A DNA stretch of 64,000 bases from Paraeggerthella hongkongensis (lineage in GTDB: Bacteria; Actinomycetota; Coriobacteriia; Coriobacteriales; Eggerthellaceae). The stretch is taken from NCBI RefSeq assembly GCF_003340345.1, contig NZ_PPTQ01000003.1, positions 62,001 to 126,000 on the forward strand, written 5' to 3'. A program made the position numbers and the translations under genes. The notes below the pieces were generated by a model. It was not told where the DNA came from and ran no database searches. It was given only the letters and a program-made list of their open reading frames with translations. Positions 1-64,000 of the stretch are shown one piece after another. Each line of letters starts with the position of its first letter. Position 1 is the stretch's first letter.

Positions 1-3
1 CCT

Positions 4-690
4 ATGGCAAAGGCGAAGAAACATGGATGGGTAAAGGCGATGCTGGGTGCAGTGCTCGGATGCGTGCTTGCGGTTGGGGCGGTGTTCGCGATAACGAACG
101 TCGTGACCGTGGTCACGGCGAAAGGGAGCATCGTAGACTCGCAGGAGGCGATTGGCTACGATGCCGACGCCATAGTGGTGTTGGGCGCATCCGTGTTCGC
201 GGACGGAACGCCGTCGAGCATTTTGCAGGACCGGCTTGACGACGGTATCGCTTTGTACCGATCCGGCGTTGCTCCGAAGCTGATCATGAGCGGGGACAAT
301 AGCACGATCGCGTACAACGAAGTCAAGGCCATGAAAGACTATGCCGTTTCCCAGGGGGTTCCTAGCGAAGACGTGTTCTGCGATCACGCTGGGTTCTCCA
401 CGTACGAGAGCATGTACCGCGCCAAGCACGTGTTCGGCGCGCAGCGCATCGTGGTGGCCACGCAGACCTACCATCTGTATCGAGCGCTCTATGCGGCACA
501 TGGCCTGGGGCTTGAGGCTATTGGAGTTCCGAGCGACTATCGCACGTACGCGAAGCAGACCCAATACGATCTGCGTGAAATACCTGCGCGCACGAAGGAT
601 TTTTTCAAGACGCTGTTCGAGGTCCCGTCGACGTTCGTGGGCGATCCCATCAGCTTGGACCAATCGGGCGACGTGACCGAAGGCTACTGA
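4..690 (+). CDS. SanA/YdcF-like DUF218 membrane-anchored protein
   Basis: The 228-residue product has a basic N-terminus and one hydrophobic segment at about residues 12-35 (signal anchor), then a DUF218/SanA-type core at about residues 53-190. The core shows the family pattern: a VVLGA strand at 57-61, SGDN at 97-100 and a Glu at about 106, followed by a Rossmann-like C-terminal half (RIVVATQTYH). Members of this family act in the cell envelope (SanA in vancomycin exclusion, ElyC/YdcF in envelope carbon metabolism), but their biochemical reaction is poorly defined. The ATG at 4 is almost at the window edge, so any upstream operon partner is invisible. It converges on the racemase-like gene, with only a small TCTCC/GGAGA hairpin in the 32-base gap. 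The family call is good; the precise role is unknown. Confidence 0.8.
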   Translation: MAKAKKHGWVKAMLGAVLGCVLAVGAVFAITNVVTVVTAKGSIVDSQEAIGYDADAIVVLGASVFADGTPSSILQDRLDDGIALYRSGVAPKLIMSGDNSTIAYNEVKAMKDYAVSQGVPSEDVFCDHAGFSTYESMYRAKHVFGAQRIVVATQTYHLYRALYAAHGLGLEAIGVPSDYRTYAKQTQYDLREIPARTKDFFKTLFEVPSTFVGDPISLDQSGDVTEGY

Positions 691-722
691 GTCGATTCTC
701 CGAACGGGAGAGGGCGATCCTG

Positions 723-1415
723 CTATTCGGGCCGACGCAGCGGTTCCCCGAATGCGGTGGCTCGCGTTCTTAAAAGCTCCAACAGCAGGGCGCAAGCTTC
801 GCACTGCACGGCATCGAGCACGGGAATCCCTGCTGCGCGTTCGAGTTCCGGTGCCAATCCTATGGTAGCGAACCCGGTGCATGCCAACGCGATCGCCTGA
901 GCTCCTTGTGCGGAGAGGCTTTCGACGGATTTCAGAGCGCTTGCTCGCCCTTCGGGAGTTTGCAGGTCAAGGGTGCTCTTCACTCCGGCGGGTACGACGT
1001 TTGCCAGCAGCTGCGGTCCTAGGATGCGGTCGAACGCCGGCGGAGCTTCGGGCGTGATGCCCAGAACGCCGACCGGTCCGTTGAAGCGCGCGGCGGCGGA
1101 AGCGGTGCTTTCGCCTGCGCCGACAACCGGGATGCGCACGGCTGCGCGCGCTTCGAGAACCCCGGGATCGTCCGCGCAGCTCACGATAATCCCGTCGACG
1201 CCCGCCTGCTCGAGTTCCTGGGCCAGGGCCGCCACTTTGGGCGCAGCTGCGCGTTTGGTGCCCGCGTCGTGCACTCCTTCGGGCTGGTCGGGGATGCAGC
1301 GCGACAGCGTTTTCACGCCGGGGATCCACTGTTCGATCAGTTGCCCGTGCGCGTCCACCTGAGCTTGCTCCTGCGTGATCACGCGAATGATGCCCATGGT
1401 GTACGCAGGACTCAT
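723..1415 (-). CDS. Asp/Glu/hydantoin racemase family protein
   Basis: The 230-residue protein has the two-cysteine architecture of aspartate/glutamate/hydantoin racemases: Cys80 in the IIVSCADDP strand-loop and Cys179 in ALACTGF, about 100 residues apart, matching the two catalytic thiols of the family. Other family signs are GVLGITP near 117-123 and a GIP-x-LDAV stretch near the C-terminus. I chose the ATG at 1415 because AAAGAGG lies five bases upstream. An alternative ATG at 1448 would overlap the LuxR stop as ATGA but has no ribosome site. It lies just downstream of a membrane LuxR regulator on the same strand, so the two are probably cotranscribed. The substrate is not evident; an amino acid, hydantoin or arylmalonate-type acid are all possible. 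Confidence 0.75.
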   Translation of the reverse strand: MSPAYTMGIIRVITQEQAQVDAHGQLIEQWIPGVKTLSRCIPDQPEGVHDAGTKRAAAPKVAALAQELEQAGVDGIIVSCADDPGVLEARAAVRIPVVGAGESTASAAARFNGPVGVLGITPEAPPAFDRILGPQLLANVVPAGVKSTLDLQTPEGRASALKSVESLSAQGAQAIALACTGFATIGLAPELERAAGIPVLDAVQCEACALLLELLRTRATAFGEPLRRPE

Positions 1416-1444
1416 ATCGACCTCTTTCTTGCGGGGATCTGTTG

Positions 1445-3115
1445 TCATTCGTACCGATCGATCAAGTCGATCAGCTCCTGCTTGGAGTGTAGCGCAGTTT
1501 TTTCCAGAATGCGCCGCGTGTGCGTGCGGATGGTGCTTTCGGATACGAACAAGGCATCCGCGATGACCTTCGCCGATCGTCCGCGCGCCAGGTACGGAAG
1601 CACTTCCGCTTCGCGGCGCGTCAGGCCGTAGTACTCGGCTATCTGGTCGTAGACGCGTTCGCTGGCCGACTCCGCCTCCGCCTCGCTCATGGATCCTGCT
1701 CCGGTGGCGGCGGGCTTCGCAGCAGGCTGTTCAGGCGCTTCCGCAGCCATGCGATCTGTGCTTCGGGCGGGCGCTTCCGCAGCGTTGACCTGCGGCGCTG
1801 GCATTGCGGCGGCAATCTGGCCCGTGAGCGTTGCGGATGCGTCGCCGATGTTTGCGGAAGTGCTCTTCTCCTGTCGAGCGTCTGCTTCCTGGAAGAAGAA
1901 CGAGAATCGATGGCGCGTACTTTGAAGCACCAGGAGCATGGCGAGCACGTACACGGCGCCCACCGAGATGCCCACGATCAACATGGACGGTCTTTCCGGG
2001 ATGAGCATGATCACGTACCCGATGCCAATGCCTACAAGTCGTGCGATGATGGACAGCGCTCGCACGATGCCGCCGATCACGAAACCCGACACTGCGAAGT
2101 CGTAGGCGGTCGAAACCACCATGTACCATATAATGACGTCGAACATGCCGTAGCCGGTGCTCATGATGACGTTGAGCATGACCGGGTTCGATTCCCAGAA
2201 CAACGGCATGATGGCGAACAAAACGACGATACCGGGCACGATCACGCGAAACGCGAAGGAAAGATCGATGCGCTTTCGCGCCAGCAGCACGAGCGCAATC
2301 AGCCCTGCAGCTGCGATGATATTGGCGATCAAGGGCAGCCGGTGCGCGTCGTCCGCCGACCCAACCGAAACGACCGTCATCTGCCAGACGAAGCCGAACA
2401 GGCACGAAAGAACCAAGCTGGATACGATCAGGCTCACCAGCGATCCGAGCGCGGTGCGGTATCGATCCGAATTGGCGTTGCTGGCGTAGCGTCCTTCGGG
2501 AACCTCTTGCTTGCATCGCGCAAGGCAAAGCTGGGAAAGAACGGGCAGGGGAGCTATAAGCAGGAGCGCGGGGACGCCTCCGTGATCCGAGCAGATCGAG
2601 ATCACGACGAACAGCGAAGCCGTTAGCAGCAGCACGACGGGGATGTAAAACGACGTGCGCGAGGGGTGCATGCGTCCCAGGTACTCCGCCCAGCTTCCCC
2701 AGTAGTAGCCGTACCCGGCGCCCGCAAGCACGGCGCCCGTGACGATAGGGGCGGCAAGAGCCGATTCCGGTAGCAATCCCATGCTAGCTAGAGGACCCGA
2801 TCCCGACAGCAGCACAAGCCCGATAATGATGAGCGCGGTGAACGCCCCCGGCTTCAAGCGGTCGTAAAACGTAGGGTTTCGTTCGATGCGCGAGGCGATC
2901 AGAAATAGCGTTGTCATGTTCGCTACGAACGAGACGATGACGATAAGCGTTTGGCACGACGTGTTGTCGGCAGGCCCCTCCAGAAGAAGAGAACTGCGAA
3001 ACGTCAGCATGCTGCACGCCCAAAAGAATGCGAGTCCCACGTGATGCGGCCGCAGCGTTTTCCAGATCATGCGCATGCTTCGCCGATCTGCATTGATACG
3101 CGAGTTTCCAACCAT
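1445..3115 (-). CDS. Membrane LuxR-family regulator, MFS-like sensor domain (copy 1)
   Basis: About 380 residues of alternating hydrophobic segments (ten to twelve predicted helices) precede a low-complexity Ala/Glu/Pro linker and a C-terminal LuxR/GerE helix-turn-helix in the last 65 residues (LTRREAEVLPYLARG, then ESTIRTHTRRILEK). This layout recurs in Eggerthellaceae, where such proteins are thought to sense a small molecule in the membrane and regulate an adjacent reductase operon. The ATG at 3115 has a GGGGGG tract nine bases upstream and lies close to the shared motif SMRMxWKTLRxxHVGLAFFW. An in-frame start at 3199 would add 28 residues without a good ribosome site. It is divergent from the TorD/PsrABC operon, with a perfect palindrome between them, so that operon is its likely target. 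The closest relative in the window is the gene at 7751. Confidence 0.85.
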   Translation of the reverse strand: MVGNSRINADRRSMRMIWKTLRPHHVGLAFFWACSMLTFRSSLLLEGPADNTSCQTLIVIVSFVANMTTLFLIASRIERNPTFYDRLKPGAFTALIIIGLVLLSGSGPLASMGLLPESALAAPIVTGAVLAGAGYGYYWGSWAEYLGRMHPSRTSFYIPVVLLLTASLFVVISICSDHGGVPALLLIAPLPVLSQLCLARCKQEVPEGRYASNANSDRYRTALGSLVSLIVSSLVLSCLFGFVWQMTVVSVGSADDAHRLPLIANIIAAAGLIALVLLARKRIDLSFAFRVIVPGIVVLFAIMPLFWESNPVMLNVIMSTGYGMFDVIIWYMVVSTAYDFAVSGFVIGGIVRALSIIARLVGIGIGYVIMLIPERPSMLIVGISVGAVYVLAMLLVLQSTRHRFSFFFQEADARQEKSTSANIGDASATLTGQIAAAMPAPQVNAAEAPARSTDRMAAEAPEQPAAKPAATGAGSMSEAEAESASERVYDQIAEYYGLTRREAEVLPYLARGRSAKVIADALFVSESTIRTHTRRILEKTALHSKQELIDLIDRYE

Positions 3116-3209
3116 GAATCGATGCCCCCCGATAGCGTTCCGCCTCGTTGCGGTTGTAGCTGTACACCGTGATTGCCTACGTGTTCTATTGCTTGTCACA
3201 CTATAGTTT

Positions 3210-3245
3210 ACCAGCCAAAACGCAGAATCATCAGAAACTGATGAT
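3210..3245. promoter_or_regulatory. Candidate operator between LuxR copy 1 and TorD/PsrABC operon 1
   Basis: A perfect palindrome lies at 3227-3245 (ATCATCAG, AAA, CTGATGAT) in the divergent intergenic region. An ACCAGCCAAAA block just before it (3210-3220) and the AATCA-N8-TGAT core are repeated at 9383-9418, upstream of the paralogous operon, at nearly the same distance from the chaperone start (51 versus 53 bases). A TATAGT hexamer at 3202-3207 reads as TATAG on both strands and could serve as a -10 for the LuxR gene. Binding by the adjacent LuxR protein is inferred. Confidence 0.55.
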
Positions 3246-3296
3246 ATGTAAGCAAGCTGCTGGATTTAGCCTTTTTCGCGACGAGAAAGGACGCTA

Positions 3297-3926
3297 GTGA
3301 ATTCCCAAGAGCAATCCAACAAGGCGCTCATGCACGCTTGCGCCGAGGCCGCTTTGCTGTTCACGAGAATGGGTGAAGACGGGTTCGCCGCTGCAAGCGA
3401 GCGACGTGCATGGGAGGGCATGGCGGCGTGCGCGGGCGTGGTTATCGAAGCGCCTTCGGCCGATGCGCGTCATGCGGTTGAAAGCGAGCTGCTTGTGCCG
3501 GGGCTGCCCCTGGCCGCTATGCCGGTGGAATCGCTTTACAAGCCGTGGCGGGCGCCCGACGGAACCGTGCGTGCGTCGCGCGGACTGTACGGCGGCGAAA
3601 CGGCGGGTCACGCGCAAGCGTTGTTCGATGCGTGCGGTTTGGAGATTCCGCAGGAGTTCTCGGCGATGCCGGACCACCTGTCGTTGCTCTTGGAGCTGCT
3701 GGCGCTTTTTCTCGAGGTTGGCAACGATCAGGCTGCGGACAACCTGATCCGGGATCACTTCGATTGGCTGGGCGAGTACGATGCCGCTTTGCGCGACCGT
3801 GCAGAGCGCGCCGCCGACGCCCCCGCTTTCGACGAAGCCAAGCGCCGCGCCCTTGCGGAGGGGATCGCCTTTCTGCGGACGCTGACGACGGCGGTCGATA
3901 AAGCGGTGCATGCTCGGCTTGCGTAG
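3297..3926 (+). CDS. TorD/DmsD-family redox enzyme chaperone (operon 1)
   Basis: The 209-residue all-helical protein resembles TorD/DmsD chaperones, which bind the Tat signal of a molybdoenzyme and help load the cofactor before export. Diagnostic stretches are PVESLYKPW near residues 77-85 and the helix ending in HFDWLGEYDAAL near 150, both shared almost word for word with the paralogue at 9472. The GTG start at 3297 is supported by AGAAAGGA seven bases upstream. It is the first gene of the operon and is followed 75 bases later by the molybdoenzyme it presumably serves. The client is inferred from position. Confidence 0.85.
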   Translation: MNSQEQSNKALMHACAEAALLFTRMGEDGFAAASERRAWEGMAACAGVVIEAPSADARHAVESELLVPGLPLAAMPVESLYKPWRAPDGTVRASRGLYGGETAGHAQALFDACGLEIPQEFSAMPDHLSLLLELLALFLEVGNDQAADNLIRDHFDWLGEYDAALRDRAERAADAPAFDEAKRRALAEGIAFLRTLTTAVDKAVHARLA

Positions 3927-4001
3927 CTGCTTCGATTCTGGGGCCAACAGGGAGGAGGCTGCGGGCTTGCTCGCGGCGAAGACGAGATGGTAGGAGGAGA
4001 A

Positions 4002-6191
4002 ATGTTCGATTCAACGGTTTCGCGCAGAACGTTTCTAAAGGGATCGGCCGCCGCCGCATCGGTTGCAGCGGTCGGGTCTCTTTCGCTGGGCGCTTGGAGC
4101 GCCGAGCGCGCGAATGCGGCCGGGGGCGAGCGGGGCACGGCGCCTTCGCTGTGCAACGGATGCTCGAGCAAGTGCGGCCTGATGGCAACTACGCTGGGCG
4201 GGACGCTGTTCACACTGAGCGGCATCGAGCAGCATCCGTATTCCAAGGGCAAGCTGTGCGCTCGCGGACATGGCTTCGCGCAGATGGCGTACAACGAGGA
4301 ACGCGTGACGCAGCCGCTGCGGCGTACGGAAAGCGGTGAATTCGAGCCCATCGATTGGGACACCGCGTTCAGGGAGATCGGCGAAAAAGTAAAGGCAATC
4401 GTGGCTGCGAACGGCCCCGAGTCGCTTGCGCTCGTTCACGATCCGCGCCCGTCGGGCAAGTATTACACGAAGCGCTTCATGAACGCTCTGGGATCGGCGA
4501 ACGTCTACACGCATGCGGCGGCGTGCAACCTGTCCAAAGAAGCCGGCTTGACCGAAACGATCGGCGCGTCGAACTATTCGGTTGACTTCGGATCGTGCAA
4601 GATGGTCCTGTTCATCGGCCGCAGCTACGGCGACGGCATTCGTCCGTCCCATGCTATGAGCTTGGCGGATGCTGCCGAGGCCGGCACGCGCGTGGTCATC
4701 GTAGATCCGCGCCTGAACAACGCGGGCATCTTCGCCAGCGACTGGGTGCCCGTCAACCCCGGCACCGACCTGGCGCTGCTCATGGGCATCTGCAACGTGC
4801 TCATCGAGGAAGACCTGTACAATCATGATTTCATCGAGCAACATACGGTGGGCTTCGAGGAATTCGCCGCGCAGGCGAAGGAGTACACGCCCGAATGGGC
4901 CGAGAAGATCTGCGACGTGCCCGCCGATCGCATTCGCGAACTGGCACAGGCTCTTGCGAAGGCGGCCCCGGCTGCCGCGGTGGAGGCCAGCTGGCGCGCT
5001 GCGTTCGGTTGCGCGTACAAGAACTCTTTCGACACGGCACGCGCGGTGACCGCGGTGAACGCGCTTCTGGGCAGCTGGGGCGCAAAGGGCGGTGCGCTCA
5101 TCACCTCCTCGCCGAAGGCCGGCAAGATAGCTGACGAGCGTTTCGCCGAGCCGCCGAAGCCCGAAGCGAAGCGCATCGGCGACAAGGAGTACGGTGCGGT
5201 TAGCAGCTCCGGCTCGAACATCGCCGCGCTTGAGGCTGCGCTGGACGGCCGCGTCAAGGGCATGTTCTTCTACAACTCCAACGCGGCGAAGGGCTATGCG
5301 CAGCCCAAGGTGTGGTCCGAGGCGTTCGAGAAGCTTGACCTGGTGGTTTCCATTGACGTGCAGATGTCTGAGACGGCTATGCAGGCCGATTACGTGCTGC
5401 CGGAGTGCACGTACCTGGAGCGCATGGAGGCGCCGGATTACATTGGCGGCAAGAAGCAGTTCGTGGCTTTGCGCGCCCAGGTGATCGATCGCCTGCATCC
5501 CGAAACCAAGCCGTGCGACGAGATTTTCGCCGGCCTGGCTCAGGCGTGCGGCGTGGGCCAGTACTTCGACTTCACGGTTGAGGAGCTGGCGAAGGCCGAG
5601 CTTGACACGCTGGGCGTGAACTTCGACGAGCTTAAAGAAAAGGGCATCGTGGACGTGACGTCCAAGAAGTTCGAATACGGCGTGCCGAAGTTCAAGACGC
5701 CGACGGAAAAGTACCAGTTCGTCAGCGAGAAGGCGGGCAACGCGGGCTTGAACCCGGTAATCGGCTACGTGGAGCGCCTGGTCATGCCGCAGGGCGATCA
5801 GCTGCACTTCATCGGCGGCAAGCAGTCCATCCACTCGCACACCATGACGCAGAACGTGGAGTCCCTGAACGCCATTTCGCGCGAATACAACCTTGAACGC
5901 GTGTGGATGAGCGCGAAGGACGCGGCCGATCGTGGCATCGCCGACGGCGACTTGGTGGAAGTGTCGTCTAGCGAGCATACCGGCCAGGTGCGCGCGAAGG
6001 TCACGGAGCGTCTCAAGCCCGGCGTGCTGTACCTGCCCACGCACTACGGCGGAACGTCGCCGTACCAGACGCGCGCGTACGAGTACGGCATCAGCATGAC
6101 GGAGTTCGTGCCGTTCCACGGCGGCGAGCCGGGCGTCGGCTCGACCATGAGCCAGGAAGTGGCGGTCACGGTGAAGAAGGTGGAGGCGTAA
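4002..6191 (+). CDS. Molybdopterin oxidoreductase, PsrA/PhsA-like catalytic subunit (operon 1)
   Basis: The 729-residue protein belongs to the DMSO-reductase superfamily. A Tat signal (SRRTFLKG at 7-14) is followed by a [4Fe-4S] motif with Cys51, Cys54, Cys58 and Cys86. Cys175, in the AAACNLSKE stretch, sits where the molybdenum-ligating cysteine lies in polysulfide/thiosulfate reductases, and the length fits PsrA/PhsA. The molybdopterin-guanine-dinucleotide binding folds follow (FIGRSYGDG, VVIVDPRLN, MFFYNSNAA, and SSSEHTGQV in the C-terminal domain). The enzyme is expected in the periplasm, taking electrons from the adjacent ferredoxin and NrfD subunits. I chose the ATG at 4002, preceded by GGAGGAG, over one 15 bases upstream. 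Sulfur-compound reduction is the best guess; another inorganic or organic acceptor is possible. Confidence 0.85.
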   Translation: MFDSTVSRRTFLKGSAAAASVAAVGSLSLGAWSAERANAAGGERGTAPSLCNGCSSKCGLMATTLGGTLFTLSGIEQHPYSKGKLCARGHGFAQMAYNEERVTQPLRRTESGEFEPIDWDTAFREIGEKVKAIVAANGPESLALVHDPRPSGKYYTKRFMNALGSANVYTHAAACNLSKEAGLTETIGASNYSVDFGSCKMVLFIGRSYGDGIRPSHAMSLADAAEAGTRVVIVDPRLNNAGIFASDWVPVNPGTDLALLMGICNVLIEEDLYNHDFIEQHTVGFEEFAAQAKEYTPEWAEKICDVPADRIRELAQALAKAAPAAAVEASWRAAFGCAYKNSFDTARAVTAVNALLGSWGAKGGALITSSPKAGKIADERFAEPPKPEAKRIGDKEYGAVSSSGSNIAALEAALDGRVKGMFFYNSNAAKGYAQPKVWSEAFEKLDLVVSIDVQMSETAMQADYVLPECTYLERMEAPDYIGGKKQFVALRAQVIDRLHPETKPCDEIFAGLAQACGVGQYFDFTVEELAKAELDTLGVNFDELKEKGIVDVTSKKFEYGVPKFKTPTEKYQFVSEKAGNAGLNPVIGYVERLVMPQGDQLHFIGGKQSIHSHTMTQNVESLNAISREYNLERVWMSAKDAADRGIADGDLVEVSSSEHTGQVRAKVTERLKPGVLYLPTHYGGTSPYQTRAYEYGISMTEFVPFHGGEPGVGSTMSQEVAVTVKKVEA

Positions 6192-6192
6192 G

Positions 6193-6726
6193 ATGGCTCG
6201 TTACGGAATGCTCATCAACACGAAGAAATGCGTGGGATGCTACGCGTGCCGCGTGGCGTGCCAGATGATCAATGGCCTGGATCCTGACAAGGCGTTCATC
6301 CATTACGAAGAGCTGGAAATGGGGGCGTATCCCAACGTGTACGCCGAAAACGTGCCCGTGCAGTGCATGCACTGTGAGGACGCTCCGTGCCAGTCGGTGT
6401 GCCCGACGGGCGCCACGTATACTACCGATTCGGGCGTGGTGCTGGTTGAAGAGGGGAAATGCATCGGCTGCAAGTACTGCATGGCCGCGTGCCCCTACGG
6501 CGTTCGCGTGCAGCTGCACTCGGGCGTGGTGGAGAAGTGCCGTTTCTGCTGGTACGAGGGCGAGCCGGGCAACCCGCCGGCGTGCGTGGGCACGTGCATC
6601 ACGAACGCTCGCATCTTCGGCGACCTGGACGATCCCAACAGCGAGATCAACCAGGCTATCGCGCGCTACAACGCTCAGCCTCTTGCGAGCGACCTGACCG
6701 AATCCAAGATCTTCTACGTGAGGTGA
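6193..6726 (+). CDS. Four-cluster ferredoxin subunit, PsrB/NrfC/DmsB-like (operon 1)
   Basis: The 177-residue protein starts one base after the catalytic-subunit stop. It carries four cysteine-rich [4Fe-4S] motifs typical of PsrB/NrfC/DmsB: CVGCYACRVAC near the N-terminus, CMHCEDAPCQSVCP, CIGCKYCMAACP and a C-terminal set including CRFCW and CVGTC. It has no signal of its own, as expected for a subunit co-exported with the Tat-bearing catalytic subunit. Its role is electron transfer from the NrfD-type quinol oxidase to the molybdenum site. The close paralogue is at 12516. Confidence 0.92.
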   Translation: MARYGMLINTKKCVGCYACRVACQMINGLDPDKAFIHYEELEMGAYPNVYAENVPVQCMHCEDAPCQSVCPTGATYTTDSGVVLVEEGKCIGCKYCMAACPYGVRVQLHSGVVEKCRFCWYEGEPGNPPACVGTCITNARIFGDLDDPNSEINQAIARYNAQPLASDLTESKIFYVR

Positions 6727-6732
6727 TGAACA

Positions 6733-7599
6733 ATGGTATGGGGACCCCTTATCGCTTGGTACCTGTTCCTGGCGGGCGCGTCGGCCGGCGCGTTTCTAAC
6801 GGCTGCTTTCGTGGAGGCGAAGTATCCTGACAGCACGAAGATGCGCATCGCCGGACGTATCATCGCGCCTATCTTTCTGGGCATCGGCCTGATCATGCTC
6901 ATGATCGATGCCGAGGCCGGGCTGCACAACCCGTTGCGGTTCGTGTACTTGGTCATGAACCCCGGATCGGTGATGACTTTGGGCGTGTACTTCATCTGCG
7001 TGTTCATGCCGGTTGCCCTGGCGGCGGCGCTGCTGGAAGTGCTCAAGAAGCCCGTGCCGAAGTGGCTCACCTGGATCGGCGTGGTGGCGGCGTTCGCCGT
7101 GGCGGCCTATACCGGCTTCCTCTTGGGCGTGGTGAAGGCGTATCCGCTGTGGAACAACGCCGTGCTGCCCATCCTGTTCGTGGTGTCGGCGCTGTCGGCC
7201 GGTTTGGCTGCCACCAGCTTCGTGGGACTGATCGTCGATCGCGAGCGTTTCGAACAGATGTGGCTGGTCAAGAAGTCGCACGTCATCTTGTCGGCTATCG
7301 AGCTGGTGGTGCTGTTCACCATGCTGGTGATCGTGTCCGCCGGAAGCTACGAGGGCGCGGCGTCCGTTCAGATGCTGCTGACCGGGCAGTATGCCGTGCC
7401 GTTCTGGATTGGCATCGTCCTGTTCGGCTTGGTGCTGCCCTTCGCGATCGAAGGCTATCCGGTGTTCATCACCAAGCGCGTCGAAACCTCGATGACCTCT
7501 ATGGTGGTGAGCGTCATCGGCGAGGCGGGCGTGCTGGTGGGCGGCTTCCTGTTGCGCCTTTTGGTCGTGATGGCCGCGCTGCCGGTGGCGTACCTGTAG
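6733..7599 (+). CDS. NrfD/PsrC-like quinol-oxidising membrane anchor (operon 1)
   Basis: The 288-residue hydrophobic protein has about eight to nine membrane helices and the NrfD/PsrC-family opening (WGPLIAWYLFLAGASAGAF). This family anchors the periplasmic catalytic and Fe-S subunits and oxidises menaquinol. Family-typical acidic residues occur in AEAGLHNPLRF. It begins six bases after the ferredoxin stop, is the last gene of operon 1, and is followed by a terminator hairpin. The paralogue at 13060 is the same length. Confidence 0.92.
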   Translation: MVWGPLIAWYLFLAGASAGAFLTAAFVEAKYPDSTKMRIAGRIIAPIFLGIGLIMLMIDAEAGLHNPLRFVYLVMNPGSVMTLGVYFICVFMPVALAAALLEVLKKPVPKWLTWIGVVAAFAVAAYTGFLLGVVKAYPLWNNAVLPILFVVSALSAGLAATSFVGLIVDRERFEQMWLVKKSHVILSAIELVVLFTMLVIVSAGSYEGAASVQMLLTGQYAVPFWIGIVLFGLVLPFAIEGYPVFITKRVETSMTSMVVSVIGEAGVLVGGFLLRLLVVMAALPVAYL

Positions 7600-7637
7600 C
7601 GCACTGCCGCGCGATCACTGCTGCAAGCCCCTCCTTG

Positions 7638-7671
7638 AAGGACGTCGCCTTTTCCGGGCGGCGTCCTTTTT
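7638..7671 (+). terminator. Rho-independent terminator after operon 1
   Basis: A ten-base-pair stem (7640-7649 with 7657-7666, one G-U pair) is followed by five T residues, 40 bases after the anchor stop. It separates operon 1 from the oppositely oriented LuxR copy 2. Confidence 0.85.
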
Positions 7672-7750
7672 CGATTGCGACGTACTTTTCGAGGCCGGGT
7701 TGGGGGCACGGCGGCGAAGCTCCGGAGTCTCGGATTCTTCGTTTCGCGCG

Positions 7751-9307
7751 TTAGCGGTACGTTTCTATAAGGTCGATGATCTGCTGCTTCGAGTGCAGCT
7801 CGGTCTTTTCCAGAATGCGTCGCGTATGGGTGCGAATGGTGTTCTCCGACACGAACAGCGCTTCGGCGATGACCTTGGCCGATCGTCCGCGTGCCAAGTA
7901 GGGAAGCACTTCCGATTCGCGACGGGTCAAGCTGAAGTCCTCGGCGATCATGTCGTAGATAGCCTGGTCTGAACTCGGCGAATTCGGCGCAGGAGAAGCT
8001 TGAAGTCCTGGCGTTTCGGGCCGTGCGTGCGGCGGCGCGGTTTGCGGCTTCGACGCGTCGGCGGCGGACTCGATGCGCTTTGCAGAGCTTCCCGCCGTCG
8101 TCGCACCCTCGGACTTTTTGCGCGCGACGTAGAAAAGGCCCAGCATAGCCAGCACGTATACGCCTCCGGTGGACACGCCGACGATGAGCATGGAGGGAGT
8201 GCCGGGAATGAGCATGAGCAGATACCCGATGCCGATGCCCACCAGTCGCGCAAGGATGGACAGCGCCCGTACGATGCCGCCCACCACGAATCCCGACACA
8301 GCGTAATCGTAGGCGGTCGAAGCCACCATGTACCAGATGATGACGTCGAACACGCCATAGCTTGCGCTCATCACGACGTTAAGAACCACGGGATTCGTCT
8401 CCCAGAAAAACGGCATAACGGCGAACAGGACCACGATGATGGGAACGATCACGCGGTACGCCAGCGCCAGATCCATTCGCTTGTTCGCGTAGAGCACCAA
8501 GCCGATGAGCCCGACCGCCACCGCAAGATCTGCGACGAGCGGGATCTGATGGGCTTCGTTGACCGAGCCGACCGACAGCACGGTCATTTCCCATACGAAC
8601 CCGAACAGCAGCGACAATACCAAGCTTGCCACGATAAGCGTTACCAGCGAGCCGAGCGCGGAAAGGTACCGCTTGGACGTTGTGGCGCTTGCATGGCCTC
8701 CGTCAGGGGCTTCGTCGCGACAGCGGTGCAGGCACGCCAGCGACAAAACAGGCAGCGGGACCATGAGCGCAAGAGGCGGCACGCCGGCAAGTTCGGCGGC
8801 AAACGAGATCACCAGGAACAGCGCTGCGCTCACCAGAAACGCCGCCGGGATGTAAAACGAGGTTCGTGACGGGTGCATGCGTCCCAGGCATTCCGCCCAG
8901 CTTCCCCAGTAGTATCCGTAGCCGATGCCGGTCAGCGCGCCCCCGCCTGCGAGCAGCACGATCATCGCTCCTTCGTTTCCCGCGCGTCCTGCGCTTGCAA
9001 GGGCGACGATGCCCGCTATGATGCATGCGCAGAACAGCTTCCCGGGAAGCCGGTCTATAACAGAGGGGTTGCGTTCCATGAAGGCGGCCATGGCGAAGAG
9101 CGTGGTCATGTTCGCTACGAACGAAACCAGCACGACGAACGTTTCGTACCCGGGCGTGTTCGCCGGGCCCGCAAGCAGGATGGAGCTGCGGAACGTGAGC
9201 ATGCTGCATGCCCAGAAAAACGCCAGCCCGACATGACGAAGCCTCAGCGTTTTCCATACCATGCGCATGCTGCGCCGCCCGCGTGTGGCGATCAGCGGAT
9301 CGCTCAA
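7751..9307 (-). CDS. Membrane LuxR-family regulator, MFS-like sensor domain (copy 2)
   Basis: The 518-residue product has an N-terminal MFS-like membrane half and a C-terminal LuxR helix-turn-helix (LTRRESEVLPYLARG, then ENTIRTHTRRILEK). It is very similar to the gene at 1445, including the SMRMVWKTLR/HVGLAFFWACSMLTFRSS segment. I place the start at the TTG at 9307 because AAGGAGGT lies six bases upstream; a longer in-frame start at 9361 has no such site. It is divergent from the second TorD/PsrABC operon and shares with copy 1 the operator-like element in the intergenic region, so each copy probably controls its own operon. Cross-regulation is possible because the operators are similar but not identical. 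Confidence 0.85.
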   Translation of the reverse strand: MSDPLIATRGRRSMRMVWKTLRLRHVGLAFFWACSMLTFRSSILLAGPANTPGYETFVVLVSFVANMTTLFAMAAFMERNPSVIDRLPGKLFCACIIAGIVALASAGRAGNEGAMIVLLAGGGALTGIGYGYYWGSWAECLGRMHPSRTSFYIPAAFLVSAALFLVISFAAELAGVPPLALMVPLPVLSLACLHRCRDEAPDGGHASATTSKRYLSALGSLVTLIVASLVLSLLFGFVWEMTVLSVGSVNEAHQIPLVADLAVAVGLIGLVLYANKRMDLALAYRVIVPIIVVLFAVMPFFWETNPVVLNVVMSASYGVFDVIIWYMVASTAYDYAVSGFVVGGIVRALSILARLVGIGIGYLLMLIPGTPSMLIVGVSTGGVYVLAMLGLFYVARKKSEGATTAGSSAKRIESAADASKPQTAPPHARPETPGLQASPAPNSPSSDQAIYDMIAEDFSLTRRESEVLPYLARGRSAKVIAEALFVSENTIRTHTRRILEKTELHSKQQIIDLIETYR

Positions 9308-9382
9308 AAGCTTACCTCCTTGCAGTGACGCGCTTCGACGAGTGCGCGCCCTTGATTGCAATTTCCTAATAATGGCTTATCT

Positions 9383-9418
9383 ACCAGGCAAAATGTCTAA
9401 ATCACCAAAAACTGATTA
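9383..9418. promoter_or_regulatory. Candidate operator between LuxR copy 2 and TorD/PsrABC operon 2
   Basis: The ACCAGGCAAAA block at 9383-9393 is followed by an AATCA-N8-TGATT inverted repeat (9400-9417). Both parts match the element at 3210-3245, with a one-base spacing difference. The element ends 53 bases upstream of the TorD start. Conservation in a duplicated, otherwise diverged intergenic region is the main evidence for function. Confidence 0.5.
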
Positions 9419-9471
9419 CCTGCCGAGTTTTCCAGATGCCTACGATTGTCCCGACGAGAGAGGACGAGATC

Positions 9472-10170
9472 ATGCGGGCGGAACTGGCTTTGGCACGTAC
9501 ATTATCACTTATTGCACCTCTGTTCACATGTTTAAGTGAAGAGGAATACGCACAGGTTCTGCAAAGCGGTGCGGGGGAGTGCGCGCGAAGCGCCGCGCGC
9601 AGCTTGGCTCGGTCGGCCGAGGAGGCCGATTCGTGGGAGCGAGCGCTGTCGGCGCCGTTCGACTGGCCCGACCGCGCCGCGTTTCAGCGTAACGTGCTCG
9701 CATCCGGGATGCCGCTTGCGGCGCTGCCCGTGGAGTCTTTGTACAAGCCGTGGTCCCAAGAGCCGGGCAACGGCTATGGGGCATCGCGCGGTTTGTTTCT
9801 GGGGGATTCCGCCCAGCATATTCAGGCCGTGTACCGCTCGCTCGAGATCGACGTTCCCGCGCGGTTCGCGGCTGCTCCCGATCATCTTTCGCTGCTGCTG
9901 GACCTGCTGGCTTTGTACGTGCAGTGCGAAAACCGCGTTGCTGCGCGCGATCTTGTTGCCGACCACTTCGATTGGCTTGGGAGCTACGACAAGGCTCTTT
10001 CCCGTCGGGCTGAAGAAGCGCCGTTGCTGTTCGGCTCCGATGCTCATGCTCATGCCGATGCGCTTGACGCGGTGCTGCGCGGCATTGCGCAGGTGCGAGC
10101 GCTGCTCGGCGTGACGCAGCGCTTGGCAAACGAGGTTGTCGCGCGATCAGGTCAGCCTGCGCTGGCGTGA
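9472..10170 (+). CDS. TorD/DmsD-family redox enzyme chaperone (operon 2)
   Basis: The 232-residue helical protein is paralogous to the chaperone at 3297, with shared PVESLYKPW and DHFDWLGSYDKAL stretches. It presumably recognises the Tat signal of the molybdoenzyme encoded 148 bases downstream. The ATG at 9472 is preceded by AGAGGA at seven bases; an in-frame ATG at 9436 would add twelve residues but lacks a ribosome site. It is the first gene of operon 2. Confidence 0.85.
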   Translation: MRAELALARTLSLIAPLFTCLSEEEYAQVLQSGAGECARSAARSLARSAEEADSWERALSAPFDWPDRAAFQRNVLASGMPLAALPVESLYKPWSQEPGNGYGASRGLFLGDSAQHIQAVYRSLEIDVPARFAAAPDHLSLLLDLLALYVQCENRVAARDLVADHFDWLGSYDKALSRRAEEAPLLFGSDAHAHADALDAVLRGIAQVRALLGVTQRLANEVVARSGQPALA

Positions 10171-10184
10171 GAGCTCTTCCGGCA

Positions 10185-10208
10185 GTTCGACGCATGCGCG
10201 CGTCGAAC
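10185..10208 (+). other. Intra-operon hairpin between chaperone and catalytic gene
   Basis: A perfect nine-base-pair stem (GTTCGACGC with GCGTCGAAC, loop ATGCGC) lies 15 bases after the chaperone stop, with no T tract. It could be an mRNA processing or stability element that sets the ratio of chaperone to enzyme. Operon 1 has no matching hairpin in its 75-base gap. Confidence 0.45.
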
Positions 10209-10318
10209 CGTTCCAAGTGATCATCCGCTGCGTGCAGCGGTGTTCAAGGGTTCAAGGCGTTTCGACGCCGATAGACGAGCGAAGACGAGATTTGACAACA
10301 GGGAAAGGAAGAGGCGAA

Positions 10319-12514
10319 ATGTTCATTTCGGATGTTTCAAGGCGAACGTTTCTGAAGGGAACCGCGGCGACGGCGGCCCTTGCAGCAGCGGGTTCGCTTT
10401 CGGTGGGCGCTTGGCGCGCTCAAGCTGCCGAAGCCGGCGGACAAACAGGCAGGGCGGTGGAGGCTCCGTCGTTGTGTAACGGGTGCTCGAGCAAATGCGG
10501 GCTGGTTGCCACAACGGTTGACGGGCGGTTGTGGACGCTGCGCGGCAACGAAATCCACCCGTACGCCCAAGGCCGCATCTGCGCCCGCGCCCATGGCTTG
10601 GCTCAGTTGGCGTATTCCGACGAGCGCGTGACCCAGCCGCTGCGCCGCAAGGAGGATGGCTCGTTCGAGCCCATCGACTGGGACACTGCGTTTGCCGAGA
10701 TTGGGCAGAAGGTGAAGGACGTCATCGCTCAAAGCGGACCGGAGTCGTTGGCCATCATCCAGGATCCGCGCCCGTCGGGCAAGCAGTACTCCAAGCGCTT
10801 CATGCATGCGCTGGGCTCGCCGAACGTGTACGCGCATTCCTCGTCATGCAACCTGTCGAAGGAAAGCGCCTACCAGCTGACCATCGGAGCTACGGGCTTC
10901 TCGAACGATTTCGCCAACGCGAAGATGGTCATGTTCATCGGTCGCAGCTACGGCGACGGCATCCGCCCGTCGTCGGTGCATAGCTTGGCCGACGCCGCCG
11001 AGCACGGAACGCGCGTGGTCGTGGTGGACCCGCGCCTGAACAACTCCGGCATTTTTGCGAGCGACTGGGTTCCCATCAACCCCGGAACCGATCTGGCGCT
11101 GCTCATGGCCATGGCGAACGTGCTTATCGAGGAAGACCTGTACGACCATGACTTCGTCGAGCAGTACACCTACGGCTTCGACGAGTTCGCCGCGCAGGCC
11201 AAAGAGTACACGCCGGCCTGGGCGCAGGAAATAACCGACGTGTCGGCCGAGCGCATCAAGGAGCTGGCCCGTGCTATGGCCGCCGCCGCGCCCGCTGCGT
11301 CTATTGAGTCTGGATGGCGCTCGGTTATCGGCTGCTCGTACAAGAACTCGCTCGAAACGGCGCGTGCCATCACGGCGATCAACGCCCTGCTGGGCAGCTG
11401 GGGCGCGAAGGGCGGCGCGCTGATCACGTCCTCGCCCAAGGTTGGCGCCCTTGCTGACGCTCGTTTCGCCGAGCCGCCGAAGCCCGAAGCGAAGCGCATC
11501 GGCGACAAGGAGTATCCGCTGGTGCTTTCAAGTGCGGGAACGAACGTGGCTGCATTGCAGGCAGCGCTTGACGGACGACTGAAGGGCCTGTTCTTCTACA
11601 ACTCCAACGCGGCGAAGGGCTACGCGCAGCCGAAGGCGTGGACCGAGGCGCTGAGCAAGACCGATCTTGTGGTGACCATCGACGTGCAGATGTCCGAAAC
11701 GGCGCTCCAGTCCGATTACGTGCTGCCCGAGGTGACGTATCTCGAGCGTTTGGAGCTGCCCGAATTCGTGGGCGGCAAGAAGCACTTCGTGGGCATGCGC
11801 ACGGTGGTCTTGGACCGGATTCATCCGGAAACGAAGACGTGCGACGAGATATTCAACGGCTTGGCGCAGGCATGCGGCGTAGGGCAATTCTTCCAGTTCA
11901 CGGCCGAAGACTGGGCTGCTGCGCAGTTGGTTACGGTGGGTGTCGACATCGAGGATTTGAAGCGCGAGGGCGTGATGGAGCTTCCCGCCGCCCCCTTCGA
12001 GTACGGTCCTCCGAAGTTCAAGACGGCATCAGGCAAATTCGAGTTCAAGACGGACAAGTTCGCCGAAGCAGGGCTCAACCCGGTGATCGGCTGGATTCCG
12101 CGCAAGGTGGCGTTCAAGGAAGGGGAGTTCGCCATCGTCGGCGGCAAGCAGGGCATTCACTCCCAAACCATGACGCAGAACATCGAAGCGCTGCATGCCA
12201 TTTCGCGCGAGTACCACATGGAGCGGCTGTGGATGTCGGCCAAGGACGCTCAGGACATAGGCGTTGAAACCGGCGATACGGTCGAGGTGTCGTCAAGCGA
12301 GCACACCGGCCAGGTGGAAGTTCGCGTGACGCAGCGTCTCAAGCCGGGCGTGGTGTTCCTGCCCACGCATTACGGTGGGGATTCCCCTGCTCAAACGCGC
12401 GCGTATCGGTACGGCATCAGTCTGACCGATTTCATTCCGCTTGATGCGGAACCGGGCGTGGGCTCGATGATGAGCCAGGAAGTGGCCGTTACGGTGAAGA
12501 AGGCGGGGGCGTAA
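10319..12514 (+). CDS. Molybdopterin oxidoreductase, PsrA/PhsA-like catalytic subunit (operon 2)
   Basis: The 731-residue paralogue of the enzyme at 4002 has a Tat signal (SRRTFLKG at 7-14), [4Fe-4S] cysteines 53, 56, 60 and 88, and the candidate molybdenum-ligand Cys177 in SSSCNLSKE. The two proteins stay alignable with almost no gaps, and differ most in the region after the Mo ligand and near the C-terminus (for example PLDAEPGVGS versus PFHGGEPGVGS), so their substrates may differ. The start at 10319 follows GGAAGAGG; longer in-frame starts upstream would spoil the Tat signal. It should be periplasmic, fed by the ferredoxin and NrfD subunits that follow. The duplication must be old enough for synonymous positions to have diverged widely. 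Confidence 0.85.
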   Translation: MFISDVSRRTFLKGTAATAALAAAGSLSVGAWRAQAAEAGGQTGRAVEAPSLCNGCSSKCGLVATTVDGRLWTLRGNEIHPYAQGRICARAHGLAQLAYSDERVTQPLRRKEDGSFEPIDWDTAFAEIGQKVKDVIAQSGPESLAIIQDPRPSGKQYSKRFMHALGSPNVYAHSSSCNLSKESAYQLTIGATGFSNDFANAKMVMFIGRSYGDGIRPSSVHSLADAAEHGTRVVVVDPRLNNSGIFASDWVPINPGTDLALLMAMANVLIEEDLYDHDFVEQYTYGFDEFAAQAKEYTPAWAQEITDVSAERIKELARAMAAAAPAASIESGWRSVIGCSYKNSLETARAITAINALLGSWGAKGGALITSSPKVGALADARFAEPPKPEAKRIGDKEYPLVLSSAGTNVAALQAALDGRLKGLFFYNSNAAKGYAQPKAWTEALSKTDLVVTIDVQMSETALQSDYVLPEVTYLERLELPEFVGGKKHFVGMRTVVLDRIHPETKTCDEIFNGLAQACGVGQFFQFTAEDWAAAQLVTVGVDIEDLKREGVMELPAAPFEYGPPKFKTASGKFEFKTDKFAEAGLNPVIGWIPRKVAFKEGEFAIVGGKQGIHSQTMTQNIEALHAISREYHMERLWMSAKDAQDIGVETGDTVEVSSSEHTGQVEVRVTQRLKPGVVFLPTHYGGDSPAQTRAYRYGISLTDFIPLDAEPGVGSMMSQEVAVTVKKAGA

Positions 12515-12515
12515 C

Positions 12516-13052
12516 ATGACACGGTACGGAATGCTCATCAACACGAAGAAGTGCGTGGGATGCTCGGCGTGCCGCGTGGCGTGCCAGATGAAGAACCATC
12601 TGGAGCCGACGGAGTCGTTCATCAAATATCACGAGATCGAAACGGGGGAGTACCCCAACGTGTACAACGAGGTTGTGCCCACCCAGTGCATGCATTGCGA
12701 GGATGCGCCGTGCGCGGCGGTTTGCCCGACGCATGCCACCTACATCACTGATTCCGGCGTGGTGCTGGTGGATGCGGAAAAGTGCATCGGCTGCAAGTAC
12801 TGCATGGCCGCGTGCCCTTACGACGCGCGCATCGTGCAGGAGTCAACTGGCGTGGTGGAGAAGTGCCGCTTCTGCTGGGACGGCCAGAATCCGGGCAACC
12901 CTCCTGCGTGCGTGGGAACCTGCATTTCGGGCGCGCGCATCTTCGGCGATCTGGATGATCCCAACAGCGAGATCAACCAGGCTATCGCGCACTACCATGC
13001 GCAGCCGCTCGCTGACAATCTGACCGTTTCGAAAATCTATTACGTGAGGTGA
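12516..13052 (+). CDS. Four-cluster ferredoxin subunit, PsrB/NrfC/DmsB-like (operon 2)
   Basis: The 178-residue protein begins one base after the catalytic subunit and carries the same four [4Fe-4S] motifs as the paralogue at 6193 (CVGCSACRVAC, CMHCEDAPCAAVCP, CIGCKYCMAACP, CRFCW with CVGTC). It is predicted to shuttle electrons from the membrane anchor to the molybdoenzyme. The second copy has one extra residue near the fourth motif. Confidence 0.92.
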   Translation: MTRYGMLINTKKCVGCSACRVACQMKNHLEPTESFIKYHEIETGEYPNVYNEVVPTQCMHCEDAPCAAVCPTHATYITDSGVVLVDAEKCIGCKYCMAACPYDARIVQESTGVVEKCRFCWDGQNPGNPPACVGTCISGARIFGDLDDPNSEINQAIAHYHAQPLADNLTVSKIYYVR

Positions 13053-13059
13053 TGAAGCC

Positions 13060-13926
13060 ATGGTTTGGGGACCTATGATCGCGTGGTACCTGTTTTTGGC
13101 CGGCGCGTCGGCGGGGGCGTTTCTAACGGCCGCGTTCGTCGAGGCCAAGTACCCCGAAAGCGTGAAGATGCGTGTAGCCGGGCGCATCATCGCTCCTATC
13201 TTTCTGGGCATCGGCCTGCTCATGCTCATGTTGGACGCTGAAGCCGGGCTGCACAACCCGCTGCGCTTTTTCTTGCTTGTTTCCAATCCCGGGTCGGTCA
13301 TGACGCTGGGCGTGTACTTCATCTGCATCTACATGCCCGTCGTCCTGGCGGCTGCGGTGCTTGAGCTTTTGAAGCGGCGCGTGCCGAAGTGGCTCATGTG
13401 GATCGGCGTCGTGTTCGCGTTTGCCGTGGCGGCTTACACGGGCTTCCTGCTGGGCGTGGTGAAGGCGTTCCCGTTGTGGAACAACGCCATTTTGCCCATC
13501 CTGTTCGTGGTGTCGGCGCTGTCGGCTGGTTTGGCGGCAACGTCGCTGGTGGGGCTTATCGTGGACCGCGAGCGCTTCGAGCAGATGTGGCTGGTCAAGA
13601 AGTCGCACGTGATTCTGTCCGTTGTCGAGATCGTGGTTCTTGCGATGATGCTGGTCATCGTGAGCGCTGGCAGCTACGAAGGCGCCGCGTCGGTGCAGTC
13701 GCTGGTGGCTGGCCCGTACGCGCCGGCGTTCTGGGGCGGCATCGTGCTGCTGGGCCTGGTGGCGCCGCTTTTGATCGAGGGCTACCCGGTGTTCATCGCG
13801 AAGCGCGTGGAAACGTCCACGACCTCGCTTGCGGTGAGCGTGGTGGGCGAGGCCGGCGTGCTGGTTGGCGGCTTTCTGCTGCGTCTGCTGGTTATCTTGG
13901 CGGCGCTTCCGGTTATGTACTTGTAA
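13060..13926 (+). CDS. NrfD/PsrC-like quinol-oxidising membrane anchor (operon 2)
   Basis: The 288-residue polytopic membrane protein is the same length as the paralogue at 6733 and nearly identical over the first two helices (WGPMIAWYLFLAGASAGAF). It should oxidise menaquinol and pass electrons to the adjacent ferredoxin. It closes operon 2, and a perfect hairpin begins 11 bases after its stop. Confidence 0.92.
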   Translation: MVWGPMIAWYLFLAGASAGAFLTAAFVEAKYPESVKMRVAGRIIAPIFLGIGLLMLMLDAEAGLHNPLRFFLLVSNPGSVMTLGVYFICIYMPVVLAAAVLELLKRRVPKWLMWIGVVFAFAVAAYTGFLLGVVKAFPLWNNAILPILFVVSALSAGLAATSLVGLIVDRERFEQMWLVKKSHVILSVVEIVVLAMMLVIVSAGSYEGAASVQSLVAGPYAPAFWGGIVLLGLVAPLLIEGYPVFIAKRVETSTTSLAVSVVGEAGVLVGGFLLRLLVILAALPVMYL

Positions 13927-13936
13927 GCATATTCGT

Positions 13937-13963
13937 GCATCCGCCGGGTTTCTCGGCGGATGC
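13937..13963 (+). terminator. Candidate terminator hairpin after operon 2
   Basis: GCATCCGCCG and CGGCGGATGC form a perfect ten-base-pair stem around a seven-base loop. There is no T tract after it, so termination may be weak or may depend on the second hairpin at 14014. Confidence 0.5.
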
Positions 13964-14013
13964 GAAGGCGGCCCGCGCTTTCCCCTCCTGCGGCGCCGTC
14001 GATCTTCCTCCTT

Positions 14014-14054
14014 GGGGCGCCGCGACTTCCTCCCCTTTCTCTTCGCGGCGCCCC
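14014..14054. terminator. Second hairpin between convergent operon 2 and LuxR copy 3
   Basis: Twelve perfect base pairs (14014-14025 with 14043-14054, GGGGCGCCGCGA and its complement) enclose a 17-base pyrimidine-rich loop. It lies between two convergent transcripts and could stop both. No U tract is present on either strand, which lowers confidence. Confidence 0.45.
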
Positions 14055-14102
14055 CTCGTATTCTTCGCCGTCGCTCGGCGGTTTTGGCCGCAAGATGCGC
14101 GG

Positions 14103-15743
14103 CTATTCTCGCAGGTCGTTCGGGTCGAAAGACTCAATCAGATCCAAGAGCTCTTGCTTTTTGTGGATGGCCAGCTTGGCGTAGATGCGCTTCGAGTGGG
14201 TGCGGATGGTGTTTTCCGACACGATCAGCTCTTCGGCGATGCGCGCGACTGTGTTGCCTCGCGCGATCAGCTCCATGACCTCGGCTTCCCGCGCGCTCAG
14301 GCGGTAGTGCTGCTGCAAAAGGGCTGCTTGTTTGGAAATGCGGTCCTGGTAAACGGGTGCGGCGTCGGTGCTTGCTTTAGGGGATTCCGCACGTGCCGCT
14401 CGGCGCTTTTTCGGCGGATCGGGCGTTGCGGCGGAGCTGTCTGCCGGTTCGTTGGAGGCGGTCGATGCGTCGACGGGTCGCGTTTTATCGTCGCGCGGAC
14501 GCAGGGCGACCAGCTCGATGCTTGCCGCCGCCTCGTGCTGCGCACCTTCTCCCGCATGGCGCAGAATGCGCTTGAAACCGCCCTGCCCCACGAAGTACAT
14601 GAGGCCCAGCAAGTACACGGCCACCAGCGCAATCACGGCGATCGGCGTAATTCCCGTAACCATGATCTGCTCTGCGAAGGTTCCTCCGGCAAAGCCCACG
14701 TCATGCAGCACGTACACGATGCCCGCGAAAAAGCCGTAGATGAACACCGGGTTGATGCCGCGGTCGCGCGACGCTTGCGCGCATTGGATCATCATGAGCA
14801 TGATGGCCACGCTGTACACCGCATACAGAACGGCGGCCAGCCAACGCTGATATTCGACCGGGAAAAACGGCAGCAGCAGAAACGACGTGATAACGAAGGG
14901 GAAGAATATGCGGTACGCCCCCACGACGTTCACGCGCAGGTTCTTGAACTGCCACAACACCAGAAGCACCACCGCGGCGGTAAGCGATCCGCCCATGGAC
15001 AGCACGTTCACCAGCGATCCCACCGAAGGTTCCCCGATGGCCAGCGCCCGCATGATGCCCGTGCAGAATCCCAGCGCGCCCACGCACAGGGCGCTGCGCC
15101 AATAGTCTTCGATTACGCGCTTGTATACGCGCGGATGCTCGCGGGGGATGTCCTGGAACATGGATTGCTCGCGGTCGATCTGGCGGCTTTTCAGCGCGAT
15201 GGTCAGCCCGAACAGCGGCAGGAACACCAGGGGGATGAGAAACGCCGTCACCGCCTGGGGAATAAGGTACAGCGAAAAATACAGCAAGGCTCCCCATGCC
15301 GTGCCCAAGATGAGGTCGCGGTTGCCCGAATCCGAGTCTTGGCTTGCGAACACGCGCTGCCACAGCATGTAGAACCCGGCGGAGCCCAGGCCCAGCAGCG
15401 CGCCGCCGGCAACCACGAGCGGAAGCTTGTATCCGTCAAGATAGATGGCGGCTATCAGGCAGCACCATCCCAGCAGGTAGGGCATGGTGGCCAGGCGCAC
15501 GATGAAGGTGCGCGTAGGGCCGGGGAAGAAGTACACGCCCAACGCGCTGGCGAAGTAGCTGAACGAGAACACGAGCGATTGCGCCAGGAAGAACCAGAAC
15601 ACGATCTGCGGCGTTTGGAACTCCATGGGCAGGAAGGGGAACACGCCGCCCCAAACGCCGGCGGCGTTGATGGCGATGAACAAGCCGTAGCCGAGCGACG
15701 TGACGTTCGGCTTGAGGATATGGGCGATGCTCTTAATGGACAC
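14103..15743 (-). CDS. Membrane LuxR-family regulator, MFS-like sensor domain (copy 3)
   Basis: The 546-residue protein has about twelve hydrophobic segments, a charged linker rich in Ala, Asp and Lys, and a C-terminal LuxR helix-turn-helix (LSAREAEVMELIARG, then ENTIRTHSKRIYAK). It is less similar to copies 1 and 2 than those are to each other. The GTG at 15743 has GGGAG five bases upstream; a TTG fifteen bases further up is also in frame. A good sigma-70 type promoter lies at 15784-15811. It is divergent from the DmsA operon, about 800 bases away, and convergent with PsrABC operon 2. By the pattern of the window, the Dms operon is the likelier target. Confidence 0.85.
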   Translation of the reverse strand: MSIKSIAHILKPNVTSLGYGLFIAINAAGVWGGVFPFLPMEFQTPQIVFWFFLAQSLVFSFSYFASALGVYFFPGPTRTFIVRLATMPYLLGWCCLIAAIYLDGYKLPLVVAGGALLGLGSAGFYMLWQRVFASQDSDSGNRDLILGTAWGALLYFSLYLIPQAVTAFLIPLVFLPLFGLTIALKSRQIDREQSMFQDIPREHPRVYKRVIEDYWRSALCVGALGFCTGIMRALAIGEPSVGSLVNVLSMGGSLTAAVVLLVLWQFKNLRVNVVGAYRIFFPFVITSFLLLPFFPVEYQRWLAAVLYAVYSVAIMLMMIQCAQASRDRGINPVFIYGFFAGIVYVLHDVGFAGGTFAEQIMVTGITPIAVIALVAVYLLGLMYFVGQGGFKRILRHAGEGAQHEAAASIELVALRPRDDKTRPVDASTASNEPADSSAATPDPPKKRRAARAESPKASTDAAPVYQDRISKQAALLQQHYRLSAREAEVMELIARGNTVARIAEELIVSENTIRTHSKRIYAKLAIHKKQELLDLIESFDPNDLRE

Positions 15744-15783
15744 GGTTGCTCCCTGCAAGGTTGAAGAGCGTTTGTGCCTGTGC

Positions 15784-15811
15784 AGTATACCCGACTTCGA
15801 TGGTGCGGCAA
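15784..15811 (-). promoter_or_regulatory. Promoter for LuxR copy 3
   Basis: On the minus strand, TTGCCG and TATACT are separated by 16 bases, and the -10 lies about 40 bases from the GTG start. Confidence 0.55.
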
Positions 15812-15916
15812 GCGATTCTCGGACTCGGCTTGCTGGCGCAGGCGGCGCTCGCGCGCATGGCGAGGGGGTTTGCGGGTAGCGTTGGCATCACCTCGCGAGA
15901 GCCCGCGCGCTCACGA

Positions 15917-16102
15917 AATCGGGTTTCGTGGTAGGTTTTGACGGTTTGAGGTCGTTGTGCCGGGCCTTGGCTTCGTTGTTGTTCGGCTCGGTTTTTGTTT
16001 TACCTGGTCAGAAGGTTGTGCTTCCGCATTGCGCTTTCGATGACGCTCGCGCAGCCGGGTCAGACGACCTCAAACCGTCAAAACCTGCCAGCAAAGTCGG
16101 TT
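15917..16102. repeat. Long inverted repeat in an 800-base intergenic region
   Basis: Two 39-base arms (15917-15955 and 16064-16102) are inverted copies matching at 33 of 39 positions, with a perfect inner 23-base match. About 108 bases lie between them. The rest of the gap from 15812 to 16556 shows no convincing gene. The arms share a GCAGGTTTT...GGTTTG-like opening with the inverted element at 40441-40584, suggesting a family of palindromic intergenic repeats, either MITE-like or forming a structured RNA. Confidence 0.7.
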
Positions 16103-16556
16103 TTTTGTGCGCGGCATGGCGATTTCTCGCTGACGGCGGTTTGGTTCGCGGGTTGGCGCTGTCTCTGGCTTGATCGCGGATCGCGTTTCCGCGCAGGCGC
16201 GCTGTTGGATCGGGCGCGCGAGATGTGCCCTGCGGCACGCGGAAGAAGCCTCCTGCGTCGGCGCCGCCGTTGGCGCGCCGTGTTGCGCCGTGCTGGTGCT
16301 TGCAGGGCCAGTTGCTCGGTGACGACCGTATGTGATAGTCTCTGACCTGGGTATACTTCAAATTCGCATATTTTATGTGACACGCCGGCAAGCGCCCTCT
16401 CCTAGAATGACGACAGCTTTTGAGCAAGGGGGAGGGGCTGAGCGCATCGTTGCCTGGTGCACGGGCTTCCGTCTCTTTCCCGCTCGGAAGGCTACGGTTC
16501 GCAGGACGAGGCGAGCCGGTTGGCAAGACGAGGAAGATAGAGGAGAGGGAGGGAAC

Positions 16557-19004
16557 ATGCTAGGTTCTAATGACTCCACGCTGTCGCGCCGCACGTTCGT
16601 GAAGGGCTCGACGCTCGCCGGTCTGGGCGCTGCCGCGCTTGGCAGCGGCGCGCTGTTCGGCTGCTCGCCTAAGGCGGAGGCGCCGAAGGAAGAGGCCGCC
16701 GACGCAAAGGTGACGGGCGCGAACACCGTGGGCGCCGAGGAGACCATCACCTGGGGCCACTGCGCCATCAACTGCCCGGGTCGCTGCAGCTTGAAGTTCC
16801 ACGTGCAGGACGACGAGGTTGTGTGGGTTGATACCTACACCAGCTCCGATGCCGGCTTCGACGATCCGCAGCCTCGCGCATGCCTGCGCGGCCGCAGCTA
16901 TCGTCGCTGGATGAACAGCCCGGACCGCCTCAACTACCCCATGAAGCGCGTCGGTAAGCGCGGCGAGGGCAAGTGGGAGCAGATCAGCTGGGAAGAGGCC
17001 ATCGAGACTTCCATGACGAAGCTCAAGGAAGTTATCGAGAAGTACGGCAACGAGGCCGTGTACGTTCCGTACGCTACCGGTGTATCCGCAACCACGTCGC
17101 GTCCGTTCAACCGCGTGCTGAACTTGGTGGGCGGCTACCTGAACTACTACAATAGCTATTCCACGGCGCAGATCTCCTGCATCACGCCGTACATGTACGG
17201 TGCCAAGGGCAACGGCGGCAGCTCCTTCAGCGCGGCGCGCGACTCCGCCCTTATCCTGATCTTCGGCTCCAGCCCCACGGAAACGCGTCAGGGCGGCCTG
17301 ACCACGCACTACGACTGGGTGAGCCTGCGCGAGAAGACCGGCGCGAAGATCTACATGATCGACCCCCGCATGAACGACTCCATTATGGGCCACTCCGACC
17401 AGTGGCTGCCCATCAACCCGGGCACCGACGCCGCGCTCGTTGCCGGCATCGCCCATGAGCTGATCGCCAACGACATGGTGGACCTCGACTTCCTGCACAC
17501 GTACTGCGTGGGCTACGACGAGGAGACCATGCCCGAAGCGTACCAGGGCAAGAACATGTCCTACCGCGCCTACATCATGGGCGAGGGCTACGACATGGTG
17601 GAGAAGACCCCCGAGTGGGCCGCGAAGATCACCGGCATCCCCGCCGATCGCATTCGCAGCTTGGCTCAGGAAATCGGCACCACCAAGCCGCTCTACGTGA
17701 ACCAGGGCTGGGGGCCGCAGCGCCGCAGCAACGGCGAATGGACGGCCTGGTCCATCATGACCCTGCCGTGCCTCGTCGGCCAGGTGGGCCTGCCGGGCAC
17801 CAGCAACGGCACGCGTGAAGCGCGCAATGCTCCTTCGCTCGGCTCGCTGCCCAAGGGCGACAACCCGGTAAAGGCTTCCATCCCGTGCTTCCTGTTCACC
17901 GACGCTATCGATCACGGTCCGGAAATGACCTCGAAGAACGCAGGCGTCAAGGGCGTCGATCAGCTGTCCACCGGCATCAAGTACATGATCAACTACGCCG
18001 GCAACTGCTTGACGAACCAGCATTCGGACATCAACAAGGCGCATGAGGTCTTGGCTGACGAGTCCAAGTGCGAGTTCATCCTGGGCGTCGATACGGTGCT
18101 GTGCGATTCGCTCATGTACGCCGACATCATCCTGCCCGACCTGTTCCGCTTCGAGCAGACGTCGCAGATCGCCACCGGCTCCGACACGGGCTACATGATC
18201 ACGGGCACGGCCTGCACCACGCCGAAGTTCGAGCGCAAGACCGCCTACGAAATGGCCGAGCTCATGGCCGACAAGCTGGGCGTCAAGGACCAGTTCACCG
18301 AGGGCAAAACCGAGGACGACTGGATTAAGAGCATCTACGAGACCTCGCGCGAGAAGGACGAGAAGCTTCCCACGTGGGACGAGGCCGTGGAGATGGGCGT
18401 GTACACGCGCGACTACGCTCCGGTTATCTCCATGAAGAAGTTCCGTGACGATCCCGTGGCCAACGCGCTCGAGACGCCGTCGGGCAAGATCGAGATCTTC
18501 TCCGAGAAGCTGCTGCAGTTCACCGAGGGTTGGGAACTGACCGAGGGCGATACGCTGTCCGGCATGGCGACGCTGCCCCCGATTCCCGTGTACGTTCCCG
18601 AATGGTACGGCGTGGAGACGACCACCGACGAGTATCCGCTGGTGCTCAACGGCTTCCATTATCGCGGCCGCATCCACTCCTCGTGGGGCTTCATGCCCGA
18701 GCTGAAGGAAGTCAACCCGCAGGAGGCATGGATCAACCCGGCTGACGCGGCTTCCCGCAACATCAAGCAGGGTGACACCGTGCAGGTTAAGAACGAGTTC
18801 GGCTCCATCGAGCTGCTGGCGAAGGTCACGCCGCGTACGCTTCCGGGCGTGGTGGCCGTGTCCCAGGGCGCTTGGTACGACGGCGACCGCAAGGGCGGCG
18901 TGGACAAGGGCGGCAGCATCAACACGCTGACCACCCAGCGCCCCTCTCCTCTGTCGAAGGGCAACCCCCAGCACACGAACATCTGCCAGGTTGCGAAGGC
19001 GTAA
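16557..19004 (+). CDS. dmsA: DMSO reductase-family catalytic subunit DmsA
   Basis: The 815-residue protein has a twin-arginine signal (SRRTFVKG at 10-17) ending in a lipobox-like LFGC (Cys36), so it may be a Tat-exported lipoprotein. The [4Fe-4S] motif is Cys69, Cys73, Cys77 and Cys109 with DmsA-type spacing. NSYSTAQ at 199-205 matches the DmsA segment that supplies the serine ligand to molybdenum. It reduces an S- or N-oxide or a similar acceptor in the periplasm; which one cannot be read from sequence. The ATG at 16557 follows GAGGGAGG; longer in-frame extensions upstream are rejected because they bury the Tat signal. The operon continues with DmsB, DmsB2, a TorD chaperone and DmsC. Confidence 0.9.
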   Translation: MLGSNDSTLSRRTFVKGSTLAGLGAAALGSGALFGCSPKAEAPKEEAADAKVTGANTVGAEETITWGHCAINCPGRCSLKFHVQDDEVVWVDTYTSSDAGFDDPQPRACLRGRSYRRWMNSPDRLNYPMKRVGKRGEGKWEQISWEEAIETSMTKLKEVIEKYGNEAVYVPYATGVSATTSRPFNRVLNLVGGYLNYYNSYSTAQISCITPYMYGAKGNGGSSFSAARDSALILIFGSSPTETRQGGLTTHYDWVSLREKTGAKIYMIDPRMNDSIMGHSDQWLPINPGTDAALVAGIAHELIANDMVDLDFLHTYCVGYDEETMPEAYQGKNMSYRAYIMGEGYDMVEKTPEWAAKITGIPADRIRSLAQEIGTTKPLYVNQGWGPQRRSNGEWTAWSIMTLPCLVGQVGLPGTSNGTREARNAPSLGSLPKGDNPVKASIPCFLFTDAIDHGPEMTSKNAGVKGVDQLSTGIKYMINYAGNCLTNQHSDINKAHEVLADESKCEFILGVDTVLCDSLMYADIILPDLFRFEQTSQIATGSDTGYMITGTACTTPKFERKTAYEMAELMADKLGVKDQFTEGKTEDDWIKSIYETSREKDEKLPTWDEAVEMGVYTRDYAPVISMKKFRDDPVANALETPSGKIEIFSEKLLQFTEGWELTEGDTLSGMATLPPIPVYVPEWYGVETTTDEYPLVLNGFHYRGRIHSSWGFMPELKEVNPQEAWINPADAASRNIKQGDTVQVKNEFGSIELLAKVTPRTLPGVVAVSQGAWYDGDRKGGVDKGGSINTLTTQRPSPLSKGNPQHTNICQVAKA

Positions 19005-19033
19005 GCGGCGAGCTTCAGGAAGGATGATATATC

Positions 19034-19648
19034 ATGTCTCAAATGGCATTCTACTTTGACGGCACGCGCTGCACCGGTTGCAAAACCTGCGAGATGTCGT
19101 GCAAGGATTTCAACGATCTGGGCGTGGGCCTGACGTTCCGCAAGGTCTTCGAGGCCACGCTGGGCGAGACCACGCGCGACGCCGACGGCGCGATCACCAC
19201 GACGTGCGTCAGCTACCCGGTGTCCATGTCGTGCAACCACTGCGACAGCCCGGTCTGCATGGCCAAGTGCCCGCAGGCGGCTATCTCTAAGAATTCCGAA
19301 ACGGGCTTCGTCGAGGTTGACCGCGAGAAGTGCATCGGCTGCGGCACCTGCGCTCTGACGTGCCCCTACAGCGCTCCGAAGGTCGACGAAGAGGCCAAGA
19401 AGTCGGTCAAGTGCCACGGCTGCGCCGATCGCGTTGCCGCCGGCATGAAGCCGGTGTGCGTGGAGGCCTGCCCGGCTCGCGCCCTTGACTTCGGCACGGC
19501 TGAGGAGATGGCGAAGCTGGGCGAGCGCGCCAACATCGCGCCTTTGCCCGACGTATCGGAAACCACTCCGAACTTCTTCGTCAAGGCTTCTGCCGACGCG
19601 CAGCCGGTGGGCGGCGCCGAGGTGGTCAACCCGCTTGAGGTTGCGTAG
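19034..19648 (+). CDS. dmsB: DMSO reductase Fe-S subunit DmsB
   Basis: The 204-residue protein has four [4Fe-4S] motifs in DmsB order: CTGCKTCEMSC, CNHCDSPVCMAKCP, CIGCGTCALTCP, and CHGCADR with CVEACP. It begins 29 bases after dmsA and links that enzyme to the DmsC anchor. The C-terminal tail ends in NPLEVA, echoed by NPLEVL in the second DmsB copy. A strong terminator follows it, which would limit transcription of the downstream genes. Confidence 0.92.
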   Translation: MSQMAFYFDGTRCTGCKTCEMSCKDFNDLGVGLTFRKVFEATLGETTRDADGAITTTCVSYPVSMSCNHCDSPVCMAKCPQAAISKNSETGFVEVDREKCIGCGTCALTCPYSAPKVDEEAKKSVKCHGCADRVAAGMKPVCVEACPARALDFGTAEEMAKLGERANIAPLPDVSETTPNFFVKASADAQPVGGAEVVNPLEVA

Positions 19649-19732
19649 GCTCTATCGCCTGAATGCGGACGGTCGACGGGCGTGCGGCTCTCTTGCCGAG
19701 GGTTCGTGAATCCGCTCGACGTTCCGTAGGAC

Positions 19733-19773
19733 AAAGGCGGGGTACGCTAAAATAGGCGTGCCCCGCCTTTTCG
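19733..19773 (+). terminator. Strong hairpin between dmsB and dmsB2
   Basis: Fifteen consecutive base pairs (19733-19747 with 19756-19770, one wobble) form a stem capped by an eight-base loop and ending in TTTT. It lies inside what otherwise reads as one operon, 47 bases before the next start. It may act as a partial terminator that lowers expression of dmsB2, the chaperone and dmsC. Confidence 0.75.
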
Positions 19774-19819
19774 GTAAGGGGCGTGCGTGCTCGGATGTTG
19801 ACGAAAGGGGGATCGTTGC

Positions 19820-20437
19820 ATGTCTCAGCGGGCATTCTTTTTTGACGCGTCGCGCTGCACCGGGTGCAAAACCTGCGAGTTTGCCTGCAAGGACGCATAC
19901 GATCTTGACGTGGGCACGGCGTATCGCAAAGTGTACGAATACACCGGAGGCGAAACGGTTCGCCGGGGCGACGGTTTCGCCACGACGTGCTTCGCGTACA
20001 GCGTGTCGGTGTCGTGCTGCCATTGCGAGAACCCGGCATGCGTGCGGGTGTGCCCGACCGAAGCCATGCATAAAGAGGCCGAATCGGGCCTGGTGCTGGT
20101 GGACGTGCGCCGCTGCATTGGCTGCGGGTACTGTCACCTGTCGTGTCCGTACAACGCCCCGAAGGTCGATCGTGAAAAGGGGCATTCCGTGAAATGCCAC
20201 GGTTGCCGGGATCGCCTTGACGAGGGGAAGAAGCCGGTGTGCGTTGAGGCTTGCCCGGCGCGCGCTTTGGATTTCGGCCCGTTCGAAGCCATGGAGGAAC
20301 TTGGGCGTCGCGCGGACATCGCCCCGCTTCCCGAGGCTTCGGCAACGGCTCCGAACTTGTTCGTGCGGCCGTGCTCGGACGCACGGCCATCGGGGTCGAA
20401 GGACGGGCGCATCGTGAATCCGCTTGAAGTGCTGTAG
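19820..20437 (+). CDS. Second DmsB-type Fe-S subunit
   Basis: The 205-residue paralogue of the upstream DmsB keeps all four cluster motifs (CTGCKTCEFAC, CCHCENPACVRVCP, CIGCGYCHLSCP, CHGCRDR with CVEACP). Two DmsB proteins beside one DmsA suggests either alternative electron routes or service to a second catalytic subunit encoded elsewhere. It starts with AAGGGGG upstream, just after the terminator hairpin, so it may be expressed at a different level from the first copy. Confidence 0.9.
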   Translation: MSQRAFFFDASRCTGCKTCEFACKDAYDLDVGTAYRKVYEYTGGETVRRGDGFATTCFAYSVSVSCCHCENPACVRVCPTEAMHKEAESGLVLVDVRRCIGCGYCHLSCPYNAPKVDREKGHSVKCHGCRDRLDEGKKPVCVEACPARALDFGPFEAMEELGRRADIAPLPEASATAPNLFVRPCSDARPSGSKDGRIVNPLEVL

Positions 20438-20482
20438 CAAGCAAGCCGATAGAAGACAAGCATGAGGGAGAGAGGACTGCTC

Positions 20483-21127
20483 ATGGAGGAACACAAGGAT
20501 CTGGTGCTCGAAGCCGTTGCCTTTACGGGCGAAACGCTCGCGCCGTTTTTCTTGCAGGACCCGAAAACGGGCGATGCGAAGGAGGCGTTCGCCGCGATGG
20601 CTGCGCTCGATGCTGCCGCTGCCGCTGCCGAATGGCCCTTTGCGGATGAGGAAGAGGCGCGTCGCGACCTGGGCTTGATTGCGCAAGGGCTTGCGAATGG
20701 CATCGACGATGAGGCTTTGGTCTGGGAGTATCGTCGCCTGTTCATCGGCCCCGCCGTGAAGCCGGCTCCCCCGTGGGGCTCGGTGTACACGGATCGCGAG
20801 TGCGTGGTGTTCGGCAAGAGCACGCTTGAGCTGCGCGCCTGGATGCGCGAGCAGGGCATCGAGCGCTTGGTGGACGATAAAACGCCCGAGGATCATATCG
20901 GTCTGATGCTTGCGCTTATGGCCTGGATTGCCCGCGAGAAGCCGGAAGCGCTCGACGATTTTATGCGCTTGCACCTGCTTACCTGGTCTTCTCATTTTCT
21001 CGGTCAGCTGGCCGAAGCAGCCGAGCAGCCGTTTTACGAGGGCCTTGCCCGCCTGACGAAGGCGTCGCTTGAGGGGATTCAAGACGAGCTGGGGCTCGAG
21101 GTTGTCTATCCGCGGTTCTACCGCTAG
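20483..21127 (+). CDS. TorD/DmsD-family chaperone for the Dms enzyme
   Basis: The 214-residue helical protein has the TorD-family signature: the EYRRLFIGP stretch, a PPWGSVY segment and a conserved ED-H-I helix (TPEDHIGLMLALMAW). It should bind the DmsA Tat signal during molybdenum cofactor insertion. The ATG at 20483 follows GAGAGGA at six bases; an ATG at 20462 is the alternative. It is longer and clearly distinct from the chaperones of the two Psr-like operons, and closer to the one at 35562. Confidence 0.88.
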   Translation: MEEHKDLVLEAVAFTGETLAPFFLQDPKTGDAKEAFAAMAALDAAAAAAEWPFADEEEARRDLGLIAQGLANGIDDEALVWEYRRLFIGPAVKPAPPWGSVYTDRECVVFGKSTLELRAWMREQGIERLVDDKTPEDHIGLMLALMAWIAREKPEALDDFMRLHLLTWSSHFLGQLAEAAEQPFYEGLARLTKASLEGIQDELGLEVVYPRFYR

Positions 21128-21136
21128 AGGACGCTT

Positions 21137-22012
21137 GTGATCACGGGATTCGACACCGCTTTCAGCGAGATCACGCTGGTGCTGTTCACGACGCTTGCGC
21201 CATCGGGCGTTGTCGCGTACCTCTGCATGGCCGTACCCGTGCTGGCGCGCGGAACCGATGCGGCCATGCGCCAGCGCCTCAACGTGTTTCTTGCTGCTCC
21301 GTTGGTCGTATCCATGGTGGGCTTGGTGGCTTCGGCCACGCATCTGGGAAATCCTGCGAACGCGCTCTACGTGTTTTTAGGCGTCGGGCGCAGTCCGCTT
21401 TCCACCGAGGTGTTCTGCGCGGTGTTGTTCTTGGCGCTTGCCGGTTTGTACTGGCTGTATTGCTTTGCCGAGCATCCGCGTCCCTTGTTGCAGCGTCTGT
21501 GGCTGATGGCGGCGATGGTCGCTGGCGTTGGATTTGTGATTGCGGTTGCTTTTGCGTACGCGGCCGAAACCATCGCGTCGTGGCACACGGTTTACGTTCC
21601 GCTTAACTTGATATTGAATTCCCTGGTCGGAGGCCCTGTTCTTGCGATTGCGGGCCTGTGCGCGGCGGGATATGGGGGCGTGCGCGGTCGTTGGGGCCGA
21701 GTTTTGGTTGCCGCGGCTGCAGCCGCTCTTGCGCTCAATGTGGGAGGCTTTGTTTTGCAGGGGGCCGAGCTTCCCCTTATCGGCAACTCGTTTACCACGG
21801 CGGCCGACCTGGTTCCGGGGTTCGGGGCGATGGTCGGCGTGTTCGCCGCTGCGGGCGCGCTGGCCGTAGGCTTGGACGCGTTCGCCCTGTGGGGCTGTTC
21901 GCGCTTGAGCATGCCAGGCGCGCTTGCCGCGGCGGGGTCTGCCCTGGTTGGCATTTTCGTCATGCGCTTTGCGTTCTACATGATGCACATGACCGTGGGA
22001 ATGGGCATCTAG
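21137..22012 (+). CDS. dmsC: DmsC-type membrane anchor
   Basis: The 291-residue protein has about eight hydrophobic helices and the DmsC-like N-terminal half (LVLFTTLAPSGVVAYL, with ATHLGNPANALYVFLGVGRSPLSTE). In this family the segment oxidises menaquinol and anchors DmsAB. The GTG start at 21137 is preceded by AGAGGA. Its TAG stop overlaps the stop codon of the convergent GGDEF/EAL gene in the same four bases (CTAG at 22009-22012), so no terminator can fit between them. Confidence 0.88.
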   Translation: MITGFDTAFSEITLVLFTTLAPSGVVAYLCMAVPVLARGTDAAMRQRLNVFLAAPLVVSMVGLVASATHLGNPANALYVFLGVGRSPLSTEVFCAVLFLALAGLYWLYCFAEHPRPLLQRLWLMAAMVAGVGFVIAVAFAYAAETIASWHTVYVPLNLILNSLVGGPVLAIAGLCAAGYGGVRGRWGRVLVAAAAAALALNVGGFVLQGAELPLIGNSFTTAADLVPGFGAMVGVFAAAGALAVGLDAFALWGCSRLSMPGALAAAGSALVGIFVMRFAFYMMHMTVGMGI

Positions 22013-25000
22013 GGAAGCTGGTCGTGGCCGTGCGCTTGCTGCTGGTTGGGATCGTGCACGAAGAAGCGGCCCTTTCCCGCTTCCTTTGCCTGCCGTAGCG
22101 CCACATCGGCTTTTTCGTAGGCCTGCTCGAAGCTGGTTGCGTGATCGGGAACAAGGGAGACGCCTGCGCACACCGAAAGGCCAATGACCTGGCCGGGTTC
22201 GGCTTCCGTTTCCCAGGTTCTTTCGCACAACGCCCGCATGCGCTCGGAAGCCTCTTCCTTTGAAATGCCCTCGCAGTACGCCACGAACTCGTCTCCATCC
22301 CAGCGACAGATAAGGGATTCCTTGCAAAGGGCCGTGCGGAGGTGACGGCTCATGTGCGAGAGCGCGGTGTCTCCGCACAGGTATCCGTAACGGTTGTTGA
22401 TCGACTTGAAGTTGTCCAGATCGATGATGGCGAAGGCTCCCACGGCTTTTTTCTCAACCGTTTTTTCAATCAGGTTATGGATGCGCGTCATGCCCGTTTG
22501 GCGGTTGGGCAGGCCGGTAAGAGCGTCGTGATCAACCTGGCTTTCAAGTTTCAGTTCGCGGCGTTTGCGCTGGTCCACGTCGATTGCGTACAGGTAGACG
22601 TACACGTCGCCGGTTTCGTCGAAGCGGATCAGGTGGTAATTGAGCTCGGCCCAAAACGCGGTGTCGTCGATCAGGTCTTCGTCGGCGCTTTCCCCGTCTT
22701 CGTAAAACGGCGAGAACTCGAGCTTCGCTTGACGGTATTCCAGCTTGCGCGAGCTTATGCCTTGCGCGAAATCGTCGAGCATGCGGCCTTGGTCCAGGAA
22801 CGTGCGCACGGCTTCTTTGTCGTGGTTCGTTCGGATGGCGCTTTTCAAAACGTCATCCACGTCGTACATGCTCCAGTCTTCGAAGCGCACGCCAAGTTTT
22901 TCGTTCAGGAGCGCTCGGTCCTGCTCGTTCAGGAACGCCTTGCGCGAAAGGTTGATGTACCAATGGTTCATCGCCGGAGCGCCCAGCAGCTCGAATGCGT
23001 GGCCAAGCTGCGTTACGGATCCGAGCGAGGCCATGGCGTGCATGCGCTGCTTGGTCACGTCTTCCACCGAAGCGTAGAACAGGCGGCGCTCCTCTTGATG
23101 GCTCAGGAAAAACACGCGTGCCTTCATCCACATGAGATCGCCGTTGATGCGGTAGCGACGGGCTACGCCTTGCGCCCCGGTGACGGGGTGGCGTTCCGCC
23201 TCGTCGAAGATGCCCATCACCATGCCCAGGTCATCAGGGTGAATCTGCTTCCAGATGACAGCCTGGCGCTCCTTGAGGGCGGCCGGGTTGCATCCGGTTA
23301 CATGATAGTAGGCGTTGTTCACTTGCAGCAGCTCGTAGTGGTCGTCGTACACGGCGTACACGGCCATGCCTCCAATGAGGTTGTTCAGCATGGTGCGGCT
23401 GATGCCGTTGTCGCGCATGAGGGCCTGCATATCTATGGCGGGCACTGCGGCATCGAGAATGCCGTGGCGATCGATGGCGTCTTCGTTGCTCAAAAGCGCT
23501 TCGAGATCCGTTGTGCACATGGGCTTGTGGAAATGGTAGCCCTGGGCGTATTCGCAGCCGATGTCCTGCAGAAAATCGACCTGCTGCTCCGTTTCGGCTC
23601 CTTCGGCGACAACGCGAAGGTCAACAAGCCGGGCCATGGATACGATGGCTTCCAAGATGCTTTCGCCCCGACGAGCGTTTCTTTCTTGGGAGAGGAACCC
23701 CATGTCGATTTTCAGCACGTCGACGTTGATGTCCTTGAGCATGTTGAGCGACGAGTACCCGCTGCCGAAGTCATCCATGAAGATGACGTACCCCAAGTTC
23801 CTCAACCGATTGACCATGTCGGTTATCTTTTCGTCTTCAGCGTACGCGCCTTCGGTTATCTCGATTCCCAGAAGCGATCTGTCAATCCCGTAGCGCCTGG
23901 TCAGGTCTTCGATGGCCTCCGGCACGTCGATGGTGTGGATGTCTACGCGCGATACGTTCACGCTGACGGGCAGCGGGTCTATGCCGCGGTTTATCCAGTC
24001 GCGCAGCTGGCGGCACACGGCTTCCCATACGTACAGGTCGAGCGACGTCACGAACCCGTTTCGTTCGAGCACCGGGACGAATTCGCCGGGCGCGACGATC
24101 CCTCGTTCGGGGTGCTTCCACCGCACGAGCGCCTCCAGCCCAACGATGCGCCCCGTGCGGGTGCTGCATTGCGGCTGCCAATAGGGAACGAACTCGCAGT
24201 TTTCCAGAGCCCGCTTGACTTCCAGCAGGATTTTCGTTTCGCTCTCCAGCGCTTCGGTCATGAACGGCCGATAGCGCGATACGCGTTTGGTGTACGATCC
24301 TTTGGCGTTGTTCATCGCCGTCATGGCGTGGTCGCAGGCGGTGATGACGGGCGTTCGCGGATAATCGATCTCGCAGATGCCCAGGGCGGGTTGGAAGCCG
24401 ATGGCGTCTTCGGAGTCGAACGGGGGCATTCTCAGCCGCTTCTCAACGCTTTCCTGCGTGACCAGGCCGCGTGGAAGGATCAGGACGAAGTCGTCCCCGC
24501 CAAGATGCCCGGCGATTCCGCCCTTGGCGCCCGCGATATCCGATACGTGGTCGGCTATGGCGCGCAGCATGTCGTTGCCGGCCTCGTGTCCATGCCATTC
24601 GTTGTACAGCTTGAAGTGCTCGATGTCCACGTAGACGGCTTCGTACACGATGCCAGGCGTGCTTTCCAGCAGCTCTTCGGCCTTTCTGTACAGCGTGCCC
24701 GCGTTGTACAGGCCGGTTAGCTGATCTCGCTCCCTCAAGGTGACGAGATGGGCATTCTCCAGGCTGTCTTCCCGCAGCTTCACGTTTGCGTCGATGTCGC
24801 AGACGAAGCACATGACCACGATTTCGCTGTCGGGGCCTCGCTTTACGGGAACGACGCTTTGCGAGGTCCAGGCCCAATCGCCTGATTGCAGGCTTTTGCG
24901 GAACTCCCCTTGCAGCGTTCCGCCGGCCTTGTCCAGGCGCTCGGGCATTGTTTCGAGGTTCCAGAATTCCAAAAACCGCTGCATGTCGTCGGGGTGCACG

Positions 25001-25494
25001 AATCCTTCGAACGTTTTTTCCGGCGTGCCGCCGAACGAGCCTTCAGGCGGCAGCGTTTTGAATTTGCCGGGTTCGTTGCAAAGCGTTTTGTACGTTTGCT
25101 CGGTGAGGTTGATCTCGAACAGCTCGTCGTAGGAAAGGGGCTCTTTGAGTGCCGTGAACAGGTTTTCTCCTCCGGTGCTAATCGGGCGGCTGGAGAACAA
25201 GACGCAGGGGCCGTGCTTGAACCAATCCAGTTCCAGGCAGGTGGTTTCGTACCACTGCTGCAGCCGATCGCTGAACACGGCGGCTTGCGTAACGCGCTCG
25301 TTCGCGCCTGGCTGCCAGGGGCAGTCCTTGCACGGTTCCGATTGGCTTCGGAAGCTTTCGTAGCATCGCGCGCCGATGCGCCCGTTGGGAAACACCCTTC
25401 GGGCTGCTTGGTCGAGGTGCACGATACGGTATTCGTGGTCTATGACGTATACATGTCCGGTCGACGCGTTGTTGTGGAGGCGAGTGCGCGGCAT
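22009..25494 (-). CDS. PAS-GGDEF-EAL-PAS-GGDEF cyclic-di-GMP signalling protein
   Basis: The 1161-residue protein has, in order: an N-terminal PAS-like region with a CYESF...CKDCPW cysteine motif near 44-59; a second PAS region; a GGDEF domain whose active site reads GGDDF (about 331-335); an EAL domain with EAL at about 453-455 and later NVSR, EITEGAY, MDDFGSGYS and VLKIDMGFL, so the catalytic phosphodiesterase residues look intact; two more PAS-like regions; and a C-terminal GGDEF reading DGDEF. It probably both makes and breaks cyclic-di-GMP, or uses one domain as a sensor. No membrane helix is evident. The ATG at 25494 follows AAAGGGAG; the ATG at 25527 lies within the promoter -10 and is rejected. 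It sits between two reductase operons. Confidence 0.88.
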   Translation of the reverse strand: MPRTRLHNNASTGHVYVIDHEYRIVHLDQAARRVFPNGRIGARCYESFRSQSEPCKDCPWQPGANERVTQAAVFSDRLQQWYETTCLELDWFKHGPCVLFSSRPISTGGENLFTALKEPLSYDELFEINLTEQTYKTLCNEPGKFKTLPPEGSFGGTPEKTFEGFVHPDDMQRFLEFWNLETMPERLDKAGGTLQGEFRKSLQSGDWAWTSQSVVPVKRGPDSEIVVMCFVCDIDANVKLREDSLENAHLVTLRERDQLTGLYNAGTLYRKAEELLESTPGIVYEAVYVDIEHFKLYNEWHGHEAGNDMLRAIADHVSDIAGAKGGIAGHLGGDDFVLILPRGLVTQESVEKRLRMPPFDSEDAIGFQPALGICEIDYPRTPVITACDHAMTAMNNAKGSYTKRVSRYRPFMTEALESETKILLEVKRALENCEFVPYWQPQCSTRTGRIVGLEALVRWKHPERGIVAPGEFVPVLERNGFVTSLDLYVWEAVCRQLRDWINRGIDPLPVSVNVSRVDIHTIDVPEAIEDLTRRYGIDRSLLGIEITEGAYAEDEKITDMVNRLRNLGYVIFMDDFGSGYSSLNMLKDINVDVLKIDMGFLSQERNARRGESILEAIVSMARLVDLRVVAEGAETEQQVDFLQDIGCEYAQGYHFHKPMCTTDLEALLSNEDAIDRHGILDAAVPAIDMQALMRDNGISRTMLNNLIGGMAVYAVYDDHYELLQVNNAYYHVTGCNPAALKERQAVIWKQIHPDDLGMVMGIFDEAERHPVTGAQGVARRYRINGDLMWMKARVFFLSHQEERRLFYASVEDVTKQRMHAMASLGSVTQLGHAFELLGAPAMNHWYINLSRKAFLNEQDRALLNEKLGVRFEDWSMYDVDDVLKSAIRTNHDKEAVRTFLDQGRMLDDFAQGISSRKLEYRQAKLEFSPFYEDGESADEDLIDDTAFWAELNYHLIRFDETGDVYVYLYAIDVDQRKRRELKLESQVDHDALTGLPNRQTGMTRIHNLIEKTVEKKAVGAFAIIDLDNFKSINNRYGYLCGDTALSHMSRHLRTALCKESLICRWDGDEFVAYCEGISKEEASERMRALCERTWETEAEPGQVIGLSVCAGVSLVPDHATSFEQAYEKADVALRQAKEAGKGRFFVHDPNQQQAHGHDQLP

Positions 25495-25525
25495 GTGGTC
25501 TCCCTTTGATTCTGCTGGTTGCTCC

Positions 25526-25552
25526 ATTGTAGAGCCTTTGCGTAATGGTCAA
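25526..25552 (-). promoter_or_regulatory. Promoter for the GGDEF/EAL gene
   Basis: On the minus strand, TTGACC and TACAAT are 15 bases apart, with the -10 ending 31 bases before the ATG. The spacing is slightly short but both hexamers are good. Confidence 0.55.
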
Positions 25553-25819
25553 GGCCAGCAGCGACAAAAAACGGGCATTCTCAAGGGAGAGATCCGAATA
25601 AGCGGGAAGCGGTCGGCGTCGTTCGCTTCCTTTCGAGGCTCGTTCGTTGAAGGTGCCGGCCCCTGGCTTTCCAACGCGGAGGGAGAAAGGGGGAAACGCA
25701 AAACCAGGGGCCGGCTGTTGATCTGTCGCGTTGATTCGGAAGGGAGGGAGGAGAGCCTTGTCAACGCGACGATAGATCGGCGGAAACGGGGCGTTGGGGG
25801 AGGGAGGGGCCCGCTTCCG

Positions 25820-25885
25820 CCGATCTTCCCGGTGCTTGCAGCTTGATGCCGGGAAGATCGGGCGTCCGGCGCCAGGAGGCGCCGG
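25820..25885 (-). terminator. Paired hairpins downstream of the dehydroxylase-type operon
   Basis: Reading the minus strand, a perfect 8-base-pair stem with an AGGA/TCCT loop (25866-25885) starts 10 bases after the anchor-gene stop. It is followed by a perfect 13-base-pair stem (25820-25832 with 25849-25861). No U tract follows either. They may end the operon or protect its 3' end. The remainder of the gap (25553-25819) shows no gene. Confidence 0.5.
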
Positions 25886-25894
25886 GGTGAAGCG

Positions 25895-26764
25895 CTAGTA
25901 CAGCAGGAACACCGAGTATCCCAACTGGTAGATCAAAACCCTGAACAGGAGCGACGTTGCCACGGCCACGATGGCTGCCACGATCATGAGCGTCTTGGAC
26001 GCGCCGACCTTCTTCTTGGCAACGAGGGCGCACGCAAGGGCAAGCACGGCGCATACGAGGGCCAGCCAGAACATCATCGCTCCGTCGCCGGTGGTCATGA
26101 CCGCCAGCAGGCTGTCCACATGCACCGGCGCGGTGGTCATCTGCGTCGGGTCGGCGTAGTGGCCGTAGGAGGCGATGGTCGCCGTGGCGCAGGCGGCCAC
26201 GTAGATCAGGTCGCCCACCAGCTGGGCGATGGCGCCGAAGAACGTCAGCTGGATGGCCGTTTTCTCGACGGCTTCGTCCTTTTTCAGAACGGAGATGAAC
26301 CACAGGGCCACCGGGCCGAGCAGGCAGGCGTTGCCCAGGTAGAAGGCGATGAGCGCCATGCCCCATGCGGGACGAGCCGGCATCAGGTAGGAGTGGGCGG
26401 TTGCGAACACCATGCCGACGGCCACGACCAGCGTGACGATGGCCAGCCACTTGGGCAGAGCCTTGTCACCGCGCAGCATCGCGAACCAGATCACGATCAC
26501 GATGCCCAGAGCCACGCACCCGATAAGCTCCTGGGTGATGCCGGACGTGATGTGGCCGAAGCCGTTGAAGATGCGCTCCCAATGCTCCAGGTGCAGGAAG
26601 GCGCCGATGCCGCCGATCACCAGGGATGCGAACGACGTGACGAGCGCCGGCATCTGCAGGTTGCGACCCTGGCCCTTGATGGCCAGGATGGACATGCTGG
26701 CCAGAAGGCCGCACGTCAGGCAAACGAACAGCGTGAAGATAACCAAAGGCCACTGAGTTTCCAT
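25895..26764 (-). CDS. DmsC-type quinol-oxidising membrane anchor of the dehydroxylase-like operon
   Basis: The 289-residue membrane protein has eight predicted helices and a DmsC-like layout (TCGLLASMSILA near the N-terminus, then GGIGAFLHLEHWERIFNGFGH). It is the third gene of the operon; its ATG shares one base with the ferredoxin stop (TAATG), implying translational coupling. It should deliver menaquinol electrons to the Fe-S subunit at 26764 and the large molybdoenzyme at 27400. Confidence 0.88.
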   Translation of the reverse strand: METQWPLVIFTLFVCLTCGLLASMSILAIKGQGRNLQMPALVTSFASLVIGGIGAFLHLEHWERIFNGFGHITSGITQELIGCVALGIVIVIWFAMLRGDKALPKWLAIVTLVVAVGMVFATAHSYLMPARPAWGMALIAFYLGNACLLGPVALWFISVLKKDEAVEKTAIQLTFFGAIAQLVGDLIYVAACATATIASYGHYADPTQMTTAPVHVDSLLAVMTTGDGAMMFWLALVCAVLALACALVAKKKVGASKTLMIVAAIVAVATSLLFRVLIYQLGYSVFLLY

Positions 26765-27396
26765 TACTCATCACCTCCTTCCCAATGATGGTCGCGCAAG
26801 ATGAACGAGAACGCCGGGTCGTTGCCCACGTTGGGCAGGTGGTAGATGTCGGACTCCTCGAAAGGCTCCAGGAATTCGGTCATCTTGCGCTGCGTGTCGG
26901 CCGAGTCGAACGATCCCACGTAGGAATCCAGGCCCTCTTCCGTGTCGCCCACCCAGCGAGCGTTGCCGCCGCACTGGCTGACGCACTGGGGCAGCTCGCC
27001 CTGCAGAAGCTTCTGCTCGCACAGCGTGCACTTCTCGACGACCTTCTCCTCTTCGTTGAGGTAGCGAACGCCGTACGGGCAGGCCATGACGCAGAACTGG
27101 CAGCCGATGCACTTTTCCTTATCGATCTGGATGGAGCCGTCCTCGGCCACATGCGAGGCTTCGGTCGGGCACACCTTCACGCACTCGGGGTTCTGGCAGT
27201 GCTGGCAGCCGATGGGCAGGAAGTACATGTACACATCGGGGAACTGGCCCGATCCGCCCGGGATGGGGTTCGGCCCCACGCGGACGACTTTGTTCCAGTA
27301 GTTGCCGATGGGCACGTTGTTCACGGCCTTGCATGCAACCGAGCAGGCCAGGCAGCCCACGCAACGGTTGAGGTCGGTGATGATAGCCTTCGTCAT
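26764..27396 (-). CDS. DmsB/NrfC-type Fe-S subunit of the dehydroxylase-like operon
   Basis: The 210-residue protein carries four [4Fe-4S] motifs: CVGCLACSVAC, CQHCQNPECVKVCP, CIGCQFCVMACP, and CTLCEQK with CVSQC. The last set is slightly irregular (CVSQCGG where CxxxCP is usual). It starts three bases after the catalytic subunit stop and overlaps the anchor start. An acidic C-terminal extension of about 40 residues is absent from the other DmsB proteins here. Confidence 0.9.
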   Translation of the reverse strand: MTKAIITDLNRCVGCLACSVACKAVNNVPIGNYWNKVVRVGPNPIPGGSGQFPDVYMYFLPIGCQHCQNPECVKVCPTEASHVAEDGSIQIDKEKCIGCQFCVMACPYGVRYLNEEEKVVEKCTLCEQKLLQGELPQCVSQCGGNARWVGDTEEGLDSYVGSFDSADTQRKMTEFLEPFEESDIYHLPNVGNDPAFSFILRDHHWEGGDE

Positions 27397-27399
27397 GTC

Positions 27400-30300
27400 T
27401 TACTCCCTCCCTTCGTAGACGGGCAGCCATTCCTTCAGACGAGGGTCGTCGGAGGTATGGATGATGGGCGTGCCGTTGCTGTCGCACGGCACCGGGTTGT
27501 TGAACGGCGAGTTCTCAGGCGTTGCCTTGTAGATCTTCACCTGGTAGGCGCGCAGGTTGGACGTGCCGGAGTGCGGGTCCTGGGCGTCGTGGTCGATCAG
27601 CTGGTTGACCTGCGAGAACTGGAATCCGTGGCCAGCGTCTTGCACCTCGGGGTACCACCAGGTGTGCTCGAGGTTGATAACGTCCTCGTCCACACCGTAG
27701 TACAGGTCGGCCACTTCGCGTATCTTGCCCCACTCGGTTTCGATCCACACCCAGTCGCCCTGCTCGATGCCGTATTCCGCGGCCGTCTTGGGATTGATCT
27801 CCACGCGGGGGACCGGCCACAGCTCGCGGCACCAGGGAAGCTGGCGATGCTCGGAGTGGAAGTACACCGGAATGCGGCGACCGGTGGTAGCGGTCAGCGG
27901 GTACTCCTTGATGCGGTCGCCGTCCTTCGGGCCATGGGGCGGCTCGACCCAGCTGGGCAGCCACCAGTCCTTGCGATCGGGATGGTGGGATTCCATGACG
28001 GTGGACCAGATCTCCTGCTTCATCGTGGGGGTGAACCAGCCGGGCTTCCAGTCGCCGATGCCCTTGCCGGCCGTGTAGTCCAGGCGGGCCCACACGCGGT
28101 CGCGTGCGCGCATCGCGCCGGTCTGGTAGCGGCGGTACGTGCCCCAGTTGCGCGGCTCGATGTCCTTGGCCTGCCACCAGCCGTGCTCCTGGAAAGCCGC
28201 CACGTACTCGTCCCACGTCTTGTACTTGGGCTTGACTTCCGCCATCGGAACGCCGTGGCGCTCGTAGGTGGGAACGCCGTTTTCAACATGCCACGTGGTG
28301 TAGGTCAGCTCGTCGTCGGTCAGGAGCTTGATGGAGTCGTCGAGCTGCCACTGGATGTCGGGCCACTCGTTGCCCGGCTCGTCGGTCCACTTCCACTTCA
28401 TGCGGCGCGCCAGATCCATGACGATCTCGGGGTCGTACTTGGCTTCCGCGGGCGGTTGCACGCACTTGACGGTAGCGCCCATGGCGCCGGCGGAACCCTG
28501 GCTTGCGCGGGGCGAGTTGAGCTCGATCCAGTGCGCAACCGGCAAGATGATGTCGGCGGTATCGTTTTGCGGCGTATGCCACAGGTTGAGGTCCACGAAG
28601 AAGTCCAAGGACAGCAGAGCTTCCCAAGCGGTGGTGCTGTTGGATTGGCTCATGAAGTTGCCGGACTCGTTCCACAGCGCGCGCACCGGGTACGGATCGC
28701 CCGTGAGCACGGCGGTCCACAGCGAGTGGCTGTCGCACCAGTACTGCCACCAGCTGATCAGCGGGAACTTCTCGATGCCGATCTGCTTCTGGTTGACTTC
28801 CGCCGGCGGGGTGGATGCGCCCGGAGCCCAGGCGCTGAAGCCCTGCAGGTCGCCGTCGATGGGAACGATTGTCGGGCCGCGGTTGCCGCCCGGGGTGTCC
28901 ATGTTGCCGGTGATGCCCACCAGGTTGTCGAAGGCGCGGCAGTTCTGGATGGCGTTGCAACCGTGCTCGACGGCCAGCATGTACTGGATGCCGCCGTTGC
29001 CGTAGCCGGTGGACGGGTCGAGGCGCGTGCCGTACGCCGTAGCGGCGGCTTCGATCTCGGAAGCGGGGATGCCGGTGATTTCCGCGGCAACCTCGGGCTT
29101 GAACTCGGCGGCGCGAGCCTTGTAGTGCTCCCAAACCGGCTTGACCTTGTGCTTCTTGCCGTCTTTGAGCTCGATTTCGAACTCGCCCTCAAGAGCGGGG
29201 TCGATGGCGGGATCGAACGGCATGGGGTCGGGCAGCCAGCCCTGGGTTTGGCCGGGCAGCAGGTTGTCCTGCGCGGCCTCGCGGCCCTGGCGCGCCTTCT
29301 CGGAGTCGTAGTTCTCGCCTTCCCAGAAGCCGCCCGTCTCGTCGATAACGCCTTCCTGGTCGGCGTTGAACCAGGTGAAGGGACCGTACTCGTGCTTGAC
29401 GCCCTCGGCGGCAAGCTTCTCCCAGTTGTTGTCGTACACGAGGAACTTGTAGGGGCTGCCGCCCTCCTTGACGTCGCTTTCCTTGAGCAGGTGCGTCTTC
29501 ACGTCCCAGTACGAACCGTCGGTGCGGACGGTGGGGAAGCCAGACGGCTCGATGTCCTCGCATACGAGGAACGGCGCGTTCGTCCACTTCTTGACGTACA
29601 GATCGTCGTAGAGCTTCTTCTCGATAATGACGTTGGTCCAGGCCAGCGCCAGTGCGCCGTCGGTGCCGGGACGCAGGTGCTGCCAATAGTCGGCTTCCTT
29701 GCCCATGTTGGCCATGCGGGGGTCGCAGCTGATGTGGATATCGGCGCGCGACGCGACGTCGACCGTGGTGCGGCAGGAGTCGTCGTAGTTGGACAGCTCC
29801 GAAGCGCCGCCCCACTGTACGTATACCTTCGGGCGGGTGATGGTTTCCATCCAGGACATGGCGAACTGCGACACCATGGTGGTGGCGAAGTGGCGCGGGC
29901 CCTTGCAGATCTGCCACGCCTCGATGTTGTTCGGCGTTTCCAGCATGTTCTTCAGAATGGACTCCGAGTGCATGCACCAGATGCGCGAGGTGCCTACCTG
30001 GCAGGCGATCGACTCTCCGCCGTACTTGCCCTTGATTTCCATGAAGTTGCTGATGATGGTTTCCATCGCCTCGTCCCATGTGATGCGCTGCCAGCCGGGC
30101 TCTTCGCCCTTGGGGTTGGTGCGCTTCATGGGGTAGTGCAGACGGTCGGGGTGGTACGCGGCCTGGATGGACGACTGCGATTTCGTACAGCAGTTGCCCA
30201 TCGACTGATACGCGCCCTCGTCGCCCTCGATGCGGATGGCACGGCCGTTCTGGACGATGACCTTAACGCCGCATTCCATTTTGCCGCAGCCGCGGCAGCA

Positions 30301-30453
30301 CGTCTTCACGGCGACGGTGTCGTTGCCGGAAACTTCGCTGTACGTCTGGTCTGCCAACGCCGTACGCGTCGACGCGCCGAACGCGGCGACGGTTGCGCCC
30401 GTGATGGCTGCGGTCTTGACGAACGTGCGTCGAGACATGGTCAGTGTATCCAT
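27400..30453 (-). CDS. Large Tat-exported molybdoenzyme, catechol-dehydroxylase-like
   Basis: The 1017-residue molybdopterin oxidoreductase has a Tat signal (MSRRTFVKTAA at 6-16) and a [4Fe-4S] motif (Cys53, Cys56, Cys61 and Cys88, or Cys52 with Cys56). Its length, the RTFVKTAAITGA signal and the Trp-rich C-terminal region (WWLPSWVEPPHGP, HTWWYPEVQDAG) match my knowledge of the Eggerthella/Gordonibacter dehydroxylase clade (dopamine, hydrocaffeate, DOPAC and catechin dehydroxylases), which is distantly related to pyrogallol transhydroxylase. These enzymes remove an aromatic hydroxyl group from catechols using quinol-derived electrons. The substrate here is unknown. The start has GGAGGAGGAG immediately upstream. 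The operon includes its ferredoxin and anchor, and a membrane LuxR gene lies divergently beyond a 376-base gap. Assignment to this clade is from memory of the family, not a search. Confidence 0.75.
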   Translation of the reverse strand: MDTLTMSRRTFVKTAAITGATVAAFGASTRTALADQTYSEVSGNDTVAVKTCCRGCGKMECGVKVIVQNGRAIRIEGDEGAYQSMGNCCTKSQSSIQAAYHPDRLHYPMKRTNPKGEEPGWQRITWDEAMETIISNFMEIKGKYGGESIACQVGTSRIWCMHSESILKNMLETPNNIEAWQICKGPRHFATTMVSQFAMSWMETITRPKVYVQWGGASELSNYDDSCRTTVDVASRADIHISCDPRMANMGKEADYWQHLRPGTDGALALAWTNVIIEKKLYDDLYVKKWTNAPFLVCEDIEPSGFPTVRTDGSYWDVKTHLLKESDVKEGGSPYKFLVYDNNWEKLAAEGVKHEYGPFTWFNADQEGVIDETGGFWEGENYDSEKARQGREAAQDNLLPGQTQGWLPDPMPFDPAIDPALEGEFEIELKDGKKHKVKPVWEHYKARAAEFKPEVAAEITGIPASEIEAAATAYGTRLDPSTGYGNGGIQYMLAVEHGCNAIQNCRAFDNLVGITGNMDTPGGNRGPTIVPIDGDLQGFSAWAPGASTPPAEVNQKQIGIEKFPLISWWQYWCDSHSLWTAVLTGDPYPVRALWNESGNFMSQSNSTTAWEALLSLDFFVDLNLWHTPQNDTADIILPVAHWIELNSPRASQGSAGAMGATVKCVQPPAEAKYDPEIVMDLARRMKWKWTDEPGNEWPDIQWQLDDSIKLLTDDELTYTTWHVENGVPTYERHGVPMAEVKPKYKTWDEYVAAFQEHGWWQAKDIEPRNWGTYRRYQTGAMRARDRVWARLDYTAGKGIGDWKPGWFTPTMKQEIWSTVMESHHPDRKDWWLPSWVEPPHGPKDGDRIKEYPLTATTGRRIPVYFHSEHRQLPWCRELWPVPRVEINPKTAAEYGIEQGDWVWIETEWGKIREVADLYYGVDEDVINLEHTWWYPEVQDAGHGFQFSQVNQLIDHDAQDPHSGTSNLRAYQVKIYKATPENSPFNNPVPCDSNGTPIIHTSDDPRLKEWLPVYEGRE

Positions 30454-30640
30454 ACTCCTCCTCCTTCTCCTTGCTTCTCGTCTTCTCCTCGTCTGCGGAT
30501 GAGAGGGAAGGGGGCTGCCGTGGACCGTGGCCCGACGGTGCAGAGTCCCTCGTTTCCGCGGTCATGACCTTACGGATGCGAGGGGGTTGCGAGCATCGCT
30601 TAAAGCTTGCGAGGGCGGGATCGGCGCATCATAAATTCTT

Positions 30641-30656
30641 ATGATTTTGCAATCAT
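30641..30656. promoter_or_regulatory. Candidate operator in the dehydroxylase/LuxR divergent region
   Basis: ATGATT, TTGC, AATCAT form a perfect palindrome in the 376-base gap between the dehydroxylase-like operon and the divergent LuxR gene. A second smaller inverted repeat (CAGGT...ACCTG, near 30665-30681) follows. The element lies about 190 bases from each start codon. The half-site resembles the TGAT/ATCA content of the operators at 3227 and 9400. The rest of the gap shows no gene. Confidence 0.45.
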
Positions 30657-30829
30657 GAAAAAGAACAGGTGTATTTGACCTGGTGTTTTACTGCTTGGTC
30701 TCTAAAATATCTCGAAACTAGGATAAATGCGCCCACGAACGCGCTTGCCGCTTTTTCGTATAATCGAACGCGCCGGCAGAGGGGCTGGCGCAAGAGGCGT
30801 TTCTCATTGGCTCGAGGGGTGGGGGGAGC

Positions 30830-32293
30830 ATGGAACAGCTTCGTACTGCATGGGATTCCACGTTGGGAAAGCATCTTTCCCTGAAACGCGTAGCGGGCCT
30901 GGCCTTGCTGTGGCTTTGGATGATCATGATGTTCTACAGCATTGTGCCGTACGGGTTTTCGTCGGACGTGCGTGGTTCCTTGTACGCGAGTTTGCTTGTA
31001 TCGCTGGTGACCATGGTGGTCACCATGCTGTTCGTGGTCGTGATCGTGCGGCGCGAGCGGATATGCCAGAACCGGTCCGTTGTGGCGGGGTCGGCCGTGA
31101 TGATGTGCTTGGGCAGCGCGCTCACGCCGTTCTCCGATCCGAACACGCCGACGGGTATGCTTGTTTTGGGCATCAGCGCCATCATGACCGGCACGGGGTC
31201 CGCCGTTTTGTTCCTGTGCTGGATTGAGCATCTGTCCAGCTTGGGCGGACGTCTTGCCCTGGTGGAACTTGCCATGTCGCTGTGCATGGCGTTCATTGCG
31301 GGATTCATTCTTATTGCCACTCCGCCGCTTCCCGCCATCGTGGCCGTGGCGGCGGTTCCCATTGGATCGGCGTGGCTGCTTCGATCGTGTTCGCAAAGCG
31401 ACGTCCAGCTTGTTAAGGAAACCGAAGAGCCTTTGTCTCGGAATACGATCGCGCTGTTCGTGAAGTCGCTTGCGGGGGCGGCCCTTATCGGTGCGCTGGC
31501 GGGCTTTTTCGACGTGGTCTCGGGGTGCAAAACCTATGAAGTGCAGGATATTTTCGGAGCGTACCTGTTTCTTGCCGGGTTCATCGGCGCACTGGCGGTG
31601 TGCCTGATCGCGGTGTTTCTGCACCGCGACAGCATCTTCTTCTCGTACCGGCTTTCCATGCTCATGCTGTGCCTGGGCTGCTTGTCCACGCCGTTTCTGG
31701 CAGACAACAACACGTATTCGAGCGCGCTTATATTCGGCGGGTACCATTGCTACGTCATGGTGCTGTGCGTGGTATGCATCGACGTGGCAACCAGTTTCAA
31801 GATTGGGGCCGCACGAGCGATCGGGCTGGGATTCGTTGCCCTGTACGGCGGCGAAACCATGGGATCCTTGCTTGCTCATTCCCTGGAGGCTACCGGCATC
31901 CCCCTGTTCGATCTCACCGTGGTGACGTTGGTGGCCGTGTCGATCCTGTTCATTGCGCATCTGTTCCTGTTTACGGAAACCGACCTGATCAAAATAGGCA
32001 TTGGCGAGGTCAGCATGGTCGCGCCTGTTTCGGAGGACGCCGAGGAAAGCCGGGAAAGCCAGGTTGATCCTTGCGACGTCATCGCCGATCGCTTCGGGCT
32101 TTCGCCGCGCGAGACCGACGTCTTGCCGCTTTTGCTGGAAGGGCGAACCATATCGCGCATTCAGGAGACGCTGTTCATATCGGCGGGAACGGTCAGTACG
32201 CACATCAGGCACATCTATCAGAAGACCGGTGTGAACAACCGCCAAGAGCTGATCGATTTGGCGCACGGCTCGCTTGAGGACGGGGCGGTTTAG
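30830..32293 (+). CDS. Membrane LuxR-family regulator (copy 4, beside the dehydroxylase-like operon)
   Basis: The 487-residue protein has about twelve hydrophobic segments starting with RVAGLALLWLWMIMMFYS, then a short acidic linker and a LuxR helix-turn-helix (LSPRETDVLPLLLEG, SAGTVSTHIRHIYQK, ending QELIDLAHG). It is divergent from the dehydroxylase-like operon and is probably its regulator. Related membrane LuxR proteins flank catechol dehydroxylase genes in Eggerthella, where they are linked to substrate-specific induction. The ATG follows GGGGGGAGC. The gene at 32300 starts six bases after its stop, so they are cotranscribed. Confidence 0.87.
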   Translation: MEQLRTAWDSTLGKHLSLKRVAGLALLWLWMIMMFYSIVPYGFSSDVRGSLYASLLVSLVTMVVTMLFVVVIVRRERICQNRSVVAGSAVMMCLGSALTPFSDPNTPTGMLVLGISAIMTGTGSAVLFLCWIEHLSSLGGRLALVELAMSLCMAFIAGFILIATPPLPAIVAVAAVPIGSAWLLRSCSQSDVQLVKETEEPLSRNTIALFVKSLAGAALIGALAGFFDVVSGCKTYEVQDIFGAYLFLAGFIGALAVCLIAVFLHRDSIFFSYRLSMLMLCLGCLSTPFLADNNTYSSALIFGGYHCYVMVLCVVCIDVATSFKIGAARAIGLGFVALYGGETMGSLLAHSLEATGIPLFDLTVVTLVAVSILFIAHLFLFTETDLIKIGIGEVSMVAPVSEDAEESRESQVDPCDVIADRFGLSPRETDVLPLLLEGRTISRIQETLFISAGTVSTHIRHIYQKTGVNNRQELIDLAHGSLEDGAV

Positions 32294-32299
32294 CGCGCG

Positions 32300-32833
32300 A
32301 TGGAGACGACTTACCTTCACGAATACGTATGCGTTGCGCGGCTGGGCAGTTTCACGGCCGCTGCGGGCGAGCTGCACCTTACCCAGTCGACGTTGAGCAA
32401 GCACATCGCCGTGCTCGAGCGCGAGTATGGGGTTGATTTGTTCGTGCGCGAACGCAGCGGCGTGCGGTTGACCGAGGCGGGAAGGGTTCTGTACGCCCAG
32501 GCCGTGAAGCTAGAACGCGTGCTTGCGCAAACCCGAGCGCTTTTGCAGGCCGTGCCTTCGGGAGTCGTTTCCAATATGGGCGTGGTTTGGGACGTTCGAC
32601 GCAACACCGAGCTGCGTTGCAAGTGCCGTCGAGCGGCCGAGAAGTTCGGCTTGACCGATCGGGAAGCGGGGGCGCTCGTTCTTTACCTGGAGGAACGCGG
32701 GTTCGACGGCATCCAGGAAGAGCTGGGCATCGGGCGCGACGACGTGGCCGAGGTTTTGGGCGGCGCGTACCGGAAGCTCGGCGCGGAGGGTAAGCAGGAA
32801 GCCCTTGATCTTATCCATTCCATTTCGGAATGA
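32300..32833 (+). CDS. Small LysR-LuxR hybrid transcription factor
   Basis: The 177-residue protein has two recognisable DNA-binding-type ends and no effector domain. Residues 1-65 are a LysR winged helix-turn-helix (FTAAAGELHLTQSTLSKHI, then LFVRERSGVRLTEAG) with the start of the LysR dimerisation helix. Residues about 110-177 align without gaps to the LuxR domain of the preceding gene: FGLTDREAGALVLYLEERG against FGLSPRETDVLPLLLEGRT, IQEELGI against IQETLFI, and EALDLIHS against ELIDLAHG. The LuxR recognition helix is degraded (RDDVAEVLGGAYRK where TVSTHIRHIYQK is expected), so this half may dimerise with the membrane LuxR protein rather than bind DNA. It lies six bases after copy 4. The LysR sensor domain is wholly absent. 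Confidence 0.8.
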   Translation: METTYLHEYVCVARLGSFTAAAGELHLTQSTLSKHIAVLEREYGVDLFVRERSGVRLTEAGRVLYAQAVKLERVLAQTRALLQAVPSGVVSNMGVVWDVRRNTELRCKCRRAAEKFGLTDREAGALVLYLEERGFDGIQEELGIGRDDVAEVLGGAYRKLGAEGKQEALDLIHSISE

Positions 32834-32955
32834 TCGTAGACCCGACCGAAGCGGTTGGGCATACTGGGACGGTAGCTGAGCACTTGATACGAAGCTGGGG
32901 GGCTTCAAGGCAGAGGGCTTCATCTTTGGAACTGCAAGAAGATGGAGGCCTGACA

Positions 32956-34743
32956 ATGAGTGCTGATACTGTTGCATCAGTCGAAGACGTGATGCGATTT
33001 CTTTTGGATTTGGACGACGGCGCCTGCGCGCGCATCGAGCGTCCTTCATCCGTCGATCTTACCGATGCGCTTTTGGCGAAAGCGAACCAGCGGGCTGCCG
33101 CCGGCGCGCGCGTGCTCGTCGTGTGCGCAGATACCGTGGCCGAGCGCCGCTATCTTGATCGCTTGCCCGCGTACCCGGCTTTGGACGCCGCCGCCGTTTC
33201 CACGATGGAACGCGTTGCGCTTCGCATGGCTGCGCTAGACGGGGTGCGTGCGGCAACGAATCGCGATCCGCGCATTTTGGACGCCAACGAGCTTGACGTG
33301 CTCATGGAGGACATGAAGGTGAGCGGCCTCAAGCCTCGTCGCCTGCGCGAAATGCTCAAGTTCTTCTACAAAGGCTTGAGCGAGTACGCCAACGAGCAGG
33401 ACGATTGGCTGATCAACTACGAAGAGCAGCATTTGTTCGCCATGCTGTCTGAGAACATGGAAGTGCGTCGCGCCATGTTGCCGTTCGAGGCGTCGGCCTT
33501 GGCGTACCGCGGCATGGTGGAGGCGGGCGTCGAGCGCGAAAGCCTGATGGTGCTCGTGGACGACTACGGCACGCTGAGCAAAGCGTCCCAGCGGCTGATC
33601 GAGCACCTTGCCACCGATGGGATGGTGGTTGCCGGAACGACCGCGCCCGTATGCAACGCCGACGAAGCGTATCCGCATGGGGAGGGGTTCCGAACGTTCG
33701 CCGAACGCCGCGATGCCGTATGCGTGCGCGTGGGCGAAGCCGCCCAGCCGGTGCGCACGTGCGCGGTGCTGGACAGTCCGGTGGACGAATTCGCGTTCGT
33801 GGCCGATGCCGTTGCGCAGCGTTTGGAAGAGGGCATGGACCCGAGCGACGTGCTGGTGGCCGTTCCCAACAAAACGTGGGCGTCCCAGATTGCATCGGCG
33901 CTCGAGCGGCGCGGCGTGGCCGTCTGCGTGGACGCAGGACCTGCGAAGATCAAAGGGGACCCTCGCACGCCGGGCGCGTTTTCTCACATGAAGCTTGCCG
34001 CCTTCCTGCGCTTGCACGCCAATCCGAACGACCTGCCGGCATTGCGGTCATGGCTGGGATTCGGCGACTGGCTGCTTCGTTCCGATGCGTTTTTGGAGCT
34101 TATGGCGTATGCGCGCAACCATGAGACGACGGTGCCGCAGGCTATTGCGGATTTGCGCCGCGTGCCCGATGCCGAGCGCGCTTCCGAGGTGTTCGGGAAG
34201 CTGGACGCTCCGTTGGACGAGCTTGCCGCCCTGCAGGATGCTTGTCGATCCGGTTTGACGCGCGACCAGGCCATCACGCTGTTCGAAGGCGCTGGCATGT
34301 TGCTTACGCCTGCGCAGCAGGCGCTGTTGGGCGACGATCCCAACCATGCTGACATTGACGGACTTGCCGCGAGCGCGTTCGGCGGCCCGGTGCGATCGGG
34401 CGACGGGGCCGGCGTGGTGGTTGCGCCGTACCGACGCTGCCATGGGCGATTCTCGCGCGCGACGTTCGTGACCGGCTTGGTGGGCGGGTTCCTTCCGGCG
34501 CTTGACGCGGTGGACGACAAATTCACCATCGACCATCGCCGTGCTGCCCTGGAGCGTGAGCGCGCGCTGTTCGAGGACGTTGCCGCTACGGCTCAGGACC
34601 AGACTGTATGCACATGGTTCAAGCGCGACCTCTTGGAGAACACCGCGTCGTTGAACATGCAAACCGGGCGCGTGTTCGTGAAGGACGACGTGCGCTACGC
34701 GACGCTGGTTCCCTCCGAGTTCGTTTCCGGCCTGGCATCTTAG
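32956..34743 (+). CDS. Degenerate UvrD/Rep-like helicase (pseudo-enzyme) heading an Fe-S operon
   Basis: The 595-residue soluble protein follows the UvrD/AddA fold order but lacks its catalytic motifs. The Walker A position (about 30-36, before AKANQRAAAGARVLVVCAD) reads PSSVDLT, with no GxGKT. The Walker B/DExQ position reads VDDYGTLSKASQRLIEHL (about 201-218). A motif-IV-like stretch (GMDPSDVLVAVPNKTWASQIASAL) and a C-terminal RRAALERERALFEDVAAT, in place of the usual ERRLFYVALTRA, can still be followed. ATP hydrolysis is therefore unlikely. The ATG at 32956 has GGAGG eight bases upstream. The genes after it encode a winged-helix-like protein, a TorD chaperone and Nap-type electron carriers, an unusual partnership. 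It could be a DNA- or protein-binding scaffold. Confidence 0.65.
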   Translation: MSADTVASVEDVMRFLLDLDDGACARIERPSSVDLTDALLAKANQRAAAGARVLVVCADTVAERRYLDRLPAYPALDAAAVSTMERVALRMAALDGVRAATNRDPRILDANELDVLMEDMKVSGLKPRRLREMLKFFYKGLSEYANEQDDWLINYEEQHLFAMLSENMEVRRAMLPFEASALAYRGMVEAGVERESLMVLVDDYGTLSKASQRLIEHLATDGMVVAGTTAPVCNADEAYPHGEGFRTFAERRDAVCVRVGEAAQPVRTCAVLDSPVDEFAFVADAVAQRLEEGMDPSDVLVAVPNKTWASQIASALERRGVAVCVDAGPAKIKGDPRTPGAFSHMKLAAFLRLHANPNDLPALRSWLGFGDWLLRSDAFLELMAYARNHETTVPQAIADLRRVPDAERASEVFGKLDAPLDELAALQDACRSGLTRDQAITLFEGAGMLLTPAQQALLGDDPNHADIDGLAASAFGGPVRSGDGAGVVVAPYRRCHGRFSRATFVTGLVGGFLPALDAVDDKFTIDHRRAALERERALFEDVAATAQDQTVCTWFKRDLLENTASLNMQTGRVFVKDDVRYATLVPSEFVSGLAS

Positions 34744-34785
34744 CAGGACGACTTCTTCGCGCCATTCAATTGAAAGGAACATGAT

Positions 34786-35547
34786 ATGAGCGATATGGAC
34801 GTGTTCGTCATCGACGACGATTTCGATCCCCTAGCCGATCTCGAGCTGGTGGAGGAGGGCGAGGGCCAGGAAACCGACTACATGCCCCCCATCCCCGATG
34901 CCGACAAAAGCGTGATGCCCGAGGTGGTTCCCTTGACGCCCCAGGAGCGCATCGAGAAGCTGCTGGCGGGCATTCCGGGGCAGCAGTTCCGCTTGCTGCG
35001 CGCGGTGGAGCTGTGCGCCGAGCCGAAGACGCTCGACGAGGTGGTGGAAGTGCTCGACGTCGAGCATCCGCAGCGCGCGAGCGTGTACGACGCCGCGCAG
35101 GTGGTGCGGCTGCTGGAGCGCGACGGCGCGCTGGAGCGGCTTGAGGACGAGGCGTCGGCCGATGAGCCGCTGGTTGAGCAGGATCCGGAGGCGGACTACC
35201 TGGTGGTGACGCCTGCTCCCTTGGCTCGCTTCGTTGCGACGGAGGCGGGGCTGCAGGCGGTTGCCGACCATGTGGGAGAGCGCGTGGTCGTGGACATGTT
35301 GAACGAGGAGCCGCAGTATCTGCCGCTGTACCGCACCATTCTTGAGATGTGTTCGGTCGAGGGCGGTGGTAGCACCAAGGAGCTGAACGCGGTCGTCGAC
35401 GTGGACCCGCTGTGCGAGGAGCCGCGCCGTTTCTGCACGTACTTTTTGGGCAAGCTCGAAACCGCTGGCGCTTTGGTCTGGCGCGATGCCTGGGTGGTTA
35501 CCGACTTGGGCGCGCGCGTGTTCGCATCCGATATCTTCGCAAACTAG
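34786..35547 (+). CDS. Acidic protein with predicted winged-helix domains, unknown function
   Basis: I do not recognise this 253-residue protein. It opens with a very acidic stretch of about 50 residues (FVIDDDFDPLADLELVEEGEG) and then has two segments that read like winged-helix folds: one around 60-125 (LLRAVELCAEPKTLDEVVEVL ... VVRLLERDGALERL) and one around 175-250 (ILEMC..., then FLGKLETAGALVWRDAWVVTDLG). It starts 43 bases after the pseudo-helicase, with GAAAGGAA upstream, and is followed 15 bases later by the TorD gene. A regulatory or adaptor role is an inference from the winged-helix-like pattern. Confidence 0.6.
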   Translation: MSDMDVFVIDDDFDPLADLELVEEGEGQETDYMPPIPDADKSVMPEVVPLTPQERIEKLLAGIPGQQFRLLRAVELCAEPKTLDEVVEVLDVEHPQRASVYDAAQVVRLLERDGALERLEDEASADEPLVEQDPEADYLVVTPAPLARFVATEAGLQAVADHVGERVVVDMLNEEPQYLPLYRTILEMCSVEGGGSTKELNAVVDVDPLCEEPRRFCTYFLGKLETAGALVWRDAWVVTDLGARVFASDIFAN

Positions 35548-35561
35548 AACGGGGGAGCATC

Positions 35562-36272
35562 ATGTCTCAGGATCAGGAAATCAGTTTCGTCGACGTTCTG
35601 CGCGGCCGCATGGCAACGTACCAGTTTCTCTCGCGTTTGTTTCGCGTTGAGGTCGACCAGGAGCTCTACGATACGCTGCTGGCGATGCGCTTTCCGGCAA
35701 ATACCGGAAACGACCTGGTAGACGAGGGGTACCGTCTGATATGCGGATACTTGAGCCGCGCCGACGGCCCGGTTCTCACCGAGCTGGCCGTCGACTACGT
35801 GCATGCGTTCATCGGGTCGGGCAACGACGGGTTCTCCGCTGCGTATCCGTTCGAGTCGGTGTACACCAGCCCGAAGCGCCTCATGATGCAGGATGCGCGC
35901 GACGAGGTGCTGGTGCTGTACCATGCCGCCGGCCTGGACAAGCAGGAAAGCTGGAAAGAGGGCGAGGACCACATTGCGCTGGAGCTGGAATTCGAGCAGA
36001 TTCTTATAGAGCGCGCCGTTGCGGCATGCGAGGCCGACGACGAGGACGCGTGCTTCAAGCTGCTTTTGTCGCAGCGCAACTTCCTGGAAGATCACCTGCT
36101 GGCGTGGTACCCCATGATGGCGAAGGACATGGAGAAATTCCCCAAGACCGACTTCTATCGCGGGTTGGGCAAGCTGACGCTGGGCTTCTTGCAGAACGAC
36201 CTGGAGTTCCTTGACGCTGTTCTGGCCGAGAGGGAGGAAGCGGTCGCTGCTGTCGAGGGCGAGGTTGCGTAA
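35562..36272 (+). CDS. TorD-family chaperone of the Nap-like electron-carrier operon
   Basis: The 236-residue helical protein has TorD signatures: VDYVHAFIGSG, AAYPFESVYTSPKRLMMQDARDEVL and the H-L-L-A-W stretch near residues 185-190. Its stop codon shares a base with the start of the next gene (TAATG). It presumably serves a Tat-exported redox protein. In this operon the only such protein is the NapG-like ferredoxin, so the client may instead be encoded elsewhere. The ATG at 35562 follows GGGGGAG. Confidence 0.87.
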   Translation: MSQDQEISFVDVLRGRMATYQFLSRLFRVEVDQELYDTLLAMRFPANTGNDLVDEGYRLICGYLSRADGPVLTELAVDYVHAFIGSGNDGFSAAYPFESVYTSPKRLMMQDARDEVLVLYHAAGLDKQESWKEGEDHIALELEFEQILIERAVAACEADDEDACFKLLLSQRNFLEDHLLAWYPMMAKDMEKFPKTDFYRGLGKLTLGFLQNDLEFLDAVLAEREEAVAAVEGEVA

Positions 36273-36913
36273 TGGCCGCTCATGACGAAGAGGTTGAATC
36301 CGGCGCCGGTCCTGCAGTGTCGCGCCGCACGTTCGCTTTGGGAGCGGTGGGGGCATGCGCTGTCATCGGCTTGGGCGGAGTGAAGTACCTTCCCAGCAAG
36401 ACGCTGCTGCGCCCTCCGGGGGGCCAGGACGAGGAGCAGCTTGTTCGAGGCTGCTTGCATTGCGAGCGGTGCCGCGAGATATGCCCGAAGCATGCCATAG
36501 CCCCTGCTCATTTGGAGGACGGCATCTTGAACGCCCGTACGCCGCGCATGGATTTCAAAGCGGGTTGGTGCGACTTCTGCGAAAACGAGCCGGGCGGTCC
36601 GAAGTGCGTGGCCGTGTGCCCCACCCATGCGCTTTCGAGCCCCGACCCGTCGAAGGCCATCATCGGCAAAGCGGTGCTCGTGCGCGATTGGTGCTTGGCA
36701 CAGCGCGGAATGGGGTGCCACGAATGCGTGGACGTGTGCCAGTACGAGGCGATCGAGCTGGGCTACGACGGCGTTCCCGTGGTGGATATGGACGCCTGCA
36801 ACGGATGCGGCGCGTGCGAGCTGGCGTGCATTTCGTTGAGCGCGGGCTCCATCGGCGTGGGCGCGACCGATCGCGCCATCGTCATCAAGCCGGTCGATGA
36901 AGTGGAGGCGTAG
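36272..36913 (+). CDS. napG: NapG/MauM-type Tat-exported ferredoxin
   Basis: The 213-residue protein has a Tat signal (VSRRTFALGAVGACAVIGLGG near 16-36) and four [4Fe-4S] motifs: CLHCERCREICP, CDFCENEPGGPKCVAVCP, CHECVDVC and CNGCGACELAC. The order and length match NapG, which carries electrons in the periplasm from the NapH quinol dehydrogenase. It overlaps the TorD gene by one base and is followed four bases later by the NapH-like gene. No NapA nitrate reductase is encoded nearby. Confidence 0.88.
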   Translation: MAAHDEEVESGAGPAVSRRTFALGAVGACAVIGLGGVKYLPSKTLLRPPGGQDEEQLVRGCLHCERCREICPKHAIAPAHLEDGILNARTPRMDFKAGWCDFCENEPGGPKCVAVCPTHALSSPDPSKAIIGKAVLVRDWCLAQRGMGCHECVDVCQYEAIELGYDGVPVVDMDACNGCGACELACISLSAGSIGVGATDRAIVIKPVDEVEA

Positions 36914-36917
36914 GGCT

Positions 36918-37961
36918 ATGAAGAAGTTCAACACGTACCGGCTTCGCTTCCTGATCATGTTGGCCGTGGTCGCCGTTGTTGCCGTGGGGTATTTCACGGC
37001 GGGCAGCATCGGCAACCTGTGCGGCATCGGGTTCGAGTCCATTACGCTTTTGTGCCCGCTGGGCGCGCTTTTGGCTATGATCGCGGAGCGGACGGCCATC
37101 CCGATGGCCGTTGTGAGCGTGGCGGCCGTGCTTGTGGTCTGCGTTGTTCTGGGAAAGGTGTTCTGCTCGTGGGTGTGCCCGGTCCACTTCATGTCCGGCT
37201 TGCGCCGAAAGAAGGGCAAGAAGGCTTCCGGCAGGCGCGCGGCCGAAGGTGCGGCCCACCTGGACGCAGAGGCGTCGGATGCCGGAGAGGCGAGGGCCTC
37301 TGCCGAGCCCGCCCCCTTGACGGCGTCCGAGCGCAAGGCTTTGGGCGGATGCGCAACCTGCGCGTCTCCGTGCGGCAAGAGCAAGGGCATCAAGATCGAT
37401 AGCCGTCACGGCATTCTGGCGGCCGCGCTGGGGTCGACGCTGATCTTCGGGTTCCCCGTGTTCTGCCTGATCTGCCCCATCGGCCTGACGTTTGCGACGG
37501 TGCTGCTGGTCATGCGCCTGTTCGCGTTCGGCGACGTCACGTGGACGGTGCTCGCGTTTCCCGCCATCATTCTTATCGAGATACTGCTGCTGCCGAAATG
37601 GTGCCAGCGATTCTGCCCCTTAGGAGCGCTGCTTTCCCTGTTCAGTGGGTTGAATCGAACGTTTCGGCCCCAGGTGAACGCGGAAACGTGCCTGCGTGAG
37701 TCGCAGGGGAAGGCGTGCAGCCTGTGCGAGAAAGCGTGCCCCGAGGGCATTAACCTGCACGACGTTGCGGCGGGGGAGACGACGCTCAACGATTGCAGCA
37801 AGTGTCGGGCGTGCGCCGACGTTTGCCCCGAGCATGCCATCACGTTCCCCCTATTTCCGAAGAAGGCGGCGCAGGCGTCGATGATCGCTGGGGAAGCCGA
37901 GCCTGTTCAGGTGGATGGGCCTGCTGACAAGGCGGCCTCGTCCGAGGCGGAAGGGAGGTAG
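36918..37961 (+). CDS. napH: NapH-type membrane quinol dehydrogenase
   Basis: The 347-residue polytopic protein has NapH hallmarks: a CPLGALLAM segment, FCSWVCPVHFMSGLRR, FCLICPIG, WCQRFCPLGALLSLFSG and two C-terminal cluster motifs (CSLCEKACPEG and CSKCRACADVCP). It should take electrons from menaquinol and pass them to the NapG-like ferredoxin. A cytoplasmic Lys/Arg- and Ala-rich insertion at about 95-145 makes it somewhat longer than usual. The start is four bases after napG, and the next gene follows four bases after its stop. Confidence 0.9.
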   Translation: MKKFNTYRLRFLIMLAVVAVVAVGYFTAGSIGNLCGIGFESITLLCPLGALLAMIAERTAIPMAVVSVAAVLVVCVVLGKVFCSWVCPVHFMSGLRRKKGKKASGRRAAEGAAHLDAEASDAGEARASAEPAPLTASERKALGGCATCASPCGKSKGIKIDSRHGILAAALGSTLIFGFPVFCLICPIGLTFATVLLVMRLFAFGDVTWTVLAFPAIILIEILLLPKWCQRFCPLGALLSLFSGLNRTFRPQVNAETCLRESQGKACSLCEKACPEGINLHDVAAGETTLNDCSKCRACADVCPEHAITFPLFPKKAAQASMIAGEAEPVQVDGPADKAASSEAEGR

Positions 37962-37965
37962 CGCC

Positions 37966-39228
37966 ATGTCCTTGATCGACGGTTTGCTGGCGATGCTGGG
38001 CGCTATCGAAAGCGATGCGCTGGCCGTGCACGAAGAGCGGTGCATTTCGGTGCGCAACAGAAACGCGTCGTGTCTGCGGTGCGTGGAGGCTTGCACGTCG
38101 GGCGCGATAGCGTATCGCGACAACCAGCTGAAGGTGGAACCCGATCGGTGCATAGGCTGCGGGACGTGCGCTACTGCGTGCCCGACCTGCGCCATCGAGA
38201 TTCGCAACCCCACCGATGACGAATTGACCTCCTTGATCAAAGGGTCGATCGTGGTTACGAAGGGGCATCCGGTCATCGCGTGCGAAACCGCGCTGGCCGC
38301 TTTCGAGGCTCAAGTTGCGGCGGCTGCGCAGAAGACGCGCAAGCCGTTCGGCGCGCGCGGTCACGAAGAGCCGGCGTACGACGCGGCGTGCGTGGTGGCG
38401 TTGCCGTGCTTGGGCCGCGTGGATGAGTCGGCGCTGGTGGGGATAGCTGCTTACAAGGCGCTCGACGTCACGCTCGTGTGCGGTGATTGCGCGTCGTGCG
38501 CGCATGCGCCCGGCGGCGCGCTGGTTCGCCAGGTGGTTGATAGCGCGTGCAACATGCTGGAGGCTTTCGGGTCGAACATGCCTGTTGACCTGGTTGATCA
38601 GGTGCCGGAGCGCGTGTGCTGCGTCCAGGGGGGCGTGTCTCGCGATACGGGAGGCGTGTCGCGGCGCGATTTCCTGCGCACGGCGAAGGACGGGTCGGCA
38701 CGAGCGGCGGGCGCAGCCGTGCAGCAGGAGGTTGCTGCGGTTTTGGGGGAGGATGCGAAACCGGTGCCCGTTGCCTACCGAAAGGTGAACAAGGACGGCA
38801 CGCTGTCTCATTTCGTTCCCACAAGGCGCTTGCGCCTGTACAACTACCTGAAGCACATCGGCGAACCGGTGGCCGACCAGGTGGAGACGCGCGTGATCGG
38901 GGCCGTTTCGATCGACGAGGAGGCGTGCAGCGCATGCCGCATGTGCGCCGTGTTCTGCCCGACCGGGGCCATCGTGAAGATGGACGAAGGCGACGCGTTC
39001 GGCATCATCCATCGTCCGAGCGCCTGCATGCAGTGCCGCCTGTGCGAGCGTATCTGCCCCGAGCAGGCCATCAAGGTGAGCGGCCTTGTTCCCATCAGGC
39101 AGTTCATGGGCAAAGAGGCCGTGTGCTACGCGATGAAGCGTCCTTCGTGGACGCCGAACCGACCCGCGTCGATGTACGATAAGGTGCACTTCATGATCGG
39201 CGAGGATTTGGAGATGTGCATGTTCTAA
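37966..39228 (+). CDS. Four-cluster ferredoxin-like protein with central domain
   Basis: The 420-residue protein has two pairs of [4Fe-4S] motifs separated by a 200-residue middle. The N-terminal pair is CLRCVEACTSGAI and CIGCGTCATACP; the C-terminal pair is CSACRMCAVFCPTGAI and CMQCRLCERICP. The middle has a VVALPCLGRVD strand and CGDCASC and CCVQGG elements resembling the cysteine-rich electron-transfer domain seen beside heterodisulfide reductase/MvhD-type proteins. Inside the middle is a twin-arginine string, GVSRRDFLRTA (about 225-235), with no hydrophobic stretch after it, so it is probably not an export signal. The gene starts four bases after napH and ends the operon. It could be the cytoplasmic electron donor or acceptor. 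Confidence 0.78.
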   Translation: MSLIDGLLAMLGAIESDALAVHEERCISVRNRNASCLRCVEACTSGAIAYRDNQLKVEPDRCIGCGTCATACPTCAIEIRNPTDDELTSLIKGSIVVTKGHPVIACETALAAFEAQVAAAAQKTRKPFGARGHEEPAYDAACVVALPCLGRVDESALVGIAAYKALDVTLVCGDCASCAHAPGGALVRQVVDSACNMLEAFGSNMPVDLVDQVPERVCCVQGGVSRDTGGVSRRDFLRTAKDGSARAAGAAVQQEVAAVLGEDAKPVPVAYRKVNKDGTLSHFVPTRRLRLYNYLKHIGEPVADQVETRVIGAVSIDEEACSACRMCAVFCPTGAIVKMDEGDAFGIIHRPSACMQCRLCERICPEQAIKVSGLVPIRQFMGKEAVCYAMKRPSWTPNRPASMYDKVHFMIGEDLEMCMF

Positions 39229-39232
39229 GAGG

Positions 39233-39258
39233 TTCCGGCGGTCTGGCGGCCGTCGGAA
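39233..39258 (+). other. Weak hairpin after the Nap-like operon
   Basis: TTCCGGCGG and CCGTCGGAA pair over nine positions (one G-U), five bases after the polyferredoxin stop. No T tract follows, so termination is uncertain. Confidence 0.35.
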
Positions 39259-39370
39259 CTGCTCGACGCTGCGGGACGTTGGGATACCCAATCTTGCCCC
39301 TTTTTCGCTTACCCTCACGTGCAAAAGCACGCTCGGCCGCGAAACGGCGCAACCTTGGGCGTCCCAACGG

Positions 39371-39461
39371 CCCTCGCTGACTTACTGGGCCAACCTGTTT
39401 TGCTGGTCCGATGGCTGATGGAACCCCCTCGCTGACTTGCTGCGCCTACCTGGTTCTGGTG
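39371..39461. repeat. Imperfect direct repeat, 55-base period
   Basis: A segment beginning CCCTCGCTGACTT is present at 39371-39406 and again at 39426-39461 with several substitutions (both continue through an ACCTG...TG stretch). It is the only structure I see in the 310-base gap before the U32-like gene besides the hairpin at 39233. Its role is unknown. Confidence 0.45.
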
Positions 39462-39537
39462 TCTGCTCGTGGGAGCCGGGTTGTCGCTGTGGGGTGGGTG
39501 ATTCGACACGTTTTCTGGAAGAGATTGAGGATTCGAC

Positions 39538-40395
39538 ATGATCAAGTACACGCTGCCTGATTTCACGGTGGGGCTGGGGCTTAACCTGTTCTTCATCAGG
39601 TTGCTTGAGCAGCGCCCCGATTGGTTCCAGGACGGCGTTGCCATCGACAGCGTGTACGGATGCTTTCCCAACTGCATCATGAACGGCGGTCGCGCTTACG
39701 TGCGCGAACGTGCGTCGAAGGCACAGATGGACGAGGCGTTCTCTCTGTTGGAGGAGCGCGGCGTGAAGCCGCGGATCACGTTCACAAACATGCTTGCCGG
39801 CAGCGAGCACTTGGGCGATGCGTACTTCAACGAGATTCTTGAGGTCGGCGCGCGGCATGGAGCCGAGGCTATCGTGTACGCGGATGTCGTGGGCGATTAC
39901 ATTCGCGCGAACTTCGGAATGAAGCTGGTGCTGTCCACCACGCGCGCGATCGAGGATGCGAGTGCGGTGAACTGCATGCTCGATCGTTACGACTACGTGG
40001 TGCTCAACTACAATCGCCACAAAGACGCGGCTTTTCTTGCGGCTATCGAGGATGCCGCCCGGGTGGAGGTGATGGTCAACGAGTTTTGCCAGCGCAACTG
40101 CCCGCATCGTCAGGAGCACTATCTGCATAACAGCCAGGATCAGATGACGGAATCCATGCGGCCCTTCGCGTGCATCGCGCAACGCGCTGACTTCTTCGAC
40201 CATAGGCCCGGCCATCCGGTTATGTTCACCAACGACGAGGCGCGTGCGCTGCACGATGCGCACGGCATCGAGTACTTCAAAATTGTCGGGCGCGGCGTGC
40301 CGTTCGCCACGGTGTTGGAGGCCTACGCGTACTACCTGGTGCGCCCCGCGTATCGTGAAGACGTCAAGCGCCTGGTCATGCGAGCTGCGGGGTAA
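39538..40395 (+). CDS. U32 peptidase-like TIM-barrel protein with cysteine pairs
   Basis: The 285-residue protein resembles the U32 peptidase/UbiU-UbiV fold: ITFTNMLAG near 80-88, an EAIVYADVVGDYIR strand and the VNEFCQRNCPHR motif near 181-192, with a final EYFKIVGRG stretch. Cysteines in pairs (YGCFPNC near 40-46, CQRNC near 184-188, FAC near 211) could ligate an iron-sulfur cluster as in the UbiU/UbiV hydroxylation factors. The assignment is tentative. It starts 309 bases after the polyferredoxin with GAGG upstream, and has no TorD or Tat features. Whether it works with the upstream operon is unclear. Confidence 0.55.
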   Translation: MIKYTLPDFTVGLGLNLFFIRLLEQRPDWFQDGVAIDSVYGCFPNCIMNGGRAYVRERASKAQMDEAFSLLEERGVKPRITFTNMLAGSEHLGDAYFNEILEVGARHGAEAIVYADVVGDYIRANFGMKLVLSTTRAIEDASAVNCMLDRYDYVVLNYNRHKDAAFLAAIEDAARVEVMVNEFCQRNCPHRQEHYLHNSQDQMTESMRPFACIAQRADFFDHRPGHPVMFTNDEARALHDAHGIEYFKIVGRGVPFATVLEAYAYYLVRPAYREDVKRLVMRAAG

Positions 40396-40440
40396 GGGCG
40401 GAGGCGCTACCGCGCTTGAGCTCGCAGGTTTTACGCCGTT

Positions 40441-40584
40441 TGTCAAAACGAGCGAGTTTTGCGGCGATTTTCCACCCCTGAGCGAGCCGTCTCTCAAATG
40501 CGTTTTGCATCTCCCCAGGTCACGCAGCCGCCAGTAGCTTTTATCCTGGTTCGAGGACCAGCAAAACTCGTTTGTTTTGACAGG
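40441..40584. repeat. Inverted-repeat intergenic element
   Basis: TGTCAAAAC-A/G-A-A/G-CGAGTTTTGC occurs at about 40440-40462 and, inverted, near 40562-40584 (two mismatches over 22 bases). A small hairpin (CTGGT...ACCAG) lies inside the right end. Total length and the repeated TTTTGAC/GTTTTG words resemble the inverted element at 15917-16102. Confidence 0.55.
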
Positions 40585-40649
40585 ATGAGCGGAGCTGGTG
40601 CCGCGGCGAAAGGCGCCGGTAGCGTCGGGGGCTCAGGAAGCCCGCTCGA

Positions 40650-40708
40650 CGCACGACCGGCGCACGACCGGCGCACAACGAGGCGCGCGATCGACGCACA
40701 ACGAGGCG
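40650..40708. repeat. Short tandem repeats
   Basis: CGCACGACCGG is present twice in tandem (40650-40671) and CGCACAACGAGGCG twice (40672-40685 and 40695-40708). The stretch from 40396 to 40982 has no gene and holds three different repeat structures. Confidence 0.6.
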
Positions 40709-40830
40709 GACACGCTCGCTTCGCCCTCCAAGATCCTCGGTTGCCGCCGTTTTATCCTAGCCCCAGGATGGTTTTGTGGGCGACGCACGTGAAGGCTCGT
40801 TTTCGATGGCGTTATTTCCCCAGTTCAACG

Positions 40831-40898
40831 GCATCACCCCTGAGGTTTGAGGGAGTGATGCGGGGGTTCTTGAAGCGTTCAAACCTCTGCGGTGATGC
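40831..40898 (+). promoter_or_regulatory. Mutually exclusive hairpins upstream of the FMN/FAD reductase
   Basis: The left arm at 40831-40850 can pair locally with 40850-40861 (GCATCACCCCT with AGGG-A-GTGATGC) or at long range with 40879-40898 (17 of 20 pairs, including a perfect nine-pair GAGGTTTGA/TCAAACCTC core). A CCTTTTTTGC stretch follows at 40903-40912. The two folds cannot form together. This is the shape of an attenuator or riboswitch-like leader, though a palindromic repeat could look the same. It lies 85 bases upstream of the reductase start. Confidence 0.5.
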
Positions 40899-40982
40899 GC
40901 CGCCTTTTTTGCAGCGGCTAGCATCGTTGCAGTCGAATCGGGAGTTCGGCTGCAACAATACGCGAACATCAAGGAGGGAATC

Positions 40983-42803
40983 ATGTCGAACCTGTCACGC
41001 AGGAACTTCATTGCCGGAGGTGCCGTTGCCGCATTGGGCGGGACGCTTGCGCTTGCGGGGTGCGCGCCAACGGGGAAAAGCGGTTCGGGACAATCGGGCG
41101 CTTCGGGCGAAGGCGCCCGCGCATGGACTGGCACGGCCAACGGCAAGGGCGGCGAGCTTTCCGTGGAGGTTGTCACCGAGGGTGACGCTATCGCCCGTAT
41201 CAACCTGGTGAAATCGCGCGAATCGTACGGCGTAGGAACTGCGGCGATGGACGTTTTGACCGATCTTATCATCGACAATCAAACGCTCAACGTGGACATG
41301 GTGACGGGTGCCACGGTTACCAGCATGGCGTTCATGTCGGCTGTCTCCGATGCCGTCGATGCGTCCGGTATGAAGTCGAGCGAATGGAAGAAGCGCGATC
41401 ATGCCGTTCCTGCCGAGCCTTCGGATTTGGAAGAGACTGTTGACGTGGTGGTGGTCGGCGCGGGCGGTGCAGGATACGCTGCAGCCCTTACGGCTGCCGA
41501 CGCCGGCAAGAAGGTCGTCTTGCTGGAGAAGCTGGGCATCACGGGTGGCGACACTATTCTTTCGGGCGGTGCCATGGCCGTTCCCAACAACTGGTTCCAA
41601 GCTAAAGCGGGTATCCAGGACAGCGTGGAGAACATGGCTGAAGACATGATCGTCGGCGGCGATCATGTGGGCGATCCGGCTCTGGTGAACGTTATCTGCA
41701 ACGGTGCGACTGAAGCCCTGGACTGGTTGATCTTCGAAGGCGGTGTGGCATGGCAGCCTTACGAGCGCTTTTTCGGCGGTCATTCGGTAGCGCGCTCTTT
41801 GATTCCCGAGGGCAACGAGGGCAGCGGCATCATCTGCAAGCTTGAAAAACGCGCCGAAGATTTGAAGAACCTTGTGATCTGCCGTAACACGAAGGCGGAA
41901 GAGCTGATTACCGACGCATCGGGCGCGGTCGTGGGCGTGAAAGCTACGAACCTTGTGACGGGCACTGCGCATCAATTCAGCTGCAAGGCGGTCGTTTTGT
42001 CGGCCGGCGGTTTCGGCTCGAACGTTGAAATGCGCATGAAGTACAACCCTGAGATGGACGAGAAGATCCTGTCGACCGACTCGGTGGGCGCAACGGGCGA
42101 CTGCCACGTGATGGCTGAGAAAATCGGGGCGAACCTGATCGACATGCAGTACATCCAGACGTATCCCACGTGCGATACGCAGACGGGCGCGCTGCTCTAC
42201 GTGGGCAACATGCGCCTGGAAAACCGCGCTATCTGCATCAACAAGGAAGGCGATCGGTTCGTGGAGGAGATGGAGCGCCGCGACGTCATTTCCAATGCTA
42301 TCAAGAAGCAGACTAACGGCATTGGCTACATGCTGTTCAACCAGGCCGGTTTGGATGCTACCGATATCGCGACGGTGAACGCCGCAGAGTTCGATGGGCT
42401 GATGGCGCGCAACCAGTTGGTGAAGGGCGATACCATCGAAGCGGTTTGCGAGCCTCTTGGCGTTGATGCAGCCGAACTGGAAAAAACGGTTGGGAAGTGG
42501 AACGGGTACTGTAAGGACGGGAAAGATCCGGACTTTAATTACCGCGCCGCAATGCATCCTATCGAAGGCGGCCCTTACTATCTTTTGGCGTACAAGCCTT
42601 CCGTGCATTACACGATGGGCGGTCTGCATATCGACACCGACGCGCGCGTTCTGGACGACGCGGGCAATCCCATTCCCGGTTTGTTTGCTGCGGGCGAACA
42701 GGCGGGCCACAAGATGGGAACGAACCGCTTGGGATCGTGCTCGATTACGGATATCTTCGTGTTCGGTCGCATAGCCGGTGCGAATGCGGCGGCGCTCGCA
42801 TAG
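40983..42803 (+). CDS. Tat-exported FMN/FAD reductase of the fumarate/urocanate-reductase family
   Basis: The 606-residue protein has a Tat signal with lipobox (SRRNFIAGG at 5-13, LAGC near 24-27). An FMN-binding domain follows (about 45-125) with the flavinylation motif VTGATVTS, where FMN is attached covalently by ApbE. The FAD-binding/fumarate-reductase domain comes next (VVVVGAGGAGYAAAL at about 152-166, GGHSVARSLIPEG, EEMERRDVIS, SVHYTMGGL, GTNRLGS). The catalytic-type His and Arg positions of the flavocytochrome c family are all present. It should reduce an unsaturated organic acid in the periplasm, electrons entering through FMN. The substrate is not readable; urocanate, fumarate or acrylate-like acids are possible. 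A LuxR gene follows on the same strand. Confidence 0.85.
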   Translation: MSNLSRRNFIAGGAVAALGGTLALAGCAPTGKSGSGQSGASGEGARAWTGTANGKGGELSVEVVTEGDAIARINLVKSRESYGVGTAAMDVLTDLIIDNQTLNVDMVTGATVTSMAFMSAVSDAVDASGMKSSEWKKRDHAVPAEPSDLEETVDVVVVGAGGAGYAAALTAADAGKKVVLLEKLGITGGDTILSGGAMAVPNNWFQAKAGIQDSVENMAEDMIVGGDHVGDPALVNVICNGATEALDWLIFEGGVAWQPYERFFGGHSVARSLIPEGNEGSGIICKLEKRAEDLKNLVICRNTKAEELITDASGAVVGVKATNLVTGTAHQFSCKAVVLSAGGFGSNVEMRMKYNPEMDEKILSTDSVGATGDCHVMAEKIGANLIDMQYIQTYPTCDTQTGALLYVGNMRLENRAICINKEGDRFVEEMERRDVISNAIKKQTNGIGYMLFNQAGLDATDIATVNAAEFDGLMARNQLVKGDTIEAVCEPLGVDAAELEKTVGKWNGYCKDGKDPDFNYRAAMHPIEGGPYYLLAYKPSVHYTMGGLHIDTDARVLDDAGNPIPGLFAAGEQAGHKMGTNRLGSCSITDIFVFGRIAGANAAALA

Positions 42804-42831
42804 CGAGTGATTGCTTAGAGGGTCCCTCCTT

Positions 42832-42866
42832 GCCCGCTCGGTGATTTGCGCCGGGCGGGCCTCTTC
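42832..42866 (+). terminator. Terminator after the FMN/FAD reductase
   Basis: GCCCGCTCGG and CCGGGCGGGC form a ten-base-pair stem (one G-U) around a nine-base loop, followed by CTCTTCTTG. It lies 29 bases after the reductase stop and would separate it from the LuxR gene. Confidence 0.7.
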
Positions 42867-42901
42867 TTGTGTCGAAGGGCCGGTTCCTCTATGATTCCCC
42901 C

Positions 42902-44368
42902 ATGAGAAGCGACGCGTTCAAAACAAAGAATTCAACTCCAGGGGCTTCTTCGGCGGAGGATTTTTCTATCTTTCCCAAATTCGATCGAGGCATTATGTTC
43001 GATAGCCTGGGGCTTTCATGCTACATAGCGTGGAGCTTCGTTTTTTGGAACGGTTCGATTCTGTTCGGCGATTTACGGCACGAAGTCCCTGTTGGCGAAG
43101 CTCAGATTCTGCAAAGTCTGTTGACGGCTGCGGCTGCGCTTTTACTGGTGCTGCTGGCGCGCAAAATTGCTCCTTTGCGCCGCCGGCGCGTGCTGCTTGC
43201 TCTACTCGCGGTGATTTCGAGCCTGGCTATCGTACTTGCTGCTTTTGCTGGCTTCGGCAAAGCTCCGATGGGTTGGATGCTGGTTGCGTTCGCTTTGAGC
43301 GGTGTCGGAAGCACGCTACGCTTGGGTTGGGAAGAGCGCTTGAGCATGCAAGGAGTACACCGAACGGCCGTGTGCGCGGGGACGGCTTACCTTTTCGGTT
43401 TTCTGCTGTTCGCGTTTGTCTCTTTGCTGCCTGAATGGCCTGCGTTGGTTGCTTCTGCGCTGCTGCCGTTCGGCGCATACGTTTTGCTGATGGTCGCCGA
43501 TCGAACCGGGTCTTTGAAGGACTCCGCCGAGATGGACGTTTCGTTCGACTGCCAGGACGTTCGGAGTTTTCGGGCACGTGCGTCCTCCATCCCCTGGAAG
43601 CTGATGGCGGCCATTTCCCTAGCATTTTTCAGCTACGGCGCCACCAGGGTGAACGGCATCATGGGCGGCTTCGAGGCGGCTGCCGTGTTCCATGGCGCTT
43701 TGGCGGGTGCGCCTGCGCTGGCTTCGTTCGCGGCGATCGTGCTTGCGTACTTCTTCTATCGGAAAAACGCCATGCTGGCTTTTTATCTGGCGTTTCCCCT
43801 GATGGCGCTGGCTTCGCTGCTGCCTGCCTCGCTTGATCCGTTCGGCGGTGGCACCACGTTTTGCGTAGCGCTTGTGGGGGCGGAGCTTGTCAAGTACCTG
43901 GTGTGGTTCCTGCTTGTCGACTCCTTTTTCAAAGACGGGTTGGCGGCGTTGTTGTGCTTGGCCCTTATGCGCTTCGTGCAATGGACGGGAAGCTGCTTGG
44001 GCCAAGTTGCGGCGGACGTGCTTCCTACGCCGGAGTCCGTCTCCATTGCCGTTTTGCTGTCGCTTATGGTTGCGCTGCTGATCATCATGGGATCGCCCGC
44101 GTCGTTTAAGGGCGTTACGGTTGCCGAAGATGCCGCCAGCGTTTTGGAGCGGCGAGTTGCCCAGGTTGCCGCGCGATGCAAGCTGTCTCCGCGCGAGCAG
44201 GAGGTTCTTGCTATCTGGGCGACCGGCCATACTGGTGCGTACATAGAGAAGCGCCTGTTTATCTCAAAGAATACGGTCAAGACCCATCTCAATCATATCT
44301 ACGCGAAAACGAATACGTCCAATCGCGAAGAACTATTGCAGCTTTTGGAGTCCGTCGACGTGAGATAA
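42902..44368 (+). CDS. Membrane LuxR-family regulator (copy 5)
   Basis: A hydrophobic multi-helix half (starting LGLSCYIAWSFVFWNGSILF) is followed by a LuxR helix-turn-helix (LSPREQEVLAIWATG, KNTVKTHLNHIYAK, ending REELLQLLESV). Unlike most other copies it lies downstream of, and on the same strand as, its putative target, the FMN/FAD reductase. The start is uncertain: GTG 42869, ATG 42902 and ATG 42989 are in frame, and none has a strong ribosome site. It is more diverged from the other copies. The 217 bases after it hold no gene. Confidence 0.82.
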   Translation: MRSDAFKTKNSTPGASSAEDFSIFPKFDRGIMFDSLGLSCYIAWSFVFWNGSILFGDLRHEVPVGEAQILQSLLTAAAALLLVLLARKIAPLRRRRVLLALLAVISSLAIVLAAFAGFGKAPMGWMLVAFALSGVGSTLRLGWEERLSMQGVHRTAVCAGTAYLFGFLLFAFVSLLPEWPALVASALLPFGAYVLLMVADRTGSLKDSAEMDVSFDCQDVRSFRARASSIPWKLMAAISLAFFSYGATRVNGIMGGFEAAAVFHGALAGAPALASFAAIVLAYFFYRKNAMLAFYLAFPLMALASLLPASLDPFGGGTTFCVALVGAELVKYLVWFLLVDSFFKDGLAALLCLALMRFVQWTGSCLGQVAADVLPTPESVSIAVLLSLMVALLIIMGSPASFKGVTVAEDAASVLERRVAQVAARCKLSPREQEVLAIWATGHTGAYIEKRLFISKNTVKTHLNHIYAKTNTSNREELLQLLESVDVR

Positions 44369-44585
44369 GCGACGAACCCGATCGGTGTCGAGGCGTGGCT
44401 GGAAAAGCGGCGACGCATCACGTGATCGAATGTTCTCTGCTTTGGTTGCGAAACTCGATTTTGCGGCCGAAGCCTCCGCTGTGTCGAATTGCCATCGATG
44501 CGAGCGGGCGCATGTCGATGACGGTTGAGCAGCGGATGGCAACCGTTGCACCTGGCGATCCGTCGAAGCTTGTGACGGCTTGACC

Positions 44586-44660
44586 TTATTTCTCCCGGTT
44601 GCTTTCTTGTTCCAGCAGGTCGATCAATTCTTGTTGCGAATGCACGTTGGCCTTGCGGTA
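44586..44660 (-). pseudogene. Remnant of a membrane-LuxR regulator (C-terminal fragment)
   Basis: On the minus strand the last 24 codons before a TAA read YRKANVHSQQELIDL and LLEQESNREK, a clear match to the end of the LuxR domain of copy 6 (YRKLDVHKQQELIDLVEG). Nothing upstream in that frame continues the domain: the EFR1 gene ends 17 bases before the homology starts. This is the tail of a regulator whose body has been lost or replaced. Confidence 0.7.
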
Positions 44661-44677
44661 GGGCGGAGGCTTCCGTT

Positions 44678-45460
44678 CTACCAGAACAGTTGCGGCTCTT
44701 TTCGTTCGAGGCACTTCGATTCCAGCATGGCTATCAGCCGGTCGGTGGGTTCGCTCGAGAAGTACTTCGCGTCCTCGGGGCAGCTCTTGACGCAGGCGCG
44801 GCAGTGAAGGCACCCGGCGTCTACGAGCGCAGGATCGTCCTCGTCGATGATGCCAAGCGGGCAGCATGCGACGCATACGCCGCAATTCGTGCATGCGTCC
44901 GTGGTGATCGGGCGCACGTCGGCGCCGGGCTTGAGCTCCCGGTACGGGCGGTTGCCTTCGATGGTGGGCGCGGGCACGCTGCGCGACTGTGCCAGGCGCG
45001 CTCCCATCTGCGTGCCGAAACGCTGCGCGACGGCGATGTCGGCACTGTCGGGGCGTCCGGTTCCCACACGGGCTGTGAGCGAGTGCTCGCCGATGAACGC
45101 GCCTGCGGCCACCACGTTGAACCCCCGTTCGCTCAGCAGGTCGGCGGCTTCCAGAAGGGCGTCGTCGAAGTGGCGGTTGCCGTACAACCCTACGATCACG
45201 GCGGGCGTGCCGTGGCCTTCCAAGTGTGCGAACTCGTCGCGCAATAGCACGGGTACGCGCCCGGCGTATACGGGGAACCCGAATACAAGCACGTCGTCGG
45301 CATTGCACGAAACGTCGGTCGGGCGCTGGCGGGGCAGCGTGAGGTCCGTGGTCTCGATCATGGCCGAGAGCGGTGCCGATAGCGCGCTTGCCACCTCTCG
45401 CACGATGGCTTTGGTAGTGTGCGTGGGGCTGAAATACACGGCGCGTACGATCGATGGCAT
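44678..45460 (-). CDS. EFR1-type flavodoxin/ferredoxin fusion
   Basis: The 260-residue protein has an N-terminal flavodoxin-like fold (YFSPTHTTKAIVREVA near 8-23, with FGFPVYAGRVP further on) and two C-terminal [4Fe-4S] motifs (CTNCGVCVACCPLG, CLHCRACVKSCP). This matches the EFR1-type proteins that move electrons between reductants and flavoenzymes. The ATG at 45460 follows AGAGAGGAG; the earlier in-frame ATG at 45595 lacks a site. It ends beside a LuxR fragment. The gene is divergent from the cyclophilin gene. Confidence 0.87.
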   Translation of the reverse strand: MPSIVRAVYFSPTHTTKAIVREVASALSAPLSAMIETTDLTLPRQRPTDVSCNADDVLVFGFPVYAGRVPVLLRDEFAHLEGHGTPAVIVGLYGNRHFDDALLEAADLLSERGFNVVAAGAFIGEHSLTARVGTGRPDSADIAVAQRFGTQMGARLAQSRSVPAPTIEGNRPYRELKPGADVRPITTDACTNCGVCVACCPLGIIDEDDPALVDAGCLHCRACVKSCPEDAKYFSSEPTDRLIAMLESKCLERKEPQLFW

Positions 45461-45636
45461 AGCGGCTCCTCTCTTTTCGGAGCTTTCGATGATACTCCTT
45501 TTCGCCTCTGCATGTGACCGGGCACGTCTCCCGCCTTGTTCTTCGGCAAAATACGATGCTCCATCTGATGCGGTGAAATGGGGCGTAGGTATCATGGAGC
45601 TTGCACTTGATTCAAGCGATACTAGGAGGAACCGAT

Positions 45637-46347
45637 ATGGGACGAATCGTCTTGCCTGTATACACCCCGCACTATCTTCCCAATGGCAACGAGGTTGCAG
45701 TTATAGAGACTTCGCGCGGCACGATTCGCGTTGAGCTTGCCGGCAAAGACGTTCCCGTGACGACGGGCAACTTCATAGAGCTTGCGGCACGCGGATTCTA
45801 TGAGAACTTGAAGTTTCACGCGCACAAACCCGGCTCTGTGGTTCTGGGCGGGTGCCCTACCACGCGAACGCTTGGTCCGGCTCAGGTGGATTCTGCAGCG
45901 CGCGGCTTGATCCGCGGCATTCATCCCGGCACCGGAGATGCTCGCTACACTATCGTCGACGAATGGGAAACGAACCCGAACAACAAGCATGTGCTAGGAA
46001 GCCTGTGCTTCGCTCATAAGTCCGAGCCAAATTCAGGTAGCTGCCAGTTCTACTTCTCGTTGTCCGAGCAGCCGGAATTCGACGATAAGTTCACCGTGTT
46101 CGGGCAGACCGTCGAAGGGTTGGACGTGGTCGAGCAGCTGACCATCGGCGACATCATCAAGAGCATCGTCATCGAAGGCGCCGACGACGATGCGTTGGCA
46201 GAGGCCATTTCCCATGAAACGCCTCGGCCGAAATCGGCTCGAGAAGTGCTTGAAGAGCTGGAGCGTCGACGTGCGGAAAACGAAGCTGCCGCTCAAAGCC
46301 AAGATGTCGTCGAAGCCGACGGTCTTCCCGTGGAGGGTCAGGCGTAA
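45637..46347 (+). CDS. Cyclophilin-type peptidyl-prolyl isomerase
   Basis: The 236-residue protein has a cyclophilin domain at about 15-185 (RVELAGKDVPVTTGNFIEL, then the FYFSL and FTVFGQTVEGLDVV strands that shape the active site), plus a charged C-terminal tail. No export signal is visible, so it is probably cytoplasmic. The motif usually reading FHRVIPGFMIQGGCP is reduced to FHAHKPGSVVLGGCP, so the catalytic Arg position is altered and activity may be low. The ATG at 45637 follows TAGGAGGAA. Confidence 0.87.
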   Translation: MGRIVLPVYTPHYLPNGNEVAVIETSRGTIRVELAGKDVPVTTGNFIELAARGFYENLKFHAHKPGSVVLGGCPTTRTLGPAQVDSAARGLIRGIHPGTGDARYTIVDEWETNPNNKHVLGSLCFAHKSEPNSGSCQFYFSLSEQPEFDDKFTVFGQTVEGLDVVEQLTIGDIIKSIVIEGADDDALAEAISHETPRPKSAREVLEELERRRAENEAAAQSQDVVEADGLPVEGQA

Positions 46348-46375
46348 ACTCGCTTGAGTATTGTCGGGGCAAGCG

Positions 46376-46430
46376 AAGCGGCGGGGCGGGACAGGAGGAT
46401 CGTCGATCTTTCCGTCCCGCCCCGCCGCTT
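46376..46430. terminator. Bidirectional terminator
   Basis: Seventeen perfect base pairs (46376-46392 with 46414-46430, AAGCGGCGGGGCGGGAC and its complement) lie between the convergent cyclophilin and LuxR genes, with TTTCT following on the plus strand. It would serve both transcripts. Confidence 0.85.
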
Positions 46431-46439
46431 TCTGGTTCG

Positions 46440-48080
46440 TCAGCCGATCTCGTAGCCTTCTACCAGGTCAATGAGTTCTTGCTGCTTGTGCACGTCGAGT
46501 TTGCGGTAGATGTTCTCGATGTGCGTGCGCGCCGTACCCTTCGCTATCTGCAGATCGCGCGCGATGATGGACAGCGTTCGTCCGTAGGCCAGCAGCACGA
46601 TGACCTCGCTTTCGCGGGGCGTCAGGCCGAAGTCCTGCGCTACGGCGGCGCAGCGCGATTCCAGGCGGCCGGAAACCTCTGCTTCGGCGGATTTCTCAGC
46701 GTTGTCCGGACGCGGGCTTTCAGGCTCCCTGTCCTTGCGTCCCGAGCGCATCGTGCCGGAAAGCTGCGTGATCACGCCTTCAGGCAGCACCATGAACGCC
46801 ACGATCACCAGGCACAGCGTTGCCAACATGGCCACCGCGGTGATCTGAACGCTGCCGTCGGCAACAAGCGGATTGAGAACGCCTCCCGCCAGGTTCCCCA
46901 GCGCCATGCCAACGAACATGAACGCTACGCCCAGGCCGAAAATATGCAGGGCGTTCTCGTTCTTGCGGCGCGATACGTCGGCGAACAGGATCCAGGCAAG
47001 GATATCGAAAAACTCGTATCCTATGTTGATCAACAGGATGGACGCAGCGGCATGCGTGTCGACAAATAGCGCGATGGCTACGAAGCCCGCCACCATGATG
47101 GGCAGAGACAGTCGATAGGTGAGCGAGGGGTCGAACTTGTCCTTGAGCTTGGCCACGATTCCCAAGAACACCACGCCAACCACGATGATCGCGAATATGG
47201 CGCTGCCGCCTATGAACGCGAACGGATCGTCTTGCCGGGGCGCGGCGTCGAACAGACGGCAGAGAAACGAGAACGTCATGATGGAGAACATGAGCTTGCC
47301 AACGCCCAGGCCCATCTGATGCCGCTCGCTGCTGCTGCCTGCGGTTTCGCACGGTTCGACAGGCGCGTCGGGCGTGGGTTCTCCATGGGGCTTGCCCGCG
47401 CTTTCAACAAGGGTTCGCCAGGAGCAGCCCGTTCGGTTCGCCTCGAACATCAGAAGGCCGAACGAAAGCAGCGGAATCACGGCGAATCCGACGAAGCTGG
47501 TGTTGTCGGTGGACATGGCCGTTACCAGTGCCGTCACGATCGCTGCAGCCGGCGATGCCAACGCGGCGAATCGCGTGGGATGCCCGGCGAAGCGATCGCC
47601 CCAGAGCACTTGCAGGGGGCCTGCTCCAAGTCCGCCCGCCACGAAACCCAAAGCGATGAGCGCTTCGTTGTCGATCCAGATGGCAAGGGGGATCAGCAGC
47701 CCGCTCGCCAGCAGTGCAAACGGGGTTATTCGAAACATTCCGACGCGAACGGCGCTCTCGTGCTTTCCCTGTCGGTTCACCGCGAACGAAACGATGAGCG
47801 CGCTCAAGGCTCCGAACACCAGATACATCCAGTGCAGCGAAGCGGTTGCGCCCGCAACCAAAGGTGCTCCCAGGCAGAAAATGATCCACGCGCGGCAGAG
47901 GCCGAATCCGATGATGGTAACAAGGTAGTCAAGGGTAAGGGCGTCCTTCGCCGCTTCTGCGGCATCAAGGCCGCCTTCCGATTGCCGCAACGTCCGGCCG
48001 GCTTCTTGTTGCGACGGCTTCGCTGTATCGCAAGCGTCTGCGACGCGGCGATCGTCTTCGCGTTTCGTGCGGTGCGGCAT
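46440..48080 (-). CDS. Membrane LuxR-family regulator (copy 6)
   Basis: The 546-residue protein has a basic N-terminus, a multi-helix membrane domain (from LTLDYLVTIIGFGLCRAWIIFCLGA), a linker and a LuxR helix-turn-helix (LTPRESEVIVLLAYG, KGTARTHIENIYRK, ending QELIDLVEGY). The ATG follows GGGGAGAG. It is divergent from the flavoprotein/cytochrome operon, with a perfect 13-base palindrome in between, so that operon is its likely target. The remnant at 44586 most resembles this copy. Confidence 0.86.
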   Translation of the reverse strand: MPHRTKREDDRRVADACDTAKPSQQEAGRTLRQSEGGLDAAEAAKDALTLDYLVTIIGFGLCRAWIIFCLGAPLVAGATASLHWMYLVFGALSALIVSFAVNRQGKHESAVRVGMFRITPFALLASGLLIPLAIWIDNEALIALGFVAGGLGAGPLQVLWGDRFAGHPTRFAALASPAAAIVTALVTAMSTDNTSFVGFAVIPLLSFGLLMFEANRTGCSWRTLVESAGKPHGEPTPDAPVEPCETAGSSSERHQMGLGVGKLMFSIMTFSFLCRLFDAAPRQDDPFAFIGGSAIFAIIVVGVVFLGIVAKLKDKFDPSLTYRLSLPIMVAGFVAIALFVDTHAAASILLINIGYEFFDILAWILFADVSRRKNENALHIFGLGVAFMFVGMALGNLAGGVLNPLVADGSVQITAVAMLATLCLVIVAFMVLPEGVITQLSGTMRSGRKDREPESPRPDNAEKSAEAEVSGRLESRCAAVAQDFGLTPRESEVIVLLAYGRTLSIIARDLQIAKGTARTHIENIYRKLDVHKQQELIDLVEGYEIG

Positions 48081-48196
48081 ATAGTCTCTCCCCGGTGGTT
48101 ATCGCCACGGGCGCGGCAGTACGTCCGCGTCCCTCTCCCGTGTGCATGAGCGTGCGTGAAAATGATAGCACTCATCATACGTAATTGTACCCCGCG

Positions 48197-48225
48197 AGCC
48201 TATCGGATTGACAATCCGATAGGCT
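48197..48225. promoter_or_regulatory. Candidate operator upstream of the flavoprotein/cytochrome operon
   Basis: A perfect palindrome has two 13-base arms (AGCCTATCGGATT and AATCCGATAGGCT) around GAC, in the 297-base divergent region. It lies 152 bases before the flavoprotein start and 117 bases from the LuxR start. It could also be a short terminator-like hairpin, but there is no T tract and no gene ends here. Confidence 0.6.
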
Positions 48226-48377
48226 GCTGACCTGCAAAATCCTATTCATCATCGGAAGGCACGCGCAAAATCCGACAGCCCATCAGATGCGCGAGGGGGC
48301 CATCCCTCGGTACGGTTTGGCGAGTAAGGACGGGTGCTCAAACGGAGGGGCCCGTTCCACCGAGAAGGAGGAACAGT

Positions 48378-50039
48378 ATGAGCAATGGCATGGAGGGCGG
48401 AGTTTCCCGTCGTTCGTTCCTGAAGGGCGCTGGCGTTGCCGCTGCCGCCGTGGCGGGTTCCGCTGCGCTGGCCGGTTGCGCTTCGGGTTCTACGGGCGCG
48501 GCAGCGGGCGACTGGATGCCCAAGAATTGGGATTACGAGTGCGACCTTCTGGTCATCGGCTACGGCGGAGCGGGCATGTGGGCTTCGCTCATCGGCGCTG
48601 ACGAGTGCGGCCAGGAAGTCATCGTGCTGGAGAAGGCTCCCGAGCGCGGCGGCGGAAACAGCTCCATCAACAACGGCGAATGGACCATCGTCGAGGAGAG
48701 CGAGAAGGATCGCTTCAAGAAGTACATCAAGTCCTTCACGCACGGCAAGACCCCTGAGCCGATGATCGACGCTTGGGTCAACGAGTGCGCTCGCAACACC
48801 GAGTACGCCGACAAGTACGGCATGACCTACGAAGTGACCGAGGTTGCGCTGGCCGGCGCCATTCCCGAGTACTACTTCCTGGACGACAACGCCTACGAGG
48901 GCTCCTGCAAGCTGTCCTCCGTCGACGGCTTCGGCATGCTGTCCTTCCATGAGCTCGACGCCAAGCGCGAAGAGTTGGGCGTGCAGCTGTTCTTCGACTG
49001 CCATGACGAGCGTCTCATCCAGAACCCTGAGACCAAGGAGATCGTCGGCGCGTACACGATGATCGGCAACGAGGAGAAGACGGTCAAAGCTCGCAAGGGC
49101 GTTATCCTCACGCTGGGCGGCTTCGAGTTCAACGAGGAGCTGAAGAACGAGTACCTGAAGTGCTACCCCTTCAAGTTCGAGGGTTGGCAGTACAACACCG
49201 GCGACGGCATCAAGATGGTCGAGGACGTGGGAGCGAAGCTGTGGCACATGGACATGGTCATCTCCATGTACTCCATGTGGACGCGCGACCCGGAGAACGA
49301 CTTCTCCATCCTGTACTTCATGCCCGGCTTCAGCTACTTCAACGTGAACCGTCTGGGCAAGCGCTTCGTGGACGACACGGCCATGGGCTCGCCGCACAAC
49401 GGCTGGCACACGCTGCTGCACTTCGACGATGCCATCGACGACTACGATCGCATCCCCACGTGGTGCATCTTCGACCAGAGCTGCTTCGACGCTGGCAAGC
49501 TGTCCACCAGCCAGGGCGACTTCTTCGAGTGCGGTAACTTCGCCTCCGACCTGCCCGATTCCGTGCGCGCATGGGACGGCTGGAGCCAGGACAACAAGGC
49601 CGAGGTGGAAAAGGGCTGGATCATCAAGGCCGACACCATCGAGGAGCTTGGCAAGAAGATCAAGGAATTCGACCACTGGATGGATGTCGATACCCTGAAG
49701 GCCACGTTCGAGGAGTACCAGGGCTTCTGCGAGGCCGGCAAGGATGCGCGCTTCGATCGCGCGGCGAAGAGCCTCGTGGCCCTGGACGGCGGCCCGTATT
49801 ACGCCATCTCGGTGTACCCCGGCTCCTGCTCCACGCTGGGCGGCCCCATGAAGAACGAGCATGCCCAGGTGCTGGATCCGCAGCGCAACCCCATCCCGCG
49901 TCTGTACGCGGCGGGCTGCTTCGGCAACTTCCAGGCGCACAGCTACGGCATCACCGGCGGCAACAACGCCGAGAACCAGGTGTGGGGCCGTATCTCCGCT
50001 CGCCATGCTGCTGGTTTGGACGCATGGGACGCGAAGTAG
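48378..50039 (+). CDS. Tat-exported FAD-dependent reductase with atypical active site
   Basis: The 553-residue flavoprotein has a Tat signal with lipobox (SRRSFLKGAG at 10-19, LAGC near 31-34), a GXGXXG-type FAD motif (VIGYGGAGMWAS at about 58-69) and the C-terminal FAD-binding segment ending ITGGNNAENQVWGR. It has no FMN or haem domain. Where fumarate-reductase relatives have GTNRLGS it reads ITGGNNAENQ, so the usual catalytic Arg is not obvious and the substrate is probably not fumarate. The gut-actinobacterial flavoprotein/cytochrome reductases, including cardiac-glycoside reductase Cgr2, share this general plan. The six-haem cytochrome downstream is the probable electron donor. RBS: AAGGAGG, nine bases before the ATG. 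Confidence 0.82.
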   Translation: MSNGMEGGVSRRSFLKGAGVAAAAVAGSAALAGCASGSTGAAAGDWMPKNWDYECDLLVIGYGGAGMWASLIGADECGQEVIVLEKAPERGGGNSSINNGEWTIVEESEKDRFKKYIKSFTHGKTPEPMIDAWVNECARNTEYADKYGMTYEVTEVALAGAIPEYYFLDDNAYEGSCKLSSVDGFGMLSFHELDAKREELGVQLFFDCHDERLIQNPETKEIVGAYTMIGNEEKTVKARKGVILTLGGFEFNEELKNEYLKCYPFKFEGWQYNTGDGIKMVEDVGAKLWHMDMVISMYSMWTRDPENDFSILYFMPGFSYFNVNRLGKRFVDDTAMGSPHNGWHTLLHFDDAIDDYDRIPTWCIFDQSCFDAGKLSTSQGDFFECGNFASDLPDSVRAWDGWSQDNKAEVEKGWIIKADTIEELGKKIKEFDHWMDVDTLKATFEEYQGFCEAGKDARFDRAAKSLVALDGGPYYAISVYPGSCSTLGGPMKNEHAQVLDPQRNPIPRLYAAGCFGNFQAHSYGITGGNNAENQVWGRISARHAAGLDAWDAK

Positions 50040-50099
50040 CATTCCTGTAGCAATCGCGCGGGCGCCGTCCTCCCCGGATGCGCCCGCCGGTTCTTGGTT

Positions 50100-50128
50100 C
50101 GGCCCTGCCGCTTTGCGCGGCGGGGCCG
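50100..50128 (+). other. Intercistronic hairpin between flavoprotein and cytochrome
   Basis: A 12-base-pair stem (50100-50111 with 50117-50128, one G-U) has a five-base loop and no T tract. It may set the ratio of flavoprotein to cytochrome through mRNA processing or stability. Confidence 0.5.
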
Positions 50129-50180
50129 GATGAACGACCGCTCCCTTCGAGGAGCTTTCAAGACGAGATAGGAGTAACGC

Positions 50181-50840
50181 ATGACCGTGCAAGCACACAC
50201 CGCCGACAAGCGTCTTGTCGTGCTCGCTGTCCTCGGCGTCGTCCTCGCGCTGGCGGCCGCTATGTGGTCGCTGGCCGGCTGCGCGCCGCAGGAGGCTTCG
50301 CAGGCCCCCGCGCAATCCGAGGACAAGGACTCCGGCGCGACGGCTATGGACGGACAGCCCGTCAACTGGACCATGGAGTCCGACTGCTCTATGTGCCATA
50401 CGGCTGAGGCCGAGTCCGCTACCGATGCCGCTTGCCCGCAGGGCGCGGCGCACGGGGCTCAGAACGTGACCTGCGTCCAGTGCCATACCGAGCAGGACGT
50501 TCTGAAGACCGAGCATGCCGACGTGAAGTTCGGCGACAAGACGTCCACGAAGGCGACCGTCGTTACGGTCGACCCCGCTACGTGCGAGTCGTGCCACGGC
50601 ACGATGGCCGATGTTGCGGCTAAGACCGCCGATTCCAAGGCATTGACCGACGATAAGGGTACCACCGTGAATCCTCACGATATTCCCGCTGGTCAGAAGC
50701 ATGACGCGAATCCGCCGACGTGCACGAGCTGCCACAACAACCATTCGAAGGCGCTCGAAAAGGACGCAATGAAGTATTGCGCTCAGTGCCACCATCGCGG
50801 CACGTTCGAGTGCGGCACCTGCCACGAGCTGCGCGAGTAG
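50181..50840 (+). CDS. Six-haem c-type cytochrome lipoprotein
   Basis: The 219-residue protein has a signal segment and lipobox (SLAGC, Cys34) and six CxxCH motifs at about residues 69, 98, 135, 181, 200 and 211. It should be anchored outside the membrane and pass electrons to the flavoprotein encoded 141 bases upstream, in the same orientation. Tetrahaem cytochrome partners are common for this family; six motifs are more than usual, and the two at 200 and 211 lie close together. The source of its electrons (a NapC/NirT- or NapGH-like quinol dehydrogenase) is not encoded in this operon. Confidence 0.88.
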   Translation: MTVQAHTADKRLVVLAVLGVVLALAAAMWSLAGCAPQEASQAPAQSEDKDSGATAMDGQPVNWTMESDCSMCHTAEAESATDAACPQGAAHGAQNVTCVQCHTEQDVLKTEHADVKFGDKTSTKATVVTVDPATCESCHGTMADVAAKTADSKALTDDKGTTVNPHDIPAGQKHDANPPTCTSCHNNHSKALEKDAMKYCAQCHHRGTFECGTCHELRE

Positions 50841-50913
50841 CCGGCGGGGAAGCAACCAAGCATATCCGCTTGTGGACGGCAACCCTCCCTCCCCGTCGCC
50901 CACAAGATAGTCG

Positions 50914-50946
50914 AAGACCCGGCCTCCTCCCTCGGCCGGGTCTTTC
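50914..50946 (+). terminator. Terminator after the cytochrome gene
   Basis: AAGACCCGGCC and GGCCGGGTCTT form an 11-base-pair stem, followed by TTT. It lies 74 bases after the cytochrome stop. Confidence 0.75.
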
Positions 50947-50996
50947 GCGTTGCGCAGGGTTGCTATACTGGTTGGAACAACGACGAAGGGACGGCC

Positions 50997-51644
50997 ATGC
51001 CGGTGTTTCAATACGGGGAAGAAGAAACGGCGTACCTAGCCGCGCGCGACCCGCGGATGGCCGAGGTCATCGCGGCGGTCGGGCATATCGAGCGCGAGGT
51101 TCACCCTGACTTGTTCGCCGCTCTTGTGAACAGCATCGTGGGGCAGCAGATATCGACCAAAGCGCAGGAAACCGTTTGGAACCGCATGCTAGATGCCTTT
51201 GGTACGGTGTCTCCGGAGATCATTGCCTTGCGCTCGGAAGACGAGTTGCAGTCGGTGGGGATCACGTATCGCAAGGCCGGCTACATCAAGAGCGCCGCCG
51301 AGCGCGTGCTGGCTGGCGAGATCGATCTGGAAGAGCTGCACGGCCTGCCTGACGACGAGGTGTGCCGGCGGCTTTCGGAGCTTCCCGGCATCGGCGTGTG
51401 GACGGCGGAGATGCTCATGCTGTTTTCCATGCAGCGCCCCGACATCATGAGCTACGGCGATCTGGCCATTCAGCGCGGTCTGCGCATGGTGCACCACCAT
51501 CGCCGCATCACGCCTCAGCTGTTCGCGAGGTATCGGCGTCGGTATTCTCCGTACGGAAGCGTGGCCAGCTTGTATTTATGGGCCGTAGCCGGAGGCGCGG
51601 TTCCCGGTTTGCGCGATTGGGCTCCGAAGGGGAAGAAGGGGTAG
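50997..51644 (+). CDS. HhH-GPD DNA glycosylase (AlkA-like 3-methyladenine glycosylase)
   Basis: The 215-residue protein has the helix-hairpin-helix (LSELPGIGVWTAEMLML, near 130-146) and the catalytic aspartate in the SYGDLAIQRG motif, with an N-terminal HPDLFAALVNSIVGQQIS stretch typical of AlkA. It removes alkylated bases. The start has AAGGGACGG upstream. The 145-residue N-terminal domain of full-length AlkA is missing, which is common in the short bacterial form. Confidence 0.88.
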   Translation: MPVFQYGEEETAYLAARDPRMAEVIAAVGHIEREVHPDLFAALVNSIVGQQISTKAQETVWNRMLDAFGTVSPEIIALRSEDELQSVGITYRKAGYIKSAAERVLAGEIDLEELHGLPDDEVCRRLSELPGIGVWTAEMLMLFSMQRPDIMSYGDLAIQRGLRMVHHHRRITPQLFARYRRRYSPYGSVASLYLWAVAGGAVPGLRDWAPKGKKG

Positions 51645-51789
51645 CGAGCCGGGCCTTTCTGTTCCATGCGCCCTTCGGTTCGGGTGCCGATGGCGAGCCG
51701 GTTTGCGACTTTCCGTCGACTTTGGCTTGGCGGTGAGCCTTGTTTTTCGATCCTGTTGACATCTCTTTTTCTTCGATTGCAAATTATGC

Positions 51790-51819
51790 TTGCTATCAGG
51801 CGCAACACGCTTCTATAAT
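51790..51819 (+). promoter_or_regulatory. Promoter for the MFS transporter
   Basis: TTGCTA and a perfect TATAAT are 18 bases apart. The -10 ends 60 bases before the ATG at 51880. Confidence 0.55.
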
Positions 51820-51879
51820 GGCGCGGGGTCACGTGATTTCAAGGGGATGTTTTCGGGTTTTAGCAACGGGGGAGGGCGC

Positions 51880-53073
51880 ATGAAAAGGCGGTCGCTATCG
51901 AAAGGCCAAGCGTTTCGCGGGTTCTTCGTTGCCACGGCGGCGTTCTTCGCGGTATTCGCCTCCACGGCTGTTCCCATTCCCCTGTACGCGACGTACCAGA
52001 CGACCATTGGCTTGACGAATACCGAGATCTCGTTCACGATGCTCGCTTATTTGGGTGGTGTCATTCTGACGCTTTTGCTGGCGGGCCGTTTGTCTGACGC
52101 GCTTGGCCGCAAGGCTACGACATTCGTTGCGCTGCTGTTGGCGGTGGCTGGCTGCACGTTGTTCCTGTTCGCCGCCGATGCCGGCGCTATTTTGACCGCG
52201 CGGTTCGTGCAAGGAGTTGCCGGCGGTTTGGCTATGAGCGCTGTTTCCGCGCTTATCGTCGATTGCATTTCCGATTACCGGATGGGCTGGGGTTCGGCTA
52301 TGGCCAGCTGCGGATCGATGGTGGGCATCATGCTGGGTTCGCTTGGCGTGGGGTTTCTCTATGGCGCCACGACCAGCACCGATATTGTGTACGGGGCGAT
52401 GATCGCCGTTTTGGCGTTGATCGCTTTGCTTTTGCCGCTGGTTCCCGAACCGCTTGAGAAGCGGGTTTCGTGGCGGGCGGCAACGAAAGTGCACGTGCTG
52501 GTTCCCCGCTCGGCTCGGATGCTGTTCTTGATTTCCGGGTGCGTCTACATTGCCACTTGGAGCGTAGGGACCTTCTTCCAGTCGTTTTCCGCTCCGCTCT
52601 CCGTGGAGTGCTTTGCCGCCGATTCGACCCTGACCGCCTCCCTTGTGTTGGCATGCGCTATGGCTCCGAGCGCGTTGGGCGGTCCGCTGACGGCGCGGTT
52701 GGCCCCTATGACCGCCTTGAAAGCGGGTGTGCTGCTGTTCGCCGTCTCCACTGTTTTGCTGGCGCTTCTTCTGGCGGCTGGATTCCAGGCGGCGTTTCTG
52801 CTGGCGGCGGTGGCGTTTAGCCTGTCCATGGGGATATGCGTGTCCACAACGTTGCGCATGTTGCTGCTGGCGGTGGATGTTTCCGAGACGTCGGCCATTA
52901 TCTCGTCCATCAATTTGACCGCGTATGCGGGCACGTCTGCGCTGAGCATCGTCATGGGCGTGCTGGTGGGCATGTGCTCCTTTTCGGATATCCTGGCTTT
53001 CCTAGCCGTTATGACCGTTGTCGTGGCGGGCGTGGTCTTCGTTTACGACAGAAAGCCTGCCAAGGCCCGCTAG
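51880..53073 (+). CDS. MFS transporter
   Basis: The 397-residue protein has twelve hydrophobic helices and the MFS loop 2-3 motif (GRLSDALGRKATTF near 69-82). It is a proton-coupled or uniport carrier; the DHA1/drug-efflux subgroup is a guess and its substrate is unknown. The ATG at 51880 follows GGGGGAGGG. It stands alone with its own promoter, not obviously tied to a reductase operon. Confidence 0.85.
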   Translation: MKRRSLSKGQAFRGFFVATAAFFAVFASTAVPIPLYATYQTTIGLTNTEISFTMLAYLGGVILTLLLAGRLSDALGRKATTFVALLLAVAGCTLFLFAADAGAILTARFVQGVAGGLAMSAVSALIVDCISDYRMGWGSAMASCGSMVGIMLGSLGVGFLYGATTSTDIVYGAMIAVLALIALLLPLVPEPLEKRVSWRAATKVHVLVPRSARMLFLISGCVYIATWSVGTFFQSFSAPLSVECFAADSTLTASLVLACAMAPSALGGPLTARLAPMTALKAGVLLFAVSTVLLALLLAAGFQAAFLLAAVAFSLSMGICVSTTLRMLLLAVDVSETSAIISSINLTAYAGTSALSIVMGVLVGMCSFSDILAFLAVMTVVVAGVVFVYDRKPAKAR

Positions 53074-53186
53074 CGGTCGACTTCGTCCGAACCGCTTCCC
53101 CCCCTTTTGCCCTCAATGCGTGTTCTCCTTGCCTTACTTTCGGCTATTTTATGCGGTCTGCCTGGGGTAATGCTTTGGTTTCTTAA

Positions 53187-53215
53187 TTGTTGATTCGCGT
53201 TATTTTTGCTAGGAT
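53187..53215 (+). promoter_or_regulatory. Promoter for the Cna-B surface protein
   Basis: TTGTTG and TAGGAT are exactly 17 bases apart, leaving a leader of about 170 bases with a CGGCCG...CGGCCG hairpin near 53350. Confidence 0.45.
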
Positions 53216-53390
53216 GCGCCTCAACATCGCGCAGGACGTTGCAGAAAATGCTGTGCTTGCCGCATGCGAGGGCTGCGCTGCTTCGGATCTCGCACGCTCC
53301 CTTCGCGCTTGCTGCGCGTCTTGCGAATTCGGAATGTGCGATGTTGCTCGGCCGAATAAGCGGCCGGTTGAATCGAAGGAGTCGGCAACG

Positions 53391-54971
53391 ATGGCGTTGA
53401 AGAAGGTTTTCTGCATGCTTGCGGCGGCTGTGGTCGCGTCCTTTGCGTGGACGGCGATCTTCGGTGCTGTTTCCGCGCAAGCTGACGAATGGAACGACGA
53501 AGAGACGCAGACCTCGACCTTGTACTTTGCCTGCGTCATGGCGCAGGGAGCCCAACCTGCTTTGGTTGACCCGGGGAACATGGCTTTGGGCGTGGAGGGC
53601 ACGCTGTACGATGACGCCGGGGCAGTGGTGGCGGTGGCGTCGTCGTCGGACAACGGGTACCTGGTGTTCAAGGGCCTGGCATGGAACGGCACGTACACGT
53701 TCAAGGTGACGGGCATGCCTGACGGCATGTTTCCCGTGCGGCATCAGTACAAGGCGGGATCGGACGAATACCTGATCACGGTCACGTCGCAGGGGTGGGT
53801 TCTGGTTGACGGGAAAAGCGGAAACGCTGCGGCTCCGACTCCATCCTTTCCCGGCGTGAACCATCTTGGGGGCAAAACCCCGTTCAAACTGTATTTTGAC
53901 CGGCTCCCCTCTGTTTCCAAGACGGTGAACGGTGTCGATCGTATCGAATCCGAACCTGGCGATGAGCTTGTATTCGAGGTTTCCTCGACGTTGGGGTCGG
54001 CGGTGGGGTATACGTTCAGCTTCCTGCCGGCTGCTGATCTGCGCATTGCCTACGATTCGGTTGTGTTGAGCGATTTGGTTGATCCTATGCTGCAGGTTGA
54101 GCGCGTGGAGTGCTTTCTGGACGGGGATCTTCTTGCGCCTGAGGAGTGCGTTATCGTTCAGGAGGACCGCGGTGACAAGGGGACGTTCGTCTCTGCGGCG
54201 CTGACGCGCGAAAAGCTCGCGCAGCTTGTCGTGAACTATCCGGAAGCCGCTTCGTCTCATGAGGTTGTGCTGAAGGTTTCCGCCGTTTTGAAAGAGGAGG
54301 CTCGGCATCCGATCGAAAACGAGGGGACGTTCACGATAAACGGGTACGGCGCGCATAGCAACGTGGTTGTCGTGGTGCCGTCGACGATCGATGTTCCCGC
54401 GCGCAAGGTATGGGAGGGCGTGTCGGACGACTTTCCGGCTGTTGCGTTTCAGCTGTTGAGAAACGGCGAGCCTTACGGCGCGCCCGTTGTGCTCGACGGG
54501 ATGGAGGACGAGTTCGAGCTTGCTCCCTGGCAAACGGCGTGGAGGAATCTTCCCAAGGCCGATATGCAGGGGCGCCCGTTTTCGTATACGGTGAGCGAAG
54601 CGTTCGTGGATCCGTCGGTTGCCGCTTTGTTCGAGGTGGACTATGCGTACGGCACGGATGCGGATCCTTCGATCGTGGTGACGAACAGGGCGCTTCCGGT
54701 GGTTCCGGGCGAGCCGGACGATCCTGAGCCCGGACCGGAGCCGGAGCCCGGCCCTGATCCCGATCCGGAGCCTGGTCCCGATCCGAAGCCCACGCCCAAG
54801 TCCGATGCTCCAAGCGGCGAGACTCCGCGCCCCCTGCCCCAAAACCCGCAGGCCAAGGCAATTCCGAAGACAGGCGACAGCTTTGCGTACGCGGATGCTG
54901 CCGCGCTTGTGGCGCTGTCCGGGACGGTTGCGACGTGCGCTTTCTTCAGGCGGCGGCACGGCGAATCGTAA
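53391..54971 (+). CDS. Cna-B/pilin-like surface protein with sortase-type signal
   Basis: The 526-residue secreted protein has an N-terminal signal peptide (ALKKVFCMLAAAVVASFAWT). An isopeptide-forming D2-type domain lies in the middle (about 180-330) and a Cna-B domain follows (about 335-435, KVWEGVSDD and ALFEVDYAY). Then come a Pro/Asp/Glu spacer (PGPEPEPGPDPDPEPG) and a sorting signal, IPKTGDS, with a membrane segment and basic tail (FFRRRHGES). IPKTG is an LPxTG variant. The ATG at 53391 follows AAGGAG; the frame stays open upstream to 53187 but without a ribosome site. It is likely a cell-wall adhesin or pilin. Confidence 0.85.
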   Translation: MALKKVFCMLAAAVVASFAWTAIFGAVSAQADEWNDEETQTSTLYFACVMAQGAQPALVDPGNMALGVEGTLYDDAGAVVAVASSSDNGYLVFKGLAWNGTYTFKVTGMPDGMFPVRHQYKAGSDEYLITVTSQGWVLVDGKSGNAAAPTPSFPGVNHLGGKTPFKLYFDRLPSVSKTVNGVDRIESEPGDELVFEVSSTLGSAVGYTFSFLPAADLRIAYDSVVLSDLVDPMLQVERVECFLDGDLLAPEECVIVQEDRGDKGTFVSAALTREKLAQLVVNYPEAASSHEVVLKVSAVLKEEARHPIENEGTFTINGYGAHSNVVVVVPSTIDVPARKVWEGVSDDFPAVAFQLLRNGEPYGAPVVLDGMEDEFELAPWQTAWRNLPKADMQGRPFSYTVSEAFVDPSVAALFEVDYAYGTDADPSIVVTNRALPVVPGEPDDPEPGPEPEPGPDPDPEPGPDPKPTPKSDAPSGETPRPLPQNPQAKAIPKTGDSFAYADAAALVALSGTVATCAFFRRRHGES

Positions 54972-55073
54972 GCCGAGCTTCGCTGTGCAGGCGCCAGACG
55001 CTTGCTGGCGTTTGGGCTCGGATTCGCGTTTGGCGAGTTCGGGCCCTTTGGCTTGGGGTTGAGAAGCGCAAGT

Positions 55074-55103
55074 AAAAAGGCCAGACGATTGTCTGGCCTT
55101 TTT
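55074..55103 (+). terminator. Terminator after the Cna-B surface protein
   Basis: AAAAAGGCCAGAC, loop GATT, then GTCTGGCCTTTTT: a palindromic hairpin with T tracts on both sides. An inverted copy with loop AATC lies at 60160. Confidence 0.85.
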
Positions 55104-55366
55104 GCAGTCACCTAGCAAACCCATTCTGCGACTGTTTGTGGGAAAGGATTGAGAATAGGGGTGTTTCTGCAACCGGCGTTACTTCGCATTGAAGCAGCTT
55201 TCTTGGTGTCGTAACGCTTTTTATGTTCGAGTTCGTAGTGCGAGCACAATGCCCAGGACCGTTCCATACATTATGCCCGAACTAAGGATTCGAGTGCTAC
55301 AATTCTAGCATCACTGATGGAGCGGCATCGATTTGCTCCAATGATAAAAAGGGGGCTAGCTGGAAG

Positions 55367-58300
55367 ATGTGGAAGGGCGTAAAGAAAATATCTGCGTCGG
55401 CAATGGCAGCTATTTTGGTTGCCATGTCGGTTCCGATGGCAGCATTCGCTGACTCGGCGAGCGACGATACATCGGGGGGGGGCTCTCCTCGAGGCAATTG
55501 ATCAGGGATCCCCAGGTTCGGTAGAGCCTGAAGATCTCGTCTCGGATTCGTCAGCCGAGCATAAAGAAGCTTCTGACGAGGTGGCAAGGATCGCGGCCGA
55601 GGAGCCGCGCAACGCAGCTGCAACGACGTTGGATCCGCTCTCGCAGGTGTCCGCCGCTCGAGGTACTGTGTATGAAATTGCCAGCGGCAATGATGTCGCA
55701 TCTGCTGTGGCAGCTATCGAAGCCTCGGATTCCGCCGAGGCGACTATCAAATTCACCGCAAACAACATTGACGTGAACGGATTTGCCGGCATTGTGGGCA
55801 AGCGGGTTGTGCTGTGCAGCACTGAAGGGCATAAGTTCACGCTCGACAAGATGGGCACCGAGCTCGTCGGCGACCTTGTTCTCGACAACGTACGCTGCTG
55901 GGGCGACTATTCCAAAGTGTTTGCGAACGGGCATTCGCTCGAGACTACGATCAATTTCGAGGCTGCAGGCAGCACGATATTGCGATTGTTCGGCGGCGGC
56001 AACGTGGGCAACGACGTGACAGGCGATACGAACCTCGTCTTGCGCGGCGGTAGGTATACGGACGTGTACGGCGGCGGCATGGACAGCAATGTGAGCGGCA
56101 GTACATCCGTGACGATTGACGGCCCGTTTGTTCATGCGGGCGGTCTGTACGGCGGCGGTCATGCGCATGCTACCGACAAGGGCCGGGTTGGCGGAGATGC
56201 CACGGTAGCGGTGCGGCAGGGAACGAATGGCATGTTGTTCGGCGGCGGGCAAAACGAGTATTCTGTTGACAGCCGCGAGCCGGCTAGCGTTGCGGGTAGC
56301 GTGCGCGTCACGCTTGGCTACCCAGGTGCTCCTGCAGGCAGCGTGAACACGGGAATCGCTATGTACACCTACGGTGGATCGTGGCACTCTACGGTGGGCA
56401 ACGTTGTGCTCGAGCTGCTGGACGGCAGCACGAACGCATCTACGGGCGGTGATCGAAATTACTTTGGTTGCGGATACCGAGATACGGTACGGGGCACCGT
56501 CAAGGTCATCGTCGACGGATCCGATCTGCGCTCCGACGGGCATGTGTACGGCGGCGGCAATACGGATAGTAATATGACCGCTGATTACGGGTCGGTGTGC
56601 ATTCTGAACGAGAACAACGAACCGCATGCGCTTGAGATGACCTACAATTCTGCGTCCGACAACACGGACGGCGGCATGCAGGCGGGAAGCAGCGGTAGCA
56701 TTCCAACCGAAATCAAAGGAGACGTGCTTCTTCGCATGGCGGGCGGAAACATTGCCTTTGCGATTCTCGATAGCGGGGATGCTGGTGCCTGCACCATTGC
56801 GGGCGAGGCGACGATACGGGTCACCGGCGGTCGTATCGCGCAGATCCAGGGAAACAGAAACGATGTTGGCAGCAGTCACCTCGTTTACGATGGGTGCGGC
56901 TCAGCTGACGCTCCGCAAGAGAGCGGCTATGTGTTTAGTTTCAAAGATGCGGCACTCGTGAACGCCGCGAACGTCCGTATCGACAGTGATGCATTCTTCC
57001 AGTTTTCGGGCGTCCAAAAACCGTTTTATTCAAAGCCCGATCTCTCAATCGGCAACGCGAGCATGCTTACTACGCGCGATAGCGACACGCAGGTGTCGAG
57101 GGTGTTGGCAGACAACGGTACCTGGCACGCGCTTGGGAAAGTGTACGTCTACGAGGATTTGACGAGCAAGAACGGCTATTATTTCTGGGACAAGTACTTT
57201 GCCGTGGGGCAAGGGCATAAAAGCGACCCAGATCCTGCGCTATTCGATGCGTATCGAGGCGAGGGAGACGAGTTCGTGGGGTTGAAGGAAGGCGCGTTTG
57301 TTAGTCGGTTCTACGGCAACGTCTCTCTTTCAGACTGCGATGTTGCGTTCATGGGCCCTGTAAACGTTTCGGGTAACTTTTCGGGTGGAAATTCCTTGCT
57401 GCGCCTTCCTGTTGCTACGGGCAGCAACTACACGGGCGGCGATGACTCCCCTGTCATCCCGCTCAATGTAGACGGCATTGCGACGGGTTCGCTTAGCGTA
57501 CTTGCTGTTAACGCGAGCGATCGCCTGATTCCTTCGGCTCCCGCCCTCGGTGACAACTACGTTACCGGTTGGAAGGCGGATGGCGCTTCGAACGAAGCGC
57601 TTGTGTTGGCGAACGACGACGAGGCGACCGTTGCGGCTGGCCTGTATCTCAAGCGCGTTGAGGATCCGGGCGTGAACGACGGTAGCTACTATATGTGGCA
57701 GGTGGCGAAAAAGCCCTCGTACCGCGTGACCTACGAGTTCGTCAGCGGCACGAAGGACAAGGGGCTCCCGCAGGAGGTGACCGACCTGCTCCCGATCGAC
57801 CCCGCCTCGTACGCGCACGGCTCCACCGTCGCGGCCATCCGGCCGGCCGAGACGGAGGTCCGCACGGACGACGGCGTGTGGGCGTTCAAGGGCTACGACG
57901 CCGACTCGAAGGTGGCCGCCGGCGCGGTGGGCTTCACGGGCACGTGGGAGTTCTCGGCGCACGAGTACCGCGTGACCTACGAGTTCGTCAGCGGCACGAA
58001 GGACAAGGGGCTCCCGCAGGAGGTGACCGACCTGCTCCCGATCGACCCCGCCTCGTACGCGCACGGCTCCACCGTCGCGGCCATCCGGCCGGCCGAGACG
58101 GAGGTCCGCACGGACGACGGCGTGTGGGCGTTCAAGGGCTACGACGCCGACTCGAAGGTGGCCGCCGGCGCGGTGGGCTTCACGGGCACGTGGGTCTTTA
58201 ATCCCAACGCCAGCGTCCTGAACCGCGTCCCGGCCATATCCGCCTCCGACAGGGTGATCGCCGTGGGCGACGCCTTCGACCCGCTGGAGGGCGTGAGCGC

Positions 58301-58898
58301 CCGCGACGAGGAGGACGGCGACCTCACGGACAAGGTCGAGGTGCTGAGCAGCACCGTGGACGCCTCCAAGCCCGGCGTGTACGAGGTGGTCTACAAGGTG
58401 GCGGACGGCGACGGCGCCTCGGCGACCAAGGCCGTCAGCGTGACGGTCAACCCGAGGATGGAGGGCCTGAACCGCGTCCCGGCCATATCCGCCTCCGACA
58501 GGGTGATCGCCGTGGGCGACGCCTTCGACCCGCTGGAGGGCGTGAGCGCCCGCGACGAGGAGGACGGCGACCTCACGGACAAGGTCGAGGTGCTGAGCAG
58601 CACCGTGGACGCCTCCAAGCCCGGCGTGTACGAGGTGGTCTACAAGGTGGCGGACGGCGACGGCGCCTCGGCGGTTAAAACAATCAAGGTTACTGTGCAG
58701 GCTCGCATGCAGGAGCTGCCCGGGAATTCGGATGGCGACTCGAACGCGGGTTCGCAGACGCCTGGGAATAAGTTGGTCAAGACCGGTGACGCATGGGCTT
58801 TAGGAGCCAGCGCCTTTGTCGGTGCAGTTGTTCTTGCCGGCGCCGTCCTTTTGAGCGCACGCCGTCTCATGAAAAACGAATCGGGACGCATTAAATAG
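55367..58898 (+). CDS. Large SHIRT/Ig-repeat surface protein, frameshifted at a G9 tract (phase-variable?)
   Basis: The ATG at 55367 opens a clear signal peptide (MWKGVKKISASAMAAILVAMS, cleaved near AFA) but this frame stops at 55499-55501, giving only 44 codons. The long frame that runs on to 58898 has no signal peptide of its own. Deleting one G from the 9-G tract joins the two in frame, the join reading TSGG then ALLEAIDQG. The combined protein, about 1,175 residues, has a Gly-rich beta-helix-like region (residues about 180-480, GGG repeats), two identical SHIRT-type repeats of 82 residues, two near-identical Ig-like (HYR/DUF5011-type) repeats of 83 residues, and a sorting signal LVKTGD with membrane segment and basic tail. 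In the sequence shown it is in the OFF frame. Confidence 0.8.
55474..55482 (+). repeat. G9 homopolymer, probable phase-variation switch
   Basis: Nine consecutive Gs sit right after the signal peptide. Eight Gs would give an open frame to 58898, nine do not. A sequencing or assembly error at the homopolymer is the main alternative. Confidence 0.6.
57720..58194 (+). repeat. Two identical SHIRT-encoding repeats
   Basis: Bases 57720-57948 and 57966-58194 are identical over 229 bases (period 246). The base composition is much more GC-rich than in the upstream part of the gene. Confidence 0.9.
58218..58673 (+). repeat. Two identical Ig-like-encoding repeats
   Basis: Bases 58218-58424 and 58467-58673 are identical over 207 bases (period 249). 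They encode the DAFDPLEGVSARDEEDGD repeats. Confidence 0.9.
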
Positions 58899-59538
58899 CA
58901 AGTAGTGCGGAAAGGAAGGAAAAGAAAAGAAACGAGTCGCGGCGAGGAAACCCTGCTCCGTTATGCTCGAGCGTAAGGCGTGTGCTCTTGCATACCCGGA
59001 AAACGCTACGAGCGTCTAGACAGGGTCTCCCTGCCTCTCGTATCGAGGTTTGGGAAAGAGCTTAGGTTTGAGCTGCGATCGGGTGCGACGTGCGCGCATG
59101 CTGCTGCAGGAGGAGGGGCTATCGGGATGGGCCCCGGTTCTTGCGAAGTGGCATCCAGGTTGAGAATGAGCATCGGGCAACTCCGCTGAGACGGCAGGAG
59201 GTTCTTGCGCCACGCTCCCGGTGGCTTTCCGACGACCTCGTCCGGTATCCCATGCATCGTGTTTTGGCGGCGGGGAGGCGATGCCTTCTCGCCGCCGCTT
59301 TGATATGGAGGCGTGTCGCGTTCGACGTAGCCATAGTGAGCATCCTCTACGAAACGCTGGCGGGCAAGCACGCCGGCGATCGTTGGTCGTGATGCGGACG
59401 GTGGCGTCGTTTCGATGGAAAGCCGCCCTGGGTGCGCGCTGCCATGCCGCGCAGTGCGTCTTGGAGCGCAAAGACGATTGGGGGAGCTTTGATCATCGTG
59501 TCTTCTGTAGCGCGCTATTTTTCATAAATTTAGTATAT
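58899..59538. other. Intergenic stretch without an assignable gene
   Basis: This 640-base gap between the surface-protein gene and the toxin-antitoxin pair shows only short, overlapping open frames on both strands, none with a convincing ribosome site or recognisable domain. It has no clear RNA gene. Confidence 0.5.
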
Positions 59539-59552
59539 ATTTTGTACAAAAT
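59539..59552. promoter_or_regulatory. Palindrome upstream of the toxin-antitoxin pair
   Basis: ATTTTGTACAAAAT is a perfect 14-base palindrome in the AT-rich stretch about 55 bases before the antitoxin start. Autoregulation by the antitoxin is usual for this type of pair, so it is a candidate operator. Confidence 0.55.
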
Positions 59553-59605
59553 TATTCATCAATAGTAAAATGGCATCATCGAAAACACGACGGAGGGAGT
59601 TTGCC

Positions 59606-59869
59606 ATGACTACCATGACCGTGTCCTCGTCCGAGTTCCGGCGCAATATGCCGAACATTGTAGGCAAAGCTGAAGAATCCGGTGCGACGATTGTCGTCAT
59701 CAAGAATTCGCGCCCTTGGTTCGAGATAAGGCCGTTGGCTCGTTCTCACGACGAAGTGCCAACGGAGGAAACCCTGGAGGCGCTTCGCGACCTCGAGGTC
59801 ATGCGAAAAGACCCAAACGCCCCGGTATATCGCGACGTTAGCCAGTTCTTCGCTGATCTGGGAATCTAA
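59606..59869 (+). CDS. Phd/YefM-type antitoxin
   Basis: The 87-residue protein has the Phd/YefM fold: a SSSEFRRNMPNIVGKAEESG helix-turn and VVIKNSRPWFEIRPL strand, with a C-terminal toxin-binding half. The ATG at 59606 has GGAGGGAG upstream; an in-frame start at 59570 precedes that site. It is followed two bases later by the toxin. Confidence 0.83.
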   Translation: MTTMTVSSSEFRRNMPNIVGKAEESGATIVVIKNSRPWFEIRPLARSHDEVPTEETLEALRDLEVMRKDPNAPVYRDVSQFFADLGI

Positions 59870-59871
59870 CG

Positions 59872-60156
59872 ATGTACGGCATGCGTAAAGCTCCGGCCTT
59901 CGATCGGGATGTGAAACGATGCGTCAAGAAGCATCGGGATATGGGCGCCTTCAAAGAGGCAGTGGCTGCTGTGCTCATGAGCGATGAGGCGGTCATCCCT
60001 TTGAAGTACAAGGATCACGCTCTAGGCGGTGATCTGCAGGGAATGCGAGAGCTGCATGTCGGAGGGCGCAGCAGCGACTGGCTTATCCTGTACTCCATTG
60101 ACGGCGATGTCGTGGAGTTCGTTCGTACAGGCACGCATGACGACCTGTTTAGATGA
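59872..60156 (+). CDS. YafQ/RelE-type mRNA interferase toxin
   Basis: The 94-residue protein has the YafQ pattern: FDRDVKRCVKKHRD near the N-terminus, KYKDHALGGDLQGMRELHVGGRSSDWLILY in the middle and the catalytic-type ending RTGTHDDLF, whose His is the expected active-site residue. It cleaves mRNA on the ribosome when the antitoxin is lost. The gene follows the antitoxin by two bases. Confidence 0.87.
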   Translation: MYGMRKAPAFDRDVKRCVKKHRDMGAFKEAVAAVLMSDEAVIPLKYKDHALGGDLQGMRELHVGGRSSDWLILYSIDGDVVEFVRTGTHDDLFR

Positions 60157-60159
60157 TAG

Positions 60160-60186
60160 AAAAGGCCAGACAATCGTCTGGCCTTT
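60160..60186. terminator. Terminator after the toxin-antitoxin pair
   Basis: AAAAGGCCAGAC, loop AATC, then GTCTGGCCTTT: the inverted copy of the hairpin at 55074. It sits between the toxin stop and the 3' end of the convergent tRNA gene and may serve both. Confidence 0.8.
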
Positions 60187-60194
60187 AAAATTCA

Positions 60195-60269
60195 TGGTGG
60201 GCGATGAGGGATTTGAACCCCCGGCCTTGTCCTTGTAAGGGACCTGCGCTCCCGCTGCGCCAATCGCCC
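60195..60269 (-). tRNA. tRNA-Val (anticodon UAC)
   Basis: On the minus strand, GGGCGAT pairs with ATCGCCC as a 7-base acceptor stem, and the 3' CCA is encoded. The D stem is GCGC/GCGC, the anticodon loop is CTTACAA, giving UAC (valine), and the T arm is GGGGG-TTCAAAT-CCCTC (one G-U). The anticodon stem has one mismatch at its outer pair (G27-A43), a minor oddity. A TTGCGC/GAGAAT promoter (17-base spacing) lies just upstream. Confidence 0.9.
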
Positions 60270-60763
60270 GAAAAACGTTCCGCCTTTCGGCGGGTTCCCA
60301 TTCTCCCATAGAAGTTGCCATTGCGCAAATCGTTTCGTGCATGTTTTGCCCGATCGGCACCTCTCTGCACAAGAATTCGATGTGAAGCCGTTCCTGCTCT
60401 GGTTCGGGCCGTCGTCCTGCGCGAGCAAGGCAGGTGGAAACAGCGCGGCGCGCGACGTCGGTTCGCGTCCCGCTGATTTCAACCTGTCGAAGCGGCGCGC
60501 GGATTCGTCTTGCATGGATCGACCGTGCCTGTTTCGGCGTCGCGTTGACCTGCGACGTTGGTTTTGCGCTAGATCCGTGCTAGATCTGCGCTTGATTCGA
60601 GGGGCAACCCTGCTGGAATGCCGTGGCAATCCCGCTTGAAACAGTTGTCCATAGTGCTGGAAGCGCTGTAGATCTGGACGGTTTTTCAAGGAGAACTGCG
60701 TCATGTATCTGCTAGATGAGCTGGTCATACTGGTAGCAAGGAACCGGATGGCAAGGGGGTCTC

Positions 60764-61459
60764 ATGAAGCGGGGCAAGACGATGGCGGTAGGCGTGGCGT
60801 GCGGTTTGGCATGCGCGGCGTGCGTGCTTGCCTATACGCAAGGCGTGCGCGGCGAGGCGGACGCCGCCCGCTCCGAAGCGTTGGCGCGCTACGGAGGGGA
60901 GCAGCTGGAAGTATGCGTGGCGAAGCGCGATATCGCGGCGGGCGAGGTTGTTGACGCCGGACTGATCGAAACTCGCTTATGGGTTGCGGACCTTCTTCCC
61001 AGCGAATCCATTCAAGACGCCGAAAAGGCGGTTGGTCGCAAGGCGTCTTCGACCATTCTTGCCGGCGAGGTTCTTTCGGAGCGTCGTTTTCGCGATTCGG
61101 GCGCGCAGTTGGAAGTCCCCGAAGGCTTGACCGCGGTCAGCGTGCCGGCGAAGGACGTGCAGGCTGTCGGTGGCGCTGTCGCGTCCGGGTCGCGCGTCGA
61201 CATGTACGCAACGGGAGGGGCTTCGACCGAAGCGATCGCCAAAGACGTGCTTGTGCTGGCTACGAGCGCAAGCGCTGCAAACGGTTCGTCGGAGGCCAAG
61301 ATGTCGTGGATAACGGTGGCTGTCGAGCCGGAGTCGGTGCAGGAGCTGGTTGCCGCTTCGCAGAAAACGGAACTGTACTTCGCGTTGCCGGCGGAGGGGG
61401 TAACGACGTCTGTCGGCGATTCCGGTTCGAACGAAGGAAAAGGGGGCGAAGGGAAATGA
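60764..61459 (+). CDS. cpaB: CpaB-like Tad pilus assembly protein
   Basis: The 231-residue protein has an N-terminal membrane anchor (GVACGLACAACVLAY), a SAF domain (VCVAKRDIAAGEVVDAGLIETR, near 47-68), and the RcpC/CpaB-type second half (VEVP, VSVPAKDVQAVGGAVASGSRVDM). It is the first visible gene of a Tad/Flp operon and its stop overlaps the next start (ATGA). Upstream from 60270 to 60763 there is no other recognisable gene; a short open frame from 60703 with AAGGAG upstream may be a leader. Confidence 0.85.
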   Translation: MKRGKTMAVGVACGLACAACVLAYTQGVRGEADAARSEALARYGGEQLEVCVAKRDIAAGEVVDAGLIETRLWVADLLPSESIQDAEKAVGRKASSTILAGEVLSERRFRDSGAQLEVPEGLTAVSVPAKDVQAVGGAVASGSRVDMYATGGASTEAIAKDVLVLATSASAANGSSEAKMSWITVAVEPESVQELVAASQKTELYFALPAEGVTTSVGDSGSNEGKGGEGK

Positions 61460-62831
61460 CGATGCCGTCGGTGGCGCTTTGCGCAGATGCCGCTTGCTTG
61501 CAGCATCCGGAAACCATGGGGCTTACGGGGGAGAACCTGCTGTCTCAGGCATGGCTGCGCCTGTTCTCCTCGGCTGAAGAGGCGCGCGCGTTCTTGCGCG
61601 AAGATCGCCTGGTCGATGAGGTGTGGGTGGTTTCAAGCGAGGATGTGGCGCCCGTCAACTTGGCGGCTACGCTGAAAAGCGATCGGCCGGACAGGGTTGT
61701 GTGCATGCTGGCCTTCCAGGAGTCGGGGTCGCTCAAGAGCCGCGTAAGCGCAACGGGGATCGATGCGTTCTTGACGCGGCAGGCGTTCTTGGGCCGTTAC
61801 GCACAGCGCAAGCGCCGCGCGGCGGCGGAGGCCGTTTCTGTAGCAGGCTCGCGGGTCGAGGGGCCTGCTCGAGCGGGGGACCAGGCTTTTTCCGCAGCCT
61901 CGGCCGCAACTGCGTCCGCAACCTCAGCTGCGGCGTCGGCTCCCGCGTGCGCTCTCCAGGATTTCGCGGCGAGCCGAACCCGGTCGTTTCCCGGCGCCTC
62001 GGCCGCGCCTGCCGCTGCTGCGCGTTCCGGTTCGGCGTTTCTCATGCCGGTGGTAAGCGGAAGCGGAGGGGCGGGCAAAAGCAGTATTTCAACGATCGCC
62101 GCCTTGCTGTCGCAGGGGCTTGGATTCGATACGCTGCTGCTCGACTTCGATTTGCAGTTCGGCGACGTGTCCGCCTTGCTGGGCGTTCGAAGCCCGTTGC
62201 GCATAGAAGATGTTCTGTCCGTTCCCGCCCGTCTTTCCGGCTTGCGCCCGGAGGGCCGCATGCCCGCCTTGCTGGCTGCTCCCGAGCGTCTTGAGGATGC
62301 GGAGGCCGTGGTGCAAGCGGCGCCCCAGCTTCTCGACGAGCTTATGAAGCGGTTCGACGTGATCGTCTGCAACACCGGCGCCGCTTGGGCCGAGCAGCAT
62401 GCCGTGCTGCTCGAGCGAAGCTCGAAGGCGCTCTTCCTTGTCGATCAGAGGCCATCTTCGCTGCGCGCCTGCCAGCATGCGCTTGATTTGTGCGTACGGT
62501 GCGGCATCGCCACCAGCCCGTTTCTCTTCGCGCTGAATCGTTGCGCCAAGAACGCTCCGCTCACGTCCATCGACGTGTCGTGCGCGCTGCAGGGCGCTCA
62601 TGTTGCGGAGGTGAAAAACGGCGGGCGGGACGTCGAGGAGCTGCTGGGCGCGGGCATGCCGCTTGACCTGCTCGAATCGAAGAATGACCTGTGTACGAGC
62701 CTTGAGCGGCTGCTGCTCGAAGTGCTTCCCAATGCAAGCGCCGCTGCGAGCGAGAGCTTGTTCGGCACGCACGGTTCGGGGCTGCGGCTACTGAAGGGAA
62801 GGCGTTCGCGGGGAGGAAAGCGAGGGTCGTC

Positions 62832-62841
<10 letters not shown>
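61456..62841 (+). CDS. cpaE: CpaE-like Tad pilus localisation ATPase
   Basis: The 461-residue protein has a response-regulator-like N-terminal region, an Ala-rich linker and a MinD/ParA-type ATPase domain. The deviant Walker A reads GSGGAGKSS (about 200-208), followed by a LLLDFDLQFGDVSALLG Walker A' and switch region. It starts inside the CpaB stop with AAGGG upstream, and its last ten bases overlap the cpaF start. CpaE positions the Tad secretion ATPase. Confidence 0.87.

Positions 62842-64000
<1,159 letters not shown>

Follow-up and report, generated by a model that had tools for sequence, protein, structure and literature searches.

The window, a 64,000-nucleotide stretch of the Paraeggerthella hongkongensis genome, carries a gene for an adhesin predicted to be secreted and wall-anchored that very probably undergoes slipped-strand phase variation, and that would be OFF in this assembly (2.86 Mb, draft, 53 contigs). 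From its layout and from its homologues, we infer that the switching is reversible in this strain. The features of the locus are as follows:

55367..55501, + strand: signal-peptide ORF from ATG 55367, 44 aa, with a Sec signal peptide; sequence read directly
55474..55482, + strand: G9 tract, the proposed slippage switch; length taken from one draft assembly
55483..58898, + strand: adhesin body frame, open from just past the tract up to its stop at 58898; in the G9 state, not in frame with the signal peptide
55512..57680, + strand: N-terminal domain with a YGGG-rich strand pattern, conserved in homologues from Eggerthellaceae and from two further families of the order
57719..58194, + strand: two SHIRT domains (Pfam, 1.3e-43); 246-bp tandem repeat, 100% identical in DNA
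58217..58673, + strand: two Ig-like (Bact_surface_Ig-like) domains (Pfam, 1e-24); 249-bp tandem repeat, 100% identical in DNA
58773..58895, + strand: sorting-signal-like C-terminus, comprising LVKTGD, a hydrophobic stretch and a basic tail (RRLMKNESGRIK); recognised by eye

The 44-codon ORF from ATG 55367 (MWKGVKKISASAMAAILVAMSVPMAAFADSASDDTSGGGSPRGN) begins with a signal peptide, written MWKGVKKISASAMAAILVAMSVPMAAFA-DSASDDTSGGGSPRGN, for which cleavage is expected after AFA in ...MAAFA-DSAS. This peptide was called by sequence pattern rather than by a trained predictor, and the same one is present in the closest homologue, from the complete genome of another Eggerthellaceae genus (G095). The G9 tract lies 35 codons past the ATG, within the 5' coding region, so that a change of one nucleotide in either direction shifts the frame of the remainder, and in the G9 state the ORF reaches a stop shortly past the tract (stop ending at 55501). 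The body comprises 1,137 open codons one frame on from the signal-peptide ORF, and no start in its frame yields a signal peptide, the first in the ORF listing being TTG 55419, which gives MPCRFRWQHSLTRR.... Direct reading thus confirmed the original prediction, which had placed a signal peptide at 55367, a large body in the next frame and nine Gs at 55474-55482 just after the signal peptide. Its further claim, that the two parts join only if nine Gs become eight and that the gene is OFF as assembled, agrees with the frame arithmetic, by which in-frame tract lengths are congruent to 2 mod 3 and G9 is therefore out of frame.

Slipped-strand mispairing at a G tract situated just past the signal-peptide cleavage site would switch expression on and off at random. 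At any length congruent to 2 mod 3, translation from 55367 would run from the signal peptide through the tract into the body, and the exported protein would then be anchored at the surface by a sortase; at G9, the ribosome would halt a few codons beyond the tract, leaving the 44-aa peptide and no surface protein. The remainder of the gene would stay intact because cells come back into frame frequently enough to expose it to selection.

The body is a large multidomain protein. The N-terminal domain, of about 660 residues and kept in relatives, did not figure in the original description of the gene; no Pfam family matched it (55512..57680), and its fold is probably beta-helical; AlphaFold2 on the single sequence returned a mean pLDDT of 35, too low for a fold reading. 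The predicted SHIRT and Ig-like repeats were recovered by Pfam, and these domain types suggest an adhesive role. Since the tandem repeats are identical, they could provide a second layer of variation, in length; the adhesin has 2 Ig-like domains and its G095 homologue about 10, a comparison between different genera rather than between strains of one species. The predicted LVKTGD sorting signal was present as a motif (58773-58790; LVKTG, not the canonical LPXTG), and scans with protein-family models gave no LPXTG or anchor match at the C-terminus of this protein. The homologue in genome G130 matches Gram_pos_anchor, which together with the C-terminus of the adhesin points to sortase anchoring. 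No sortase was detected in this genome at the Pfam cutoff, the single sortase-like match being sub-threshold and on another contig.

Because G/C runs are common in this genome (25 of at least 8 in the whole assembly, 19 of these of at least 9), a lone G9 in some gene would be unremarkable, and the strength of the case comes from the homologues. We collected these by profile search in the family and the order and inspected each singly, obtaining 14 loci, with the gene itself left out of all counts. A G/C run of 9-14 lies within the first ~170 codons in 6 of the 14, against 0.06 expected (P about 1e-11), and in 9 of the 14 when 260 nt upstream are included, against 0.09 expected; expectations were derived from each genome's own run density, and because the 170-codon and 260-nt limits were set after seeing the data, the P values are indicative and the effect is best stated as about a hundredfold. 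Within coding sequence, G130 has G9 near codon 150, G128 has C9 after 87 codons and G102 has C9 after about 90 codons, all in frame. Runs of 10 lie upstream of the start in G089 (157 nt), G220 (107 nt) and G052 (258 nt). No run of at least 9 was found at the loci of G356 (two copies), G350, G027 and G117; in G350, a G7 forms the spacer within a TTGACA-TATAGT promoter-like pair.

The two phases of one site are captured in G128 and G136, which belong to the same genus. At the site of the G128 tract, G136 has C10 and the gene falls into two parts, a signal-peptide ORF and a body frame of 1,262 aa from stop to stop; the DNA flanking the tract is 83% identical over a 251-bp alignment, with C9 in frame and C10 out of frame. 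A second homologue in G136 repeats the layout of the locus in the window: its signal peptide MYRKSKGISRLMCCLCLAAACLMTGNQAFA is followed by TTSDFAA, a G10 and a body in another frame. In related genomes the proposed switch is supported by homologue tracts of 9-14 G/C in both phases, including the C9/C10 pair at one site. A difference in tract length that gives both phases is seen among homologues (G128 and G136), this species being represented by one genome, and a contig scan with the adhesin as query found no relative.

Several facts weigh against the switch. Nine Gs is near the lower limit of the lengths at which slippage has been demonstrated, the locus comes from one draft genome, long tracts in Paraeggerthella and G095 lie mostly outside signal-peptide genes, and the sortase match is sub-threshold. 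A sequencing or assembly error, with the true tract in frame and the gene constitutively on, is unlikely, even though the assembled length in a 53-contig draft could be off by one and G-tract lengths in databases are unreliable (PMC9187656). One such error cannot explain why homologues have tracts in differing places, some in frame and some out, and a slightly shorter run here would still be a plausible slippage site. The homologues bear also on the idea that the G run, through transcriptional slippage or programmed frameshifting, yields a constant low level of full-length protein with no heritable switch. Nine Gs can be slippery for RNA polymerase or the ribosome, and such a mode is not exclusive with a switch in the DNA, but the body lies in the +1 frame, out of reach of the -1 shift usual in bacteria, and among homologues some lengths keep the frame and others break it, as a change of DNA length predicts; as the explanation of this locus, we regard it as decidedly unlikely.

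The adhesin gene lies in an accessory block of about 5 kb (55079-60183) that comprises the adhesin and a toxin-antitoxin pair and adjoins tRNA-Val (60195-60269). The block ends are GGCCAGACGATTGTCTGGCC at 55079-55098 and its reverse complement at 60164-60183, of which one copy remains in P. hongkongensis DSM 16106 (G001), a genome to which a window protein shows 95% protein identity. Downstream of the adhesin, at 59570-60156, a small ORF is followed by a RelE/StbE-family toxin (8.5e-16); the small ORF, which has no NCBIfam match, is a probable antitoxin. No sortase lies beside the adhesin, and this antitoxin-like ORF and toxin occupy the downstream position, with no pilus operon. A neighbouring surface protein (53187-54971), with a Cna_B domain and an IPKTGDS tail, is intact, lacks a long G/C run and is kept in G001. 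The adhesin gene and the toxin-antitoxin pair following it are missing from G001, which is of the same genus.

A gene in a block that is missing from G001, and known from a single genome, might be a recent pseudogene, with the frameshift fixed and the gene being lost in this lineage. Rates of substitution in the body point the other way. Compared with G095, dN/dS is 0.39 for the N-terminal domain and 0.31 for the repeats and anchor, values that saturation makes rough; between in-frame G128 and out-of-frame G136, it is 0.37. These sequence comparisons indicate that the body is under purifying selection, with dN/dS about 0.4, and hence that the gene is not an old pseudogene, as genes that had long been off would look otherwise. 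With 1,137 codons open without a second lesion, and the one lesion being exactly a homopolymer, placed in the region that holds tracts in homologues, we consider pseudogenisation very improbable.

That the two halves are one gene is shown by G095, in which the same signal peptide and body are fused in a single open frame of 1,852 aa. The G095 protein starts MWKNAKRMSASAVAAILVIMSIPAGGGGAFADSVSSGESVEGGALLEIIDQESPGSVEPEDIVSD and continues uninterrupted through the same domain order as the adhesin. Its signal peptide shares 63% amino acid identity with that of the window over 35 codons, the residues right after the G9 tract (ALLEAIDQGSPGSVEPEDLVSD) match those of G095 in its single frame, and the 5' untranslated regions resemble each other. 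The original prediction would have been undone by a homologue whose conserved frame included a different start bearing the signal peptide; G095 instead uses the same signal peptide in one frame. There is thus next to no likelihood that the locus holds two genes, one for a small secreted peptide and one for a body that stays in the cytosol and has its own start, for although both frames are open and TTG 55419 lies in the body frame, the body has an anchor-like end, yet none of the starts in its frame gives it a signal peptide, and G095 fuses the same two parts.

The G095 gene has a tract of its own, a G14 inside the signal peptide, where the locus in the window is non-repetitive. At the position of the G9 tract, G095 has GAGGGAGGGG, and at the position of its G14 the window has GATGGCAG. 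The two tracts, ~60 bp apart, therefore arose independently. Beyond the single gene, we think it somewhat probable that Eggerthellaceae, and perhaps the whole order, possess a multi-locus adhesin contingency system, in which the signal-peptide region, the first ~170 codons or the promoter of homologous adhesin genes would acquire long G/C tracts time after time, each independently, and switchability would be conserved while the position and sequence of the tracts turn over. In G136, at least five genes have the order signal peptide, tract, body, and in four of these the assembled tract puts the body out of frame.

To survey tracts genome-wide, we examined runs of at least 9 in six genomes, taking all of them in five and most in the sixth (G095, 67 runs), and scored those that join a signal-peptide start, through the tract, to a large body. 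In the genus g64, 8 of 32 such runs do so, compared with 5 of 107 short G/C control runs from these loci (Fisher P 0.002). No excess over controls was seen in Paraeggerthella and G095 (5/102 versus 32/655), most of their long tracts lying outside signal-peptide genes. A general enrichment of tracts of at least 9 in signal-peptide genes therefore holds in g64 and is undetectable in Paraeggerthella or G095, where the false-positive rate of the classifier is about 5%, with antisense ORFs the probable source. One match, L124 in G001, looks like an antisense artefact and was not counted.

The survey also brought up individual tracts at other genes. At locus L123 of G001 (2505-2518), an LRR_5/Listeria-Bacteroides-repeat surface protein has a C14 in its signal peptide, four codons past the ATG and in frame as assembled; this case slipped past the classifier but looks real, and the adhesin's own genome (G000) has no match to L123. 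In G095, an SBP_bac_3-GGDEF protein has a C15 (L167, 2506) directly after its signal peptide, out of frame as assembled, making this a possible phase-variable diguanylate cyclase sensor, and a beta-helix protein has a G11 at its signal peptide; these two cases also look real. Further genes with a signal-peptide-like start, a G9 or G10 and a large body, some in and some out of frame, are L133, L136, L139 and L141 in G136 and L104 in G128; in the orthologous pair L104/L133 the tract is kept between species as G9/G9. Upstream of a LysR-type regulator, tracts occupy orthologous places in G000 (G13; contig C12, L016 4085-4097) and G001 (G10; L119 2522), separating TTGTCG and TATCAT boxes by spacers of 19 (G13) and 16 (G10), and this tract is likely to be a promoter-spacer slippage switch. 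Also in G000, a G12 (contig C19, L020 4018-4029) precedes by about 150 nt the open frame of a membrane protein similar to the MFS-LuxR-type regulators of the window, and on contig C45 (L023 4066-4109) a facing G10 and C12, separated by 22 bp, form a GC-rich inverted repeat.

Coriobacteriia, among them Eggerthella and Paraeggerthella, are important for the metabolism of drugs and bile acids in the gut, and little is known of their attachment and surface variation. If the slippage switch operates as proposed, a single reference genome would give a wrong picture of the surface proteins available to a strain, adhesins annotated as broken would often merely be OFF, and colonisation, immune recognition and phage sensitivity could differ between sister cells. 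If the multi-locus system exists as well, these common gut bacteria would have combinatorial surface states.

Our literature search found no published homopolymer phase variation in Coriobacteriia or Eggerthellaceae, or in a stand-alone SHIRT/Ig adhesin. Within the family, the capsule of Eggerthella lenta varies in phase by megabase inversions (preprint PMC13174815). This too is phase variation of a surface trait, but it works by inversion rather than slippage and on a capsule rather than an adhesin, and the preprint does not mention homopolymers. Periscope proteins, such as Sgo_0707 of Streptococcus gordonii, vary in length, their tandem SHIRT repeats projecting an N-terminal domain from the surface (PMC8201768). 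The adhesin shares tandem SHIRT repeats with them, here identical in DNA so that their number could vary, and differs in the added on/off tract and in an N-terminal domain from another, unnamed family. In Gardnerella, long G/C tracts are numerous, lying inside or upstream of ORFs that bear surface motifs (Rib, GA, LPXTG), and a length change of one of them was shown by Sanger sequencing (PMC11287997); the tracts are similar in lying in surface genes, but in a different class (Bifidobacteriaceae) and in different protein families. The closest parallel in layout is Bifidobacterium breve UCC2003, also a gut actinomycete, in which a G-tract switch of sortase-dependent pili was shown for bbr_0113 and bbr_1889 by Maximum Depth Sequencing, with slippage of -1+3n restoring the frame and in-frame lengths enriched in mice (PMC9187656). 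As in B. breve, a signal-peptide ORF is followed by a G tract and an out-of-frame body whose frame lacks a start or signal peptide, and the productive change is -1+3n. The B. breve genes, however, head pilus operons with a dedicated sortase and a canonical LPXTG, whereas the gene in the window encodes a stand-alone adhesin of an unrelated domain family with an LVKTG motif, its switching deduced from sequence. The original suggestion that such switching is little described in Eggerthellaceae holds in that we found no report of it, but with the mechanism known in B. breve (PMC9187656) it is less new than was implied: the kind of switch is established, and its occurrence in Coriobacteriia is, as far as we found, new.
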